A DNA stretch of 64,000 nt from Deltaproteobacteria bacterium (GTDB taxonomy: Bacteria; Desulfobacterota; GWC2-55-46): contig JACOUO010000029.1 in assembly GCA_016177845.1 (NCBI GenBank), forward strand, positions 62,001 to 126,000, given 5' to 3'. Below are positions 1-64,000 of this stretch, piece by piece (the first letter of the stretch is position 1; every line of letters begins with the position of its first letter). The notes beneath the pieces are model-generated. The model worked only from the letters and a program-made list of their open reading frames with translations. It had not been told where the DNA came from and searched no databases. A program made the position numbers and the translations under genes.

Positions 1-654
1 GAGGCCCCTACCCTTTACAATATGGTAAGAGAGCTTACCATAAAGGCGCAGATACCCATGCCTGCGGTGTATATAATGGAACAGGATACGCCCAATGCCT
101 TTGCCACAGGAAGAAACCCGGACCATGCGGCAGTAGCCGTCACTTCAGGCATAATGAAGATACTTACAAGGGAAGAACTTATGGGTGTTGTAGCCCATGA
201 GCTTGCCCATGTAAAACACAGGGATATTTTGATAGCAACCGTTGCCGCTACCATTGCTGGCGCGATAAGCTATCTTTCACACATGGCTTACTTTGCCTCG
301 ATGTTCGGAGGAAGCAGGGACAATGACAGGGGCAGCAATCCAATTGTCTTTATCGTAATGATGATTGTCGCGCCGATTGCCGCCATGATAGTACAGATGG
401 CGATATCCCGTTCAAGGGAGTACGGGGCTGACCAAGGCGGGGCGCAGATAGCCGGAAACCCAATCTATCTGGCCAATGCCTTACGGAAGCTCGAGTTTTA
501 CAACAAGAGAATACCGATGCATGTGCCCAATGAGGCAACAGCACACATGTTCATAGTTAGCCCCTTAAGCGGCGGCAGCATGCTTAAGCTCTTCAGCACC
601 CATCCTCCAATCGAGGACAGGATAAAGAAGCTCGAAGCGATGGTAGGGCGGTAA
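1..654 (+). CDS. htpX: HtpX-type M48 membrane zinc protease, 5' end cut by the window
   Basis: Integral-membrane metalloprotease that degrades misfolded membrane proteins. The frame is already open at base 1 and reads through the first ATG at 22, so the gene starts before the window; 217 codons are visible. Counting from that ATG, the zinc-binding HELAH motif lies at about residues 59-63. Two hydrophobic spans follow (about 69-94 and 107-127), and then REYGAD supplies the expected third-ligand Glu. This is the classic HtpX order. The C-terminus keeps the [11 protein letters not shown] signature. An intrinsic terminator follows within 30 bases. Identity is firm; the true start cannot be seen. 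Confidence 0.95.
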
Positions 655-680
655 AAAAGGCATAAACAAAAATACCACAT

Positions 681-710
681 AAGAAAGGGGCTGAAAAGCC
701 CCTTTTTCTT
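681..710 (+). terminator. Intrinsic terminator after htpX
   Basis: GGGGCT, a GAAA tetraloop and AGCCCC are followed by TTTTTCTT. The flanking A and T runs extend the stem. It lies 27 bases after the htpX stop. Confidence 0.9.
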
Positions 711-767
711 TGGAAGAATTTACAAAATCCAGATTGCTTTTCGGATGGCAGCTTAGGTTTAGCTGTA

Positions 768-842
768 GTCATTCCCGCGAAAGCGGGAATCCGAGAGGGG
801 CCCCTGAATAGTGGATTCCCGATTAAGGCATTCGGGAATGAC
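768..842. repeat. Dispersed palindromic repeat, gcgggaat type
   Basis: The unit opens with GTCATTCCCGCGAAAGCGGG and closes with TTCGGGAATGAC, so its ends are inverted, with an inner 'ggattcccgatt' core. Related copies lie at about 5060-5133 and 5274-5343. It has no coding potential and is probably a mobile or structured intergenic repeat. Confidence 0.8.
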
Positions 843-923
843 AAATCCGGCTGGGCAGGAAAGAAAGTCTCATATTGCTTCAATTTTATTCAAAAGAACG
901 GCAAATACCTTTGCAGAAAAAAC

Positions 924-1343
924 CTACTCCAGAGCCCTGTCTTTCGCATCCTGCGAAGGCCGTTTTCCGGAATTAACCATAAAATAACTTTCAAGGGCCT
1001 GTCTGCCGTCCTCATCCATATCAAGGAACATTATCCCGAACCTGTGGAGCGAGCTGTCCACTTTTGCCTTGCAATCACTAAAGTTTTCCAGCCGCTCACC
1101 CCTGACCACCTCGCCTGTTATGTTAAGGGGGTTGGTAATGCCGGGGATGCAGCATGAGTATTTGAGAAGCGAGCCTGCGGCAATGACAACGCCTGTCTCC
1201 ACAAGCGCGCCTGAAGTGCTTATGTTTATGGTATTGCAGATATAGGACTCCCCCCTGCCTTCGCCTGTCTCAAGGGTCAGTTTGGCAAGTATCTGGATGC
1301 TGTGCCTTTCAGACCTTGTCAATTTTTTATATTGTTTTCCCAT
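924..1343 (-). CDS. PilZ-domain protein
   Basis: A 139-residue protein with one PilZ-like beta-barrel domain, the usual cyclic-di-GMP receptor fold. The NISTSGALVE segment fits the (D/N)xSxxG motif. The upstream arginine motif is imperfect: RSER is present instead of the usual RxxxR, so ligand binding is not assured. No signal peptide or membrane span is visible, so it is probably cytosolic. It lies upstream of the membrane spermidine-synthase-like gene only in map order: both are on the minus strand and that gene is transcribed towards it. Its target process (motility, polysaccharide or other) cannot be told from the neighbours. Confidence 0.8.
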   Translation of the reverse strand: MGKQYKKLTRSERHSIQILAKLTLETGEGRGESYICNTINISTSGALVETGVVIAAGSLLKYSCCIPGITNPLNITGEVVRGERLENFSDCKAKVDSSLHRFGIMFLDMDEDGRQALESYFMVNSGKRPSQDAKDRALE

Positions 1344-1383
1344 ATCGCCCTACAGAGAGTATACACTGTTTTTACATTATAAA

Positions 1384-3996
1384 TCAGGGGATGTCAAATT
1401 CTCCGTTCATTTCCCTGTTAAGGTTATTCAGGTACATGACAGCTTCGGAATTCCTCGGGTTTACCTCTACAGCCTTCTGGAATGCCACTACAGCCTGACG
1501 AAGTCTGAAGTTCGAGCGGTAGTAGGTCTTGCCAAGCGATACATAAAACGCCTCCCTGCCTGCGTCAGTGACCATCACAGGCGGGATGACATCGTTTGTC
1601 GCCTCTATAAGTTCCTCAACGGTCTTTATGCCAAGCGACGGGTCAAGATACTGCAGTTTTGGGAGCGTAAATTCAAGTATGGGCTTCTCATCTGTATTAA
1701 GGGCTGTTTCCCCGAGATAGCTTCTTAAGTCCCTATTTCCTATCAGGTAAAGGTCAAGCACATCATACGGGTTTTTGATATTTATCCGATCAAGCCCTTC
1801 CCTTATCTTCTCATCCGAGAACCTGTTATTCAACCTCTGCAGGTCAAATCCGTGCGGTTTGGTAGAGCCTATTACCACGAGGTCAAGGGTATCTGTGTAG
1901 TGAAACCATATCGACACATACGGAAAGACGGAGGCGAATGTGTTTATGCCTATCCTGAATTCATTAGGCGTTATCCTGTAGTTCTGAAACCAGAGCCCCA
2001 CTACGCCGTCATCATTGAGCCTTTTTTTGAGGGCATGGAAATATTCCTGCGTAAAAAGGTTTGAAACCCCGGTTATCCACGGGTCTGAAACGCCTGAGAC
2101 AATCACATCATATTTCTTCTCTGCTACAGAGAGGAAGCTCCTCCCGTCTGTTACATGCATCTTGACCCTTGGGTCGTCAACCGCGTTGTTATTTGCAAGT
2201 GAGAAAAACCGGGCGGACTCAACGACCGCAGGCTCAAGCTCAACCACATCAAACCGCTCAACCGGATAATACTGCATTGCTCCAAGGGTTATTCCTGAGC
2301 CAAGGCCTACAAGAAGGGCATCTTTGGGCGTGCCGCTATGCAGCAGCATGGGCACATGGCCGAGAATAGACCAGGCTTCACCGGGCCTGCCGTCAACTGA
2401 CCTTGCCTCCTCCTTGCCGTTTGCCTGATAAGAGACCGTATTGAAGGCCTTGCCCCCTTCACGGACGGTCACGATAGCATTAATCCCCTCTTTGTAATAC
2501 AGGAGCCTCTCGGTCTGCTCGCCCTGTTTCATGCGTGTCAAGACCTTCTCATGCATCTGGTTGGAATAAAGCCCCAGGGTCATCAGCATCTTCTCCCACT
2601 CAGGCAGTATCAGGACAGAAATGGAGAAAACCATTACGACAAGAGAGCCTGCCACTGCCTTGGCAATGAATTTTACTTCGGATTTAATGAGAAGGACGAT
2701 AAAGATAAGGATATTAAGGCCTGCCGTAATGACAACCCCGTTCTGCACGCCTATGACAGGGATAAGGAAAAATCCTCCTACAAAAGCCCCGAATATCGAA
2801 CCTGCCGTATTGAAGAAGTAGATATCGCCTATGCTCTTGCCCACACCCTTCAAATCCCTTGTGCATATCTTGCCCACAAGCGGGAATATCGCACCCATGC
2901 AAAGGGTTGGGATAATCATTATAGCGGCGCAGAGCAGGAACTGGAGGAAAAGGAAGGCCCAGAACTGGGTCGCGAATGCCTCTTTGATATTAAAGAAGAT
3001 AAAAGGCAGTTCCCTGTAAATGAAAATAGAAAGCAGGCTGACAAGCCCTATTATTGCCTCAAGGGCAGCAAACCATGTAATGTAGTTCTTCCTCTTGTCT
3101 ATGTACGGAGCGAAAATGATGCTTCCGATGCCGATACCGGCAAGGAATGTGGCAAGCATGATGGTAAACGCGTATATCGAAGAGCCGAGCACAAGTGAAA
3201 ACACCCTTGTCCAGAGGACCTCATAGGTAAGGCTTGCAAAACCTGAGAGGGCAAAAGAGCCGATTACAAGATATTTTAAATTCTTATTGCCGATTACAGC
3301 CTCAGCCTGCTGCGCCCCTACCGTCTCTTCAGCCTTGACCACAGTTTTGCCGTACCTGTAATATACGATAACCCCGATAATGATATCTATAAGGCCTGCG
3401 CTGTAAACAGTGGCCTTCACTCCAAGCATGTACATGGAAAAGAAGCCTGTCAAAAGGCATCCTGTAACCGCACCAAGTGTATTTATTGAATACGGGACCG
3501 CGGTATGGTAACCGACCTTGCCCGATGAAGAGGTAAGATATTTTACCAATACCGGAAGCGTGCCGCCCATAAGGGTAGTGGGGATTATAAGGGCAAGGAA
3601 TGATAGAATAAACTGGGAGGCCTCGAATGAGGCAATATGCGCGCCCTGCGGCTCAAAACTCGCAAATGAAAGATATATCTGCTTGACGGTATAGAATACT
3701 AAAGGTGAGATTATACAATAAATGCCAAGAAGCACCTCAATTATGCCGTAGAGCTTCAGAGGCGCTTTAAACCTGTCAACGATCCTGCCGAAGATGAGGC
3801 TTCCGAGGGCTATGCCTGACATGAATGTGACGAGTACGGTGGTTACCGCAAACTGCGTTGAGCCGAAGGCAAGGATTAAAAGCCTTATCCATGCAAGCTC
3901 ATAAGCAAGCCCCGTTAACCCTGTAAGGAAAAAAAAGCTTAAAATCAGGTAATTTGAACCACTGCGGTCAAAACCTGATTGAGATCTTAATCCCAT
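1384..3996 (-). CDS. Membrane-anchored spermidine-synthase-like protein with C-terminal TPR
   Basis: An 870-residue fusion. The first half, about 450 residues, is a chain of hydrophobic helices resembling a transporter core. Residues from about 500 form a spermidine/spermine-synthase-like Rossmann methyltransferase fold with a VGLGSGITLG nucleotide loop, DVVELEPAVVESAR and a DGRSFL segment. The last 60 residues look like a TPR pair (YYRSNFRLRQAVVAFQKAVEVNPRN). Such fusions are widespread in bacteria and their substrate is generally unproven. I infer an aminopropyltransferase-like enzyme or a regulator at the inner membrane, not a confirmed polyamine synthase. Confidence 0.8.
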   Translation of the reverse strand: MGLRSQSGFDRSGSNYLILSFFFLTGLTGLAYELAWIRLLILAFGSTQFAVTTVLVTFMSGIALGSLIFGRIVDRFKAPLKLYGIIEVLLGIYCIISPLVFYTVKQIYLSFASFEPQGAHIASFEASQFILSFLALIIPTTLMGGTLPVLVKYLTSSSGKVGYHTAVPYSINTLGAVTGCLLTGFFSMYMLGVKATVYSAGLIDIIIGVIVYYRYGKTVVKAEETVGAQQAEAVIGNKNLKYLVIGSFALSGFASLTYEVLWTRVFSLVLGSSIYAFTIMLATFLAGIGIGSIIFAPYIDKRKNYITWFAALEAIIGLVSLLSIFIYRELPFIFFNIKEAFATQFWAFLFLQFLLCAAIMIIPTLCMGAIFPLVGKICTRDLKGVGKSIGDIYFFNTAGSIFGAFVGGFFLIPVIGVQNGVVITAGLNILIFIVLLIKSEVKFIAKAVAGSLVVMVFSISVLILPEWEKMLMTLGLYSNQMHEKVLTRMKQGEQTERLLYYKEGINAIVTVREGGKAFNTVSYQANGKEEARSVDGRPGEAWSILGHVPMLLHSGTPKDALLVGLGSGITLGAMQYYPVERFDVVELEPAVVESARFFSLANNNAVDDPRVKMHVTDGRSFLSVAEKKYDVIVSGVSDPWITGVSNLFTQEYFHALKKRLNDDGVVGLWFQNYRITPNEFRIGINTFASVFPYVSIWFHYTDTLDLVVIGSTKPHGFDLQRLNNRFSDEKIREGLDRINIKNPYDVLDLYLIGNRDLRSYLGETALNTDEKPILEFTLPKLQYLDPSLGIKTVEELIEATNDVIPPVMVTDAGREAFYVSLGKTYYRSNFRLRQAVVAFQKAVEVNPRNSEAVMYLNNLNREMNGEFDIP

Positions 3997-4210
3997 TTTG
4001 GTCTGCCCTTAATGCGATTGCCCGGGTTGCCGGAAAATGGATACACCCGTGCATACCTTGGACAAGGCTCTATAGTTCGGATTTTTATGATGAAAGTTAT
4101 ACTATCATGAATACATCGGCTATTTAAAGATTTTTTTTAATCTTAATTTATTGATGTAATCCGCATTTTTAAGAACTCAAAAGGCCTGATACAAAAAACT
4201 TTCGGGGCTC

Positions 4211-4239
4211 TTGCTTTTTCCAATCAGTTTTGTTAATCT
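4211..4239 (+). promoter_or_regulatory. Sigma-70-like promoter for the TPR lipoprotein gene
   Basis: TTGCTT and TAATCT are separated by 17 bases and end 38 bases before the start codon at 4278. An AAGGAGG ribosome site lies just before the ATG. The rest of the gap from 3997 is A+T-rich, with nothing else recognised. Confidence 0.5.
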
Positions 4240-4277
4240 GTCAGCAGAATTAATACCGGTACAGACAAGGAGGACTG

Positions 4278-4826
4278 ATGGATAAGTTAAGTTTCTTTAA
4301 AAATGGCCTTGGAAAAGCGGCAGCCCTATCAGCCGTAATGATATTATCCGCTATGCCCTTAGGGTGCTCAAAAAGTGATAATTCAGCCGTGCAGAATCAG
4401 GAGCAGCAGGCAGCCCCTGCCACCGCCACTGTAGACCCTGGTAAAGAACACTTTGAAAAAGGCGTACAGCTCTCCCTTAAAGGCCAGTACGATGAAGCAA
4501 TAAAAGAATACGAAATCACAATACAGCATAACCCCAAGAGCGCGGAGGCCCATAATAATCTCGGCTTCGCGTACATGGATAAAGGCGATGTAGATAAAGC
4601 CATAGAGCACCAGAAGCATGCAATTGAAGCCGACCCCAACCTCGCCAACGGCTACTTCGGCCTGGCAATGGCGCTTGAGAAAAAAGGCGATAAAAAAGGC
4701 GCCCTTGAAAACTGGAAGAAGTTCGCAGAGCTTTCACAGCCACACAGCAAATGGTGGATGAAGGCGCAGGAGCACATAGCTGCTCTGGGCGGCGCAAAGA
4801 AGGCCCCCGCTGCAAAGAAGAACTAA
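4278..4826 (+). CDS. TPR-repeat lipoprotein
   Basis: A 182-residue exported lipoprotein. Residues 1-30 form a signal peptide ending in a PLGC lipobox, with Cys30 as the lipid anchor. A linker rich in Q, A and T follows. Two to three TPR units come next, including GKEHFEKGVQLSLKGQYDEA and SAEAHNNLGFAYMDKGDVDKA, and the tail is basic and Ala/Lys-rich. TPR lipoproteins usually scaffold envelope complexes; no partner is obvious here. The ATG is supported by an AAGGAGG site. The gene is flanked by its own promoter and terminator, so it is probably monocistronic. Confidence 0.85.
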   Translation: MDKLSFFKNGLGKAAALSAVMILSAMPLGCSKSDNSAVQNQEQQAAPATATVDPGKEHFEKGVQLSLKGQYDEAIKEYEITIQHNPKSAEAHNNLGFAYMDKGDVDKAIEHQKHAIEADPNLANGYFGLAMALEKKGDKKGALENWKKFAELSQPHSKWWMKAQEHIAALGGAKKAPAAKKN

Positions 4827-4850
4827 GAAATTCAATCTCAGAAAAACTCA

Positions 4851-4882
4851 AAGGCAAGCATCAAATGATGCTTGCCTTTTTT
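4851..4882 (+). terminator. Intrinsic terminator
   Basis: AAGGCAAGCATC, loop AAAT and GATGCTTGCCTT form a perfect 12-bp stem followed by a T run, 25 bases after the TPR lipoprotein stop. Confidence 0.93.
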
Positions 4883-4946
4883 ATTTTGAGAGGGGCGGGG
4901 TAAATGTCATTGGGCCAAGGGTTGAATGGTACAACGGCATAGCAAT

Positions 4947-5343
4947 GAGAGGGCTGGCTGAGGGGATAAATGTCATTGCGAGGGCTAAGCCCGAAGCAAT
5001 CCATTTTTCAGTTGGAGGCAAATCAGATTGCTTCACTTCGTTCGCAATGACAGTTTAGTAATTCTCATTCCCGCGAAAGCGGGAATCCAGTATTTTTAAA
5101 AGTAGATTCCAGATAGAGACATTCGGGAATGACGGTTTATCCCTCTCCCCTTGTGGGAGAGGGCTGGCTGAGGGGATAAATGTCATTGCGAGGACCAAGC
5201 CCGAAGCAATCCATTTTTCAGTTGGAGGCAAATCAGATTGCTTCACTTTGTTCGCAATGACAGTTTAGTAATTGTCATTCCCGCGAAGCGGGAATCCAGT
5301 ATTTTTAAAAGTAGATTCCAGATAGAGACATTCGGGAATGACG
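4947..5343. repeat. Tandem duplication of a composite intergenic repeat (about 210-bp units)
   Basis: Two near-identical units start at 4947 and 5157. Each begins GAGAGGGCTGGCTGAGGGGA. Each contains a 'tgtcattgcgag...gaagcaatcc...gattgcttcac...cgcaatgaca' palindrome and then a 'cattcccgcg...ttcgggaatgac' palindrome. The second copy has lost one A in the gcgaaagcggg core. This is non-coding and probably arose by unequal exchange between dispersed repeats. Confidence 0.9.
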
Positions 5344-5550
5344 ACTTAAGGCGAAGGAGAGAGGGCGAGAGAGCAAGCTTCTGCATCTATTGCGAATGAG
5401 CCCGACAGCGAACGGAGCCAATGCCCCGAAAGGGGAACGGGCAGTTCGCAAAAGTATAAAGGCACTGACTTGGTGGGCACAGCCCACCCTACAAGCTTGC
5501 TTTAAGCGCTATGCAGCGCAGCCCGCCCCAATAAATATTTTTACCCTTAA
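5344..5550. other. Non-coding stretch with degenerate repeats
   Basis: No credible gene. It contains a short palindromic 'ggtgggcacagcccaccc' motif near 5473-5490 and a 'taaggcgaag-agagagg' string that recurs near 18,032. Open frames here have repeat-derived composition. Confidence 0.55.
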
Positions 5551-5582
5551 AATAAAAAAGCGGGGCAGAAAAAACCTGCCCC
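5551..5582 (-). terminator. Intrinsic terminator of the purA operon
   Basis: Read on the minus strand, GGGGCAG, a 7-base loop and CTGCCCC are followed by GCTTTTTTATT. It lies 26 bases beyond the purA stop. Confidence 0.93.
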
Positions 5583-5608
5583 ACTTTAAAAACAATCTTT
5601 TGTTTTAG

Positions 5609-6901
<1,293 letters not shown>

Positions 6902-6971
6902 TTAAACTTCCTTCAAATTTTCTTCTAAAGCGGAAAGGCCGCTTTTATTTTTTATTTCAAAAAAACAAATT

Positions 6972-7973
6972 TCAGTAATTTCTATCCAAGGCGGCAACAA
7001 TGTTTTCCACATCGAACGCAAAGCCTGTAGCTGCGCACGGATACCCGTATCTCTCAAGGAGGGTGTCGTACCTTCCTCCGCCGAGAATGGGCTTTCCTAT
7101 GCCTGAGGCAAACCCTTCAAAGATAATGCCCGTATAATAATCAAAGCCCCGCACCTCTCCAAGGTCTATGGTCACCGAATCCTTAAGCCCTTTTTCAGTG
7201 ATGATGTTAACCACATTCTGGAGATAATCGAGATTGCCCTGCGTAGCCTTATCTTTTGTGAATGTAGCCGCTTTCTTTATGACCTCTTCCTCTCCGTAGA
7301 AAGTAGTGAGGTTTAAAAGCAGTCCCCTGTCAGCCTTATCGACCTGTTTGGTTGAATTATTAAGTATTTCTTCAAGCCCTGAGGTGTCTTTTATGGCTAT
7401 GGCTTCCTTTATAAGGTCTTTTTCCTGTTCCGAGACCGGAAGCTTTTCAAGGATTGACCTTAAAAAACCGACATCCCCTATATCTATCTTGAAATTCTTA
7501 AGCCCCATTGATCTAAGGGCCTCTATTCCCATGATTATCATCTCGGCATCCGCCTCAGGGGATGCCTTTGCGGAGATATACTCAGCGCCTATCTGGAGGA
7601 CTTCCCTGCTCTTGCCGTCCCTCGGCTCCTGATATCTCAGCACATTTTCGTTATAGCAGAGCTTAAGCGGAAGGGGATAGTCCCTCATGCGGGTAGCTAC
7701 AACCCTTGCTATCTGAGGTGTGATGTCAGGCCTGATGGCTACGACCCTGCCTGTTGAGGGGTCGATGAACTTCAGAACCCTGTCTTTAAGGTTCTCGCCC
7801 ATGCCAAGAGAAAGGACTTCCACATATTCAAGAAGCGGGGTTATTACCTTCTTAAACCCGTACTTTTCGAATATGGCGAGTATGCCTGATTCTACTTTGC
7901 CGATTTTTTTGGACTCTTCCGGCAGGATGTCCCTGACACCCTGCGGGAGCGATATGGTTGGAGAATTAATCAT
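6972..7973 (-). CDS. hisZ: ATP phosphoribosyltransferase regulatory subunit
   Basis: A class II aminoacyl-tRNA-synthetase-like protein that pairs with short HisG to make the first enzyme of histidine synthesis. Markers are LPQGVRDILPEE at the N-terminus, IRPDITPQIARVVATR, LCYNENVLRYQ and GFDYYTGIIFEGF. HisRS-only anticodon-binding sequence is absent, which separates HisZ from HisS. The open frame begins 42 bases earlier (8015), but those codons lie inside the hairpin at 7988-8024. The ATG at 7973, with GGAAAGGG before it, gives a normal HisZ start (MINSPTISLPQG). Histidine synthesis releases AICAR (ZMP), which ties it to the ZTP riboswitch. Confidence 0.92.
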   Translation of the reverse strand: MINSPTISLPQGVRDILPEESKKIGKVESGILAIFEKYGFKKVITPLLEYVEVLSLGMGENLKDRVLKFIDPSTGRVVAIRPDITPQIARVVATRMRDYPLPLKLCYNENVLRYQEPRDGKSREVLQIGAEYISAKASPEADAEMIIMGIEALRSMGLKNFKIDIGDVGFLRSILEKLPVSEQEKDLIKEAIAIKDTSGLEEILNNSTKQVDKADRGLLLNLTTFYGEEEVIKKAATFTKDKATQGNLDYLQNVVNIITEKGLKDSVTIDLGEVRGFDYYTGIIFEGFASGIGKPILGGGRYDTLLERYGYPCAATGFAFDVENIVAALDRNY

Positions 7974-7987
7974 CTGCCCTTTCCGCA

Positions 7988-8024
7988 ACAAAAGCCGTGT
8001 TACATAACATAACACGGCTTTTGT
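7988..8024 (-). terminator. Inter-gene hairpin between serA and hisZ
   Basis: ACAAAAGCCGTGTTA and TAACACGGCTTTTGT form a perfect 15-bp stem with a 7-base loop. On the minus strand the 3' arm ends in CTTTTGTTG, a weak T run. It may act as a partial terminator or RNA processing site that lowers hisZ-purA expression relative to serA. Confidence 0.7.
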
Positions 8025-8054
8025 TTTCGGTCTATTATTTTTTACAGCGGCTTT

Positions 8055-9638
8055 TTATAGCTCTACCACATTAGCTGATATCATGTGGGGGAGCTTCAAA
8101 ATCTTCTCGATAAGGCCCTTGGGGATGACGCTGTCAACAGACCAGACTGAAACAGCTTCTTTCCCTACTGTCTGCCTTCCAAGATGGAGCCTTGCGATAT
8201 TTACATTATTTGCTGCCAGAAGCGTGCCGACATTTCCAATGACTCCGGGCTTGTCCTCGTTCTGAAGGAGAAGGAGGTTGCCTTCCGGTACAGCGTCAAG
8301 GAGGAACTTGTCTATCCTTACTATCCTCGGTTCCTTTTTGCCGAAGAGCGCGCCTTCAACTACATTCTCTTCGTTCTTTGTTTTTACCTTTATTGTGATG
8401 GAGCTTGCGAAGTCTGTTGACCTTGAGCTCTTCACTTCCACTACCTTGATGCCTCTTTCCTTGGCAACATAGGGGGCGTTTACGAAGTTTACATATGTAT
8501 CGAGCATCTGGTCAAGGAGGCCCTTGATACAGGCTATGGTTACCGGGGCAACATCATAGTTCACGACATCGCCGCTGTACTCTATTGTAACTTCCTCAAC
8601 TCCGCCTTTGAGTATCTGGCCCTGGAAGCTTCCGAGCTTCTCACCGAGAGATATATACGGACTGAGAGAGGCAAGGAGCTCAGCCGGCACTGAAGGCACA
8701 TTGACGGCGTTCCTGATGGTGCCGTTTACGAGGTAATCGGCCATCTGCTCGGCAATCGCTATCGCGACATTTTCCTGAGCTTCATGGGTTGACGCGCCAA
8801 GATGGGGAGTAAGTATCACCTCTTCCATCTGGAGGAGCGGATTATCTGCGGGTGTCGGCTCTTTTTCGAACACATCGAGTGCCGCCCCTGATACTATCTT
8901 TTCCTTTATTGCCTCTGCAAGGTCTTTCTCGCTGACGATACCGCCCCTTGCGCAGTTGATAAGTTTTACGCCCTTCTTCATCTTTTTGAAGGCTTCGGCG
9001 TTTACGATGTTCTTTGTCTCATTTGTAAGAGGCACATGGATGGATATGAAATCGCTCTTTTTAAAGAGGTCATCCATTGAAACAAGCGTGATGCCTAGCT
9101 TATCAGCAGCCTCAGCCGAGATGAACGGGTCGTAGGCGATGACATTCATCTTAAGGCCGTTTGCCCTTGAGGCTACGACGCTTCCGATATTACCTACGCC
9201 TAAAATACCGAGGGTCTTGCCTGTCATCTCGGTTCCCTCGAACTTCTTCTTTTCCCACTCGCCCCTTTTCATTGAGGCTGTTGCCTGCGGGATCTTCCTT
9301 GCAAGCGCCATCATCATCGATACTGCGTGCTCGGCTGTTGTTATGGTGTTTCCGCCGGGCGTGTTCATTACAACAACACCTTTTTTTGTGGCGGCTACGG
9401 TATCGACATTGTCAACGCCTGTTCCCGCCCTTCCGATGACCTTGAGGTTCTCGGCGGCTTCGAGTATCTCGGCTGTTACCTTTGTGGCGCTCCTTATCAC
9501 GAGGCCGTGATAGTCCTTTATCTTTACCTTAAGCTCTTCAGGCTTCATGCCTGTGATTACATCGACATCGAGCCCCGGGGTATTCTTAAGGACCTCGACT
9601 GCCTTGCTTGACATGCTGTCACTGATAAGTACTTTCAT
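8055..9638 (-). CDS. serA: D-3-phosphoglycerate dehydrogenase
   Basis: First step of serine synthesis: 3-phosphoglycerate plus NAD to 3-phosphohydroxypyruvate. The 527-residue long form has the substrate domain, a Rossmann NAD domain (GILGVGNIGS at about 145-154), an active-site Arg in NCARGGIVSE and His in LTPHLGAST. An intervening domain and a C-terminal ACT domain (LLLLQNEDKPGVIGNVGTLL) follow, the ACT domain being typical of serine feedback control. The start codon overlaps the upstream aminotransferase stop as TAATG, so the two are translationally coupled. Serine made here feeds glycine and one-carbon units for purines. Confidence 0.97.
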   Translation of the reverse strand: MKVLISDSMSSKAVEVLKNTPGLDVDVITGMKPEELKVKIKDYHGLVIRSATKVTAEILEAAENLKVIGRAGTGVDNVDTVAATKKGVVVMNTPGGNTITTAEHAVSMMMALARKIPQATASMKRGEWEKKKFEGTEMTGKTLGILGVGNIGSVVASRANGLKMNVIAYDPFISAEAADKLGITLVSMDDLFKKSDFISIHVPLTNETKNIVNAEAFKKMKKGVKLINCARGGIVSEKDLAEAIKEKIVSGAALDVFEKEPTPADNPLLQMEEVILTPHLGASTHEAQENVAIAIAEQMADYLVNGTIRNAVNVPSVPAELLASLSPYISLGEKLGSFQGQILKGGVEEVTIEYSGDVVNYDVAPVTIACIKGLLDQMLDTYVNFVNAPYVAKERGIKVVEVKSSRSTDFASSITIKVKTKNEENVVEGALFGKKEPRIVRIDKFLLDAVPEGNLLLLQNEDKPGVIGNVGTLLAANNVNIARLHLGRQTVGKEAVSVWSVDSVIPKGLIEKILKLPHMISANVVEL

Positions 9639-10783
9639 TATTTATAACCCTCTGCGAGTATTTCCTGCGCGGCGCCTACGCCCTTGCCGTAAGGCACTTT
9701 GTGGCCGAACTTGTTGAATGCGATTTCAATTGCCGCGATGGAGGTTAATATATCGAATGTATCAACATAACCGAGGTGTGCGATCCTTAATATCTTGCCT
9801 TTAAGGTGGTCCTGGCCGCCGGCAAGGGTTACGCCCATCTCATCCCTTAAATATTTTACGAGCTTTCCGCCGTCAACGCCTTCGGGTACGAATACGCCTG
9901 TTGCGGCATTTGACGGTGATTCAGGGGCAAGGAGCTTAAGGTCAAGGGCCGCGGCAGCGGCTTTTGTGGCGCGTGCAAGCCTGTCATGCCTCTTGAATAC
10001 ATTCTCAAGGCCTTCTTCCTTAATCTGCATAAGGGCTTCCCTTAAGCCTGTGATAAGCGAAACTGCGGGTGTGTAAGCTGTTGTATTGTCCTTAAGGTTC
10101 TTTCTTTCTTTCTTGAAATCAAAGTAGAACTTCGGGCACTTGGCTGTCTCCTGGAACTTCCATGCCTTTTCGCTGAGCGCAGCGAAGGCAAGGCCCGGAG
10201 GAAGCATGAACGCCTTCTGTGAGCCTGATACAAGGACATCTATGCCCCATTCGTCCATCGGGAGATCAAATACGCCTACTGCCGTGATGCCGTCAACGAT
10301 AAGGAGGCAGTTCCTGTCTTTTGTAAGGGCGGCAAGCTCTTTTATCGGGTGCGCCGCTGTTGTTGATGTTTCGCTCGCCTGAACGAGAACGCCTTTTACA
10401 TTCGGGTTCTCATCAAGGGCCTTCTTTATTACTGCGGGGTCAACAGCCTTGCCCCACTCTACTGTTATCCAATGAACTTTAAGGCCGTAGGCCTCTGAAA
10501 TTTTACCCCACCTTTCGCCGAACTTACCGCCGTTTACGACGATCACTTCATCTCCGGGTGAGTAGAGGTTTACTATTGAGCCTTCCATTGCGCCTGTTCC
10601 TGAGGCCGCAAGGATAAGCACATCCTGCTGTGTCTGGAATACATATTTAAGAAGGTCTGCCGCCTCCCTGAAGATAGCTGAGAACTGCGGTGTCCTGTGG
10701 TGTATCATTGGTGCTGCCATTGCAAGCAAGGCCCTCTCCGGTACTGGTGTGGGGCCCGGCGCTAAGAGATACTTCTTTTTCAT
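9638..10783 (-). CDS. Class V aminotransferase, probable serine-pathway transaminase
   Basis: A 381-residue PLP enzyme of the alanine/serine-glyoxylate aminotransferase family. The N-terminus LAPGPTPVPERALLAM and the SASGTGAMEG-like ASGTGAMEGS are typical. VDGITAVGVFDLPMDEWGID carries the cofactor-nitrogen Asp, and SGSQKAF carries the Schiff-base Lys. The family covers serine-pyruvate, serine-glyoxylate and non-canonical phosphoserine transaminases. Because it overlaps serA by one base and no serC is in view, I infer the phosphoserine step in serine synthesis. The start has a GGAGGAG site. It is the first gene behind the ZTP riboswitch. Confidence 0.88.
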   Translation of the reverse strand: MKKKYLLAPGPTPVPERALLAMAAPMIHHRTPQFSAIFREAADLLKYVFQTQQDVLILAASGTGAMEGSIVNLYSPGDEVIVVNGGKFGERWGKISEAYGLKVHWITVEWGKAVDPAVIKKALDENPNVKGVLVQASETSTTAAHPIKELAALTKDRNCLLIVDGITAVGVFDLPMDEWGIDVLVSGSQKAFMLPPGLAFAALSEKAWKFQETAKCPKFYFDFKKERKNLKDNTTAYTPAVSLITGLREALMQIKEEGLENVFKRHDRLARATKAAAAALDLKLLAPESPSNAATGVFVPEGVDGGKLVKYLRDEMGVTLAGGQDHLKGKILRIAHLGYVDTFDILTSIAAIEIAFNKFGHKVPYGKGVGAAQEILAEGYK

Positions 10784-10850
10784 AACCTTAAGACTCCTCC
10801 TTTAATAGGTAAAAAATGGAATTTCTATTCTTTATTCAAGTACATTTTTT

Positions 10851-10879
10851 AAGCTAACAAACAGGTAATTTTTAGTCAA
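10851..10879 (-). promoter_or_regulatory. Possible secondary promoter downstream of the riboswitch
   Basis: On the minus strand TTGACT and TAGCTT are spaced by 17 bases. It lies between the riboswitch terminator and the aminotransferase. If active, it would give riboswitch-independent basal expression of the operon. The -10 match is weak. Confidence 0.3.
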
Positions 10880-11020
10880 GAGAAAATCAGGCAGGGTTCG
10901 GACAGGCGCAAAATAAGAAGATAACTTATTAATAGTATTACTTTTTATGCCCTTGCCATTCCCTTTTATCCCACTCTCCTTTCATCGGAGTTTTTGCTCT
11001 CGATAAGACCCTGAATCCCA

Positions 11021-11153
11021 AAAAAAAGACCGCCTGAGGCAATTCAAAAGGATTCCATGAAAAAATCCTCTAAAATGCCCAGACGGTCGACTAATATATT
11101 TTTCCCGCTCCCCGGTGGTCAGCCACCTTAATTCCGTCAGTTGCGGAAGAAAG
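11021..11153 (-). promoter_or_regulatory. ZTP (pfl) riboswitch with overlapping intrinsic terminator
   Basis: On the minus strand, P1 pairs UUCUUCCGC (11153 downwards) with GCGGGAA, enclosing AACUGACGG, a GGUGG-CUGA-CCACC hairpin and the conserved CCGGGGAGCG. The conserved 3' block CCGUCUGGGCA lies at about 11086-11076. The same block (GACCGUCUGGG) is the 5' arm of a terminator whose 3' arm GCCUCAGGCGGUC lies at 11040-11028, followed by seven U residues. Ligand binding would hold the 3' block in the aptamer and prevent termination, the known ZTP ON-switch logic. Downstream genes are the transaminase, serA, hisZ and purA. Sequence fit is strong; ligand response is inferred. Confidence 0.93.
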
Positions 11154-11171
11154 TTTTAAATTGTGAGTGCT

Positions 11172-11200
11172 ATAATAATCCTGAACAGGTTTTTTGTCAA
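11172..11200 (-). promoter_or_regulatory. Strong sigma-70 promoter driving the riboswitch
   Basis: On the minus strand a perfect TTGACA (11200-11195), a 17-base spacer and TATTAT (11177-11172) place the start point near 11165, just before the aptamer. It lies directly after the cox subunit II stop, so the metabolic operon has its own promoter. Confidence 0.85.
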
Positions 11201-11239
11201 GTCATTTCCTCTCCCCTCCTAACGACAGCCTTACCGCCT

Positions 11240-12190
11240 TTATTTCAGGCTCTTGATATATTCAATAAGGGAATTTATCTCACCATCCGAGAGAATACCC
11301 TTTTGAGGAGGCATAATGGGCTGATAGCCGACTACGACATCGGCATTGGGCGTAAGCTCGGAGCTCCTTATGTATTCGTCATCTATTGTTATCTCTCTCT
11401 GCTTGCCGTCGGTCGTGACCTTCACCTTTGTCCCGTAAATGCCTTTGAATGATGGCCCTATCCTCTTAGAGCCGTCCGTTGAATGGCAAGCGACACATCC
11501 CTTTGAGCTATAAAGCTCTGCCCCTTTCTTTGCGTCGCCTTTTGCTGTCGGGGCTCCCGGAGGAGGAGGGGCCGCCTGGGCCTCCGCCTTACCCTCAAGC
11601 CAGCCGTTGAATTTATCCTCGCTCATGACAACTGCCTTGGAAAGCATGGCTGAATGATTTGTGCCGCAGTATTCCGCGCAGAAAAGGTCGTATGTGCCTT
11701 CCTTGTCTGCGGTAAACCAGACTGACTTAACTGAGCCGGGAACCGCGTCCTGCTTTACCCTGAAGGCAGGCACAAAGAAGCTGTGCAATACATCCCGTGA
11801 TTCAATGTTCATCCTTACCGGCTTATTTACGGGAACATTCAATGTGTTGCTTAGCTTTCCGTTAGGATACTCAAAGCTCCAGACCCACATCTGCCCTGTT
11901 GCCTTTACCGCAAGAGCGTCCTTGGGTATTTCTTCCCGTATGGTTTTATAATCACCCCAGCCGAGATAAAACATCAGCAGCACTATTGCTATTGAAAGCC
12001 CAAGAAATGTCAGTTCAAGAGGGGCGTGCCCTTCGATATCAGTAGGGTTGGGATTCTTTTTCCTTGTGTACTTAAAGGAAAAATAGAGCATCAGAAATAT
12101 AATAATCGAGAACAGGGCTACGCATATCCCTGTAATGATAAAGAACTGGGAATCTATCGCCTTGCCCAATATGCTGGTTGCCCCGAACAT
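11240..12190 (-). CDS. ctaC: caa3-type cytochrome oxidase subunit II fused to cytochrome c
   Basis: Electron-entry subunit of the oxygen reductase. Two N-terminal membrane helices (about 16-38 and 58-78) lead to the cupredoxin domain, with SRDVLHSFFVPAF supplying the first His and CAEYCGTNHSAM the remaining CuA ligands. A Pro/Ala linker joins a C-terminal cytochrome c domain with CVACH and a distal Met in PIMPPQKG. The 316-residue fusion defines the caa3 class, which takes electrons from soluble c-type donors. It is the last gene of the sco-I-III-IV-II operon and has no clear terminator before the next promoter. Confidence 0.96.
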   Translation of the reverse strand: MFGATSILGKAIDSQFFIITGICVALFSIIIFLMLYFSFKYTRKKNPNPTDIEGHAPLELTFLGLSIAIVLLMFYLGWGDYKTIREEIPKDALAVKATGQMWVWSFEYPNGKLSNTLNVPVNKPVRMNIESRDVLHSFFVPAFRVKQDAVPGSVKSVWFTADKEGTYDLFCAEYCGTNHSAMLSKAVVMSEDKFNGWLEGKAEAQAAPPPPGAPTAKGDAKKGAELYSSKGCVACHSTDGSKRIGPSFKGIYGTKVKVTTDGKQREITIDDEYIRSSELTPNADVVVGYQPIMPPQKGILSDGEINSLIEYIKSLK

Positions 12191-12193
12191 ATA

Positions 12194-12487
12194 TTAGCTC
12201 CTGAACGCTATATCAGAATAGACAAGCCATACCACAACAAACATTGTCGCCAATGCCACGCCGATGAATAATCTGAAAATCCCTGCCTCGTACTTAATGT
12301 GCATGAAAAACGCTACGACCAAAAATGCCTTTGCAGAGGCTATTATGAAAGGAGAGATCAAGCTGAGCCTGCCCATGTGCATGCCTGAGACCGCTACCGT
12401 AAGCCATGTAAGGGCAACAAGCGCTAACCACACATAGACAAAGATGCTGTATTTGATGGGCCTGTGCGCCTTTTCGGTATAATCCAT
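12194..12487 (-). CDS. ctaF: Cytochrome c oxidase subunit IV-like protein
   Basis: A 97-residue protein with three membrane helices (about 17-37, 43-65 and 70-92) matching the CyoD/CtaF/COX4-prokaryotic group: HxxHPxxxY-like start, KAFLVVAFFMHIKYE core. Such subunits help assembly or stability of the oxidase. It lies 3 bases upstream of subunit II and 15 bases after subunit III. Confidence 0.88.
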   Translation of the reverse strand: MDYTEKAHRPIKYSIFVYVWLALVALTWLTVAVSGMHMGRLSLISPFIIASAKAFLVVAFFMHIKYEAGIFRLFIGVALATMFVVVWLVYSDIAFRS

Positions 12488-12502
12488 AAAAAATACCCCC
12501 TG

Positions 12503-13123
12503 TTACCTTATCAGATAAAAGAGCGGGAAAAGGTATATCCAGATAACATCTACAAGGTGCCAGTAAAGCCCTCCGTTCTCAATCTTGACATAATCGCTCT
12601 GAGTCACCTTATCCCTCATTACAAAAAATGTAATGACCGCAAGCACGCTCATGCCTGCTATCACATGGAGGGCATGGAGGCCGGTCATAAAAAAGTAAAG
12701 CCCGAAGAAGAGTATCTCTCCCTTGGGCCTGCTTAAAAGGGCCTCAGCCCCGGGATATAGGCCGTGGACTATCTTCGCATCCCATTCAAAATACTTATTC
12801 ACAAGGAATACTGCCCCAAGGACGATGGTAACTCCAAGGAGCAGCAGCGTGAGTTTTTTATTGCCTTTTTGAAGGGCCGATATGGAAAGAGCTACCGAAA
12901 GGCTGCTTGTCAACAGGACAACAGTATTGATTGAGCCTACAAACAAGCTCAACTCCGAGCCTGCGTTGATAAAATCAGTTGAATACCTGTAGCGGAATAT
13001 CGAATAAAGGAGGAACGGCCCAAAGAAAAGGAACAGCTCGGTAAAGAGGAAGAGCCACATCCCTATCTTTGCCCCTGTATAGTCCTTATGTTTATTGGCG
13101 GCAATCTCCGCTGTCTCGTTCAT
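12503..13123 (-). CDS. ctaE: Cytochrome c oxidase subunit III
   Basis: A 206-residue protein with about five to six membrane helices. It starts KIGMWLFLFTELFLFFGPF and contains GLHALHVIAGM and YWHLVDVIWIYLFPLFYL, the conserved subunit III blocks. It binds subunit I and protects proton uptake and turnover stability. It starts one base after the subunit I stop, so it is coupled to it. Confidence 0.95.
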   Translation of the reverse strand: MNETAEIAANKHKDYTGAKIGMWLFLFTELFLFFGPFLLYSIFRYRYSTDFINAGSELSLFVGSINTVVLLTSSLSVALSISALQKGNKKLTLLLLGVTIVLGAVFLVNKYFEWDAKIVHGLYPGAEALLSRPKGEILFFGLYFFMTGLHALHVIAGMSVLAVITFFVMRDKVTQSDYVKIENGGLYWHLVDVIWIYLFPLFYLIR

Positions 13124-13124
13124 C

Positions 13125-14735
13125 TTAGTCCCTTTTAAAGTGGTACGGCCCGTACTTCACCTCAGGTATTTCCTCAAAATTCTCTTTTGGAGGAGGCGAG
13201 GGCACCTGCCATTCAAGGGTTGCCCCTCCCCACTGGTTCGCCTGCGCCTTTTTTCCTTTGAACAGGGCATGGATAAGATTCCCGACCATAAGGATAACCC
13301 CTGCCACAAGTATCCACGACCCGACAATGGATATCAGCTGCCCGTTCGTGAATTGGGGGAGATAATCATAGTACCTTCTTGGCATGCCCTGAAAACCAAG
13401 GACAAAGAGCGGAAAAAAGAGCGTATTAAAACCTATGAACAGCAGTAATAGTGCAACATTGGCTAATTTAGTGTTGTACATCCTGCCGAACATCTTTGGA
13501 AACCAGTAATGGAGAGCCGCAAAGAAACCAAACCCCGCACCCCCGAACTTTACATAATGGAAGTGCGCGACTACAAAATATGTATCATGAAGATGGATAT
13601 TGAGGCTTAAAGCCCCAAGGATAAGCCCTGTCAGCCCGCCTATGGAAAAAAGAAAGATGAAGGCGAAAGCATAGAGAAGAGGGGTTGCCGCCTCAAGAGA
13701 GCCTTTGTAGAGACTGCCCACCCAGTTATAGACCTTTATGGCGCTCGGTATGGCGACAAAAAAGGTAAAAAGAGAAAAATAAACCCCTGCCGTGTAGCTG
13801 AACCCGCTTACGAACATATGATGCCCCCAGACAAGGGAGCCTACTGCCGCAATCCCTATGCTTGAGTACGCTACCGCCTTATATCCGAATATCGTCCTGC
13901 GGGCGAATACAGGCACTATCTCTGAGATAGCCCCCATTGCCGGAAGTATCATTATGTAAACCGCAGGGTGGGAGTATATCCAGAAGAGATGCTGATATAA
14001 TATGGGGTCTCCGCCCTTTGCTGGGTCAAATATGCCTATGCCCAAAAGTCTCTCCGCAACTACAAGCATAAGGTTAACTCCAAGTATCGGGGTGGCAAGT
14101 ATCTGTATCCATGCTGTGGCATATACAGCCCACACAAAAAGCGGCAGCCTCATCCATGTCATGCCCGGGGCTCTTAGCCTGTGTACAGTGGTCACGAAGT
14201 TTATTCCCGTAAGGATGGAAGAGAACCCCAGCACTACAACCGCGCTCAGGGCAAGCGTTACATTGGTGCCTGTGCGGATGCTGTACGGGGCGTAAAAGGT
14301 CCAGCCTGTGTCAGCAGGGCCGTTTGCGATAAGCAAAGTTAATATCGCAAGGAATGCCCCTGCCATGTAAAACCACCATGAAAGGAGATTGAGCCTCGGG
14401 AAAGCCACATCCTTTGCCCCTATCATTATCGGGAGCAGGAAGTTGCCGAAAACGCTTGGTGTAACCGGGATAATGAAGAGGAACAGCATTATTACGCCGT
14501 GGAGCGTAAAGAGAGAGTTATATGTGTTTGCCGCCATTATGGTCGGCCCGCGGGTGATAAGCTCAAGCCTCATAAAAAAGCCAAGAGTTACACCCACAAG
14601 AAAGAGCGAGAGGATGGCGACGAGGTAGAGGATGCCTATCCTTTTATGGTCAGTGGAGAAGATCCAGGATAATATGCCTCCCCTGCCTTCTTTTTGCAGG
14701 TAGTTTCCTTGTGCGCCGGCGGCGTAGTCGCTCAT
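13125..14735 (-). CDS. ctaD: Haem-copper oxidase subunit I, A2-like
   Basis: Catalytic subunit that reduces oxygen and pumps protons. At 536 residues it has 12 helices, haem a His in TLHGVIM, CuB His in YSHPAVYIMILP and WGHHMFVSG, and haem ligands in HDTYFVVAHFHYV. YSHPAVY replaces the usual HPEVY, so the K/D-channel Glu is absent and a Tyr-Ser pair takes its place. This is the mark of the A2 subfamily known from thermophile-type caa3 enzymes. Its start overlaps the SCO gene stop as TAATG. Confidence 0.97.
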   Translation of the reverse strand: MSDYAAGAQGNYLQKEGRGGILSWIFSTDHKRIGILYLVAILSLFLVGVTLGFFMRLELITRGPTIMAANTYNSLFTLHGVIMLFLFIIPVTPSVFGNFLLPIMIGAKDVAFPRLNLLSWWFYMAGAFLAILTLLIANGPADTGWTFYAPYSIRTGTNVTLALSAVVVLGFSSILTGINFVTTVHRLRAPGMTWMRLPLFVWAVYATAWIQILATPILGVNLMLVVAERLLGIGIFDPAKGGDPILYQHLFWIYSHPAVYIMILPAMGAISEIVPVFARRTIFGYKAVAYSSIGIAAVGSLVWGHHMFVSGFSYTAGVYFSLFTFFVAIPSAIKVYNWVGSLYKGSLEAATPLLYAFAFIFLFSIGGLTGLILGALSLNIHLHDTYFVVAHFHYVKFGGAGFGFFAALHYWFPKMFGRMYNTKLANVALLLLFIGFNTLFFPLFVLGFQGMPRRYYDYLPQFTNGQLISIVGSWILVAGVILMVGNLIHALFKGKKAQANQWGGATLEWQVPSPPPKENFEEIPEVKYGPYHFKRD

Positions 14736-15505
14736 TATTTCTCCTGTCCTTTGCCTTTCGTAAGGTACATCAGGAATCCGGCGGCAAAAACAAGGGTCAC
14801 AGTGCCTGCAATTTTAAGGACATTGAAGACATATGTCCTTTTATTCGGGTCGTAGCTGTAACAGAAAAGAAGGGCCTTTGGTATGGAGGCCCCCACCCTT
14901 TCTTCCGACGCCTCAAGGAGCGCAAGCTTCAGGTCAAAGGGAAGGAATTTCTCGCCGTATATATACCTGATAATCTTTCCGCTCGGAGAGACGACAACAA
15001 GTGCTGTGGGGTGATTGAACTGCTCGCCTTTTTTTATGTAATTGAAACCGATGGCCCGGGTTATTTTTGAGATATTCTCCTTATCCCCGGTAAGAAACCT
15101 CCAACCGTTCTCAGGGAAAGGCTTTGAAATGGCCTTCAAATAATTTTTTTTCTTATGGACGGCGTTCTCAGATGAATCTTTTTCATCAAAACTGATGGTT
15201 ATGACCGAGTAATCCCTGAGGGCCTCAGCATCAAGCTTCCCAAGGACATCGGCGATATTGGACAGGACATTATTACAGATATTCGAGCAACTGTAGTATG
15301 CCAATGATATGATGGCAGGCTTTTTTACAAGAGAGCCTAATCTGACCTTTTTGCCTGATTCCGAATAGAACGAAGCGTTAAGCGGAATAGCGCTGCCGAG
15401 CTTTTCATCTATTCCCACCTCGACGATATTGCCGGCGAAAGAGGTCGGGAGAAAGGAAAAAAATATTACAGCAATAAGCAGACATTTGGACACCACGCTT
15501 TTCAT
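14735..15505 (-). CDS. sco: SCO1/SenC-type copper chaperone
   Basis: A thioredoxin-like protein that delivers copper to the CuA site of subunit II. It has a signal peptide (cleavage near SFA-GN), the CSNIC metal motif in YYSCSNICNNVL and the distal His in FNHPTALVV. A C-terminal membrane helix near 233-250 anchors it. It is the first gene of the oxidase operon, as is common. The ribosome site is weak. Confidence 0.92.
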   Translation of the reverse strand: MKSVVSKCLLIAVIFFSFLPTSFAGNIVEVGIDEKLGSAIPLNASFYSESGKKVRLGSLVKKPAIISLAYYSCSNICNNVLSNIADVLGKLDAEALRDYSVITISFDEKDSSENAVHKKKNYLKAISKPFPENGWRFLTGDKENISKITRAIGFNYIKKGEQFNHPTALVVVSPSGKIIRYIYGEKFLPFDLKLALLEASEERVGASIPKALLFCYSYDPNKRTYVFNVLKIAGTVTLVFAAGFLMYLTKGKGQEK

Positions 15506-15554
15506 TTAAGTACCCGGCTCTTAAGTATGTGTGTATGCTGCACAATTCCTTAAA

Positions 15555-15582
15555 AGGATAACAGGAATTTTGCTTTAGTCAA
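15555..15582 (-). promoter_or_regulatory. Putative promoter of the caa3 oxidase operon
   Basis: Minus-strand TTGACT and TATCCT are spaced by 16 bases, about 50 bases before the sco start. Confidence 0.5.
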
Positions 15583-16319
15583 GGCACTCAGCCCATTATA
15601 AAAAACCATAAAAAATTACAGAAGGAGCAACTTCCCTATTGACAGAATTGCTTTTTTGGAATACTTTCAAATAATCCTGTAAAAAATTCAATCACCACGC
15701 CAAAAAATGGCAATGATTACACAATTAACAAAAATCCCAAGGAAAGGAGGCAATCGTCGCAGCAGTCCTTTTTACATTGCACAGGAAAGGAGGTGCCGAT
15801 TTTTATTTTGGGTATTCGCTTTCTCTGGCAGGGAGCAAAAGCCCCAGAAACAAAGCGTGCTGTTTATCCCTGGAATCAACATATTTCGGAGGATTGAGAC
15901 AGCCTGAAAGAAGGCCGGTTTACTGATTTATATAAAAAAGACAGGAATACATAATTTTATCAGGCCTTTTTTTCTTTCTCGCTATCTCCCGCACCCGCGC
16001 AAAAATGCGGGTTTTCCAATCACCACAATCTTCCTCCCAAGGGGTTGCAACCGATTTGCCCCCTGTATCGAGCGGATGCCATTTCCCGATTGCAACGCCT
16101 GTTATCCATCTTTCTGAAGTAAGTTCCAATTTTAAGGTATTGATTTGCCTTTTGCGGGCCGCATCAGGCTTTAAGGGCAATCTACGCCTTTTTGCGAAAC
16201 TGTTTTTGAAAGATGCCGGTGTTGCTATTCAGAGTACCATCATAAAAGGTTAAGAACTGACAAGGAGCAATGTTTTATTAACCTGAAACGCTTCATATAG
16301 AAAGGAGCGGGTACTGACA
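15583..16319. other. Long intergenic region between sco and nirS
   Basis: No gene I can support in more than 700 bases. A plus-strand TTGACA at 15,639 has only a weak -10. A 7-bp inverted pair AGGTTAA/TTAACCT brackets the nirS-proximal 40 bases (about 16,246-16,282). I found no FNR-type TTGAT-N4-ATCAA site and no riboswitch I recognise. An open frame at 15,920-16,180 on the minus strand has no ribosome site and an unconvincing composition. Confidence 0.5.
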
Positions 16320-17951
16320 ATGGTGAACCGCAATCTTATAATCCTGCCGCTATTAGCTGCGCTTTTCCTGTTCGCGGGAAAGGTCTTTGCGGGTGACGCT
16401 CCCCCGATGTCTGAGGAGGAGTTCTCAAAGGCCAAGCAGATCTACTTTGACAGGTGCGCAGGCTGCCACGGCACTCTGAGAAAAGGCGCAACAGGCCCCA
16501 GCCTGACAACGGATAAGACCCAGGCAATACCTGTCCAGGCCCTTGAGACGCTTCTTAGCGAAGGCACGCCCGGCGGCATGCCTCCGTGGAAGAACATACT
16601 CTCAAAACAGGACATAACCCTTGTAGCCAAATACCTCCAGAACGAGCCCCCTCAGCCTCCGCAGTGGGGCCTTGAGGACATGAGAAAATCATGGAAGGTC
16701 TATGTGCCTGTTGAGAAGAGGCCCGTCAATCCTCCTAACGGCGGCACAAACTGGCAGAACTTCTTTGGCGTAATATTGAGGAATGCCGGAAAAGTCGCCA
16801 TAATCGACGGAGATACCAAAAAAATAGTTACTACCCTTGACACAGGCTATGCCGTCCACATCTTAAGGACATCCGCAACCGGAAGATACATGTACTCGAT
16901 AGGAAGGGACGGCAAGGCCACCCTCATAGACCTGTGGGCAAGCCCGCCGAATATCGTTGCAGAGATAAAGACAGGCTTTGACGCAAGGTCCATCGATACC
17001 AGTAAATTCGCCGGTTCAGACCACATGGACAAGCACGACGGCGATTCATTCAACTACCTTGACAGATACGCGATAGTCGGCGATTACTGGCCGTCTCATT
17101 ATGTCATCATGAAAGGCGATACACTTGAGCCCCTCAAGGTCGTAAGCACACTCGGCTACACCTATGACACCAATGAATATCTTCCTGAAGCAAGGGTAGC
17201 CGCCATTGTCGCCTCGCACTCAAAGCCCGAGTGGGTCGTTAATATTAAGGAGGCCGGGGTCGTCCTGCTCGTAGATTACAGCAAGCTTGAGAACGGCACC
17301 ATAACCGAGACCCGCATAGACGCTGAAAGGTTCCTGCATGACGGCGGATGGGATTCCACAAAACGCTACTTCATGGTCGCGGCGAATATGAGGAACAAGG
17401 TCGCTGTCATAGACACGGTTGAACGGAAACTTGTCGCGCTTGTCGATACAGGCAATAAACCCCACCCCGGAAGGGGCGCGAACTGGGATGACCCGAAGTA
17501 CGGCCCTGTGTGGGCTACAACTCATCTCGGAGAGGGTAAAATCTCGGTTATCGGCACAGACCCCATAAGGCATTCCAGATATTCATGGAGGGTCGTAAGG
17601 GAGTTACAGACAGCGGGCAACGGCCTTTTCGTCAAGACCCACCCGAAGAGCAATAATATCTGGGCGGATAATACTCTTTCAAAGGACCTGAAAGACGCTC
17701 AGACCATTACGGTTTTCGATAAGAACAACATCGACGCGGGCCCCACGAATATCAAACTTACGGATAAGGGGAAGATAGTCCACCTTGAATACAACAAGGC
17801 AGGGGATGAAGTCTGGATATCTGTATGGGACAATGACGGCGAGATAATCGTTATCGATGATAAGACGCGGCAGATAAAAAACCGCATCAAGGGGCTTGTG
17901 ACCCCGACAGGCAAATTCAATGTCTACAACACAATGCTTGATATCTATTAG
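16320..17951 (+). CDS. nirS: Cytochrome cd1 nitrite reductase
   Basis: Periplasmic enzyme reducing nitrite to nitric oxide. Residues 1-24 are a signal peptide. The small cytochrome c domain has CAGCH at 46-50, and an eight-bladed d1 domain follows. His180 in GYAVHILR is the proximal d1 ligand by family analogy. His300 (VASHSKPEW) and His340 (RFLHDGG) match the two active-site histidines that bind nitrite. The length of 543 is standard. The ATG follows AAAGGAGCGGG. The gene stands alone between its own leader and a strong terminator and is surrounded by haem d1 synthesis genes. Confidence 0.97.
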   Translation: MVNRNLIILPLLAALFLFAGKVFAGDAPPMSEEEFSKAKQIYFDRCAGCHGTLRKGATGPSLTTDKTQAIPVQALETLLSEGTPGGMPPWKNILSKQDITLVAKYLQNEPPQPPQWGLEDMRKSWKVYVPVEKRPVNPPNGGTNWQNFFGVILRNAGKVAIIDGDTKKIVTTLDTGYAVHILRTSATGRYMYSIGRDGKATLIDLWASPPNIVAEIKTGFDARSIDTSKFAGSDHMDKHDGDSFNYLDRYAIVGDYWPSHYVIMKGDTLEPLKVVSTLGYTYDTNEYLPEARVAAIVASHSKPEWVVNIKEAGVVLLVDYSKLENGTITETRIDAERFLHDGGWDSTKRYFMVAANMRNKVAVIDTVERKLVALVDTGNKPHPGRGANWDDPKYGPVWATTHLGEGKISVIGTDPIRHSRYSWRVVRELQTAGNGLFVKTHPKSNNIWADNTLSKDLKDAQTITVFDKNNIDAGPTNIKLTDKGKIVHLEYNKAGDEVWISVWDNDGEIIVIDDKTRQIKNRIKGLVTPTGKFNVYNTMLDIY

Positions 17952-17956
17952 CTCCC

Positions 17957-17987
17957 GCAGGCAGGCCGCATGATGCGGCCTGCCTGC
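17957..17987 (+). terminator. Intrinsic terminator after nirS
   Basis: GCAGGCAGGCCGCA and TGCGGCCTGCCTGC form a perfect 14-bp stem with a TGA loop, followed by TTGTCTTT. Confidence 0.92.
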
Positions 17988-18144
17988 TTGTCTTTAGTAT
18001 TGTATAGTGGGCTGTGCCAGCCAAACATACCCTAAGGCGAAGAGAGAGGATTGTAAAGAGCAGGCGCACGCATTCGCACGAAAAGCGAAATCAGCAAAAA
18101 CAAAATAAGCGCCCACATACGCCATAATGCTGCGGCATTGCTTT

Positions 18145-18624
18145 TTAAGATTTTTTTGAAGGAAAATATACGGGAGAGCTTTTTTTGAATTCCTTTAAAG
18201 AATGGAGCGGCCTGAAGGAGTTGACCTTCGCAATTTTCGATAGCTCGCTTATTATATTATTGAGGTCTTCCGGGGAATTGCCGTGTATCATCGTATAGAC
18301 ATTGTACGGGAAACCTTCAAAGGCCGGCCTGATATAGCAGTGGCTCACCCTGTGGTGCCCTGCCATTACCTCCGCTGCCTGCTCAGCCCTGTGCCGTTCG
18401 ACCTCCCACGCAACCATTGCGTTTGCTGTAAAGCCTGCGTTTACCGGCGTCAGCGCGGCCCCGAACCTTCTTATTACGCCTGCCTCTTTCAGCCTCTTTG
18501 TCCTCTCAAGCACTTCCTCAAGCTCCCAGCCAAGAGACTCGGCAGCCTTTTTGAACGGGCTTTTCTCAAGATAAATCGTCTCATCCTGCAATACCCGAAT
18601 CAGTTCTATGTCACCCCTGTCCAT
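18145..18624 (-). CDS. ahbB: Siroheme decarboxylase subunit, AhbB/NirG-L type
   Basis: A 159-residue Lrp/AsnC-fold protein that, with its partner, decarboxylates siroheme to didecarboxysiroheme on the way to haem d1 (or to haem by the alternative pathway). The winged-helix half is followed by IRRFGAALTPVNAGFTANAM, the signature of this group. RVSHCYIRPAFEGFPYNVYTM contains the His-containing loop expected at the active site. It lies 10 bases after ahbA, in the same operon. The setting next to nirS, nirJ and nirF makes haem d1 the likely product. Confidence 0.9.
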   Translation of the reverse strand: MDRGDIELIRVLQDETIYLEKSPFKKAAESLGWELEEVLERTKRLKEAGVIRRFGAALTPVNAGFTANAMVAWEVERHRAEQAAEVMAGHHRVSHCYIRPAFEGFPYNVYTMIHGNSPEDLNNIISELSKIAKVNSFRPLHSLKEFKKSSPVYFPSKKS

Positions 18625-18634
18625 CGCCCCTCGC

Positions 18635-19126
18635 TCAATCGGTGATTTTCAAATCGACCTTGACCTTGAACATCTTCTCCGCAGGCAGGTTATGTATCGG
18701 GCCCACGCCTGTCCTGGTTGAGATATCTTTTAATATCGAAGCAATCGCCTCTTTGGATTCGGCAATGACGGTAAACCAGATATTAGGATTCCCCTGCCTC
18801 AGATAATTATGTGTGACTTCGACAAAACCGTTGATTGCGGATGCCGCCTGCTCAAGCCTCTCGGAAGGGACATTGACAGCGCACAGGGTGCTCCTGTATC
18901 CCATCTTCCTTGCGTCAAAAAAAGGCCCGACCTTTCTGATGACTTTTTTCCTAAGCAGGCTCTTTACCCTTTCAAGCGCATCATCTGAGCTTATGCCGGC
19001 CTCTCTTCCGATTTCATCGTATGGATTTTCCAATATTGGAAAATCCCCCTGAATACGGTTTAATATCTTTTTGTCAATCTCATCAAGTTCAAAAAGGTCT
19101 TTTTTATCAAGGAGATGCGCTTCCAT
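18635..19126 (-). CDS. ahbA: Siroheme decarboxylase subunit, AhbA/NirD-H type
   Basis: A 163-residue partner of the downstream subunit. It has an N-terminal helix-turn-helix (LDEIDKKILNRIQGDFPI), then IRKVGPFFDARKMGYRSTL and VEVTHNYLRQGNPNIWFTV with the conserved His-Asn-Tyr loop. Together the pair corresponds to fused or separate NirDLGH proteins of other denitrifiers. A 141-bp inverted-repeat element separates it from cobA upstream. Confidence 0.9.
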   Translation of the reverse strand: MEAHLLDKKDLFELDEIDKKILNRIQGDFPILENPYDEIGREAGISSDDALERVKSLLRKKVIRKVGPFFDARKMGYRSTLCAVNVPSERLEQAASAINGFVEVTHNYLRQGNPNIWFTVIAESKEAIASILKDISTRTGVGPIHNLPAEKMFKVKVDLKITD

Positions 19127-19196
19127 CCATGCCTCCCAAGAGATATCAACTGATTTCAGAGTCTATACCGCAGGGCCGTGTTGTCAAGAAAGCTAA

Positions 19197-19337
19197 GGAA
19201 GCTCTGATTAATTCTCGTTTCTGCTGTCATTGCGAGAAGTGAAACGACGAAGCAATCGCTAACTGCTTGATTTACCTGAAAACGAGATTGCTTCGCTGCG
19301 CTCGCAAAGACTACTCAATGAATTAATCAGAGGTTCC
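19197..19337. mobile_element. 141-bp MITE-like element between cobA and ahbA
   Basis: Terminal inverted repeats GGAAGCTCTGATTAATTC (19197-19214) and GAATTAATCAGAGGTTCC (19320-19337) match at 17 of 18 positions. The interior carries the dispersed gtcattgcgag/gaagcaatcg palindrome. There is no open reading frame and no clear target duplication. The right repeat supplies the last codons and stop of cobA. Confidence 0.75.
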
Positions 19338-20096
19338 GCCTATGCCGTATGCCTCAGACCAGTTAAGGATTACGCTAAGGTTTACGACCTCGCCTATTAT
19401 CAAAAGAGCGGGGGGCGTTATCTTATTCTCTTTTGACTTCTCAGAGATATCAGCGAGCGTGCCGAGAATAGTAGTCTGCTCGGGCATGGTGCCGCGACTG
19501 ACTACCGCGGCAGGGGTATTCATGTCTCTGCCGTTTGTAATAAGATTTTTTGTTATCTCCGAGAGGTTTGCCACTCCCATGTAAAATACGATTGTGTGAT
19601 TAAGCTGTGCCAATGCCTGCCAGTTGAGGCCTTCAATGCCCTCTCCCTTCATCCTGTGGCCTGTAATAAAAGTAACGGCAGGGGAATATCTTCTGTCTGT
19701 AAGCGGGATTCCGGCATACGCTGAAATTCCTGAGGCGGCCGTTATGCCAGGTATCACTTCAAATGGCACGCCTTCGCTAAAGAGGTGGGTGGCCTCTTCT
19801 CCTCCCCTGCCGAAAATGAACGGATCTCCGCCTTTAAGCCTCACAACAATCCTACCCTCCTTTGCGCGGCTTGAGATCAATTCATTTATCTCTTCCTGAG
19901 GGCTCGAGTGGAAAGACGATTCCTTGCCGACAAAGATAAGCTCGGCATCGGGATTAACGAGGTTCAGCACTCCATCTCCCACAAGCCTGTCGTATATGAC
20001 TACCTGAGCTTCCTCAAGGACGCGTTTTGCCTTGAGCGTAATAAGTTCAGGGTCGCCGGGGCCTGCCCCGACAAGAAAGACCTTGGATGGACGCAA
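19323..20096 (-). CDS. cobA: Uroporphyrinogen-III C-methyltransferase
   Basis: SAM-dependent SUMT making precorrin-2, the entry to siroheme, haem d1 and cobalamin. Blocks are VFLVGAGPGDPELIT, YDRLV, VVRLKGGDPFIFGRGGEE, GITAASGISAYAGIPLTDR and TGH. The open frame runs 54 codons further upstream without an SD-linked ATG. I place the start at TTG 20096, behind AAAGGATGG with 10-base spacing, giving 257 residues, the normal size. In this neighbourhood it plays the NirE role. The final residues GTSD and the stop come from an inverted-repeat element, so the original C-terminus may have been slightly altered. Confidence 0.92.
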   Translation of the reverse strand: MRPSKVFLVGAGPGDPELITLKAKRVLEEAQVVIYDRLVGDGVLNLVNPDAELIFVGKESSFHSSPQEEINELISSRAKEGRIVVRLKGGDPFIFGRGGEEATHLFSEGVPFEVIPGITAASGISAYAGIPLTDRRYSPAVTFITGHRMKGEGIEGLNWQALAQLNHTIVFYMGVANLSEITKNLITNGRDMNTPAAVVSRGTMPEQTTILGTLADISEKSKENKITPPALLIIGEVVNLSVILNWSEAYGIGGTSD

Positions 20097-20167
20097 GGGT
20101 GTTTTACCATCCTTTCGAATAGATTTTTTCAGAATTAAAATAAAGGAAGAATTAAAGAAAACATTTA

Positions 20168-20190
20168 AAAGGGTGTTTTCAGAACACCCT
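20168..20190 (-). terminator. Hairpin in the cobA leader
   Basis: AAGGGTGTT and AACACCCTT form a 9-bp stem about 75 bases before the cobA start, and on the minus strand the bases after it are T-rich (TTTAAATGTTTTCTTT). It could be an attenuator; no aptamer is visible. Confidence 0.45.
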
Positions 20191-20355
20191 TGAAAATATC
20201 CAAAAAAGACGGATGAGAAAAACGGAGAAGAAGTTACACTTGTTACAAAAAACCGCAAAATTCCCTTGGAATTCTACATTTTCTATAATATGTACCTTAG
20301 CACCGGAAAAAAATCTTGTCAATAGCAAACAGGTAGTTTTTCTTCGTTTAGGGTC

Positions 20356-20384
20356 TTAACAAAATTTTTATTTTCTGATATTAT
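20356..20384 (+). promoter_or_regulatory. Promoter abutting the dihaem cytochrome start codon
   Basis: TTAACA, exactly 17 bases and TATTAT end only six bases before the GTG at 20391. A start point there would leave essentially no 5' untranslated region. Confidence 0.6.
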
Positions 20385-20390
20385 CTTATC

Positions 20391-20999
20391 GTGAAGACCC
20401 CGTTAATAAGTATACTCCTTTTTTTCGCGCTCTCCATTGCCGTAAGCGCACCGTGCGCTGAGACAGGCAGCATTCTTTACGCTAAACACTGCTCAGCCTG
20501 CCACGGCGACCGGGGCCAGGGCGCAACAGCGCCCGCCCTGAGAAAACAAGGGCTCCTGCAAACAATAGACAGCAGTTATATAATAAATACCATCCGCTTT
20601 GGCAGGCAGTTCAGGGGTATGCCTTCTTTTAAGACCCTATCAGATAATGACGCCGGGGGATTAGCGTCATACATAAAAAGCTGGCAGACTGAAAATACGC
20701 TTGCCGCGCCGCAAAACAATGTTGAGCCGAAGGATTCCCAAAGAGGCAAGGAGATGTTCGCGCTCTGCGGAGGATGCCACGGCCTTGATGGTGAAGGCGC
20801 AATGGGCCCGCCCCTGTTGGACAAGGGTTTTTTAAATTCCATTTCAGATACCGAGCTAAGAAGGACGATAATGTACGGAAGGCCGGGCACTCCCATGAAG
20901 GGCTACATCAAGGGCATGGGCGGGCTTGCTGTTTTTTCTCAGGCAGAGATCGACACGCTTATTTCATATATAAGGTTCAGACAGAAAAATCTCGAATAG
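20391..20999 (+). CDS. Exported dihaem cytochrome c
   Basis: A 202-residue periplasmic protein with two cytochrome c domains: CSACHG near residues 34-38 and CGGCHG near 126-130. Each is followed by a candidate Met ligand (FRGMPSF and GTPMKGY). The signal peptide is MKTPLISILLFFALSIAVSA. Similar proteins in nir clusters (NirC/NirM-like) pass electrons to NirS or take part in d1 maturation; I cannot tell which role applies. It starts with GTG and has no ribosome site. It leads the operon into nirJ (22-base gap) and nirF. Confidence 0.88.
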   Translation: MKTPLISILLFFALSIAVSAPCAETGSILYAKHCSACHGDRGQGATAPALRKQGLLQTIDSSYIINTIRFGRQFRGMPSFKTLSDNDAGGLASYIKSWQTENTLAAPQNNVEPKDSQRGKEMFALCGGCHGLDGEGAMGPPLLDKGFLNSISDTELRRTIMYGRPGTPMKGYIKGMGGLAVFSQAEIDTLISYIRFRQKNLE

Positions 21000-21021
21000 A
21001 CACTGCGCAGCGAGGCCCTGC

Positions 21022-22170
21022 ATGCTGAGCGTATCCAAACTTCTGAGTGATTCGCCCCTTAAGGAAAAGCAGACGGAATCAGCACGGTACTGCCGCGCTC
21101 AGAGCCCCGTAATCGTCTGGAACATCACAAAAAGCTGCGCCCTGCACTGCGTCCACTGCTACAACAACTCCGAAGAAAAGATATACCCCGGAGAGCTTTC
21201 AACAGAAGAATGCCTCCGCGTCATCCATCATCTCTCTGAATTCAAAGTGCCTGCCATTATATTCTCAGGCGGAGACCCGCTTCAAAGGCCTGACATCTTC
21301 ACGCTTATGGCCTGCGCTAAAGACAAAGGCATCAGGCCGATCCTTTCCACAAGCGGCATCAGCATAGCTAAAGAAACCGCGCGGCGGATAAAAAAATCAG
21401 GCGTTGCCTATGTCGGCATAAGCCTTGACGGCGGAGAGACTATTAACGACAGGCTCAGGGGCATGAAGGGCGCATTTCAAAAGGCACTTGACGCTCTAAA
21501 GTTCTGCAGGGACATCGGGCTTGTCACAGGCGTCCGCTTTACCATGAGCAAAAAGACCATAGCTGAACTGCCGGCCATATTCGAGCTTATCGAGAAAGAG
21601 AACATACCGAGAGGGTATTTCGCCCATCTTGTTTACTCAGGCAGGGGCGAGAGGTTTTCACGAGAAGACTTGACCAAAGAAGAGACCCGCAAGGCAATTG
21701 ATTACATCTTTGACAGGTCAGAGGAGTTTATAAAAAAAGGATTAAAAAAGGATATTGTCACCGGCAGCAATGATGCTGACGGAGTATATCTCTACCTGAG
21801 ATTGAAAAAGTGCAATCCCGCGAAGGCGCAGTTAGTCTTTGGGCTTTTACTTGGCAGGGGCGGAAATTCTTCGGGAGTTTCGCTTGGCAATATCGATAAT
21901 CTTGGAAGTGTCCACGCAGACCAGTTCTGGCAGCAATATTCCTTCGGCAATGTGAAAGACAAGCCCTTCGGGAAAATCTGGTCAGACACCTCCAACACCC
22001 TGATGAAAGCGCTCAAGCACAGGAAAGGGCTTATCAATGGCAGATGCTCCAAGTGCAAATACTTTGATATCTGCGGCGGCAGTTACAGGGTCAGGGCTGA
22101 ATTCTCTACAGGCGATAAATGGGCAGAGGACCCTGCCTGCTATCTTACTGACGAGGAACTTGAGCTATAA
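21022..22170 (+). CDS. nirJ: Haem d1 biosynthesis radical SAM protein
   Basis: Radical SAM enzyme acting on didecarboxysiroheme during haem d1 formation. The catalytic cluster motif is Cys39, Cys43 and Cys46 in SCALHCVHC, followed by FSGGDPLQRPD. A C-terminal SPASM-like block carries CSKCKYFDICGG and a last Cys in DPACYL for an auxiliary cluster. The 382-residue length suits NirJ. It lies between a dihaem cytochrome and nirF on the plus strand. Confidence 0.93.
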   Translation: MLSVSKLLSDSPLKEKQTESARYCRAQSPVIVWNITKSCALHCVHCYNNSEEKIYPGELSTEECLRVIHHLSEFKVPAIIFSGGDPLQRPDIFTLMACAKDKGIRPILSTSGISIAKETARRIKKSGVAYVGISLDGGETINDRLRGMKGAFQKALDALKFCRDIGLVTGVRFTMSKKTIAELPAIFELIEKENIPRGYFAHLVYSGRGERFSREDLTKEETRKAIDYIFDRSEEFIKKGLKKDIVTGSNDADGVYLYLRLKKCNPAKAQLVFGLLLGRGGNSSGVSLGNIDNLGSVHADQFWQQYSFGNVKDKPFGKIWSDTSNTLMKALKHRKGLINGRCSKCKYFDICGGSYRVRAEFSTGDKWAEDPACYLTDEELEL

Positions 22171-22212
22171 TCTTCTTTTTACATATACTTTACTACCTTT
22201 GGAGGAAGAAGT

Positions 22213-23451
22213 ATGAAAAAATGGCTTCCCGCTGTCCTTGCTATCCTGTTCGCCCTTTCAAGCACCTCATACTCAGCAACACAATCAAAGCATAGAGAAA
22301 AAAAGATATACGGCACCTCCGCACTGATGGTCATTGTCGAGAGGGAATCTGGCAAGGTGGCGATAATCGACTCAGTAAATCACGAACTTATCGGCAGGGT
22401 TGAAGGACTTGGGAACCTGAGGCATGCCACAATGGTATTTTCAAGAGACGCGAGATACGCCTACATAATAAGCAGGGACGGGGTAGTAAGCAAGGTTGAC
22501 CTTATTGAGTTGAAACTCGCGAATCAGGCAAAGGTCGGAGAAAATTCAATAGGCATAGCCATATCACGCGATAACAAATACATAATGGTGTGCAATTACC
22601 AGCCGGGAAGCGTCGTCATAGTTGATTCCGACACGCTTAAGAAGGTAAAGGAAATCCCTGCCGAGTTTGAAAAGGCTGACGGCACAAAGGCCCTCTCAAG
22701 GACAGTAGGGCCTCTGGACACGCCTGACAATCTAATGATATTCGGCCTCATGGAGGGCAACGGCGTGTGGGTCGTTGACATGAAGCAGGAGGGTTTTCCG
22801 GTAATCAAAAAATACTGGGCGGTAGGAGATACTCCTTATGACCAGCTCATTACGCCTGACGGCAGGTATTATCTCGTAGGACTTTTAAATTCTGACTGGA
22901 TGGGGCTGCTTGACACATGGAAGCTGGATGAGGTGAGAAAAATAGATGTGCGGGAAAGACGTGCCATGCAAAACCCTGAAGCGGAAAAAGTGCCTCTCTT
23001 TCATATCCCGCACCTTGAGTCATGGGCAATAGCCAGCGACCTTGCCTTTGTGCCGGCATTCGGAGAAAAAAGGGTCATTGTCTATGACATGAAAAATAAC
23101 TGGAAGTTCGTAAAATCAATCCCGATTGCAGGCACCCCTCTTTTTGTCGTGGTAAGGCCGGGAGGCAGGGAAGTCTGGGTGGATAATGTCGGCTCTCCCG
23201 GCAGCCCTGAGGAGAGACTGGTTCAGGTCATTGATGTTGAAAAACTGGAGGTCAAAAAAACCATTGATGTAGGAAAAGGCGCGATTGACCCGCAGTTTAC
23301 GCCAAAGGGAGAGGCTGTCTATATTTCTGTAAGGGAAGAAGACAGGATAGCGGTCTATGATAGTGACACAGGCAAGCTCATAAAAGAATTTCCGTCCCAA
23401 AAGCCCTCAGGCATCTTTTCAACTGACAGGGCATCAAAGTTCGGATTATAA
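22213..23451 (+). CDS. nirF: Haem d1 biosynthesis protein NirF
   Basis: A beta-propeller protein related to the d1 domain of NirS and needed late in haem d1 synthesis, in the periplasm. It has a 22-residue signal peptide and repeated blades such as GKVAIIDSVNHELIGRVEG and RYAYIISRDGVVSKVDL. FHIPHLESWAI retains a conserved His. There is no CXXCH, which separates it from NirN and NirS. Its start follows GGAGGAAG. Gene order (cytochrome, nirJ, nirF) and a shared terminator make one operon. Confidence 0.93.
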   Translation: MKKWLPAVLAILFALSSTSYSATQSKHREKKIYGTSALMVIVERESGKVAIIDSVNHELIGRVEGLGNLRHATMVFSRDARYAYIISRDGVVSKVDLIELKLANQAKVGENSIGIAISRDNKYIMVCNYQPGSVVIVDSDTLKKVKEIPAEFEKADGTKALSRTVGPLDTPDNLMIFGLMEGNGVWVVDMKQEGFPVIKKYWAVGDTPYDQLITPDGRYYLVGLLNSDWMGLLDTWKLDEVRKIDVRERRAMQNPEAEKVPLFHIPHLESWAIASDLAFVPAFGEKRVIVYDMKNNWKFVKSIPIAGTPLFVVVRPGGREVWVDNVGSPGSPEERLVQVIDVEKLEVKKTIDVGKGAIDPQFTPKGEAVYISVREEDRIAVYDSDTGKLIKEFPSQKPSGIFSTDRASKFGL

Positions 23452-23460
23452 AAATCAAAA

Positions 23461-23489
23461 CAGGGGGCTGGAAACCAGCCCCCTGTTTT
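23461..23489. terminator. Bidirectional intrinsic terminator
   Basis: CAGGGGGCTGG, AAA and CCAGCCCCCTG are followed by TTTTA on the plus strand and flanked by A residues on the other side. It serves nirF and the convergent gene at 23498. Confidence 0.93.
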
Positions 23490-23497
23490 ACAGTGTG

Positions 23498-25171
23498 TTA
23501 GAATTGAGGCGACTGCATCAAGGTTACAAGAGCTGTCTTCTGTACCGAAGATATGGCGGTAGACCCGTCAGTAGTACCCCCTAATCTGCCTGCAAGGGTT
23601 GCCATGTTTGTAGCAAAGGCCTTCTCAGCCGCGGCCTGCTGTCCCATATCCTCACCGGCGGTAGACTGCGATGCCCAGCGGGTAAACTCAAGAATCATCA
23701 CATCTTCCTGAAGCCCGAAAAGAGAGGCATAGGCAGTCGGCAGGCCCTGTGCCACATAATCAGTCCTTCCCGAAGTCCATGTGCCTCCGTTGGCCGCACA
23801 GCTTGCGCTGTCATAATACCCGTTTACGGAGCAAGTCCCGCGCCATGTCATTGTGCCTGGAATTGAGGTAGTATCGCGCGTATATGTAAGAGTGCCGCCT
23901 GCGCTGACCATGTTTGATACCCAGTCAGTCGGTATGACCATTGTTATCGACCAGTTGACGGCTGTGCCGTTTGAATCGTAGAAACTGAAGTTCGAGACGC
24001 TAAGCCCAGTATTTTGCCCGAGAGCTGTATTTATATTCGATATCATGGTATTGATGCGGGCATCCGTTGCCGCCGAAGAGCTCATGAACTGAGTGAACGC
24101 GGCCTGCATCGTGGTATTCATGGCGGTCTGGGCTGCGGCTATTGTTACCTGCGTCTCGCTTCCGTTAAAGACCTGCTCATATGTCTGAAATGCGCTTATC
24201 ATGGCGGCTGACAAGGTCGAGGCGGCTGCGGTGTAAGTAGTGACATCAGCGCCTGTTGCGCCAAGGGTAGTAAGCGCCTGTGTGTATTTCTCGATGTTCT
24301 TTTCAGCCTTAAGCTTCTGTATTCCTCCGCCTATGTTTGACTCCACCATCTGCGAAGAAGCCGCTGATAGCGTGCCGTTGGCAACAGCCTGAGTCATCAG
24401 GGGCATAACTACATTCCCCATGCTGTTGAATGCCTCAAGCACCCTGTCCTGCGCAAAGCCTGCGGTTGTCGCGGCCTTTACAAGGTTATTTAAAAGCAGC
24501 GCCGCTGCTTCACCCCTTTTCTGAACTTCCGTAGCCGAATCTGCAGCGTCGACTGCGTCTTTGCCCAATTTTACATATCCGCTGTCAGGGTCCGCAAGGA
24601 GCGAGACGATCGCTGTGCGGTACGTTGCGAGCTGGCTTGCGCTTACCCCGTTTGAAGTCAGGTAATCCACAAAACCGTTTGTGCCGTTTATACCTTGATT
24701 GGCTAAAGTCGCCATAGTGCTCAGGTCTGTTGCCGAGAGCCCTGTAGAACGGACTAACGCGAAGCCGAATATGGCAAGTATCGGGTCATCCGTGCCTGCC
24801 GCGGCAAAGGCATCAACAAGCGCGTCTGACTGTTTATCGGTAAGCCCTGAAACTCCGAGAGGAAGCGTACCGCCCACATCAGGGCAAGGCACAATGGACC
24901 TCCTGACAGTTGTCCCTGTCGAGTCCTGTACGCCTATTACAAGAAAGTTGCAGGTATCGTTTGTAGGCACCCCGTTCATGGAGAATGCGATTTTGCCTGA
25001 TGAATCGGCGGTCGCCTCGGAGGAAAGCCCGAGGGTGGTGATGCTGCCTGTAGAGCTCAACTGGTCAAGTGTGACCGTATAAGTTTCTCCTGCGGTGAGT
25101 GCGAGAGCGGAAGAGGCGGCAAACAGAAACAAAGAAATAAATACAAAAGCTAAACCTGTGATTCTTTTCAT
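23498..25171 (-). CDS. Large exported Ala/Thr/Ser-rich protein, function unknown
   Basis: A 557-residue protein with a clear signal peptide (MKRITGLAFVFISLFLFAASSALA). A short beta-rich opening is followed by about 300 residues of Ala-rich helix (LLNNLVKAATTAGF, AAQTAMNTTMQAAFTQF) and a C-terminal Trp/Gly/Cys segment (MTWRGTCSVNGYYDSASCAANGG) with two Cys pairs. I recognise no family. Its start follows GTAGGAGGGCGCC and it sits 9 bases after a tiny lipoprotein gene, so the two are co-translated. A surface or periplasmic structural role is only a guess. Confidence 0.75.
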   Translation of the reverse strand: MKRITGLAFVFISLFLFAASSALALTAGETYTVTLDQLSSTGSITTLGLSSEATADSSGKIAFSMNGVPTNDTCNFLVIGVQDSTGTTVRRSIVPCPDVGGTLPLGVSGLTDKQSDALVDAFAAAGTDDPILAIFGFALVRSTGLSATDLSTMATLANQGINGTNGFVDYLTSNGVSASQLATYRTAIVSLLADPDSGYVKLGKDAVDAADSATEVQKRGEAAALLLNNLVKAATTAGFAQDRVLEAFNSMGNVVMPLMTQAVANGTLSAASSQMVESNIGGGIQKLKAEKNIEKYTQALTTLGATGADVTTYTAAASTLSAAMISAFQTYEQVFNGSETQVTIAAAQTAMNTTMQAAFTQFMSSSAATDARINTMISNINTALGQNTGLSVSNFSFYDSNGTAVNWSITMVIPTDWVSNMVSAGGTLTYTRDTTSIPGTMTWRGTCSVNGYYDSASCAANGGTWTSGRTDYVAQGLPTAYASLFGLQEDVMILEFTRWASQSTAGEDMGQQAAAEKAFATNMATLAGRLGGTTDGSTAISSVQKTALVTLMQSPQF

Positions 25172-25180
25172 GGCGCCCTC

Positions 25181-25312
25181 CTACTTTCCGCTTCCGCTTA
25201 AGGTTGCCGAACTGCCGGAAGAAGAACTGCCTCCGCCGTTGCCGCATCCTGCCAGCGGCAATGCGATGGCGCAGATGATCAGCGCTGAGAAAAGAATTTT
25301 TTTCAGTTTCAT
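25181..25312 (-). CDS. Small 43-residue lipoprotein
   Basis: The product begins MKLKKILFSALIICAIALPL and reaches the lipobox LAGC with Cys23. The remaining 20 residues are only Gly, Ser and a few others (GNGGGSSSSGSS...). The ribosome site GGGAGG lies 8 bases before the ATG. The mature peptide is too short to fold alone, so it is probably a lipid anchor or partner for the coupled 557-residue exported protein. Small size and low complexity would hide it from routine gene calling. Confidence 0.75.
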   Translation of the reverse strand: MKLKKILFSALIICAIALPLAGCGNGGGSSSSGSSATLSGSGK

Positions 25313-25569
25313 AGAACAGACCTCCCTTTGAATTGACCTGATGGTTTTTAAAGAGAGGTCCTTATTGTTTGCTTGTAATCGGATTAAAACCGGAAATGGC
25401 GCTAAACAGAGGGATTTACAGAAGCAGGATAAAAATTCAGAGTGGCATTTTCAGCGAGAGCCGCGCTTGCCTAAGGCATACAAAAAACCTCTCATAATCT
25501 GGAACTTAGTCTAACATAAAAAAAGAATTATGGAAATTGGAATAAATTCAAAGAGATGAATGACAAAAT

Positions 25570-26427
25570 CTATCCTGCGAGTATTTTCAGGACAGCGCTT
25601 CTGATGTCTTTTATGGAGGCAGGTTTTGTCAGGAGCACCGCATTGTTATCTTTCAGAAACTTCATACGATCATTATTCATTGAACCTGTGAAGAAAATGA
25701 AACGCCGCTTGATGTTCGGGAAATTCTCAATAGCCCTTCTGTAAAATTCCATACCGTTCATCTTAGGCATGTCGATGTCCGTTATTATCGCCGAGTAATA
25801 TTTCTGCCGCAGCCTTTCAAGACCCTGCTCGCCGTCTACAGCATGGTCTACATTCCCGTCACTATCAAGGATAGCCTTTAATATGTCCGCTATCATGGAA
25901 TCATCATCGACTATCAGTATCTCAGCTTTCCATAGCTTTGGAAGGCCCCTTATTTTTTTCCTATACTCATTATATTCAGGGTGGTTCTCAAAGAAACTCT
26001 CTATCAATACCCTGTGCCTGTGTATGTCCATGGCAACACGGACAAATGCACCGTACCTGTCCTTGAAGGTATTTATCACATAAAGGAATGATTCATTCCA
26101 TTCGGAAAATTCCGTGGTGACAATGCATTCAAGTATGTCTTCCTTTGTAAGCGTATTCTCTTTTATCTTTTCCTCAGCCGCTGCAAAGCTGTTTATAATC
26201 AGGTTTTTTGTATTCTCATCTATCACGATAAGCTGTTCAGGGCTTTTAACTCCGTTGGCAAGCTCCAATGCCTTTAGCATATAAGAGTGGTGGTCTTTTT
26301 CATGCTTCCCAAGGATTTTCAGAAAATTTGAAAAATCCCTGTCATCCTTGAACCGCTCCGCCGCTTTATCATAGACCCTGGCCGCAAGTCCTTCTACCTT
26401 TTCAAGCCATTCTATTATCTCTCTCAT
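25570..26427 (-). CDS. Ferritin-like domain fused to a response-regulator receiver
   Basis: A 285-residue cytosolic protein. Residues 1-155 form a four-helix segment with rubrerythrin-like spacing: EGLAARVYDKAAERF, then LGKHEKDHHSYML, a central EFSEWNESFL and IHRHRVLIESF, which together offer Glu and His ligands for a diiron site. Residues from about 165 are a complete receiver domain: ILIVDDDSMIADIL, ITDIDMPKMNGMEF with the phospho-Asp, FTGS and LLTKPAS with the conserved Lys. No output domain follows. I chose the ATG at 26427 (after AGAGGTG) over the upstream frame start. The diiron reading is inference. Confidence 0.7.
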   Translation of the reverse strand: MREIIEWLEKVEGLAARVYDKAAERFKDDRDFSNFLKILGKHEKDHHSYMLKALELANGVKSPEQLIVIDENTKNLIINSFAAAEEKIKENTLTKEDILECIVTTEFSEWNESFLYVINTFKDRYGAFVRVAMDIHRHRVLIESFFENHPEYNEYRKKIRGLPKLWKAEILIVDDDSMIADILKAILDSDGNVDHAVDGEQGLERLRQKYYSAIITDIDMPKMNGMEFYRRAIENFPNIKRRFIFFTGSMNNDRMKFLKDNNAVLLTKPASIKDIRSAVLKILAG

Positions 26428-26583
26428 GCAGCACCTCTGTTCAATTTTATCCCTATATCTTATAAGAGTCAAAAATGGTTTTTATAAGCAATGAGCATCT
26501 ATTTCACAGGGCACGCCTGTATCTGGGCTCTATTGAAGGTATTAAATGAAGGTTAATTGAAATGATTTGAAAAGAGCGCTTCG

Positions 26584-26608
26584 CAGGGGCAGCAGGAATG
26601 CTGCCCCT
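26584..26608. terminator. Hairpin 3' of the 26619 gene
   Basis: CAGGGGCAGCA, GGA and TGCTGCCCCTG form an 11-bp stem. It has no clear T run, so termination is only moderately supported. Confidence 0.5.
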
Positions 26609-26618
26609 GAATTGTATA

Positions 26619-27050
26619 TCAGTGGGAGTCCGTTACCCGGTGCCCGTTCTGAGAGAGCCAGTTCCTCTGTTCGGCGCTAAGCCTGTGCTGGCAGGTAAAC
26701 CAGTTATGGTCATAAACCCTTACCCAGCCCATATTTTCAAGCTCAGGCACCTTAAGGCCCAGCACACAGGCAGCAAGCGTATCATGGTACTTGGACGGGC
26801 ATCCGTAAAATCTCCCGTCCCGCGAAAGCCAGCCTGAGATAAGTTCGTCATTATACAAGGGGGTTTTTGACCAATCCAGTTCGGTTATATGTTCAACTTC
26901 TACGATTTCCGCGATAATGTCCTTCTTATGTTTCGGCTTCCAATTGCCGTTTAGTGCATTTACCCATTTTTCGCCATTATAAGTCATCCAGCAGAACTGC
27001 TCCTGAGAATCAGAATCAGCATCAAAAAGAGCAACAAGATAATACTTCAC
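26619..27050 (-). CDS. Hypothetical protein
   Basis: A 144-residue soluble protein with no signal or membrane span, rich in Trp and aromatics (QFCWMTYNGEKWVNALNGNW, ELDWSKTPL, HNWFTCQHRLSAEQRNWL). I know no family. The frame allows TTG 27056 or GTG 27050; GTG lies 10 bases after GGAGG and is preferred. A 21-bp perfect inverted repeat begins about 15 bases upstream and may control it. Confidence 0.6.
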   Translation of the reverse strand: MKYYLVALFDADSDSQEQFCWMTYNGEKWVNALNGNWKPKHKKDIIAEIVEVEHITELDWSKTPLYNDELISGWLSRDGRFYGCPSKYHDTLAACVLGLKVPELENMGWVRVYDHNWFTCQHRLSAEQRNWLSQNGHRVTDSH

Positions 27051-27065
27051 CCGCAATCATCCTCC

Positions 27066-27149
27066 GGTTACAGTTGTTATATTTTTAAGGGTTTCGTATT
27101 ATGTTCGATAAAGGGGAATTAGGCAAGAAAAAATATAACAACTGTAACC
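27066..27149. repeat. Perfect 21-bp inverted repeat flanking 42 bases
   Basis: GGTTACAGTTGTTATATTTTT at 27066-27086 is the exact reverse complement of 27129-27149. The loop contains no gene. It could be a small MITE or a long stem-loop in the leader of the 26619 gene. Confidence 0.85.
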
Positions 27150-27220
27150 AAAATAGTGCTTTTGGTCTAGTCTGGGGAGTAGAAACAACTCAGGGAGTTT
27201 ATACTTCGTTTATTTCAGTT

Positions 27221-27604
27221 TCAGGCGTTCTCAAGCTCTTTGGCGACATCCGTTGGAAGGTCGCTTTCGACTTCGGTCAGCACATTCTCCCCTATAACCG
27301 TCCTTGTGGTATGGAAGACCGTATCCACCAGTCTTTTTGCCTGGTCATTTTCAAGGCGGAATTGATTCCCGATCTCTGAAACAATCTGATCAAGCGAAGG
27401 GGCTATGGTCTTAGTCTGCATGCCCCTGAGCCTCTCATATGTCAGAGGCTGAGGCAAATTCCCCGTGAATTTTCTCGCCTCAGGCTCTTCCATGGAACTG
27501 GCCAGAATGCCCAGCACAGCTTTTACTACTGCGTCCGCCTCATCAGAGGTCGTTATGAAATCAAGTACCTTAACATCCTGTAAAAACCTTTTATATTCAA
27601 CCAT
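27221..27604 (-). CDS. DUF2267-like protein
   Basis: A 127-residue cytosolic protein. TSDEADAVVKAVLGILASSM and EARKFTGNLPQPLTYERL resemble the DUF2267 pattern of paired helical units with a hydrophobic 'L..LP' motif. The family's function is unknown. The start is well supported by GAGGAGGCTTGAA. It is isolated, with no operon partner. Confidence 0.6.
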   Translation of the reverse strand: MVEYKRFLQDVKVLDFITTSDEADAVVKAVLGILASSMEEPEARKFTGNLPQPLTYERLRGMQTKTIAPSLDQIVSEIGNQFRLENDQAKRLVDTVFHTTRTVIGENVLTEVESDLPTDVAKELENA

Positions 27605-27739
27605 TTCAAGCCTCCTCTCTCAAAACCGTAAAAGTTAATTTTTATCCTTATTTAGACCTTATATCCGGTCTATGATTTGTCAACTTGACTTAAAATGGCC
27701 GGAGGTCTTAAATGAAATTAGAAGCCCTAAGGAGGTATT

Positions 27740-28189
27740 ATGGTCAGAAGAAAAATTTTTCTCTTTATCTCTTTTTTCCTGTTGATGGCGGCAACCGCCT
27801 CCTCAGCCTACTGGAATAAAAGGTTTGTAACCCTCAAGGACCAGCTCAACCAGGGCTCTTCAGGAGAAGTTTCCATCGAAAGAATGGGTCGTATTCCGGG
27901 CCAGAGGGTGCTTGGCATCACAGTTTACAAACTTAAGCCGAATTCAACCTATTCCGTGTGGTTTGTAAATAAAGGCGAGACAACTGAGATGAAGCCTGCG
28001 GGCATTGATACCAATCATTTCAAGACAGACGGGGCAGGAAACGGGCGGTATGTGACTACAACTTACGAAGATGTGCTTGATGACTGGCGCTATATCGAAA
28101 TCAATCTGCACCCTGACAATAATCCGGCAAATACAAAAGATATGATACTAACCTTAAAAGGGGACATGATATACGGTTTTCATTCATAA
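27740..28189 (+). CDS. Small exported protein, function unknown
   Basis: A 149-residue protein with a signal peptide (MVRRKIFLFISFFLLMAATASSA). A beta-rich domain follows, with VYKLKPNSTYSVWFVN, an acidic turn and DDWRYIEINLHPDNNPANTKDM. The pattern recalls small periplasmic beta-sandwich domains, but I recognise no family. It has a strong AAGGAGG site and its own terminator, so it is probably monocistronic. Confidence 0.65.
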   Translation: MVRRKIFLFISFFLLMAATASSAYWNKRFVTLKDQLNQGSSGEVSIERMGRIPGQRVLGITVYKLKPNSTYSVWFVNKGETTEMKPAGIDTNHFKTDGAGNGRYVTTTYEDVLDDWRYIEINLHPDNNPANTKDMILTLKGDMIYGFHS

Positions 28190-28219
28190 AAAAAGGGCTG
28201 CGCGAGGCAGCCCTTTTTT
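28189..28219. terminator. Bidirectional intrinsic terminator
   Basis: AAAAAAGGGCTGC, a short loop and GCAGCCCTTTTTT lie between the convergent genes ending at 28189 and 28240. Confidence 0.92.
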
Positions 28220-28239
28220 GAGTACCAGATTAAGCTTCT

Positions 28240-28866
28240 TTATTTAAGTATGCTGTTCAAGATGGTCATTACATTATCCTCAAAGGCTTTGATGTCATGG
28301 CCAGAAAGATGGGAATTTGTCGCGATGTTGCCGGCGATGATAACTGTGGGGGTCTCCTCTATCCTGTAGGCCCTTGCCATCTCAAGCGCCCTCTGGGCAT
28401 CTTTTGCCTTGTCGCCCCTTCTGAGCTTCATGCTGAAGTCAAAACCAAGCCCTAAATCATTGGCAATAGCTTCTAAGACCTCCAGCTTGCCTATGTCTTT
28501 CTTCTCAACAAAATTGGCGTTAAAAAGCGCCTTTTTCATCTGCTCGCCTTTACCAGCCTCTTCAGCCAGGAAGTACGCCTCACCGGGCTTTGAAGAACTC
28601 TCTCCCCAATAAATGGGCATTATCTTCCACTTGAGTTTTTTGGGGAAGTTCCCTTTTATCACGGGTATTGACTTCTCAAAACCATAACAGTGCCCGCAGT
28701 AGAAGCTCAGGAACTCAAGCACTTCTACGGTCTTTCCATCTGTTTTATATTCCTTGCCGGGCACAACCGTGTAGCTCCCCTTTATCGAAGGCATATCAGC
28801 CGCGGAAACCGACAGAGGTATCAGCACCAAGGCCATAAGGATTGCAAGCAGGCTTTTAAATCTCAT
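28240..28866 (-). CDS. DsbA-like periplasmic thiol oxidoreductase
   Basis: A 208-residue protein with a signal peptide ending near VSA-AD and a thioredoxin fold. FYCGHC gives the CGHC redox pair, and the later ETPTVII provides the cis-Pro (Thr-Pro). The helical insert between them is DsbA-like. It probably oxidises or shuffles disulfides of exported proteins. It lies 10 bases after a tetrahaem cytochrome gene, so a role in keeping haem-binding Cys pairs usable is plausible but inferred. RBS GGGGAG supports the start. Confidence 0.85.
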   Translation of the reverse strand: MRFKSLLAILMALVLIPLSVSAADMPSIKGSYTVVPGKEYKTDGKTVEVLEFLSFYCGHCYGFEKSIPVIKGNFPKKLKWKIMPIYWGESSSKPGEAYFLAEEAGKGEQMKKALFNANFVEKKDIGKLEVLEAIANDLGLGFDFSMKLRRGDKAKDAQRALEMARAYRIEETPTVIIAGNIATNSHLSGHDIKAFEDNVMTILNSILK

Positions 28867-28876
28867 TTTATCTCCC

Positions 28877-30070
28877 CTATTTATGGTTTATTTTGTCGTA
28901 ATATTTCTGGAACTCAAAATCAGGGCTGTTGGCCTTGGTATGGCACTTAAGGCATACGGATTCAGTTATAGGCCTCATTGGTTTTGAGTAATCATTTGCA
29001 TGCTCTCTGCCGGGGCCGTGGCAGGACTCGCATTGCACATTTACAAGCTCAGGGGTTGACTGCATACCCTTGAACCCGCCCTCCCCAAAGCCGACAACAT
29101 GGCATTTTACACATTCAGGGTCCTGTGATTTTCCGACCTTTACCAGAGAGGCAAACGCGCCTGAGTGCCTGGTACCCATCCAGTCGTCAATGAAAGGCCT
29201 GTGGCAGACAACGCAGTTGACCGCACCGATATATTGACTCCCGGAGGCCGTTTTCCTGTCGTCCTCCTTTGAAAGCTCCGCCACTTTTGCGTCATATTCA
29301 TTGAGCACACTGCGGACATTCGCGTCCTCTTTTATATCCTTGCCCAAGGGCTGCCACCTGTTGCCTGATTTCACAAGCTTGCCCTTTTCATTAAATAAAA
29401 GGGTGAGGATGCCAAGTTCCTTGCCCTGCGGATAGCCTGATACGATTATCGCCCCGTTAGCTGTTACGGGCTCATCCAAGGTCTCACCAAAGGAGGTTAT
29501 TATCACATCCCATCCCTTGATGGATTTGGCCTCAGAGCTCGGCTTATCGGTCAGGAGTATATTAAGCCTGCCTTTTTTTAAGGCTGACCGGTCAGAGCTT
29601 ATGTTTATCTTCAAGCCCCCGCGCTCTACTACCTCAGGGCGTGAATCTTTTGAAATAACAGGGGTATCGTACTTCTTTACAAGGGGATTTAAAAAATCCT
29701 TTGGGAAGGCATTCTCACGCTTGAAAAAAGCTATCGCGTCATAGCCCATCGTATTATAAGACTTAAGCAGTACATCTGCCTTAAGTCGTCCCTGCGGGGT
29801 GTCCTCAGGCATTGAATTGCCTGCGTCTACAAGGACATAGGGGCTTAGTTCGCCTTTATGCTTTAAGATATAGCCTGAGAGCCTCGCAAGCCCGCCGCCC
29901 TCGGTCTTTGGCGAACAGCCGCATGGCTCAAGCTCGCCGATTCGGCTGCCCGTATAGAGAATATTGAGTATTTTATCCTGCGCGCCTGCGGAAAGGGGCA
30001 GCAGGAACACGGCAGAAAGGAACCCGCCAGCCGAAAAAGTAAGAATGGATTTTTTAAGCGATATTCTCAT
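28877..30070 (-). CDS. UshA-like domain fused to a tetrahaem cytochrome c
   Basis: A 397-residue exported protein. After a signal peptide, residues 30-240 resemble a degenerate 5'-nucleotidase/UshA-type metallophosphatase (ILYTGSRIGELEPCGCSPK, DAGNSM, YDAIAFFKRENAF). The C-terminal third has four CXXCH sites: CVVCH, CVKCH, CESCH and CLKCH, in the spacing of cytochrome c554-like proteins. Several catalytic His/Asp of true nucleotidases appear missing. Related fusions are known from anaerobic respirers without proven function. The downstream DsbA-like gene follows by 10 bases. Confidence 0.8.
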   Translation of the reverse strand: MRISLKKSILTFSAGGFLSAVFLLPLSAGAQDKILNILYTGSRIGELEPCGCSPKTEGGGLARLSGYILKHKGELSPYVLVDAGNSMPEDTPQGRLKADVLLKSYNTMGYDAIAFFKRENAFPKDFLNPLVKKYDTPVISKDSRPEVVERGGLKINISSDRSALKKGRLNILLTDKPSSEAKSIKGWDVIITSFGETLDEPVTANGAIIVSGYPQGKELGILTLLFNEKGKLVKSGNRWQPLGKDIKEDANVRSVLNEYDAKVAELSKEDDRKTASGSQYIGAVNCVVCHRPFIDDWMGTRHSGAFASLVKVGKSQDPECVKCHVVGFGEGGFKGMQSTPELVNVQCESCHGPGREHANDYSKPMRPITESVCLKCHTKANSPDFEFQKYYDKINHK

Positions 30071-30252
30071 GATTTCAAAAGGTTTCTGCGTCTGTTTTTA
30101 TTTCGGCATCTCCAGCCGGGATAATTAAAAAAGTGAATGTATCTCACGACTTCTCAAAACTCAATATTATCTCATTCACCGATGATCAGTCAATAATCTA
30201 TTGAAGTGCGGAAAAGAGCTATAAAAGCACCTTGGACTACCCTGCAAAGCGC

Positions 30253-30281
30253 TTGACACCCTTTAGTTTTGGTATTTAATT
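30253..30281 (+). promoter_or_regulatory. Promoter of the 30329 gene
   Basis: A perfect TTGACA is followed 17-18 bases later by TTAATT/TAATTA, about 50 bases before the ATG. Confidence 0.6.
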
Positions 30282-30328
30282 AATATAGAGATATTGAATG
30301 TCAATTTCAACTTAGCCCGGAGGTACTT

Positions 30329-30595
30329 ATGTCAAGATTCCTGATTGAAACACCACACACAAAGGATGAATGTCTTAGGTCGCTCGATGAACTGCTTGCC
30401 AAAGGCCCTGATACGCTTAGAAAATTTGACTGGGCCTGTTCCACAGGCAAACATACGGGGTATGCAATTATAGACGCGGATAATGAATCAGCCGTGCGCA
30501 GCATGCTGCCTTCTTTCCTGAGGGACAAAGCGCGGATAACACAGGTAAGCAAATTTACGCCTGAACAGATAAAGTCCTTCCATAAGGCAGCCTAA
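30329..30595 (+). CDS. Small conserved-looking soluble protein
   Basis: An 88-residue protein of unknown function. Features seen are a compact alpha/beta pattern, FDWACSTGKHTGYAII with a single Cys, and a C-terminal FLRDKARITQVSKFTPEQI. It resembles small ferredoxin-like-fold proteins of the DUF4242 kind, but I cannot name it. GGAGG supports the start, and the gene has its own promoter and terminator. Confidence 0.7.
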   Translation: MSRFLIETPHTKDECLRSLDELLAKGPDTLRKFDWACSTGKHTGYAIIDADNESAVRSMLPSFLRDKARITQVSKFTPEQIKSFHKAA

Positions 30596-30636
30596 GGGGC
30601 GTCTAAAAAGTTCCACTCCTTTCCCCCACTAAAAAA

Positions 30637-30667
30637 ACGCCCGGCACATCAGCCGGGCGTTTTTTTA
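30637..30667. terminator. Bidirectional intrinsic terminator
   Basis: ACGCCCGGC, ACATCA and GCCGGGCGT are flanked by seven A on the left and seven T on the right. It serves the 30329 gene and the convergent membrane gene. Confidence 0.93.
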
Positions 30668-30677
30668 TCAAATTATC

Positions 30678-32063
30678 TCAAGCTGATTTATCATCATCTC
30701 TACCTGATTTGATATAGATAAGCGAGGCTATGAAAAGAGAAAGCGGGATAAAGGTCATGATATTGCGGTTTATGCCTGTGCGTTCGGTAACTGCCTTGAA
30801 ATCAAATGTCGTGATATATATAAAAAGAAAAGTTGCCATCATCAATGCTATTACTGCATAAAGATATTTTATGTTTGAGGTCAAGACCTTCCGTAGTCCG
30901 AACAGCGTCATAACAGCAAAGAATGGGAAGATAAACCCGAAGTTCAAGGTAAGGAAAAGCTCCTTAATATATAATGGGAATATTTCCAGATGCAGCCCAT
31001 TGATCCAGTTCATCTTCCCCGCTTCACCTGCATGGCCGAAACCTATATTAAGCCCGCTCTTGAATATTATCCACGGAGCTATATACAAGAGCGCAGGCAG
31101 TATCCAAAACAGCGCAGTTTTAAGCCCTTTCTTGTTCACTATGCAAAAGACCAGGAGAGAGCTGCCGGCAAAGGCCATATATGGTATGCCTTCATTTTTG
31201 GTAAACGCGCCCATTGCGAAAAGCAACCCTGAAAGCGCCAGAACACCCGGTTTTCCTCCCCTCTCCATAAACTCCCACATCAGCACAGAGCCTGCAAGCA
31301 CATAAAACGCAAGCGGCAAGTCTGCGTAGGCATCAAGCGCGTGGTATGAAAAAAGCGGCGCGGCTGAAAGAAAAAAAGTAAATACCAGGGCCGTAAGCCA
31401 CATCGTCTCTTTCCTTAAAGCGAAGTAGAAGATGCCGAGCGTTGAAATAAAATAAAATGGCGCCCAGGCTTTTACCAGCGCCTCATTGAAATCGCCGATT
31501 GCAGCAGACAAATAGGTCTGTGCAAGTGGAGTTATGAGCGGATGCCCCATGTACATCCTGTAACCCCTGCCGAAAAAGAACTCACTCGCATTATCCAAAA
31601 GAAGACCATTATTGTAATAAAAAAGCTTTGCGCCCGCGCTCCAGTTTGACCAGGCGTCATGAGAGTAAATAGGGCGAGCAAGGCCGCTGTAGAGCACAAA
31701 ACAGACTTTGATCGCTATCGCAAAAATAAGAACCGCCGCAAAGACTGTCTTTAAAATACCTGATTCTTTATTTTGGGAAGACAGTTGAGGGCTATCGTCA
31801 TTCATGCCGCGCCGCCTAAGGAGTAACACCAAAAAAGGCGAAGCAATAATGACCTGTGCAAGACACATTACAATGAAAGAAAACTGCACGCCGGCAAGAT
31901 TAAGAAAAAAAGAGCCCATAGCCATAAAGCCCATGCCGAGCCCGAAGCCTAAAAAAAGCCTGAAAAAGATACCGGCTCTTTGCACTGCCAACAGGTACGA
32001 TGCAGTGACAAAGCCGCACACAGTAGGCACCGCAAGGGCAATTATCAGCCAAAGCCATGTCAT
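30678..32063 (-). CDS. Polytopic membrane protein, GT-C glycosyltransferase-like
   Basis: A 461-residue protein with about 11-12 membrane helices. A periplasmic loop after the third helix contains SHDAWSNWSAGAKLFYYNNG, an acidic motif of the kind GT-C enzymes (ArnT/PMT class) use to bind lipid-linked sugar. GHPLITPLAQTYLS and FTKNEGIPY are further typical blocks. I infer transfer of a sugar from a lipid carrier to a cell-surface acceptor. Its start overlaps the stop of the upstream gene (32060) by four bases, so the two are a translational pair. Confidence 0.7.
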   Translation of the reverse strand: MTWLWLIIALAVPTVCGFVTASYLLAVQRAGIFFRLFLGFGLGMGFMAMGSFFLNLAGVQFSFIVMCLAQVIIASPFLVLLLRRRGMNDDSPQLSSQNKESGILKTVFAAVLIFAIAIKVCFVLYSGLARPIYSHDAWSNWSAGAKLFYYNNGLLLDNASEFFFGRGYRMYMGHPLITPLAQTYLSAAIGDFNEALVKAWAPFYFISTLGIFYFALRKETMWLTALVFTFFLSAAPLFSYHALDAYADLPLAFYVLAGSVLMWEFMERGGKPGVLALSGLLFAMGAFTKNEGIPYMAFAGSSLLVFCIVNKKGLKTALFWILPALLYIAPWIIFKSGLNIGFGHAGEAGKMNWINGLHLEIFPLYIKELFLTLNFGFIFPFFAVMTLFGLRKVLTSNIKYLYAVIALMMATFLFIYITTFDFKAVTERTGINRNIMTFIPLSLFIASLIYIKSGRDDDKSA

Positions 32064-32701
32064 CTGCCTGCCTCCTGCCCGACAATCTCAAACACTGCCG
32101 CCCCCTGCCTGTAAACCGCATAAGGCCTCGCCCTGTATGCCTGTCCGTACGCATAAAGCACTTGCGCGTCAAGGTCATAGGAAGCCTCGCCGTTGTCATA
32201 CACCCATATGAACCTGCCCGTTTTCGAGGTCAGCCGCGGGAGCAGATAATACTGGCCGAGCTGTTTCATCTGAAGCAGCGTTTCATCACCCGATACATCA
32301 ACAGCCCTGAAGCTCTCGCCCTCAGGTACTTTGCTTTTCATGAACTTAACGAAAGGGAAAAAATCTGAACCGTCAAAGTAGGCCACCCGTTTTTCAATAT
32401 CCTTATCCCTGAGTGAGTTTATATCGTTAACAAAAACCTTAAACCACACATACTCTGTCTTTATTGAAAACAGCAATGCGATAAAAAGGAATACATAGGC
32501 GGCGGGTCTGATAAAACTATTAAAAGTGCGGGGCTTTTTGATGATGACGAAGGCGAGCAAAGCAACAATGGCGCAGGCATAAAGCGTTAAGGACAACGGA
32601 TGGCCGAAAATTTCAGGGGTAGGAAGGTAATTGATCGTAGTCCCATCAATAAAGTCGGCATTCCAGAGGCCTTCCCAACCATTTTTATGAAGCTCACCCA
32701 T
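32060..32701 (-). CDS. Membrane protein paired with the GT-C-like gene
   Basis: A 213-residue protein. Two membrane helices (about 36-54 and 66-84) are followed by an exported domain of about 120 residues with SFRAVDVSGDETLLQMKQLGQY and GRFIWVYDNGEASYDLD. The domain looks like the C-terminal soluble part found on many GT39-like enzymes, so these two open frames may be halves of one enzyme that is split here. The overlap with the downstream gene supports obligate co-expression. Confidence 0.6.
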   Translation of the reverse strand: MGELHKNGWEGLWNADFIDGTTINYLPTPEIFGHPLSLTLYACAIVALLAFVIIKKPRTFNSFIRPAAYVFLFIALLFSIKTEYVWFKVFVNDINSLRDKDIEKRVAYFDGSDFFPFVKFMKSKVPEGESFRAVDVSGDETLLQMKQLGQYYLLPRLTSKTGRFIWVYDNGEASYDLDAQVLYAYGQAYRARPYAVYRQGAAVFEIVGQEAGR

Positions 32702-32944
32702 ATGCTTTTCTTTTCATAAAACCAAAAAGATTGTTTATGAAATCCATGTAATTTTTAAAAAATTCGCTCGGAATTTAAGTATGAATTCTCAATTGTTTTC
32801 TAAAATTAACATATAAGTTTCCCTGGAATCAATAAGGTTGGTAAGGTTTTGAAAAAAAAATAAAGAGCTTATATTTTTAAAAATCCATTCTCTATACTGA
32901 CAAACCGGCCCTCCAAGTGATAATCACAACGGGATTTTAAAATA

Positions 32945-33022
32945 TTGATATCTGATTTATCCTGTCATATACTTCGAAAATAATATTTTCGAGGGGGGAG
33001 TTCCTTGGGGCTCCCCTTTTTT
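32945..33022 (+). promoter_or_regulatory. Agmatinase-gene promoter and terminator-like leader hairpin
   Basis: TTGATA, 17 bases and TATACT (32968-32973) predict transcription from about 32,980. Only 15 bases later GGGGAG/CTCCCC forms a stem followed by TTTTTT (33017-33022), directly before the AGGAGG site. A small CGAAAAT/ATTTTCG palindrome precedes it. The leader is too short for any aptamer I know. The rest of 32,702-32,944 is A+T-rich and holds nothing recognised. Confidence 0.65.
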
Positions 33023-33041
33023 GACAGGAGGATGCAACAGA

Positions 33042-33947
33042 ATGGCAGCAGACGAGTTTTCATTTTTTAGTTCGATAGAAGGTTTTTTAGCAATACCAGA
33101 AGAGGACGGCTGCACCTATGAACAGGCCAAGGCCGTTGTGGTGCCGTTTGGCCTTGAAGCCTCGGTAAGCTACGGGCACGGCACTGCCGAAGGGCCTGCG
33201 GCTATCATTCACGCTTCATATCAGGTTGAGCTTTTCGATGAAGAGCTGTGGCGCGAGCCTGTCTGGGATATCGGCATAGCGACCTTAAAAGATGTGCCTG
33301 TTAAGAAGTCCATTGATGAAGCCCTCTCCGACCTTGAGCGCATCACAAAAAAGATACTTGATGACGGCAAATTCCCGATGATACTTGGCGGAGAGCATTC
33401 AATCACCGCAGGCTCAATACGGCCTTTTGCTGAAAAATACCCGGATCTCGTGATACTGCATTTTGACGCGCACGCAGACTTAAGGGACGGGTATGAAGGC
33501 GAGCATTACTCTCATGCCGCGGCAATGCGCAGGTGCCTCGACCATAAAAATGTATCGCTTGTTTCATGCGGCATAAGGAATATCTCTGCAGGCGAAGTTC
33601 CATTTCTGGAAGAGAACCGCAACCGCATTCACATATTCTGGGCCAAGGACAAGCATGAATGGGATATAGAGGAGATAGTATCAAAGCTGCGCGGCAAGCC
33701 TGTCTATGTCACTTTTGATGTTGACGGTTTTGACGCGAGCCTGATGCCCGCAACAGGCACACCGGAGCCGGGCGGACTGATGTGGGACGACGCCATGAGA
33801 ATCCTGAGAGCTGCCTCAAAGGTGTCGAACTTTGTCGGGGCTGATGTAAACGAACTCGCCCCTTTGAAAGAGATGCACTACTGCGATTTCCTTACGGCTA
33901 AGCTTGTTTATAAAGTGCTTTCGTACGCGTTTGACGGGAAGGAATGA
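33042..33947 (+). CDS. speB: Agmatinase-family ureohydrolase
   Basis: Binuclear Mn enzyme that hydrolyses a guanidino group, most often agmatine to putrescine and urea. The 301 residues include GGEHS, HFDAHADLRDGYEGEHYSHA, TFDVDGFDASLMPATGTPEPGG and ADVNELAPLKE, so all metal ligands are intact. I start at ATG 33042, nine bases after AGGAGG, rather than at the TTG where the frame opens (33021). Some relatives use guanidine or other guanidino compounds, so the substrate is not certain. No decarboxylase partner is adjacent. Confidence 0.9.
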   Translation: MAADEFSFFSSIEGFLAIPEEDGCTYEQAKAVVVPFGLEASVSYGHGTAEGPAAIIHASYQVELFDEELWREPVWDIGIATLKDVPVKKSIDEALSDLERITKKILDDGKFPMILGGEHSITAGSIRPFAEKYPDLVILHFDAHADLRDGYEGEHYSHAAAMRRCLDHKNVSLVSCGIRNISAGEVPFLEENRNRIHIFWAKDKHEWDIEEIVSKLRGKPVYVTFDVDGFDASLMPATGTPEPGGLMWDDAMRILRAASKVSNFVGADVNELAPLKEMHYCDFLTAKLVYKVLSYAFDGKE

Positions 33948-33972
33948 TTTTTGATTTTATACTGTAACTACT

Positions 33973-34005
33973 AAGGGGCTACGGCATTCGCCGCAGCCCC
34001 TTTAT
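33973..34005 (+). terminator. Intrinsic terminator after speB
   Basis: AAGGGGCTaCGG and CCGcAGCCCCTT form a stem followed by TATATTC. A near copy is found at 34771-34803. Confidence 0.85.
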
Positions 34006-34061
34006 ATTCTTGACATTGAGCAATCCACTTTGGCGGCTGGGTTAAGATACGCTAACCCAAC

Positions 34062-34622
34062 TTACTGGGCTTCGATTTTGTAGACAATCTCATTCAGAGT
34101 TGCTCCTGACATGCTTTTTCGAACTTTTTCCTCAAGGACAACGCCGCCCAGCGATTCCGCAATCTTCCGGCTTGGAATATTGTCGCAGTCCACAGGGTAG
34201 ATAAAATATGAAAGAAGAAGATTTTTCCTGCCCCATTCTGCCAGATACCGGACAGCTTCCCTGCCCAATTTCTTTCCATGAGCGCTCTTTTTGATCCATA
34301 CCCCAAGCTCCGCCACTTGCGGGTCATCAGTTCCGTGAATGGCACATATTCCTAAAAACTCACCACTGTTAACTTTTGTTATCGCAAGGATGAGTTCAAG
34401 TCCAGCTTTCATATTTTTCCTGCCTGTATCGACGAACTCATAAGCATGCGCCACATCGCTAAGTGGTTTTGGCATCATATAGCGCGTTATATCTTCGGTA
34501 AATTCATGGAAGATGTCTTGAGCATGTTCGTCAGATATCGGAGATAAGACAATCCTCTCCCCCTCGATTCTTACCGCGAGGAAATCTGTCGATGCGGCAC
34601 CTTTAGTTTTAAGTGGATTCAT
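34062..34622 (-). CDS. GNAT N-acetyltransferase, RimJ/RimL type
   Basis: A 186-residue acetyl-CoA enzyme. It begins with the family's LxxIxxEHAQDIFHEF pattern. The acetyl-CoA loop region is VWIKKSAHGKKLGREAVRYL, and YPVDCDNIPSRKIAESLGG is the usual late block with the Asn-x-x-Ser. Targets range from ribosomal protein N-termini to small amines; nothing here picks one. It lies between two near-identical terminators next to the tRNA remnant, so it may have arrived by insertion. Confidence 0.85.
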   Translation of the reverse strand: MNPLKTKGAASTDFLAVRIEGERIVLSPISDEHAQDIFHEFTEDITRYMMPKPLSDVAHAYEFVDTGRKNMKAGLELILAITKVNSGEFLGICAIHGTDDPQVAELGVWIKKSAHGKKLGREAVRYLAEWGRKNLLLSYFIYPVDCDNIPSRKIAESLGGVVLEEKVRKSMSGATLNEIVYKIEAQ

Positions 34623-34770
34623 GATTTAAGCTCTCAAGGTGGGGTAATGACATCCCTTCTTTTGTGTATACCATCCCATACTTGTTTACCATACCATATC
34701 ACCCGACTCCGTCACACCCCTCACAGCCCCGTAAAACCAACTGGACAAAAACCGAACAGCGAAATGACAA

Positions 34771-34803
34771 AAGGGGCTACGGATAACTCCGTACCCCTTT
34801 TTA
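34771..34803 (-). terminator. Terminator downstream of the tRNA-Lys remnant
   Basis: On the minus strand AAGGGGTACGG, loop and CCGTAGCCCCTTTT follow 10 bases after the tRNA 3' end. It is the expected terminator of the original tRNA gene. Confidence 0.75.
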
Positions 34804-34809
34804 TATTCC

Positions 34810-34860
34810 TGGTGGGCCGCCGGCGGATCGAACGCCGGACCCGCTGATTAAGAGTCAGCT
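34810..34860 (-). tRNA. 3' half of tRNA-Lys(CUU), integration scar
   Basis: Read on the minus strand this is the anticodon stem-loop AGCTGACTCTTAATCAGC with anticodon CTT (34852-34850), variable bases, a full T arm (CGGCG-TTCGATC-CGCCG) and acceptor end GCGGCCCACCA. The D arm and 5' acceptor are absent: the homology stops at 34860 and becomes unrelated A/T-rich DNA. This is the pattern left when an integrase crosses over in the anticodon region. An intact copy should exist at the other end of the element, which is not in the window. Confidence 0.88.
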
Positions 34861-34942
34861 ATTTTAATCTTTCAGAGTGTTTCATCCACTTTCATAAAAA
34901 CCTCAGAAACCCTTTGACTTGCCAGCAAAATAGGCTTATTCT

Positions 34943-36229
34943 ATGTTCATAGCTTTTCATGATTTCACTCTGCTATTCATGCCAAAGTGGATACCAATTG
35001 GTGACCAATTTTTCAAGAGGAGACTGGATGTGCTTACAGATCTGAAGCTGAAGAGGTATAAAAGCCCGGAAGGGAAACGGCACATATTATGGGATAAGGG
35101 TGGGCTCGGTATCCGCTTTGGTGAAAATCGCCGGACCTGGGTTTTCAGGTACTCGTTTGAAGGCCGTCGCCTGATGATGACGCTTGGAGAATACCCGGCA
35201 AAGAGCCTTGAGGAAGCCCGCAAAGAGGCAGCCGAGGCCGCGCTAAAGGTAAAGCGTGGAGTTGATCCAGGAGCCGAGAAGAAGATGGCAAGGGAGTCCC
35301 ATGTAGCAGCTCCTACCATTGAGCAGTTCGTAAATGAGATTGACACTTTCGAGCTGGCACACAAGAAGTCTGGCAAGGAGACAAAGCGGCTGCTGGATTA
35401 CGATGTTGTCCCGGTATGGGGCAAGAGGAAAGTCGCTGATATCAAACGCAGAGATATAGTACTGCTCCTCGATAGTATACGAAAGCGCGCTCCCATCACG
35501 GCCAATCGCGTGCACAGCGCCCTATCCAGACTATTCAACTTCGCTGCCGAGCGCGGCGTTATCGAAGACAGCCCCTGCACCCGTATCAGAAAGCCCAAGG
35601 AGAAGGCCAAAAGCCGTACTCTGACGAATGAAGAACTCCAGCGACTGTGGGCAGCCCTTGATCTGAACAATAAGGCCGTTGACATATATGCAATCGCAAA
35701 ACTGGCCCTAAAGATAATTCTCCTTACTGGGCAGAGGCCAGGGGAAGTCTGCGGCATGACATGGGATGAGATTAATGGCGATATCTGGACAATACCGGCA
35801 GACCGCATGAAGGGAAACGAACCCCACAGCGTACCCCTTACAGGCATGGTACTGGAGATTATCGAGCTGGCCAGGGCATATCCCAACGGTAGCCCCTATG
35901 TATTCTGCAGCACACGCAAGGACGGCGCGCCGGTAACTCCCGGAGCCTTGTCCCACGCAATCCTGAGACATTGGGAAGAGGAGATGGGCTTCGAGGAAGC
36001 TTTCACACCACACGATCTCCGCCGCACATTCCGCACCCGCTTGGCAGAACTGGGCGTCGATGAGATTGTCGCCGAAAGGGTAATGAGTCACAAATTACAG
36101 GGAATGTTAGGCGTCTACAACCGACACAGTTACGATAAAGAAAAAAGAGAAGCCCTTGAGAAATGGGAAAAGAGGCTCAGATTGATAGTGGGCCTTGACC
36201 AGCCGGCTGCGGCAAAAATCGTCTCATGA
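34943..36229 (+). CDS. int: P4-type tyrosine integrase
   Basis: Site-specific recombinase that inserts and excises the element. The N-terminal arm-binding domain (DUF4102-like: LKLKRYKSPEGKRHILWDK, RRLMMTLGEYPAKSLEEAR) precedes a core-binding domain and a catalytic domain. The catalytic domain has TGQRPGEV (Arg), TPHDLRRTF (His-x-x-Arg), VMSHK and YNRHSY with the nucleophile Tyr. It lies 82 bases from the tRNA-Lys scar, the usual position at one end of tRNA-targeting islands. ATG 34943 gives 428 residues; ATG 34982 is also possible, and neither has a strong ribosome site. Confidence 0.95.
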   Translation: MFIAFHDFTLLFMPKWIPIGDQFFKRRLDVLTDLKLKRYKSPEGKRHILWDKGGLGIRFGENRRTWVFRYSFEGRRLMMTLGEYPAKSLEEARKEAAEAALKVKRGVDPGAEKKMARESHVAAPTIEQFVNEIDTFELAHKKSGKETKRLLDYDVVPVWGKRKVADIKRRDIVLLLDSIRKRAPITANRVHSALSRLFNFAAERGVIEDSPCTRIRKPKEKAKSRTLTNEELQRLWAALDLNNKAVDIYAIAKLALKIILLTGQRPGEVCGMTWDEINGDIWTIPADRMKGNEPHSVPLTGMVLEIIELARAYPNGSPYVFCSTRKDGAPVTPGALSHAILRHWEEEMGFEEAFTPHDLRRTFRTRLAELGVDEIVAERVMSHKLQGMLGVYNRHSYDKEKREALEKWEKRLRLIVGLDQPAAAKIVS

Positions 36230-36306
36230 TGTGTAACCATCCCCGTTTTAATGTCAAGTCAGGCTCGTACTGGTAAACTGTACGGCCTGCCGTTAAAAGC
36301 TTCGGA

Positions 36307-37492
36307 TGTAAAAGTCAAGGACCTCTCGGACAGTCAGCGCCTCTCCGTCTTGATGTTTAAGCCGCGTTTTGTGGTACCAGTTTATTTCCTTCTTCTATAG
36401 TCTCGATGGGCTTCCTGCCCATGTTGCGGTACCCACGATGGGGCCGCTCGTTGTTATAGTAGTTGAGCCAGCTATCGAGGTCGGTCTGTAGCTCCTCAAC
36501 CGAGATATAAAGTTTGTTCCTGAAGGCCTCACGGAAGAACTCGTCGAGGACGGTACGATTGAACCGCTCAACAAAGCCATTGGTGCGCGGCCTGGCCACC
36601 TTAGTCCTACGGTGTTCGATGCCGTACAACTCCAGAAAGATCTGATACGGGTGGATCATTGGGCGACCGCAGTATTCTCTGCCGTTGTCGGTTAGAACAT
36701 GCTCCACCTTGATGCCTTGGGCCTCGTAGAAGGGCAGGACTCTGTCATAAAGCACATCGGCAGCGGTCTCAGGCAGCTTAGAAGTATAGAGCTTGCCGAA
36801 GGCGTATGAGCCGTAGGTATCAACAACGGCCTGAAGATATATTTTGCCAATGCCCTTCATGACGCCCACCATGAAGGTGTCCTGACTAAGTAGATAGCCG
36901 GGATAGAGGCTTTCAACGTTGCGCTCCCTGAAGCACGGATTGGCCTTCTCAAGAAGCCTTATCTGTTCCACTGTTAACTCTACTTCGGTTCCAGCCCTTT
37001 GCTCTTCAAGCCGGAGGATGCGCTTGTACTTGCTCTCAAGCCCCTCTTTGAGCCAGATGTTCCTTATGGTCGAGGGGCTTACCTGTATTCCTTCCAGCCT
37101 GAGCTGGTCTGAGATCCTTACTTGCCCCCAGGCAGGATGATCTATTGAGAGCTTTACGATCTTATCTTTTACTTCTGCCAGATCTCGTTGGGGCAGCTCC
37201 TGGGTATCGGAGGACGGTCCATGAGACCCGAAAAACCCTCTTCCTGAAAGGCCCTCTTGTACTCATAGAACTGGCTCCGGGAGACTCCTCTTCTCCGGCA
37301 TGCCTCCGAGACGCTTCTGAGCTTCTCGGCAAGTTGTAGCAGTGTAAGCTTGTTCTGTGCTATCTTCTCCCTGGCAGTCATGTCTTCTCCTCCTTGGTTT
37401 GATGGTTTCTGGCGAAAACATCTTAACCGAAGAGGAGGGCTGACTGCCACTTCCTACTCTAAAAACTGTAGGGGAAGATATTAACTTTTACA
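36307..37492. mobile_element. Complete IS481-type insertion sequence
   Basis: The 1186-bp element starts TGTAAAAGTCAAGG and ends in TTAACTTTTACA, giving a 9-bp core inverted repeat TGTAAAAGT/ACTTTTACA with looser matches inside. It is flanked by a direct 7-bp repeat CTTCGGA (36300-36306 and 37493-37499), a target-site duplication that fixes both ends. It inserted into non-coding DNA behind the integrase gene. Confidence 0.93.
36357..37381 (-). pseudogene. IS481-family transposase in two frames
   Basis: The first frame starts at ATG 37381 after AAGGAGGAGAAG and encodes a helix-turn-helix region (RSVSEACRRRGVSRSQFYEYK). It runs to a TAA at 37171-37169. From about 37,185 the continuation lies in the -1 frame: ELPQRDLAEVKDKIV onward, then the DDE core with DTFMVG, LTDNGREYCG and NGFVERFNRT, to a stop at 36357. 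The full protein needs a -1 frameshift near a CCCC run. That could be a mutation, a sequencing error or programmed; most relatives are single-frame, so I treat it as broken. Confidence 0.8.
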
Positions 37493-37662
37493 CTTCGGAT
37501 AAAAAGACAGGCTACAACAGAAAAGAAAATTTACATTTAAATTTAATGTGGCTTGACTCGGAATACGCACGCATATAACTCTTGCTCACGATCAATATTC
37601 ATTTGTTACTATCAGTATCCATTGATTATTCCTTAGGAGATATTTTACTTGTATGACAAAAT

Positions 37663-38253
37663 TTATTCCTTCCAATTGATTAAAGAATCCGGCGTGTCTA
37701 CCCAGATATCGAATGAGGTGTAATGTTTTTTATCATATTGTATCCATAATCTCTGTTCGTTTTTACCTTCTACTTTTGCCATAATGCAATATGGATATAA
37801 GCCCAAATATTCCTGTCCCTCATACACATCAGACGAAGAATATTCTTTTCTTAGTGGCAATATGGCAACCTTCTCCTTGACCCCATCAAAATAACCGCAT
37901 TCCCAAGGCATCCATTTTGAGCTAGTTGCATTTGCAGTCGTCACATAAAAAAGCGATTTAGATTTCTGCATTCTTTCACGAAGCTTATGAGCAGTGAGAC
38001 GATTAACATTTGAACGATCTAGCTGTGGATCATCTATCCAATCAACATATACAGAATAACCCAAATCCTCTAGTATTCCTTTTACGCCAACAATTAGCTC
38101 TGAATCTTTAAAGCTATGAGACAAAAATATATCATTCTGTTTGTCGGCAGCAAATTTTACTGTTTCTGACAGCATCGCTGTATAACTTTTCCTTAAAAGA
38201 ACGGATTCCTGTTGAGCACGTTCTCTAACTTGTTTTTCGTTTAATAATGGCAT
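37663..38253 (-). CDS. TIR-domain protein, third gene of a putative defence operon
   Basis: A 196-residue protein. About 40 helical residues lead into a TIR-like fold: NDIFLSHSFKDSELIVGVKG (strand A and box 1), LGYSVYVDWIDDPQLDR, SKSLFYVTTANATSSKWMPWE and a late hydrophobic strand (VAILPLRK). The Glu in KWMPWE sits where TIR NADases keep their catalytic Glu. No membrane span or signal is visible. TIR enzymes in phage defence make NAD-derived signals or consume NAD. It starts one base after the stop of the membrane gene (TAATATG junction), so the three genes are tightly coupled. Confidence 0.8.
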   Translation of the reverse strand: MPLLNEKQVRERAQQESVLLRKSYTAMLSETVKFAADKQNDIFLSHSFKDSELIVGVKGILEDLGYSVYVDWIDDPQLDRSNVNRLTAHKLRERMQKSKSLFYVTTANATSSKWMPWECGYFDGVKEKVAILPLRKEYSSSDVYEGQEYLGLYPYCIMAKVEGKNEQRLWIQYDKKHYTSFDIWVDTPDSLINWKE

Positions 38254-38254
38254 A

Positions 38255-38701
38255 TTATTTACTCACACTACCTATAACTAATGTCTGTGCAATGTATATC
38301 ATCAAAATCAATACAGCATAAAATGGAAATGTTGAAAATGAGAACACAGCCTTGAAAAACGATCCGACTATATCTCCCGCAGGAGCTACCAGAAATAAAT
38401 CATTGACAGCAATTTTTCGATTATGTAGTTTTTCTACAAAATTATTATAGGATTCCCTGAATTCCTTTTCAAGAGCAAGATAGTACGAATCAAGAATATA
38501 AAATAATAGAGTGGGAATAACCGCAATCGAGGCATATTGAGGTTTTCCTTTATCTGCGACTATGACAAGTATTGCCGATACCAGCGTTATGCACCACGCC
38601 TTACAGGACGAGCTATTAGAAGCCATCCTTTGAATAACTGACTGCATAATGGTTAGGTGCGCATGGACAGCAGTAGAAGTCTCTTTAAGTTCTTCGCTCA
38701 T
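38255..38701 (-). CDS. Small SLATT-like membrane protein of the TIR operon
   Basis: A 148-residue protein. Residues 13-33 form an amphipathic helix (AHLTIMQSVIQRMASNSSSCK). Two membrane helices follow (about 35-51 and 57-75), then a charged helix EKEFRESYNNFVEKLHN, and a last hydrophobic segment (about 120-142). The layout resembles SLATT-class membrane effectors, which are proposed to break membranes when a linked sensor fires. No sensor domain (SLOG, Macro) is fused to it. It sits between two TIR genes with one-base gaps on both sides. The family assignment is by layout, not by search. Confidence 0.65.
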   Translation of the reverse strand: MSEELKETSTAVHAHLTIMQSVIQRMASNSSSCKAWCITLVSAILVIVADKGKPQYASIAVIPTLLFYILDSYYLALEKEFRESYNNFVEKLHNRKIAVNDLFLVAPAGDIVGSFFKAVFSFSTFPFYAVLILMIYIAQTLVIGSVSK

Positions 38702-38702
38702 A

Positions 38703-39191
38703 TTATCTATTCTCAGCTTCTTTTATTGCCAACTCGATCCATCCTTCCATTTTGTTGCTTATATCAGTATAAACATACAAGGGATCCGGATTATAAACTT
38801 TTACATAATCTGACATCCTTGATCCATCGGACATTGCAATATTTTCAAAAGGATTTTTACCCTGCCTACACGTGCCATTCCTCATACAATTTATATTGTG
38901 TATATAAATACCGAAAAGACCTTTTTTGTCGTTCCAGGCTTTTCTAATTTCGTAATCTACCCATTTTCTTTTTGAGGTTTCTTCTCCCACAAGCACGATG
39001 ACACATGAGCGATATGCCATATTGTCATCAATCCACTTCTTTATAGCAGTTTCTCCCTTTCTTTTTACCTCCTCCCATTCGTTTGCGGACGCAAGATGGT
39101 TTCCCTCTATAGATCCTATATTCCTTATCTGCTGAACCCTGAACACATCCTTATCATAATGGAAACTATAAAAAACTTGCCTCTTAGCCAT
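38703..39191 (-). CDS. ThsB/MTH538-like TIR protein, first gene of the operon
   Basis: A 162-residue protein of the DUF1863 (MTH538 TIR-like) group that includes Thoeris ThsB. RQVFYSFHYDKDVFRVQQIRN opens the fold. WEEVKRKGETAIKKWIDDNM, SCVIVLVGEETSKRKWVDYEI with the candidate catalytic Glu, and GLFGIYIHNI follow in the family order. ThsB proteins sense infection and make an NAD-derived messenger. I choose ATG 39191 after GGGAGGAG, not the upstream frame start at 39212. No ThsA (SIR2-SLOG or Macro effector) lies nearby. Confidence 0.85.
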   Translation of the reverse strand: MAKRQVFYSFHYDKDVFRVQQIRNIGSIEGNHLASANEWEEVKRKGETAIKKWIDDNMAYRSCVIVLVGEETSKRKWVDYEIRKAWNDKKGLFGIYIHNINCMRNGTCRQGKNPFENIAMSDGSRMSDYVKVYNPDPLYVYTDISNKMEGWIELAIKEAENR

Positions 39192-39414
39192 TTTCTCCTC
39201 CCGATGGTACAAAAAATTGTAAATTATTTATTCCCCTTTTGTATTTTGGCAAAAATTTTATTAAACTGCAAGACTGTATCTGTAAGCATTATAGTGTTGT
39301 TGAATCGTTCAAAACAATCAAAGATGGAGCCACGTCGTGAAATTTCTGATCCTACAACAAAACAGATTTTAACATCAGATCTGGGAGCGCACCTAAAAAC
39401 TTCACGAGGTAAAG

Positions 39415-40056
39415 ATGCAACCTGAACGCATAATAGGAATAGCCGACCTTCACGGATGCTACAAGCTTTTTCGCAAGCTCATAGAAGAGAAGATCCGCCC
39501 AAGAAAAGACAAAGACCTCCTGATATGTTTGGGTGATTACATTGACAGGGGAAGTGAAAGTGCTCTATTGCTCGAATATATCAGGGACCTCATGGATGAA
39601 TACGGGAAAAATTTTATCCGTCTCATGGGAAATCATGAATGGATGGCCCTCTCCTATTTCCGCTGCTCCGATGACCAGGAACGCCGCCGTCAGTGGGATA
39701 TCTGGATGGGTAATGGTGGCAAGGCGACTATAGAAAGCCTCAAGGAAGAGGGTCTTGAACTCTCTGATCTCAAAACGTTTCTTGACGGCCTCAAGCATTT
39801 TCATGAGACGGATAGCCATATTTTCGCTCATGGGGGAATCCCTCCCGGAAAGACCCTGAAGACAGTTAATATCGAGGAGCTTCTGTCGAACCGTGATTTC
39901 GGATACCATGGCAAGCCCCTTGTGGTCGGCCACATCATACACCGCGAGGTGACCTTTTACCCATGCGTTACGGCTGTGGACACCGGGGCTTTCCAGTATG
40001 GCAGGTTGTCCGCCTTCGATGTAGTTAACAGAGAAATCTACTCAGCCGAGAGGTAG
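39415..40056 (+). CDS. Serine/threonine-type metallophosphatase
   Basis: A 213-residue calcineurin-like phosphatase of the bacterial PrpA/lambda phosphatase type. Motifs are IADLHGC (first metal ligands), LGDYIDRGSES, LMGNHEWM, HIFAHGGI and VVGHIIH, so all five blocks are intact. It may remove phosphates from proteins or cleave dinucleotides. It diverges from the TIR operon with about 220 bases between them, so it may share its control or be a regulator. The start follows CGAGGTAAAG. Confidence 0.88.
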   Translation: MQPERIIGIADLHGCYKLFRKLIEEKIRPRKDKDLLICLGDYIDRGSESALLLEYIRDLMDEYGKNFIRLMGNHEWMALSYFRCSDDQERRRQWDIWMGNGGKATIESLKEEGLELSDLKTFLDGLKHFHETDSHIFAHGGIPPGKTLKTVNIEELLSNRDFGYHGKPLVVGHIIHREVTFYPCVTAVDTGAFQYGRLSAFDVVNREIYSAER

Positions 40057-40057
40057 C

Positions 40058-40435
40058 ATGATGGCTGAGGATATCCTGGAGCGAATGTTCAAATAATACG
40101 CAAGGGATATGACGGAGGCGGCCAAGTCCGTGCTGCAGTTCTCAAGGCGCTTGGAACCCATGATCTTTGTCCTGAAGCCAGAGGGCGATATGAAACTTTT
40201 GCCTGCCGACCTTCGGGAAAAGACAATCTGGTCAAGGCCATATGTGCGTAGGGCGCAGGGTGAACGCAGTCGGGGTGGTCTTTATCTCAACAATTCGATA
40301 GCCCTTATGGAAGAAGAAATGGAAACCCTAAACGGCACTGACAGCGAATCCTGGCCTATATTGTCAATGGGCAATAAATTTTTACCCCTATCCTTAGACA
40401 TGGCCTTCATGCGACGTATGATTTTATCACATTGA
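40058..40435 (+). pseudogene. Hypothetical reading frame with an in-frame stop
   Basis: Two bases after the phosphatase stop, ATG 40058 opens MMAEDILERMFK and then meets TAA at 40094-40096. The same frame continues as YARDMTEAAKSVLQFSRR to 40435. No family is recognised. It could be an interrupted gene co-transcribed with the phosphatase, or restart at ATG 40109. Confidence 0.4.
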
Positions 40436-40530
40436 ACCGTTGCCTGCGTCAGAGCCTCCTTCCTGAGCGGCCTGACAAACCTCTTTACCGTGTCATAGCC
40501 CCTTGTGAACCCCATTCCCTGAAGCCGCAC
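40434..40530 (-). pseudogene. IS21 IstA-like remnant
   Basis: A short minus-strand frame reads MGFTRGYDTVKRFVRPLRKE, close to the N-terminal helix-turn-helix region of IS21-family transposases. Both flanks are unrelated. It is a truncated scar inside the element. Confidence 0.6.
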
Positions 40531-40871
40531 AAAACACCAGACTCATCTCTAGTGATTTAGCGTCCGCCAGAAGGACCTAAACCGAAGGCTTGTAGCAGGA
40601 AATAGCCGACTTCTATCGGCGGAGATTCACTTTCGAATCGGCCCGTCTGCACTTAATCTATACTTTGCATTGAAATTCTTATCATACATCCCGCCCCTAA
40701 AACAAGACATTTACAGTCTTTCCGGCCCTTGATTACGGCTCGATTTCTTTTCTTCCTTGATCATTATTGAACAGCACATAATAGATGACCTTTCATCCCC
40801 GGGCTCGGGTTTGGGAGCCCGGGGCTTTCAGGCCACTTATAAAAAGCTAATCAGGTTTTTAGTTGACGCAA
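40531..40871. other. Non-coding region with a long hairpin
   Basis: No gene. A 10-bp stem CCCCGGGCTC/GAGCCCGGGG lies at 40797-40824 with an 8-base loop and a weak T-rich tail on the plus strand. A smaller palindrome 'gccgacttctatcggc' lies near 40602-40617. Confidence 0.55.
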
Positions 40872-41078
40872 TCAAGATTCATTACTTCCTGCTCTTGCCG
40901 CTGCCCTTGACGCGATCCAGTCATCAATCTCGGAAAGGAGCCAGCCGCAGGAGTTTCCACCAAGCCGGAGCCTTTTGGGAAATTTTCCAGCATTCTCCAT
41001 TCGCCAGACAGTGGGATCAGATAAACCGAGCATGTTTAACAACTCTTTTTTACGGATGATTTTTCTAATTGATTCCAT
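40872..41078 (-). CDS. AlpA-like DNA-binding regulator
   Basis: A 68-residue helix-turn-helix protein of the AlpA/excisionase kind: IIRKKELLNMLGLSDPTVWRMENAGKF-type recognition helix, then FPKRLRLGGNSCGWLLSEIDDWI. AlpA proteins turn on integrase or act as excision factors in P4-like elements. This suits the P4-type integrase at 34943. The start follows GGGAGGCAA. Confidence 0.88.
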   Translation of the reverse strand: MESIRKIIRKKELLNMLGLSDPTVWRMENAGKFPKRLRLGGNSCGWLLSEIDDWIASRAAARAGSNES

Positions 41079-41311
41079 TTGCCTCCCTTAATCTTCGTAA
41101 CTTAGAGTCTTTGGCAAAGTTGTAACGATTTCATTAATTTAGGCTTTATTTTTTATCGCTCTTCTTCCGCTCTAAAATAGCTGCTTCAAAACAAGTACTC
41201 CTGCATTTAGAGTTCGAGCCTGTGCGTAATATAACAGGTTAAAGTAACAACCAGTCCGTTCTAGCTTCTCTTTGCCTGCTCATATTCATGTGCGAGCCCA
41301 TTTAAGATCAT

Positions 41312-41893
41312 TTAATTATTGTCCTTTTTTCGCCCGTTCCCCAAAAGCCTTGTACGGGGAGAATTCGGGTCGAGTTTTGCGCCGATTGCTGCAAGTCTTT
41401 TGCTTAAGGCTGCCCCCTTCAGCCCCACCATTTCCGCTGCCTCGCCGAGATTCTCGCAATCGCCATTTAAAATATGTATTATTGCTTTGCGGGTCGCATT
41501 GTCTGCTATCTCGCTTGCCTTATCGATTTCATCACGCAGGCTTTCTTTATAATATGATTCCTCACTGACTCGCTTCTGCCAACAATCATAAACAACGTCC
41601 TCACTGTTCTTCTTACCTTTTTCGTTTGCATCCTCAGCTTTATACTTAGAAAAAAGAATCTCTTTACCTGCATCACGCAAGACTCGCTGCCGAGCAAAGA
41701 GGAGCAAGTATTTCGTGACATACATGTAACATTGCTGAACGTTTTCGTTTGTGTTCTTTGTAAGGAATAGAACCTTTGCTTCACTCATAAGGTCATCCAT
41801 ATCTATTCCGCTGTCTTTAAATTTTCTTATTGCGAATGCCCAAGACTGACGGTCAATTTGCTGCCAAAGTGAAATACTTTCTATTCCTGTCAT
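41312..41893 (-). CDS. Sigma-factor-like protein of the mobile element
   Basis: A 193-residue protein. Residues 5-70 resemble sigma-70 region 2 (WAFAIRKFKDSGIDMDDLMS, YVTKYLLLFARQRVL). The C-terminal part has a helix-turn-helix like region 4 (ENLGEAAEMVGLKGAALSKRL). The middle is charged and variable. I start at ATG 41893 (eight bases after GGAGG); the earlier ATG overlaps that ribosome site. It may direct transcription of transfer genes. The assignment is from pattern only. Confidence 0.6.
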   Translation of the reverse strand: MTGIESISLWQQIDRQSWAFAIRKFKDSGIDMDDLMSEAKVLFLTKNTNENVQQCYMYVTKYLLLFARQRVLRDAGKEILFSKYKAEDANEKGKKNSEDVVYDCWQKRVSEESYYKESLRDEIDKASEIADNATRKAIIHILNGDCENLGEAAEMVGLKGAALSKRLAAIGAKLDPNSPRTRLLGNGRKKDNN

Positions 41894-42290
41894 ATTACAA
41901 TCCTCCATACCATTAAATTGATTTTAAAAAACAAAAAAGGGCAATAAACGCACCTGTATCCTTTTAATTTGAAGCAAGGATGGTACATTTATGCCCTTAA
42001 CGGGAATAAAAAAAACTAAGCTATTAAATTTTTAGAAGCAGGTAACAACCAAATATCAATGAACTTATTTAATTTTTAAATTCTGTCACTCTTTTTTCTT
42101 AACACAAAATAGCATTTTTTACAGCACTTTGTCAACAAAAAAGAAACAAAAAGATAACTATATCATCAATCAATACTGGAAAATTAAAAATACCAAAGAG
42201 AAGTCGCCGGCTACACGCAAACCAGGTAGACTCCTCTCTGATATTTTTTCAAGCTTTTTAATTCTGTCCATACCTACTGGATTGAAAGGC
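41894..42290. other. A+T-rich intergenic region
   Basis: No gene between the sigma-like gene and the coupling-protein gene. It has long A/T runs and a loose inverted pair GGGCAATAAA/TTTATGCCC (about 41,939-41,996). No promoter stands out. Confidence 0.5.
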
Positions 42291-43925
42291 TTATATACTT
42301 AATTCCTGTCTGAGTTTAAAACCGGGGTCCCTTTCTTTATATTGTTTGAGGTCCAGTTTTGTCTTGGTTATATCATAATTCGCAATCTTCAGATAACATT
42401 CGAGATCCTTAAGGTTGGTTATATCGCTTCCAAGAACCAGCCTTTTTACCTTTTCAAGTCGTGTTAGATTTATACTGTCCCTATAATCGTTTGGGCTTGT
42501 CACATAGCTTTCCTGAGTCCGGCTAAACTCAATATCTCCGATTTTCTTACTCAGAAATTCAGCGCTATCCGGGTCACTCACACTGAAAACCATGCTGTTA
42601 CCAGCAGCATTAACGATTGTCTGTCGGCCAGCCGGCGTGTAGATTTTGTCGAGCTGTCCGATATCCTGTATTCCTAGCCAAACACTACCGCCCTTACTTC
42701 TTGAAGCAGTCAGCAAATTCTGTATTGTCGTAAGCTTCTGTAAGGTTCCGAATTCGTCCAGAAAGAAAAAAACACGGCGACTGAGATTATCGGGTAATGA
42801 TAGTATCCCGCGACCAGCAACATCAATGAACAAGCTCAAAATTGGTTTCAGAGTATCTTTAATATCGGCATAATTGCTCACAAAGATCATTCCTTTTCCA
42901 GACTCAACCCACTGAGTAATAGAAAAGTCGCAATCATTACCAGAGGGCATATACTTAAAACACGATGTAAATGTCATCAAAGTAGCCAAAACGCTTAATG
43001 CCTGTTTGCTATTTGGATCCTGTATGTAAACATAACCCGCCTCTCCGCTTGGAGTGTTCTTCAGCCAAGCAGCAATCTCTTCGCCGGTGGCTGTGACCGA
43101 CGAATATAGAGCATCATTCGTCCTCAGATTATTTTGCCAGAGATAATGAAGAATCCCAACTAGCACATCTCTTGCTGCTTTATTGAAAAAATTATCGGGG
43201 CCATATGATTCAGGGATTAAGCTGGCTGCAATAGCTTCAATATCCATCACGGTTTTTATCTCGTTGAAGATGTTCCAGTTAACTCCGCGCATATCGAGAG
43301 GATTAAAAATCAGGTCCTTGTCTGGATTATAAAATCGGGAGATATAATCTCCCTTAAAATCATGAATTACAGCCTTTTCTTCTCGTTTTATAAGATGATG
43401 CAGTACCTGGGAAAGAAAAACCGTCTTGCCAGTACCGGGCCGACCGATAATAAAAACATGCTTTACTTCTGCGGTCTTTGGCATCTGAATATCTCTACTC
43501 AGAGGGATATCCGTATCTTCCCTATTTCGCTTCATTTCTGAAACCAGCTCATTTGTCGAAATCATCCTCGCACCGCTGAGATATCTATCGGCCATTTGGT
43601 CCTTTGCTAACTTTTTTTTAAAGAAAAAAGATAGTACCACCACGCCAAAGAAAACAAAAATAATGCAATATACACTCCACCATATAAGATAGTGGATTGG
43701 CTCCTTAATAGGCGCAAAAGAAGGCCAAGAAAATAAAGTAGTCGAGTTCCAAATATATTGCATAATCATTTTCCACTCTGAACCATTGCAATACCATGTC
43801 AGAAGAAAGGTTGCGAGTAGCGACATGACAAGATAAATACTTGCAATTGTCCTATACATTTTCCATCTCATTCGCCACATGGTTATAAAGCTTTCAAAAC
43901 CGATAGTGCTTTTGATGTTATTCAT
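42291..43925 (-). CDS. traD: VirD4/TraD-type conjugative coupling protein
   Basis: The ATPase that carries the relaxase-DNA complex to a secretion channel. At 544 residues it has two N-terminal membrane helices (about 26-48 and 68-90) and a Walker A GRPGTGKT, with HDFKGDYISRFY after it. Walker B is FFFLDEFGTL, and GGSVWLGIQDIGQL is the usual late block. RBS AAAGGAG. It lies in one operon with the RHH gene and relaxase. No VirB-like pore genes are in view. Confidence 0.94.
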   Translation of the reverse strand: MNNIKSTIGFESFITMWRMRWKMYRTIASIYLVMSLLATFLLTWYCNGSEWKMIMQYIWNSTTLFSWPSFAPIKEPIHYLIWWSVYCIIFVFFGVVVLSFFFKKKLAKDQMADRYLSGARMISTNELVSEMKRNREDTDIPLSRDIQMPKTAEVKHVFIIGRPGTGKTVFLSQVLHHLIKREEKAVIHDFKGDYISRFYNPDKDLIFNPLDMRGVNWNIFNEIKTVMDIEAIAASLIPESYGPDNFFNKAARDVLVGILHYLWQNNLRTNDALYSSVTATGEEIAAWLKNTPSGEAGYVYIQDPNSKQALSVLATLMTFTSCFKYMPSGNDCDFSITQWVESGKGMIFVSNYADIKDTLKPILSLFIDVAGRGILSLPDNLSRRVFFFLDEFGTLQKLTTIQNLLTASRSKGGSVWLGIQDIGQLDKIYTPAGRQTIVNAAGNSMVFSVSDPDSAEFLSKKIGDIEFSRTQESYVTSPNDYRDSINLTRLEKVKRLVLGSDITNLKDLECYLKIANYDITKTKLDLKQYKERDPGFKLRQELSI

Positions 43926-43965
43926 ACTGTCTCCTTTGAGGGTAAGCCGATGATTTGGAGTTTGA

Positions 43966-44139
43966 TTATATATCCTCCAACTGTTTTTTGAATTCAGTTA
44001 AGTTAAAGTTCGCAAAATCATTATCCTTGTGTTTCAATATCATCCTTCCGATCTTCAGAGCCTTTTCGTCTTCCAGCTTTTCTGCTTTTTCAAGCAATCT
44101 TGCTGCACGTTCCCGTAATTTCTGAATATCCTTTGACAT
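43966..44139 (-). CDS. Small charged helical protein between the RHH gene and traD
   Basis: A 57-residue protein (MSKDIQKLRERAARLLEKAE, then KLEDEKALKIGRMILKHKD and LTEFKKQLEDI) with a strong coiled-coil look. AGGAGG lies seven bases before the ATG. Its position in the transfer operon suggests a relaxosome or coupling accessory. I recognise no family. Confidence 0.7.
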   Translation of the reverse strand: MSKDIQKLRERAARLLEKAEKLEDEKALKIGRMILKHKDNDFANFNLTEFKKQLEDI

Positions 44140-44155
44140 GGCATTTCCTCCTTTT

Positions 44156-44503
44156 TTATTTTAGAATTTCCTTATTGTATATCTCGGGATATCTTTTCAG
44201 ATTGTTCACTGCTGCAGGCATCGCTTTCGCTATGGACATCGCAATTATTTTTAACTCTTCAAGCTCGGGTGCAGATGAAGTTTTAGTAACTACCAACTGC
44301 AATATGGCCTGATTGATTTGTTTTAATTGCGTCTCCATCCTGGATATGAAGCCCGCGAATTGGTTCACCTCGGCCTGCTCAATTTCAAGATTTTTTTCTA
44401 TGACCTCCCTGACGTATTCGGAGACCGTCATCCGGCCTTTCATGATCTGCAACTTTCTGAAAATCTCCTCACCAAGCTTGACGCTGACAGTTTTCATACC
44501 CAT
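44156..44503 (-). CDS. Ribbon-helix-helix relaxosome accessory (MobC-like)
   Basis: A 115-residue protein. MKTVSVKLGEEIFRKLQIMK forms the DNA-binding strand and helix, and MTVSEYVREVIEKNLE completes the RHH fold. A long helical tail follows. Such proteins bind oriT and help the relaxase nick. I place the start at ATG 44503, seven bases after GGAGG, instead of the frame start at 44551. A likely binding region lies directly upstream. Confidence 0.8.
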   Translation of the reverse strand: MGMKTVSVKLGEEIFRKLQIMKGRMTVSEYVREVIEKNLEIEQAEVNQFAGFISRMETQLKQINQAILQLVVTKTSSAPELEELKIIAMSIAKAMPAAVNNLKRYPEIYNKEILK

Positions 44504-44516
44504 CACATCACCTCCG

Positions 44517-44549
44517 TATATATAAAGCACTCTGCCGGGATTTTTTTTC
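44517..44549 (-). promoter_or_regulatory. Repeat-type promoter before the RHH gene
   Basis: On the minus strand GAAAAAAAATCCCGGCAGAG is followed by TGCTTTATATA, an extended -10 (TGnTTTATA). The same module recurs in the array at 47890-48232. The predicted start point falls just before the GGAGG site. Confidence 0.5.
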
Positions 44550-44585
44550 AAAAGCCTTCCGGCTCATAGAAAAAATTCTCAAAAA

Positions 44586-44745
44586 CGGTATACCTTGTCA
44601 TACGATTCTGGCGAAACAAGAATACCGTCATTTATGTATGTATTTCAGACACTTGGACAAGACTTCGAGAAGAACGGTATACCGGCGGCATACCAGCCAA
44701 CCGCCTGTTTTTGTTTGTATTTTTCTTAAGACGTATACCGCCCTT
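44586..44745. other. Candidate oriT / accessory-protein binding region
   Basis: Between the relaxase and RHH genes there are two GGTATACC palindromes (44587-44594 and 44676-44683) and a related CGTATACCG (44732-44740). An imperfect inverted repeat CGGTATACCTTGT ... ACAAGAATACCG (44586-44627) adds a stem. Position and layout fit an origin of transfer; the nick site is not identified. Confidence 0.5.
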
Positions 44746-44880
44746 GCAATGGCCTATTGCGTCGGGTGTGTATTGAACCAGAGGTTTTTTGTTTATACTC
44801 TTCTGGTTACCGTTTTTTTTCAGCCCTGTATGAAGCCACAGCCACATATGAGCCCATCAAGCGGCAAAGCTCGTCTCGGC

Positions 44881-47589
44881 TTAACGGGCGACCTCCCTGC
44901 CATCTGCCCGTTCGTTGTTATCCCTACCGGGTGTCTCTATTGACGTTACTGCGGCCCTCCCGCTCGTATTTTTTTCTGAATCGACTCCTCTCGAATGATC
45001 AAGGGTAGACGTCTTTTCCTGGGCGACCTTGACCTGCTCCCTCAATGACTCCCTGCTATCCGTGTAGATGCGGACATCCTCCTTTCCCCTCGTTACAGCG
45101 ACATAAAACTGATTGTAGTTGGCCTGCTGTTTCGTATCTGCATGGTAGATGACTTCGCGAACCGTCTGCCCTTGCGATTTGTAATCCGTAACCGAATACC
45201 CATACGATAAATACGGGTATTGGGTGGGGCTAAAGCTGACTTCCTTGCCAGTGTCGGTGGTGGCCCGGATGATTTCCCCCTTAATATACTCGATAGTCCC
45301 CGTTACGCCGTTTTTAACACCCAGGGCTTTGTCGTTTTTCAGGAAGACTATCCTCTCGCCATTGGTAAACACCGCCTTCTTTTCTGTAAACGTTTGAAGG
45401 TGCTGTCCCTGGGTTTTCAAATCAATCCGGAACGCCGCCAGGTCGTTTCTCATGACCTCGATGCGGTGATTCTGCTTATCAACGGATAAAATCCTCGCTT
45501 CCTGGCCCGCCCTTCCAAAAACTCCAGCAGCCTGGGAAAAGACAACTTGCCCCGGCTGAAATGACTGCGCAAAGTGTTTTTCCGAGGGGCTGATGCCACT
45601 GGTTTCTCGGACAGTAAAGGTATGTTCCGGACCGGAAAGTCTGCCCTGTTCTTTCAGTTCCGCCCGAATTGCCTGATTTAATTCGTTACGGTCATTATTC
45701 CGGGCCGTGACGATAAGCACCTCCCGGTAATCCTTTCTGGCTGTGTAATTCTGGACGATTTTATCGAGCCGTTCAGCCCTATCATGTTCCTCACTTATAC
45801 GCCCCTGCCGGTCGAGTTTATTGAAGGCCTCGTCTATTTTTTTATTGGAGATGTCCTTTACTATCTCCTTGTAGCCTTCCTCCCTTTGCCGTAGTACGTC
45901 CTTCATCTCGACAGTCTTCATGGCCCCTACCTCTTGGAGCTTGGCGAACATATTGCCTGCCGAGATGGCCTGAAGCTGCTTCGTGTCCCCGATGAAAACG
46001 ATCCTTGCCCCTGCCTCTTCGGCCCGGCTGATTATTTCGTGCATCTGGCGGGAGCCGATCATTGACGCCTCGTCCACCACGAGCACGGTCTTTGCGCTTA
46101 TTGTTTCCTTTGAGGCCAAAAAGGAGTGGATTGTCTGGCTTTTTATCGCCACGTTTTTCTCAATTTCCTCCGCCGCCTTGCCTGTAAAGGCAAGGCCTAC
46201 TGCCTGAAAACCATGAACCTTTAATTGCTCCTGGACGGCAGTTAACATCGTAGTTTTGCCGGTTCCCGCATCGCCCTGTATGCCTATTGCTCTGTCCGGG
46301 GTGGAGAGAATATGGAGCGCGGCATTCCTCTGTCCATCGGTTAAACAGAAGTTTCTCGACTCAAAACTCTTGATAGCCTCTGCCGCCCTTTCTGCAGAAA
46401 GAATTGGTTCACTTTTGTCTTTTCCCTCTTTGACCTTGTCAACAATTTCACGTTCAAGCCGCAGCATTTCGCGCGTCGTATACAAACCATTATCGAGCGC
46501 GACAACATCATTGTTGCGGCTAAAGCACCCTTCCAATGTGCCTATACGATGTTCTCCAATAGAAAGTCTGCAAGCCGTCTTTAATAGTTCCTCCTTTGAA
46601 AAGGCCGCTTCCTGCTCGGTAAGAACTGAGGCCGCCCTGTCAATGTATTCCCGGGGCGATATCGCTGTCCGGCGCTCTGCAACTTGTTCGATGCCCTTCT
46701 GGCTCGAATGCTGGAGCTGTTCCTTCGTGTAGCCCAGAGAATTCAACCTTTCGCCCCACGCCTCCCGGACTATGTTCATATCGATGTTCGTTTTTGCCGC
46801 CCTGCTGCCAAGGCCCGCTATCTCACGGAGCTTCTGCTCGTTTATCCCCTGATACTTCCCTGACTCTGTTAGCTCAGCCATTTTCTTGTCGATTTGCTCC
46901 GAACGCTTACTGAAGTGCTCAAGAACATTTTCCTCAATACCCCAGACCTCGAAAAGCCCCTTGTGATCGGCCTGAATCGAATATCCCAACTCCCTGAGGT
47001 TTGCAGCGAGCTCGTTGCGGTATATCTGACCAATCAGCATTTTGCTTTCAAAAAGCTTTTCATTGCTCAGTGCCCGCCATGCTCCGTCTTCGCGGCGGGT
47101 CATATTCAGTATTAAAGCATGTGTATGGGTTTGAGGGTCAAGCTCCCGGGACGTATGGTGCTGAAATTTAGCAATTACCATGTTGCCCGTGTCGACCCGC
47201 TCTGTCTGCCCACCTGACGTATAACGGGCCTGTGAGAAGTTCTTTTCGACGAAATCCAGAGCTGCGGTTACCGCTTTATCGTGAGCCTCCTGGCCCCGCT
47301 GGTCTCCGAGCACCTCTGCAAGCATGGAGACGGATTTCGGAGCGCTAAATGTGAGGTCAATCCCGGCCCTGTGCTCGCCTCCGTTCGCCCTGGAACCCTC
47401 GACCAACTGGTTGCCCTCACGATCCCTTCCGTAGACCAGGTTCTGAAAATCCTCGTGCCGTACTTCTCCGGCTAAACCGAGCAACTCAGCTCCTTTCCCT
47501 TGCCATTGACCGGCACTCTGGGCATAGTAGCTATCTTTCTGAAAGTACGTTCTGGCCTGTCCTGAGTTCATATTGGATAAGGAAACCAC
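44881..47589 (-). CDS. traI: MobF-family relaxase/helicase
   Basis: Nicks at oriT, stays bound to the 5' end and unwinds the strand to be transferred. At 902 residues, the N-terminal relaxase domain has the tyrosine region (TYFQKDSYYAQ), FSAPKSVSML and the HUH metal motif in HHTSRELDPQTHTHALI. A RecD-like helicase half follows with GDAGTGKTT and VLVVDEASMI, plus YSVTDYKSQGQT and YVAVTRGKED. The C-terminal tail is short and charged. Start GTG 47589 lies six bases after GGAGG. It is preceded by a small gene with a 3-base gap. Confidence 0.95.
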   Translation of the reverse strand: MVSLSNMNSGQARTYFQKDSYYAQSAGQWQGKGAELLGLAGEVRHEDFQNLVYGRDREGNQLVEGSRANGGEHRAGIDLTFSAPKSVSMLAEVLGDQRGQEAHDKAVTAALDFVEKNFSQARYTSGGQTERVDTGNMVIAKFQHHTSRELDPQTHTHALILNMTRREDGAWRALSNEKLFESKMLIGQIYRNELAANLRELGYSIQADHKGLFEVWGIEENVLEHFSKRSEQIDKKMAELTESGKYQGINEQKLREIAGLGSRAAKTNIDMNIVREAWGERLNSLGYTKEQLQHSSQKGIEQVAERRTAISPREYIDRAASVLTEQEAAFSKEELLKTACRLSIGEHRIGTLEGCFSRNNDVVALDNGLYTTREMLRLEREIVDKVKEGKDKSEPILSAERAAEAIKSFESRNFCLTDGQRNAALHILSTPDRAIGIQGDAGTGKTTMLTAVQEQLKVHGFQAVGLAFTGKAAEEIEKNVAIKSQTIHSFLASKETISAKTVLVVDEASMIGSRQMHEIISRAEEAGARIVFIGDTKQLQAISAGNMFAKLQEVGAMKTVEMKDVLRQREEGYKEIVKDISNKKIDEAFNKLDRQGRISEEHDRAERLDKIVQNYTARKDYREVLIVTARNNDRNELNQAIRAELKEQGRLSGPEHTFTVRETSGISPSEKHFAQSFQPGQVVFSQAAGVFGRAGQEARILSVDKQNHRIEVMRNDLAAFRIDLKTQGQHLQTFTEKKAVFTNGERIVFLKNDKALGVKNGVTGTIEYIKGEIIRATTDTGKEVSFSPTQYPYLSYGYSVTDYKSQGQTVREVIYHADTKQQANYNQFYVAVTRGKEDVRIYTDSRESLREQVKVAQEKTSTLDHSRGVDSEKNTSGRAAVTSIETPGRDNNERADGREVAR

Positions 47590-47592
47590 TGT

Positions 47593-47850
47593 TTACCTCC
47601 GTTTAACTGGCCACAGCATTTTCCTGAACCATGCTTTTAGCGCGGCAACTTTATGAAGCTTCTTATCATTTAACGCCTGAGCTGCTCTTTCACGCTGACT
47701 TTGCTGATACTGATCTTCCAAGTCCACCAATATTTGATACGCGAAGGGCCGTTCTTTTTTCAGCTGCGCCAGCGTCTCCTCGTTATATTGCAATCCACTC
47801 ATTCTTAAAAAATCCGCAATATATTGATTATCTTTTTCATTGCTGCTCAT
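47593..47850 (-). CDS. Small protein upstream of the relaxase
   Basis: An 85-residue hydrophilic, helical protein (IADFLRMSGLQYNEETLAQL, LEDQYQQSQRERAAQAL) with a basic C-terminus. AGGAGG lies seven bases before the ATG, and the relaxase follows by three bases, so it is co-translated with traI. Function unknown. Confidence 0.7.
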   Translation of the reverse strand: MSSNEKDNQYIADFLRMSGLQYNEETLAQLKKERPFAYQILVDLEDQYQQSQRERAAQALNDKKLHKVAALKAWFRKMLWPVKRR

Positions 47851-47889
47851 CTTGTTACCTCCTGTTAGGCTTCTAAATTTGCGTTCCTT

Positions 47890-48232
47890 CTAAATAAAGC
47901 TTTTTTCCTTGTATTCCTTTTTTTACTTTAGTCCCCCTTTCCTGTGTTTAAGAGCCCACTTATAAGAAGCGGCTTCGAACCACTTTTTTCCCTGCCGCTT
48001 ATTTTTTAGGCTCCTGTCTCTTTTGAGAGCGCATACCGGGCACTTATATAAAGCAGGTCTGAGCGACTTTTTTTCCTGAGGCTTCGTTTTCTGTTCCTCT
48101 GCCCTTGCAAGAGCACGGGAGATACCTATATAAAGCAACTTCAGGCATCTTTTTTTCCTTAACGATTATTTTTCACGAAATAAAGAGAACGCAGCCCTCT
48201 GGATACATAAAGCAATTTGCAGATTTTTTTTC
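47890..48232. repeat. Array of five degenerate about 80-bp repeats
   Basis: On the minus strand each unit reads roughly GGAAAAAAAG-N10-TGCTTTATATA. Units are at 48203-48232, 48124-48160, 48041-48077, 47958-47993 and a shortened one at 47890-47909. AAAG cores (plus strand) are spaced 77, 82, 84 and 70 bases. A sixth copy lies at 44517-44549. A weak 71-codon frame (47923-48138, minus) runs through three units with a lone CPVC motif and may be an accident of the repeats. The module could be tandem promoters, operators or an iteron-like site. Confidence 0.7.
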
Positions 48233-48312
48233 AAAGATGGGAAAATAGCAAAAAAAAGGAGAAGGCATATATAGCGCCTTCTCCTGCCTGCAATATTGGT
48301 GTATGGGTGCGA

Positions 48313-49122
48313 TTATAGAGGGAGAAACCGAGAATTATTCATCATGGTTATCAGATCTGTAGCTATATCGTGCATGATTTGACAGGTAGAAAAAATCTTT
48401 AAATAATCCTGTCCCCAGTTCGCAAGATATGCGGGAGAATAGTTTGAGGCATCAAAACCAAAGTAAGCTGCCCCAACGTAAGCCGAGCCCTCGGCTATAA
48501 TCTCTTTATTAGCTCGGTCCAGGCCTTCGATGTTTTTTTCATGGGTCAGATGGTGTGCAAGTTCATGCAATAGAGTCTTGGCCTTTTCAGCGGCATTCAA
48601 TGAGGTTGAAAGGGCTATTCTCTTTTCCTGGGCATAATAGCCATTTCTACCCTCAGTCATATCTTCGAGTTCGACCGGCACAGGTGAGATTTGAAGAATT
48701 CGCTCAACCAGGGCGTCGGCATTTCCATCCATAACAGGCTTGCCGATGTCGAACACCGGTAAATCCTTACCCTCGGTCTGGCTCACATCGAACACATATA
48801 CTTGGCTGAAGCCAGTCAATGTCTTTTGATTAATTACTCCGTCATTATCGAGGATATCCTCTTTCTGCCTTTCAGCTATCATGGGTGCGAATATGGCTAT
48901 ACCCTTTTCTCCTTTTCTGATACATCTGCCCAAAGAATTCCAGGTCTTGATACCAGCGACTCTTGAAGCTCCTGACCGCTGTGACCATATCATCAGGATA
49001 TTGCCGAAACTGTAGGAGTGAAATGTTGCTGAGAAATGCATAAACTCCTGAAAATTGTTTGACTCCAGGAACTGCTTAACACCTTCCAATAAGCGAGACT
49101 GATACTCCTTTACGTTGAACAT
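48313..49122 (-). CDS. ArdC-like antirestriction protein
   Basis: A 269-residue protein. The N-terminal ArdC-type ssDNA-binding domain has FHSYSFGNILMIWSQ, WNSLGRCIRKGEKGIAIFAPM and YVFDVSQTEG. A zincin-like peptidase domain follows with KTLLHELAHHLTH (HExxH). ArdC protects incoming plasmid DNA from restriction. I choose ATG 49122 after AGAGGTG rather than the GTG at 49134. It fits a mobile element that enters new hosts. Confidence 0.9.
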   Translation of the reverse strand: MFNVKEYQSRLLEGVKQFLESNNFQEFMHFSATFHSYSFGNILMIWSQRSGASRVAGIKTWNSLGRCIRKGEKGIAIFAPMIAERQKEDILDNDGVINQKTLTGFSQVYVFDVSQTEGKDLPVFDIGKPVMDGNADALVERILQISPVPVELEDMTEGRNGYYAQEKRIALSTSLNAAEKAKTLLHELAHHLTHEKNIEGLDRANKEIIAEGSAYVGAAYFGFDASNYSPAYLANWGQDYLKIFSTCQIMHDIATDLITMMNNSRFLPL

Positions 49123-49304
49123 GGCTGAAATCACCTCTTAGAAATTATAAAAAACTGTTTTTCGTCCTTCACAAAACCAAGGGTCGAAAAACAAAGTCTA
49201 TAATAGCAGTTAAGGATGGGGGTCAATGGACGTGACTGGAGCGGAGCAACCTGGACAGGCTCAGCCTGGCCGGAAATTGATGGGAGGTTATAAGTTCAAA
49301 TAAA

Positions 49305-49334
49305 AAAGGCGTGTCGGAATTCCGACACGCCTTT
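49305..49334 (-). terminator. Perfect palindrome terminator
   Basis: AAAGGCGTGTCGGAA and TTCCGACACGCCTTT form a perfect 15-bp palindrome flanked by A/T runs, just 3' of the lipoprotein gene at 49357. Confidence 0.85.
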
Positions 49335-49356
49335 CACAACCGTTTGGATGCTCTCT

Positions 49357-49995
49357 TCAGCTCTGGAAGAGTTTCTTGTATTCAGGCTTTATAGGCTCTA
49401 TATCGTTAAACTTCTCAAATGCCTTTTGAGCCTTCTTGGGGTCCTGGATGGATCTGAGGACCTTGAGACCCACCGAGGTATTTATGCCTCTAAGAAGATC
49501 ACCGTAGTTGCCGGCGCCCTCAAAGCTCTCCTGACGAAGCACCCTGCCGGTCTGCTTGTCTACGAAGTAAAGAGAACCCCTCACGGAACCAGTAAGGAAG
49601 AGCTTCTGCATCACGTTCTCGTCATAGGCCTTCTCCTTGAACTGGACGACTATGGTCTTGCCATCACAATCCTCGCTGCGACAGACCTTCTTAGAACTGT
49701 CCATAGCCTCGAAGTTCTGCTCAACTATGTACTCCACGTTATCCTTGAAGGCCGTAACCAGCTTCTGGGAATTCTCCTCGTTTCTGGGTGCGACCAGGAT
49801 GTCCACCTCCACATTCTCAAAACCGATAAAGGTTGGTTCCTGATTTCTTAGGGAGTCAGCCATCTCTTTTACCTGAGAAAGCTTGGTTGCTGCATTCGCC
49901 GTTTGGTAGATGCTGTAACCGGCCTGAAGCGGCCCGCATGCCGAGAGCATAACACCCACAGCACCGAGAAATAAAACCGTGAAAAGCTTCTTCAT
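49357..49995 (-). CDS. Lipoprotein of unknown function
   Basis: A 212-residue lipoprotein with lipobox LSAC (Cys20). The body contains SIYQTANAATKLSQVKEMAD, VDILVAPRNEENSQKLVTAF, a Cys pair (CRSEDC) and VDKQTGRVLRQESFEGAGN. It resembles outer-membrane-side accessory lipoproteins, but I recognise no family. A decayed paralogue lies at 56974-57641. The start follows AGGAGGGAATTC. It may be transferable cargo rather than part of the transfer machinery. Confidence 0.8.
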   Translation of the reverse strand: MKKLFTVLFLGAVGVMLSACGPLQAGYSIYQTANAATKLSQVKEMADSLRNQEPTFIGFENVEVDILVAPRNEENSQKLVTAFKDNVEYIVEQNFEAMDSSKKVCRSEDCDGKTIVVQFKEKAYDENVMQKLFLTGSVRGSLYFVDKQTGRVLRQESFEGAGNYGDLLRGINTSVGLKVLRSIQDPKKAQKAFEKFNDIEPIKPEYKKLFQS

Positions 49996-50346
49996 GAATT
50001 CCCTCCTGCAGTTATTTGAATATTAATTTTTTTTACATTAAAAATGTCATCTTACTTTTTAGACAGGCTGATTTTATTTTATTTAGCCCCTCTGAGCAAA
50101 CTGAAGCTTCGTGCATTTCATCCAAAGGCTATGGTCAATTTCTGTTTGGAATTTCAAGGCTTAATGGACCCCTTAAATCTTTTTTTTAACTTTTTACCTA
50201 TTCCTTAATTCCACCGCTTACATTGCTCCCTCCTCATTGAAATATAAAGTTCCTGATGACCTTTAGTGATAGTAGATATACTGGTGGTTTATTGAGAGGG
50301 GACGAGAGTATTTAGCCCTATGCGTGCTTAAAGAGGGCTGGTCCGT
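49996..50346. other. Intergenic region without a gene
   Basis: A/T-rich, with no ORF, repeat or terminator that I can support. Confidence 0.5.
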
Positions 50347-50711
50347 TCATGCACACATCCTTTCAGTCCAGTTGCCAATCTCATCGTACCCGGCCATAAC
50401 ATGCTCGCCACATGTATCCAGTTCCTCCCTTGCGACTCGGTTCGCAGAACATATTGATAGCTTTTTGAGCGTTTCTTCCCACCTCTCCAAATGGGTCCAA
50501 TTCAACTGCATTGCCATATGCCTCAATTGCTGCATTGAAATCCCCAAGTTGTCCATACTGGAAGCCTTTTACAAACCAAGTATTTGCCAAAATCCTATTT
50601 GTAGCCTGATTGACAGAACTGTTTGTTTCTGAATTCCAATTGTAATTCTCTGCATTTTGATATGCTATTCAAAATAACAAGAATGAACAGAGCTGAAAGA
50701 AGTATGCGCAC
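50347..50711 (-). pseudogene. Frameshifted exported TPR protein
   Basis: GTG 50711, after AAAGGAG, opens a signal peptide (MRILLSALFILVILNSI) that ends in a stop after 38 codons. A TPR unit (TWFVKGFQYGQLGDFNAAIE, AYGNAVELDPFGE) continues in another frame and stops at 50381. Further residues lie in a third frame. At least one frameshift separates the signal from the TPR. Confidence 0.7.
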
Positions 50712-50752
50712 TTTTGACTCCTTTGTTTTTCTTAACAATTTGTCTGTTTAGA

Positions 50753-51799
50753 CTATTGTATTTCAGCTTTTTGGTCTGTGTTACTCTCGCTCTCCGGTCC
50801 TTCATCGACCGGCACTATCGTGAACTCGATTCTTCTGTTTTTTGCCCTGTTTGCGGGGGTGTCGTTATCAACAACTGGGCGGCTATCGGCATATCCTACG
50901 GCTGCAAGCTTCTTATAATCTAACCCCGCATCGATCAAAAATCTCACTATGTTTGCGGCTCTGCCCGCAGACAACTCCCAGTTTGACGGGTATAGTTTTT
51001 GGCTGCTCTTTTTTATAGGTATGTTATCAGTGTGCCCCTCGACTCTAAGCTCCTTAATTTTGATTCTTTTCAAGGTTTCGGCGAGATTGTAAAGCCATTC
51101 CTTGCCTTTCTTCTCAATCGTAATCTGCCCGCTTGCGAACATCCCCTCAGATGGCATGGCTACCTTCACGTTCTCACCGTCATAAGCGATGTTAATGTCA
51201 TTGAATTTCGCCAGCGCCTTTGCCACCTCAGCGTAAGCGTAAGGCATTGTGTCTTCAAAATCTATAAGCACCGATGCGCCTTTGACTTTTTTCGAATAAA
51301 AGGTATAAGTGTTTCCGGTTATCTTCCAATCACCCTCGACATTCGCCTTGTAATTGGTAACCTTGAATTTTTGCGGGAGCACGGCTACTATTATATTTTC
51401 ATCCATCAGACAGCCGTCTCCAATACATTGACTACCGTCTACCCAAACCTGAAAATGCAAATTGTCCTTTGTTAGCAGAAAGTCAGATGTTTCTAGATGC
51501 CTTTGCAGGTAAGCGAAATTTGAGGTAAAAGGGAACCTGAGCACTTCAGCTGGCTCTCCGTTTAAAGTATTCTCCCATTGATGAGTTTTGGGTCGGGCGT
51601 ACATTATTAGCTGCTTATTAAATCCTTGCGTGAACATGAATCCAGGGCTGCCCATGTCTGAATTTCTTTTATTGTAATAACTAATAGCAGATTTCAGGTC
51701 ATCGCTAAGAAAATAGATCGTCTCAGCCGTCGATTCACCAAAAGCTGCTCCGCTGGCTGACAGCACAATCAACATTGCACAAATAATCCATCTCATCAT
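50753..51799 (-). CDS. OmpA/MotB-domain exported protein
   Basis: A 348-residue protein with a signal peptide (cleavage near FGES). The N-terminal 200 residues have no recognised domain and include a Cys pair (QCIGDGC). The C-terminal OmpA-like domain has LRVEGHTDNIPIK, NWELSAGRAANIVRFL, LAAVGYADSRP and NRAKNRRIEF, all needed for peptidoglycan binding. It probably tethers an envelope structure to the cell wall. The start follows CGGAGAACAG. Confidence 0.85.
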   Translation of the reverse strand: MMRWIICAMLIVLSASGAAFGESTAETIYFLSDDLKSAISYYNKRNSDMGSPGFMFTQGFNKQLIMYARPKTHQWENTLNGEPAEVLRFPFTSNFAYLQRHLETSDFLLTKDNLHFQVWVDGSQCIGDGCLMDENIIVAVLPQKFKVTNYKANVEGDWKITGNTYTFYSKKVKGASVLIDFEDTMPYAYAEVAKALAKFNDINIAYDGENVKVAMPSEGMFASGQITIEKKGKEWLYNLAETLKRIKIKELRVEGHTDNIPIKKSSQKLYPSNWELSAGRAANIVRFLIDAGLDYKKLAAVGYADSRPVVDNDTPANRAKNRRIEFTIVPVDEGPESESNTDQKAEIQ

Positions 51800-51985
51800 C
51801 TGTTCTCCGCACTCATAGTTTTTAATCGAAACTGATTTTCATATTGCTTTTATCTAGTTGCGACATAATTGGCTGTGAATACCCTGCAAGAGCGGGATAT
51901 TTAAAGCTATCCCCATCGTCAAGACAAAAAAGAGGGTTGTGTTTGGTGTAGAGGAACCTGCGTTGGTTTTGTCTCTGAGCCTTTC

Positions 51986-52125
51986 TTAAGCCTCTGTTCC
52001 TCGAAAATACACCTCCTGAGGCATCCGGTAGCCGAGGGATTCGTGGAGCCTCTCTGTATTATAAAAATGGAAATACCTGGCGAGAGATTCCTTGGCCTCT
52101 CTGACCAGGGTATTATACAGTTACT
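51986..52125 (-). pseudogene. IS3-family transposase C-terminal remnant
   Basis: A minus-strand fragment reads LVREAKESLARYFHFYNTER and LHESLGYRMPQEVYF, the conserved end of IS3-family OrfB. It is preceded by an in-frame stop and has no partner sequences left. It marks an old transposition scar in the cargo. Confidence 0.8.
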
Positions 52126-52191
52126 CCAGTTCCTCATACTTCTTGTTACTGAGTTTTCTCAGCTGTACAGCTCTCTACACGACAAGAAAAT

Positions 52192-52779
52192 TCATTTGCA
52201 CCCTTGAGTAATCTCCTTTGTTATAGGCACAAGAAAATCAGTCATATTCTTATCATTCTTGAATTCCTGATTTAGCACTCTTATGAAATTAAGGGCCTCC
52301 TGCTGGTTCATGGTTTTCGCCTTGGTTCTGCCTCTTTTTGAACTACTGTATATCAGTCCACAACCAGGCGTGACTTTCATATCCAAAATATTCGTTACTT
52401 TATAGATACATTGCAAAACCTGTTGTTCATCTCGATAGTGCTTTTGGTAACAATCCATAACGCCGGGAATAAATTGAGCATCGAAATTTTGTTTTACTGT
52501 CTTCATTACTCCCGTTTGATTATCAGCATACAGTGAAGCCAAGCTGGTGATAACGGATTCAAACATAATTGTTCTTACTTTTTCTGCGTTTTCACCTGTA
52601 AATGTAAAAAAATAACTTTCATTTCCCATAACGCCTTTGACTTCAATTGTATTCTCGTCCAAATCCTTGTAGCTCTCAAATTGTCCGCCGTTATTAAGCA
52701 GCTCAGAGACGGTAATTGCATCAGCATTATTTATAAACAAGGTTATAACGGCAATCATGGCATATATGATGATTTTCAT
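52192..52779 (-). CDS. Exported protein, function unknown
   Basis: A 195-residue protein with a signal peptide (to about NADA). VKGVMGNESYFFTFTGENAEK and three to four Cys (MDCYQKH, QCIYK, PGCGLIY, QGCK) suggest disulfide bonding. No family recognised. It starts 19 bases after the 52799 gene, in the same operon, with RBS AAAGGA. Confidence 0.65.
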   Translation of the reverse strand: MKIIIYAMIAVITLFINNADAITVSELLNNGGQFESYKDLDENTIEVKGVMGNESYFFTFTGENAEKVRTIMFESVITSLASLYADNQTGVMKTVKQNFDAQFIPGVMDCYQKHYRDEQQVLQCIYKVTNILDMKVTPGCGLIYSSSKRGRTKAKTMNQQEALNFIRVLNQEFKNDKNMTDFLVPITKEITQGCK

Positions 52780-52798
52780 TTCGATTCCTTTCTATCTT

Positions 52799-53446
52799 TT
52801 ATTTACCCAGCAGGTCGGTTGATTTTATATGCCTGCCGCATACCCAATAGGAGCTATCAATTCCTGCATTCAGTATTATGCCAGACCCTGCACAGGGAGC
52901 GAAAGGTCCCTTTCCAATTTGGATTTTCAATAAATTCGTCGTCATTTCATTAATGTTCGAAGCAGTAATCTCCAAACATGTTACATTATCTTTGTCGGCA
53001 TTTTTCTCTGTCCCGCAAATGAATGGCTTCCAGGTTAAAAGCGGCATAGTGTTTCTGTTTGAATCATATATGGTCACATTTTTTATATGTCTTAAAGGAT
53101 CTGAGGGGTCTGAGTATGGCATCAGAGTCACCTCGGCATAAGCAGCCTCATTTGCGTTTCTGTTTGAAAGATCCACATAAACAAAATAGCCTATATCTTC
53201 TTTATCCTTTGTCATTGGTACAATCAATAGAGTATCATTGAAGGTCACTATCTCAGTCTGTTTATTAATATCATTAGCTAAAAGCCTGGCAAAAAAGCTG
53301 TCAAAGGATGCCTTTAAAGGATTATTTCGATCAATAAGTATTACTGAATTTTCCTGGCCTTCCAGAGTAAATGCATTTACCTCTGTCGTAACCGAGACAA
53401 CTGCCATTAAAATGAGTGAGATTATCATGAAATATTTGTAAAACAT
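52799..53446 (-). CDS. Exported protein, function unknown
   Basis: A 215-residue protein with a signal peptide (MFYKYFMIISLILMAVVSVT...). The body is beta-rich, with four Cys (FICGTEK, VTCLEI, FAPCAGS, WVCGRH). It is co-oriented with the 52192 gene and the NERD gene. RBS GGGAG supports the ATG. No family recognised. Confidence 0.65.
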   Translation of the reverse strand: MFYKYFMIISLILMAVVSVTTEVNAFTLEGQENSVILIDRNNPLKASFDSFFARLLANDINKQTEIVTFNDTLLIVPMTKDKEDIGYFVYVDLSNRNANEAAYAEVTLMPYSDPSDPLRHIKNVTIYDSNRNTMPLLTWKPFICGTEKNADKDNVTCLEITASNINEMTTNLLKIQIGKGPFAPCAGSGIILNAGIDSSYWVCGRHIKSTDLLGK

Positions 53447-53466
53447 TATATTCTCCCGATATGCTC

Positions 53467-54325
53467 TTATAAATTATAATTGCTGGACTGGACTGGTCGG
53501 CGAACTTCAGCCCGTTTTACAGGCCGACCATGATCCTTTCTGATTATGTCTATAATCCTTGAAGCTTCGGTTTCGTTGAAGTTCATCTTTCCTTTTTTCA
53601 ATGTCTTTTCCAAATCCCATTCATGCAAAACCACAATCTCATCTACTGTAATATTCTTTATTTCCTCTATTTCTGCTTTCTCATGGGACAAAACTACCAT
53701 TCTGAATATGGGGCAGGCAAAACCTTTTCTTCTTAATGTTTCTTCAAGTACATTAGCTGGCTCATTCAACTGCTGACTCGGGCTGCGCCCTTTCTGAAAT
53801 TCGGCCAACCGTTCAACCAGATTTCCGTATTTATCATATCTGTCAATGAGCCATCTGTCGCCATTACAAATCAAAGTACCTCTACGATATTTAATTTCTA
53901 ACGTGAATAGACCAGTCGTGCCGATGAGAATGCCATCTATTTCACTTTTTCGGTTTTCATAGCCTCTCAGATATGTCCATTCATCGGAGAGCTTGTTTGA
54001 AAGAAAAGTGCTTACTATTTTCTCACCATTTGCTCCCGCCGCCCACTGTTTGCCGGATTGGTCAGGCAGTTCCTTTACTGGTTCTTGTGGGAACGATTGG
54101 AACAATCTGGTGCAAAAAAAATTTGGCAAAAAGGTATGCCGCTTTTATATAGCTTCCCTTTTTCCATTCATCCGAAGCTATTTTTTTCCGCGCCCGATTT
54201 TTATTTTCTATTTCTAGCTTTATTTTTTTGTAATCATCGAGTTTTCGGGTGTATTCTCTGTCCCGGTCAGCTTCTCTTGCTTTTATAATATCTTTTACAT
54301 AATCTGACAGAATAATTTCCTTCAC
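53467..54325 (-). pseudogene. NERD-domain nuclease-like gene, frameshifted at an A8 run
   Basis: GTG 54325 opens a charged helical N-terminus (MKEIILSDYVKDIIKAREAD...) that reads to YLFAKFF at the A8 run (plus strand 54114-54121). There it shifts frame and continues as CTRLFQSFPQEP into a NERD domain: GANGEKIVSTFL, YENRKSEIDGILIG, FTLEIKYRRG. The NERD fold is related to Holliday-junction and restriction-type nucleases. A one-base indel in the homopolymer, real or from sequencing, explains the break. A partial paralogue lies at 56014-56355. Confidence 0.7.
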
Positions 54326-54358
54326 AACATCCCTGTTCTGGCTTCTATGTGGAACACG

Positions 54359-55987
54359 TTAGTGATTCGCCAGATTGTATTTTCCCCATACGGTTTCACA
54401 ATAAGGTGCCCCTTCGTCAAAGCCTTCTCTAGCCAACTTTTTAGCCAAAGCGAAGTCGATTTTAACTCCTTTTCCAGATGCGTACATTTCAGCAAGGTTA
54501 CATTTGGCAGTGGCGTTACCTTTTTCGGCTGCAAGGCTGTACCATTTTACAGCTTCATTGTAGTCCCGCAGAACGCCTCGCCCATCAGCATACATCAAAG
54601 CCATATTATTTTGAGCTTCGACACTCCCCTGGCCTGCAGCAAGCTTATACCACTTAAAAGCCTCTTTGTAATCCTGCAGAACCCCTTGTCCATTATCGTA
54701 TGCAACGCCAAGATTGTACTGAGCAATTATATTCCCCTGTTCTGCGGCAAGCATGTACCACTTCACAGCTTCTTTGGAGTCTTGCAGAACCCCTTGACCA
54801 TTATCGTACATACTACCAAGATTGTTCTGCGCAGCTGCATTTCCTTGGTCTGCAGCGAGCCTATACCATTTCACAGCCTCTTTGTAATCCTGCAGAACCC
54901 CTTGTCCATTAACGTACATATTACCAAGATTGTTCTGCGCAGCTGCATTTCCTCGGTCTGCAGCGAGCCTATACCATTTCAGAGCCTCCTTATAATCCTG
55001 CAGAACCCCAAGGGCATTATGATGCATAATACCCAGGTTGTACTGAGCAACGGCATTCCCTTGTTCTGCGGCAAGCCTGAACCACTTCACAGCTTCCTTA
55101 TTGTCCTGAACAGTACCTAACCCTTCGAGATACATGAAGCCAAGATCGGTTTGAGCACCGGCATAGCCTTGGTCTGCAGCAAGCCGATACCACTTTACGG
55201 CTTCTTTGTAATCCTGGAGGACCCCTTGTCCTGTGTCATAAATCACACCAAGATTGTACTGAGCAACGGCATTCCCCAGTTCTGCGGCAAGCATGTACCA
55301 CTTCACAGCTTCCTTATTGTCCTGAACAGTACCTAACCCTTTGAAATACATGAAGCCAAGTTCGGCTTGAGCACCCGTGTTACCCTGGTCAGCTGCGAGC
55401 CTGTACCACTTTATGGCCTCCTTGTAGTCTTGCAGAAGTCCTTGCCCGTATTCATACATGATGCCTATATAGTACTGAGCACCTGCACTCCCTTTTTCAG
55501 CTTCCTTTAAAAAAAGCTTGTAGGCAGTTTTATAGTCTTTATTCTTATAGGCACTTAGTGCGCTTTCAAATTCGCTGGAAGCTGTTTGGCGGTCATCAGA
55601 GTTGAGCGTCTGTGTGGATGTTGCCCGTTTATCGCCAGCCATGACTTTAATGGTATCTATAAGGGTAGTCAGTTCATCATTAGAGAGCCTCTGTTTGGGC
55701 ATGCCGAAGAAGTACTGCTTGTACTTCTTCGCTGTGCCTTCCCGGCCCTTCATGATGACATCTTTTATGTCGGTTTCCGAAGCGTTCTTTAACCAGGCAT
55801 TATCCTTGAATGCTGGAGCCATTGCAGTGCCTTGGCCGTCAGCGCCATGGCACGCCGCGCATTTGGATTTGTAGAGAGAAGCCACTTCGTCAGCCATGCC
55901 ATTTGCAGTAAAATCTATAACTAATGCGAGAAGCGATATAAGAATCGTTAATTTCTGCATACCGGATTTACTTCCAAAGATTGTCAT
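54359..55987 (-). CDS. Cytochrome c domain fused to a Sel1-repeat array
   Basis: A 542-residue exported protein. A signal peptide leads to a class I cytochrome c domain with CAACHG and a candidate Met ligand in FFGMPKQ. After a linker, about eleven Sel1-like units of 36 residues follow (DYKEAVKWYRLAADQGNAAA, QNNLGNMYVNGQGVLQ and variants), then a capping helix. Sel1 arrays bind proteins, and the haem could be a redox or sensory part. I start at ATG 55987, five bases after a GGGGGG site. Such a combination is unusual. A broken shorter copy lies at 58730-59664. Confidence 0.88.
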   Translation of the reverse strand: MTIFGSKSGMQKLTILISLLALVIDFTANGMADEVASLYKSKCAACHGADGQGTAMAPAFKDNAWLKNASETDIKDVIMKGREGTAKKYKQYFFGMPKQRLSNDELTTLIDTIKVMAGDKRATSTQTLNSDDRQTASSEFESALSAYKNKDYKTAYKLFLKEAEKGSAGAQYYIGIMYEYGQGLLQDYKEAIKWYRLAADQGNTGAQAELGFMYFKGLGTVQDNKEAVKWYMLAAELGNAVAQYNLGVIYDTGQGVLQDYKEAVKWYRLAADQGYAGAQTDLGFMYLEGLGTVQDNKEAVKWFRLAAEQGNAVAQYNLGIMHHNALGVLQDYKEALKWYRLAADRGNAAAQNNLGNMYVNGQGVLQDYKEAVKWYRLAADQGNAAAQNNLGSMYDNGQGVLQDSKEAVKWYMLAAEQGNIIAQYNLGVAYDNGQGVLQDYKEAFKWYKLAAGQGSVEAQNNMALMYADGRGVLRDYNEAVKWYSLAAEKGNATAKCNLAEMYASGKGVKIDFALAKKLAREGFDEGAPYCETVWGKYNLANH

Positions 55988-56013
55988 GAATCCCCCCTGC
56001 ACAATTTAAATTC

Positions 56014-56355
56014 TCAGTTCAATCCATTTTCGGCAAGAGCTGGTGAACTTTCTTCATTTCTTCTAATTGGCTTAACATGATGATTACTTATTATGAAAGC
56101 GAGCCTCGAAGCTTCTGTATTACTTAGGTTCATTTTTCCCTTTTTTAAGGTCTTTTCCAAATCCCATTCATGCAAGACCGCAATTTCGTCAACAGTAATA
56201 TTCTTCAATTCCTCTATTTTTGCTTTCTCATGGGATAAAACGACGATTCTGGATATGGCGCAGACAATACCCTTTCTTCTCAATGTTTCCTCAAGCACAT
56301 CGGATGGTTCATTCAACTGCTGACTCGGGCTGCGGCCCTTCTGGAATTCGTCCAT
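56014..56355 (-). pseudogene. Partial NERD-gene duplicate
   Basis: A 113-residue frame closely parallels the C-terminal half of the 53467 NERD protein (QKGRSPSQQLNEP, LEETLRRKG, VLHEWDLEKTLKKGKMN). The N-terminal half and its start are missing. It is probably a truncated copy. Confidence 0.75.
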
Positions 56356-56396
56356 GCGTTCGTTAAATTTTCTTTTTAGTATCCTACATCCAGAAC

Positions 56397-56913
56397 CTAA
56401 GATGTGGAGCGGCCCCTGTGTTCAATCGCTATCCCTTGCATGCCATTATAAGTCAACGAGGACGGCATACATGCAGGATCGGTCTTCTTTGTCAAAGGAT
56501 TCTCTGCCTCTTTCTTCTGAACCAAAGTGGTGTGGATACATCTACCCATTACTTCCAACTCACTCTGCAAACTTGCGATATTTTCATTTCCTTCGCTTAG
56601 CCACTTTGCAGGAATTTTATATTCGAATTGCATTTCGAAATTATCGTATTGTCCTATGCCAAGAACACTAATTATATCTACTTGTCGAGAAGTCATATCA
56701 TCATCCCAAACTGTAGTAGCTCTCTTGTCTGTAGAAATTGAGATTCCCTTTAATTCTGGAGTGTAAACATTTCCTTCTTCAGCATAAAATTGTAGAGCCT
56801 TTGATGTTTCTTTAATTAGAGCGCCCGCCGTAATTTTTTGTTTTCCAAAACTAGTATTTTTTGAACATCCTAATGTAACGACTTAATATCACCACGCAAA
56901 CTATTTTCTTCAT
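56397..56913 (-). pseudogene. Lipoprotein gene frameshifted in its signal peptide
   Basis: ATG 56913 opens MKKIVCVVIL. The continuation VVTLGCSKNTSFG, with a TLGC lipobox, is in the next frame after a one-base loss near 56,882. The frame then stays open through ITAGALIKETSKAL and ends at 56397. The lost base breaks the lipoprotein unless it is a sequencing error. Function unknown. Confidence 0.6.
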
Positions 56914-56973
56914 ATCAATCTTCTTAGCTTAGTATAACTCCGTATACATATATGTATGTGCGTTCTTTTAGTT

Positions 56974-57641
56974 TTAACTCTGGAATAACTTCTTGTATTT
57001 CGGCTTAACGGTATGTCCGTAAACTTTTCGGACGCTTTTTGGGCCCTCTTGGGATCCTGGATGGACTTAACCACTTTCGAGCCCACCGAGATGTTGATGA
57101 GCTGGAGGAGGTCGTTGTAGTCCTTGGCACCCTCCATATTCTCCTGACCGATCACCGTGCCTGTGTTCTTATCCACGAAGTAAAGAGAGCCCCTTATAAC
57201 GAGACTACCATGCAGAGGGTCTTCTTGTAGCCGTCTCCTTGAACTGAATCACAAATGTGCTGCCGTTGCAGTTGCTGCAGAGTTTTTTTGGAGGAATCAA
57301 GGTTCTCTAGATTCTCCGACACTATGTACTCCACATTATCCTTGAAGGCGGCCACTACCTCCTGTGCTCTTTCCTCATCGCGCGGCGAGACGAGGACCTG
57401 CACCTTTGGTACTTTTCAAAAACAGGTTCCGCGTTCCTCATGGAATCGGCCATTTGATTGGCTAATAGAGCTTTGTGCCTGCGTTTGCGGTCTGGTAGAC
57501 GCCATAGGCGGCCTGAAGTGAACCGCAGCCAGTATTCAGCAACAGCACAACACCAAGGAACCAAAGGCAGAGGCATGCAATAAATTATCTTTATGTGCCC
57601 AGGCTTCCCTTAAAAAATGCTTTTTGGGGCACTAATTTCAT
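56974..57641 (-). pseudogene. Decayed paralogue of the 49357 lipoprotein
   Basis: Scattered frames match the intact gene: NTGCGSLQAAYGVYQTANAG, VLVSPRDEERAQEVVAAF, AFKDNVEYIVSENLENLDSS, DLLQLINISVGSKVVKSI and VKPKYKKLFQS. At least three frameshifts separate them. AGGAGG before ATG 57641 still looks functional. Confidence 0.8.
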
Positions 57642-57710
57642 AAGACCTCCTTTATAATCTGGCTAAAATGAATGATAAGTCCGTTTTTGCCACATCAGCT
57701 TTGCTCAGGT

Positions 57711-58706
57711 TTACAGCCCTTTTTGATTCCTTGCTTTAGTTTTTACTTGCTGCTCATATACCTTTTTATCTTCTGCATTCGCTTTTGTACGTAATTGAGG
57801 ATTCTCGTATATTATCGTGGTGGCTGTTCCAACCCAGAGCACCGAGATTTTGACCTCAAGATCCTTAAACTTCCAGGTCGCAAGCCCGTCCGCCAAGTTC
57901 GGCTTGCGATATGTACCGGGCTTGCCGTATTTCTCGGATAACTGATCGGTCAACTGGTAAAACTCTGATTTATCCATTGAAGCCGAGAACATATACACGA
58001 CTTCCATCAGGGTTCCCTTATAAAACCAAAAGAAAGCTTTCTTCAGTTCAGGAATAGGCAAACCAATCACCTCTAATCCCTGAACAGCGGGATTACTTAT
58101 ATCCCCCTCTATAATACGGTTCCCTTCGGCATTAATAGAAGCACCCTCTTTTTGTATTGTTGCTCGTGCATCCTGAATGTTGGATTTCCCGATTATTAAA
58201 CCGAATGGGCGTGGTTCTTCCGCAATTGCTTCTGTGCCTATTGTTAAAGAGCCGATAAGCAGAATTCCCAGAACAGATATGGCATTGAACTTTCGTATAG
58301 CTGATGTTATTAGAAGTCCAAGATAACCGACTATGGCGAGAATTCCTCCGGAATTAATTCCAGGTTCGACCTGCTTCGCAGCATTTTGTTCACCAAAGAA
58401 TGAGCTCATGCCATTCATTGTTTGCGACATATAATTTAATTGCTCCTTTCCTCCAACCACAGCTAAAATAGTAATCAAAAGACCTAACATTGCTGCCAAT
58501 ATGAGCCAGATCTTTAAATACCTTATATCAGGCTTATAAAGAGAAATTACAGAAAGAACCAGCGCTGCAGGAGCCAAGATATAGAGGAGATATATAATGC
58601 CTCCGAGGTGCCCTATGTTGATGAAGTAAATCCCGGCGGAAGCGACCGGTAAGAAGAGAGCCAGAAGACTGGCAATGCTAAAACCGAGGCCTAAGAACTT
58701 TTTCAT
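57711..58706 (-). CDS. Membrane protein with exported C-terminal domain, unknown
   Basis: A 331-residue protein. Four to five membrane helices lie in the first 165 residues, with the last ending near TEAIAEE. A beta-rich domain of about 160 residues follows (FGLIIGKSNIQDARATIQKE, LSEKYGKPGTYRKPN). The C-terminal part is basic. No family recognised. ATG 58706 is preferred after TTAGGA. It lies between the decayed lipoprotein and the broken cytochrome c-Sel1 gene. Confidence 0.65.
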   Translation of the reverse strand: MKKFLGLGFSIASLLALFLPVASAGIYFINIGHLGGIIYLLYILAPAALVLSVISLYKPDIRYLKIWLILAAMLGLLITILAVVGGKEQLNYMSQTMNGMSSFFGEQNAAKQVEPGINSGGILAIVGYLGLLITSAIRKFNAISVLGILLIGSLTIGTEAIAEEPRPFGLIIGKSNIQDARATIQKEGASINAEGNRIIEGDISNPAVQGLEVIGLPIPELKKAFFWFYKGTLMEVVYMFSASMDKSEFYQLTDQLSEKYGKPGTYRKPNLADGLATWKFKDLEVKISVLWVGTATTIIYENPQLRTKANAEDKKVYEQQVKTKARNQKGL

Positions 58707-58729
58707 ATTATGCATTCCTAAGTTTTGAC

Positions 58730-59664
58730 TTAATGATTTGCCAAATTATATTTTTTCCATACGTCTTCACAATAAGAGGCCCCTTCGTCAAAGCCTTCTT
58801 TGGCCAACTTCTTAGCTAAAGCAATATCTATTCTAACTCCTAGGCCAGCTGCATACAATTCAGCAAGATTACATTTGGCCATTGCACTCCCCTGTTCGAC
58901 TGCAAGCCTGTACCACTTCACTGCTTCCTTATGGTCCAACAGGACACCTCGTCCATTTGCATAAATCACACCAAGATTATTTTGTGCATTGGCATAGCCT
59001 TGGTCTGCAGCAAGCCGATACCACTTTACGGCTTCTTTGTAATCCTGGAGGACCCCTTGTCCTGTGTCATAAATCACACCAAGATTGTTTTGAGCGACGG
59101 CATACCCCTGTTCAGCGGCCATCCTGTACCATTTCACGCCCTCCCTGTAGTCCTGGGGGACTCCTTCTCCATTTTCATACATTACACCGAGATTGTTTTG
59201 AGCGCCGGCATACCCCTGTTCAGCTAGCTTAAAGTAAAGACTATAAGCGGTTCTGTAATCTTTTTTATTATATGCTTCCAATGCGCTTTCGAAATCACTG
59301 TCACTGGATACTGTTGCGGAATCAAAGTTAATCTTCTGTTCGGGTTTATTTGCGTCTATTTCTGCAGCAGCCATAGCCTTAATAGTTTTCACAACAGCAA
59401 TAAGTTCATCACCGTTAAGGCTCTGTGGTGGCATGTGTAAAGCAAATTGCTTGTATTTTTTCGCAGCATACCCCCGGCCCTGTATTATGACAGCACTCAC
59501 ATCAATTTCTGATGCAGTTTTAAGCCAATTATTATTCCCTTACCGTCAACCCCGTGACAACCTGAGCATTTCTTGTTATAAATGGCATTGCCATCAGCGG
59601 CTATACAAGGATTGGTAAACCCAAGAATTGTTCCAATAACCCCAACTATGAATAATTTCCGCAT
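58730..59664 (-). pseudogene. Second cytochrome c-Sel1 gene, broken by an internal deletion
   Basis: ATG 59664, after AAGGGGCGGT, opens a signal peptide and CSGCHGVDGKG. Compared with the intact copy, about ten codons (the segment after GQG) are lost and the frame shifts near 59,540. The rest continues in another frame from NNWLKTASEIDV through four Sel1-like units to 58730. A 98-base segment is identical to the other copy. Confidence 0.8.
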
Positions 59665-59740
59665 ACCGCCCCTTAAAGAGTTGAAAATCAAAATTTTTTT
59701 AAAATTTATGAGTACCAGACCAATAAGCATGAGATTCTAA

Positions 59741-60025
59741 TCAATTCGTTGAAATGTCTACCTGTCCATCCCGAAGTCGACCGAATTCCTTACAATTCTT
59801 ATAAATTCCTTTATAAGAGGTACCTTCATTTTTACTTTTTTTAATTGTAATTTGTTTAGTTCCTCCATCCATGCACTTCTGCATTTTTCCATTGTTCTGG
59901 GTCCTATATTGCGGGGCTCCCAAATCATTAACTATTTCTTGGATTTGCGTATATGTATCCTCACTTGCGAAAGAAAAATTTGCCAAAAAAGATCAAAACA
60001 AAAAAGCTGTCGCTAAAACTCTCAT
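59741..60025 (-). pseudogene. Small exported protein with a TGA in its signal peptide
   Basis: ATG 60025 follows GAGGAAGTTT and opens MRVLATAFLF, then TGA (59995-59993), then SFLANFSFASEDTYTQIQEI in the same frame to 59741. The signal peptide is clearly continuous across the stop. Two Cys are in the mature part. Either a nonsense mutation or a sequencing error. Confidence 0.65.
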
Positions 60026-60465
60026 AAACTTCCTCTACCTCCCAAATTCCGGTTTTTTTTATAAAAAATATCTTCTATCCACATCAAATTTCTTTAGACT
60101 GCATAAAAATACACACATATATTAATACTCAATATTTTCTGAATTATACAGAACTTAGCTTAAATTTTTTTCATAAACTTTTTAAACATAAAAGATAGTT
60201 TATGTCAATATAGAAATAAAATTTTAGCTCGACCTATGTAACATTCCCGGATGATCCCCCACTTAAGTATTCTCAACAACACCATCCCTTATCAGGGCTA
60301 AAGAATCCTTTTTAATGCCAAAATAAACAATAAGGGCTATTTAAAAAGCTTTTTCATGATAAATTTTCTTAAAATTAACTATTGGAATTACTCAGCCCGC
60401 AGCCTGCCTGTATCTTTTCACAGGCAGGCTGGTACAACAACCGCTCCGGTACTTTTGTGGCCTGT
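60026..60465. other. A+T-rich intergenic region
   Basis: No gene, promoter or terminator that I can support, apart from a small palindrome CAGCCTGCCTG/CAGGCAGGCTG (about 60,396-60,430). Confidence 0.5.
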
Positions 60466-60600
60466 TTAGAGATGTCTGCAATGCCTATCGGCCTGTGCTG
60501 CTCTCTCATTCCTGATGTTGCGATCGTGTTGTCGGACGAGGTATGCGCCTATAAACCCGACTGAGATCATAAGCGCAAAGAAGATTGCTAAGGTATTCAT
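60466..60600 (-). CDS. 44-residue single-helix membrane peptide
   Basis: MNTLAIFFALMISVGFIGAY forms one membrane helix; a charged tail follows (LVRQHDRNIRNERAAQADRH). AAGGAGGACGGTT precedes the ATG. The upstream leader (CTCAATA-AGGAGG) resembles that of the 27-residue gene at 60710. It could be a small membrane-complex subunit or a toxin-like peptide; no family recognised. Confidence 0.55.
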   Translation of the reverse strand: MNTLAIFFALMISVGFIGAYLVRQHDRNIRNERAAQADRHCRHL

Positions 60601-60709
60601 AACCGTCCTCCTTCTTTATTGAGATTTGTTTCAATGCTAAACGATCTCACCTGAAGAGCACCGTAAGATATGGGAGATAAGTATTAAGTTGTCTGAAGCC
60701 TTTTGCTGT

Positions 60710-60793
60710 TTAGATTCCCGCAGCTGTCACGAGTACCTTTATAAAGAATGATACTGTGATGATATCTGCAATAACCCCAAGTACCTTCTGCAT
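60710..60793 (-). CDS. 27-residue hydrophobic peptide
   Basis: MQKVLGVIADIITVSFFIKV continues as LVTAAGI. AAGGAGGG lies six bases before the ATG. It precedes the 44-residue peptide by 109 bases on the same strand. The leader and size are consistent with a genuine small membrane peptide, but without a search it remains tentative. Confidence 0.45.
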   Translation of the reverse strand: MQKVLGVIADIITVSFFIKVLVTAAGI

Positions 60794-61280
60794 AGAAACC
60801 CTCCTTGTATTGAGTTTTTTAAAGTCTCTTCAACTCAGGATTATTGTAGCATAGGCGTTAAGGGCAGAATTTTGGAGGAGAGAAATTAGACCGATTGCCA
60901 AATCACTGGAGTTGCAGAGTGTGAGAAAAACTCTTAGTCAGAAGGAACCCAAGAGATAAAAACGGCCGGCCTCAAAGAGCAGTGCCGAGCGCTCCGCATA
61001 AAGTTGTATCTAAAAAAAATGGCGTAAAGGCGGGATTATAAAAGGATCTTACCACGACTTCTCCGGATGCAGATATTACCCTATAAGAGGTCAGCGATAG
61101 GCTGTACTTAGACCGATGAAACTGTTACTGGTGAGCGGTTAAAATTAAACATTCTGCTATGAACTTGCTTACTGAAGGGAAAGAGCCTATATTGGAAAAT
61201 GTTTTTGGGGGAATCATGTCTGCGAACAAAAATCTGCAATTATTAGGTAATTTAAATTCAACCAATATCAGGTAGAAAAT
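60794..61280. other. Intergenic region
   Basis: A minus-strand TACAAT near 60,846 could be the -10 of a promoter for the small peptides. No other gene, repeat or structure that I can support. Confidence 0.45.
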
Positions 61281-63701
61281 TTAAGGTTCTGGACTATCCC
61301 AACGGATGACCGGCTGTGGCTGATAAAGATACTTCTGAAATCCGGTGAAGGCCGCCCCGATCTCTTCTGGTCTTCCGAGGTCGGCGACTGCATCGGCAAT
61401 AGAGTCATGGTATTTAAGCCGCAGCAACGGGGTAAGTTTGGACTGGTCCAGTTCCTCTACACCGACACTGACGTAGTGAGCCAAGACGAAATCAAGGAAA
61501 GCCTGTTGTTTGCCGTTGAACTGCCCTCTTATAACAATTCTTGCCCGATTCGCACGCTCTTCACGGGAGAGAGGTGGCAGGGCATAAGCTACATGGGCCA
61601 GAACATCAAAGAGGTCGCTCTTCTCCGCGTCAATAATCCTCTGCATCTCGGCAAGCTGTTCCCTGCCAAAACCTTTTTCGGCGAGTCCCTCCAGCAGCTT
61701 CCTGCGTGTATCCGGCGTGCTCCATAAGGCACGCAGCTCAACTTCGTCTTTGAAAAATTCAGGGAGCTTTCCGAAGAGCGCTTCCATAAACTGTTGCGCT
61801 GACATTGGCGTACCGTCAGGGTGCCAGAAGCTCGTCGCCATCATATGCTGGATGGTCCGTTCCTTGCCATCAGCAAGTTTCACCTTCGCCTTTCTCTTAC
61901 ATACGCAGGAACTCTGACCGCATTTCGGGCAAGGCTCCTTTTCGCAAACGCAAGGGCGCTGGCCGCAATCTGGACAAGGCTGAGGCGACTTCTTTTCACA
62001 CTCACATGGATAGGAGCCGCATTTTGGGCACGTCTCCGGCTCTATCGGCTCGCCGTCCCACTCCGGGTCACTGAAGTGATGGTGCGCCTTCACGAAGTCG
62101 TAAATGGTGAAGTAGTCCTTCCCGTCATACAGTCGCGTCCCACGCCCGATGATCTGCTTGAACTCAATCATTGAATTGATGGGCCTCATCAGAACAATGT
62201 TGCGTATATTCCTGGCATCCACGCCGGTCGAGAGCTTCTGTGAAGTGGTCAGGATGGTAGGTATGGTCTTCTCGTTATCCTGGAAATCACGCAGGTACTG
62301 CTCGCCAAGCCCTCCTTCATCTGCGGTTACCCGGTGGCAGTAGTTCGGGTCGGGGCTGGTCTTAATCTGGTTTATCAGGTCACGCACTGCCAGAGCATGC
62401 GTCTGGTTGGCGCAGAAGACAAGGGTTTTATCCCTCTGGTCTATCTGGGACATGAAGATCTCGACCCTCTTCTTCTCCCGCTCCTTTATCTCGATGATGC
62501 GGTTGAAGTCCTTCTCCTCGTAACGCTTTCCAGCCTCGATCTCCCCCTCTACGACAGTGTCGTCCGGCGTATAGACATAATCATCCAGGGTAGTGGCTAT
62601 CTGCTTCACCCTGAAAGGCGTCAGATAGCCGTCATTGATGCCGTCTTTGAGGGAGTAGATATAGACCGGCTCCCCGAAATAGGCGTAGGTATCAACGTTG
62701 TCCTTGCGCTTGGGCGTGGCCGTCAGGCCAAGCTGGACAGCGGGGGAGAAGTATTCGAGGATTCCGCGCCAGTTGCTCTCATCGTTAGCGCCGCCTCTGT
62801 GGCACTCGTCTATGACGATGAAGTCAAAAAAATCTGGCGGATACTCGCCGAAATAGGGGGAGGGCTCTCCATTTTTAAGCGGCCCACTCATAAAGGTCTG
62901 GAAAATGGTGAAGAAAATGCTGCCGTTCTTCGGAACTTTTCCCTTCTTCCTAATGTCCTCCGGAGCGATGCGCACCAGGGCGTCTTCAGGAAAAGCGGAG
63001 AAGGCATTGTATGCCTGGTCTGCCAGGATGTTGCGGTCGGCAAGAAACAGGATGCGGGGCCTCCGTGCCGGTTCCCCTTCCTTCTTCCAGTCGATAAGGT
63101 TCCAGCGGCTGTGGAATAGCTTCCAAGCGATTTGAAATGCGATGAAAGTCTTACCTGTACCTGTGGCCAGTGTCAGCAGAATGCGGTCCTGCCCTTCGGC
63201 AATGGCTGCCAGTGCCCTTTCTATGGCAATATCCTGATAATAGCGACTTGGGTGGGAACCGCCCTTGTCCTCAAAAGGAACAGCTGCGAACCTGTCGCGC
63301 CAGGCATTATGCACGGAAAAGGTGCGGTTCCACAGTTCATCCGGCGTAGGGAACTGTCCCAGCTCCCCCTCGATACCGGTTTCCATGTCTATGCCGTAAA
63401 TGCCTCTGCCGTTGGCCGAGTACGTAAACCTGATGGCCAGCTTTCCCGCATAGTCCTTTGCCTGGCCCACCCCTTCGGTCAGTTCCTCACCCCACGCCTT
63501 TGCCTCGACAACAGCAAGCTTGGTGTTGCGATACTCCAGAACGTAGTCGGCAATCAGCGGCTTACTGCGCCGGCCAGCGCCCTCAATGCGGCCAAGGGTA
63601 ATGGGGTATTCTCGCCTGATACGGCTCCCCTCTACTACTCCCCAGCCCATTGCCTTCAAGGCAGGGTCTATATGTTCGGCTCGCGTTTCAGCTTCGTTCA
63701 T
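61281..63701 (-). CDS. hsdR: Type I restriction enzyme R subunit with a Cys-rich insert
   Basis: ATP-driven translocase and nuclease subunit. From ATG 63701, 806 residues: a PD-(D/E)XK nuclease region (ADYVLEYRNTKLAVVEAKAW), helicase motifs LATGTGKTFIAF (Walker A), VIDECHRGG (DECH), LTATPKR and QIIGRGTRLYDG, and a C-terminal EcoEI-like domain. Between them sits a 45-residue run of three CPxCGxxxCxCxK units, probably a Zn-binding insert. The frame opens 46 codons earlier, but MNEAETRAEHID is the natural start. The methylase and specificity genes are not in the window and may lie past its right edge. Confidence 0.92.
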   Translation of the reverse strand: MNEAETRAEHIDPALKAMGWGVVEGSRIRREYPITLGRIEGAGRRSKPLIADYVLEYRNTKLAVVEAKAWGEELTEGVGQAKDYAGKLAIRFTYSANGRGIYGIDMETGIEGELGQFPTPDELWNRTFSVHNAWRDRFAAVPFEDKGGSHPSRYYQDIAIERALAAIAEGQDRILLTLATGTGKTFIAFQIAWKLFHSRWNLIDWKKEGEPARRPRILFLADRNILADQAYNAFSAFPEDALVRIAPEDIRKKGKVPKNGSIFFTIFQTFMSGPLKNGEPSPYFGEYPPDFFDFIVIDECHRGGANDESNWRGILEYFSPAVQLGLTATPKRKDNVDTYAYFGEPVYIYSLKDGINDGYLTPFRVKQIATTLDDYVYTPDDTVVEGEIEAGKRYEEKDFNRIIEIKEREKKRVEIFMSQIDQRDKTLVFCANQTHALAVRDLINQIKTSPDPNYCHRVTADEGGLGEQYLRDFQDNEKTIPTILTTSQKLSTGVDARNIRNIVLMRPINSMIEFKQIIGRGTRLYDGKDYFTIYDFVKAHHHFSDPEWDGEPIEPETCPKCGSYPCECEKKSPQPCPDCGQRPCVCEKEPCPKCGQSSCVCKRKAKVKLADGKERTIQHMMATSFWHPDGTPMSAQQFMEALFGKLPEFFKDEVELRALWSTPDTRRKLLEGLAEKGFGREQLAEMQRIIDAEKSDLFDVLAHVAYALPPLSREERANRARIVIRGQFNGKQQAFLDFVLAHYVSVGVEELDQSKLTPLLRLKYHDSIADAVADLGRPEEIGAAFTGFQKYLYQPQPVIRWDSPEP

Positions 63702-63715
63702 ATCATATGACCTTA

Positions 63716-64000
63716 TTAGTCTTGATCTGGTACTTGAGACTTGAACTGCATCGCATAATCCAGCAGTACGGCGTTGATTTGTGCCTGTTCCGGTGCCGCA
63801 TGTGCTTCCCTGTGGCAATTCGGGCATAAAGCTACGCAATTATAGACACGATCACTTTTCCCAACACCGAGAATATGATGAACATCTAAAAAGCCAGAAT
63901 AATCACGACTTGTGCCGCATCCGTTTCTCTCGCATTTCCCCTGTGCTCGCGCGATGACAGCTTTTCTCACGTTCGGATCACGTTTAACATATGACCTCAT
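63716..64000 (-). CDS. HNH endonuclease domain protein, cut or starting at the window edge
   Basis: A 94-residue protein. A Cys pair (CERNGCG) precedes LDVHHILGVGKSD and ALCPNCHREAH, the HNH metal and catalytic motif. An ATG lies at the very last bases; the gene may start there or continue beyond. It lies 14 bases before hsdR in the same direction, so it is co-transcribed with it. Confidence 0.8.
   Translation of the reverse strand: MRSYVKRDPNVRKAVIARAQGKCERNGCGTSRDYSGFLDVHHILGVGKSDRVYNCVALCPNCHREAHAAPEQAQINAVLLDYAMQFKSQVPDQD

Follow-up and report, generated by a model that had tools for sequence, protein, structure and literature searches.

A predicted ZTP riboswitch ahead of a serine-synthesis operon, and related switches ahead of central carbon and electron-transport genes in the same bacterial class

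In the uncultured bacterial class to which the source genome belongs, ZTP riboswitches appear to form a global switch for enzymes of the reductive TCA cycle (isocitrate dehydrogenase (IDH), AclBA-like proteins and SucCD/Kor) and for electron supply by Rnf and PntAB, a reading to which we assign a probability of about 0.6. ZTP has been proposed as an alarmone for 10-formyl-THF deficiency. The window, by which we mean the whole 64-kb stretch of DNA analyzed here, encodes one such RNA, very probably a ZTP ON riboswitch that acts by transcription termination, ahead of a transaminase-serA-hisZ-purA operon. The window switch is itself an ordinary member; the surprise is in the targets across the class, which include carbon-fixation and electron-transport operons outside the window.

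Results

ZTP switches across the class

We identified ZTP switches in 47 of 63 genomes of the class. In the sampled phylum they occur in 25 of 395 genomes, 14 of them from this class. Nearly all named relatives are MAGs, labeled 'Deltaproteobacteria' (e.g., GWB2_55_19 and GWA2_55_10), and the class may correspond to GTDB GWC2-55-46.

The source genome encodes two further ZTP switches (58.1 bits each), located at C18:436044-435956 and C18:247878-247788. One precedes rnfC (TIGR01945, 522 bits) and the rest of an rnfCDGEAB cluster. The other precedes a monomeric IDH (PF03971, 1360 bits) and then two genes, the first similar to the citryl-CoA synthetase large subunit/ATP-citrate lyase and carrying the citrate-binding domain PF16114. 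The second encodes a 903-aa protein in which CoA-binding and CoA-ligase domains were recognized, along with a weak match to citrate synthase; for its orthologue at locus L120, matches were found to the small subunit of citryl-CoA synthetase and to ATP-citrate lyase alpha. Two POR/KOR-type genes were also identified in the source genome, as were purH and fhs, both away from its three ZTP switches. RuBisCO was not found in this genome.

A first survey covered 96 switches with flanking genes, from the source genome and its relatives. Monomeric IDH is the target at 31 loci (families f1, f3, f4, f7, f8 and f11), Rnf at 29 (f1, f7 and f11) and a class-V, AGT-type aminotransferase gene (AGT) with serA at 20 (f1 only); the minor targets are a CPA2 antiporter (5), sucCD-korA (2), pntAB (2) and single cases. 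Six additional switches from four further genomes follow the same pattern (IDH with or without acl, Rnf, sucCD and pntAB). Genes for SucCD are behind ZTP switches in f11, with korA too where the DNA reaches that far, and pntAB is behind them in three genomes (L122, L079 and L238). Absent among the identified class targets are purH, fhs, glyA and folD; the window operon includes purA, but its first genes are AGT and serA. No monomeric IDH was found in the complete genome G051, where the switch precedes an unrelated NADP-IDH (NF006156, 635 bits) followed by aclB-aclA. Finding the same switch ahead of an IDH that is unrelated to the monomeric enzyme suggests that function, rather than gene ancestry, is controlled.

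Two kinds of transporter gene were also observed behind ZTP switches: genus g10 has a CPA2-type cation/proton antiporter in this position in five genomes (L057, L075, L088, L093 and L103), and G051 has a KUP-like potassium transporter (L119). Neither has an obvious one-carbon link.

It is possible, albeit doubtful, that ZTP mainly signals a need for NADPH and reduced ferredoxin, with IDH operating oxidatively alongside PntAB and Rnf, and does not serve CO2 fixation. The three genomes with switched pntAB are consistent with this, and both IDH and Rnf work with low-potential reductant or NADPH. However, IDH is followed by the citrate-cleaving aclB-aclA, and family f11 has ZTP switches ahead of sucCD (with korA); these genes encode steps of the reductive TCA cycle rather than sources of NADPH, although the direction of the steps is not readable from sequence.

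The ZTP aptamer in the window

The original prediction was based on conserved pfl/ZTP blocks, ACCACCGGGGAGCG and CCGUCUGGGCA. Both were found in the leader, and a covariance-model search recovered the ZMP-ZTP family over the full model (1-86) at 60.9 bits, above the gathering score of 39 bits, with an E-value of 2e-7 (Table 1). This is the sole Rfam match in the 64-kb window.

Table 1. Coordinates of the leader elements and operon genes in the window
Feature	Position	Strand	Evidence or remark
-35 hexamer TTGACA	11195..11200	-	consensus scan
-10 hexamer TATTAT, 17-nt spacer	11172..11177	-	consensus scan
ZTP (pfl) aptamer, RF01750	11070..11154	-	60.9 bits; P1 covariation in relatives
Pseudoknot 5' strand GACGG	11134..11138	-	partner 11082-11086
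Pseudoknot 3' strand CCGUC	11082..11086	-	within conserved block CCGUCUGGGC
Intrinsic terminator hairpin	11028..11088	-	RNAfold; 5' arm 11088-11076 = aptamer 3' block
Terminator U8 tract	11020..11027	-	sequence
Class-V aminotransferase (AGT/serine-glyoxylate aminotransferase-like), 381 aa	9638..10783	-	Pfam PF00266
serA, phosphoglycerate dehydrogenase, 527 aa	8055..9638	-	TIGR01327, 664.9 bits, cut-off 454
hisZ, ATP phosphoribosyltransferase regulatory subunit	6972..8015	-	TIGR00443, 333.6 bits, cut-off 271.65
purA, adenylosuccinate synthetase, 429 aa	5609..6898	-	PF00709, 631 bits

Helices P1, P2 and P3 and the pseudoknot between P1-P2 and the P3 loop are all present, with covariation in P1 and P2 and, separately, in the pseudoknot. 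In relatives, 5 of the 6 pairs of P1 show changes in both partners. The GACGG/CCGUC pseudoknot is invariant within the class, and the ZTP RNAs of other lineages differ from it by compensatory changes: across 33 ZTP RNAs it is 99.4% paired, and two of its five pairs have changed on both sides (A-U/G-C and G-C/U-A/A-U). The window aptamer has the U and UGG adjoining the pseudoknot, which we take to be the ZMP contacts. Among the 33 sequences UGGG is invariant and the U is present in at least 90%, and the U after the first block and the UGGGC after the pseudoknot strand are retained in every target group displayed.

These observations bear on whether the class could use the ZTP scaffold with an altered ligand, such as a carbon or redox metabolite. 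Such a ligand would explain the rTCA and Rnf targets, which fall outside folate and purine metabolism class-wide, and the GACGG/CCGUC version of the pseudoknot is specific to the class. We consider the idea highly improbable: the pseudoknot version is compensatory, with pairing kept, and AGT-serA and purA are targets that suit ZMP. In another family, the same version is found ahead of a canonical target, fhs (L245 and L248). Because the U and UGGGC core is unchanged and fhs switches elsewhere share the GACGG version, a change of ligand appears unlikely.

Promoter, terminator and predicted mechanism

The promoter had been described as perfect. A sigma-70 promoter is present upstream of the aptamer (TTGACA-17-TATTAT, 11200-11172), and with 11 of 12 consensus bases it is near-perfect. 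Promoters with at least 9 of 12 consensus bases are found upstream of 89 of 92 class ZTP aptamers, as compared to 65 of 460 shuffles.

The 5' arm of the terminator, GACCGUCUGGGCA, pairs with a 3' arm that ends at 11028 (about -35 kcal/mol), and the hairpin is followed by the U8 tract. Since this 5' arm is the conserved 3' block of the aptamer, the terminator does reuse the second block, as was originally proposed. Of the first 17 nt in the block-2 stretch, RNAfold pairs 14 to the arm preceding the T run. The fold of the full leader is the terminator, and P3 alone is weak (-1.5 kcal/mol); the terminator hairpin and P3/pseudoknot are predicted to be mutually exclusive. A terminator that captures the aptamer 3' block was identified in all 93 usable class leaders versus 62 of 480 shuffles, the usable set omitting L104 (contig end) and two matches below the cut-off, L051 (38.3 bits) and L043 (33.7 bits). 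The latter two lack an overlapping terminator and were not counted as switches. They precede genes of the pntAB/inorganic-pyrophosphatase type and could be degenerate or translational variants.

We predict that transcription begins shortly after the -10 hexamer, at about 11165, and proceeds through the aptamer. With ZMP or ZTP bound, the P3-pseudoknot would be held, the 5' arm of the terminator would be unavailable, and AGT-serA-hisZ-purA would be transcribed. With no ligand, the downstream arm would capture the 3' block to form the U8 terminator, and the operon would be off. The riboswitch class and the termination mechanism of the original prediction are thus supported by the RF01750 match and the aptamer-overlapping terminator; ligand binding and the ON direction in vivo are predicted from this architecture. 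The window leader is one copy of a cassette of strong promoter, aptamer and overlapping terminator that recurs class-wide, ahead of IDH-aclBA, sucCD(-korA), rnfCDGEAB, pntAB and AGT-serA.

A cytochrome c oxidase cluster (sco-like, coxA, coxC and coxB; 11200-15505 (-)) ends 40 nt upstream of the -35 hexamer of the ZTP promoter. These genes are on the same strand as the switch, making read-through into the riboswitch possible; such read-through, or an additional promoter within the 240 untranslated nt that separate the terminator from AGT, could bypass the switch. A constitutive leader, with a relic aptamer and with transcription of the operon supplied by cox read-through or by an internal promoter in the gap, would fit this layout but is very improbable, as covariation, terminator and promoter are conserved across many genera. 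Also in the window, 16320-17951 (+) encodes a large protein with an N-terminal cytochrome-c-like motif that by eye resembles cytochrome cd1 (NirS); it has no NCBIfam match at 1e-20.

The operon behind the window switch

The order transaminase-serA-hisZ-purA, on the strand of the aptamer, agrees with the original prediction. The start codon listed for hisZ is GTG, and the real start may lie internally. The closest solved relatives of AGT are serine-glyoxylate and serine-pyruvate aminotransferases, the nearest being the serine-glyoxylate aminotransferase 6pk1. Because SerC has no match in the source genome, AGT probably serves as the operon's phosphoserine transaminase.

The promoter-aptamer-terminator cassette recurs before the AGT-serA operon at 20 loci, which come from 19 genomes of the family, and is thus not a chance occurrence. 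The order AGT-serA-hisZ-purA was found at 38 of 80 sampled related loci, including MAGs named Zetaproteobacteria, and a ZTP leader, as detected with a model of the class's ZTP aptamers, at only 15 of the 80. No ZTP switch was found in the Nitrospinota and Zetaproteobacteria genomes that share AGT-serA. Because the gene order is widespread and most loci lack a ZTP leader, the operon is older than, or independent of, the switch. Control by ZTP is non-essential to the operon, given that most relatives have AGT-serA-hisZ-purA and no switch.

The presence of hisZ under a ZTP switch had been considered worthy of note. We do not favor the view that hisZ is a meaningful target of ZTP: this gene order is often found where the switch is lacking, and distant ZTP cassettes lack hisZ. 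The gene is probably an incidental passenger. HisZ belongs to a ZMP-producing pathway, and it is not obvious how more of it would relieve an excess of ZMP. Serine synthesis is indeed under the switch, as had been proposed, but this is less unusual than was supposed, with precedents in Bacillus and Oceanobacillus (PMC9481103), in a Binatia MAG and in other distant MAGs.

Distant loci

We identified ZTP-AGT-serA-purA cassettes in the Binatia MAG (L202/L255) and in two distant MAGs (L249 and L251). These share the operon core behind an RF01750 switch, but differ in the lack of hisZ and in having a consensus GGCG-type pseudoknot. A ZTP match of 39.9 bits at L253 (G411), accompanied by a sequence resembling a terminator, lies ahead of a distant AGT-like gene; the genes after it look like those for peptide deformylase and for methionyl-tRNA formyltransferase, which uses 10-formyl-THF. 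Three loci in G+C-rich genomes (L243, L244 and L246) have full-length aptamers of at least 57 bits near the starts of genes and no evident downstream terminator, and are possibly translational switches; at L243 there are two copies of the aptamer, 3.3 kb apart.

Discussion

In its aptamer architecture, the pseudoknot beside U and UGG, the terminator that captures the 3' strand and the predicted ON logic, the window leader is the same as the ZMP switch of T. carboxydivorans, a transcriptional ON switch in which the ligand stabilizes the pseudoknot against the terminator (PMC7337938). It differs from canonical ZTP switches in its targets. Those switches precede one-carbon and purine genes such as purH, fhs, pfl, glyA and folD (PMC2864571), whereas here the target is AGT-serA-hisZ-purA, and in the class also Rnf and IDH-ACL.

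Control of serine synthesis by ZTP is already known: tandem ZTP/glycine riboswitches precede the first gene of the serine pathway in Bacillus and Oceanobacillus (PMC9481103). Common to both systems is that ZTP would turn on serine synthesis to feed one-carbon units. The window leader differs in that there is a single aptamer and no glycine aptamer, the first gene encodes an AGT-type transaminase, and hisZ and purA are included. In a literature search that did not extend to supplementary gene lists, we found no relevant paper linking ZTP/ZMP riboswitches with Nitrospira, isocitrate dehydrogenase, Rnf, ATP citrate lyase or carbon fixation.

Based on gene content, we consider it rather probable that ZTP raises reductive carbon metabolism together with the supply of serine and one-carbon units. 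When 10-formyl-THF is low, ZMP/ZTP would rise and increase reductive carbon metabolism, low-potential reductant and serine, and hence one-carbon units. With TCA-type carboxylation and no RuBisCO, the path to 10-formyl-THF would run from acetyl-CoA via pyruvate and 3-phosphoglycerate to serine. If the path does pass through serine, then IDH/ACL/SucCD-Kor, Rnf and PntAB would be the upstream supply for the deficiency that SerA meets. The direction of the TCA steps, the physiological purpose and the co-regulation of the switched operons are each presumed in this proposal.

If this is correct, the class has a ZTP regulon outside of folate and purine metabolism. Reported targets are almost all folate and purine genes. 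Here the ZTP signal would extend to the central metabolism of carbon and energy, and would tie both carbon fixation and energy conservation to the sufficiency of one-carbon units.
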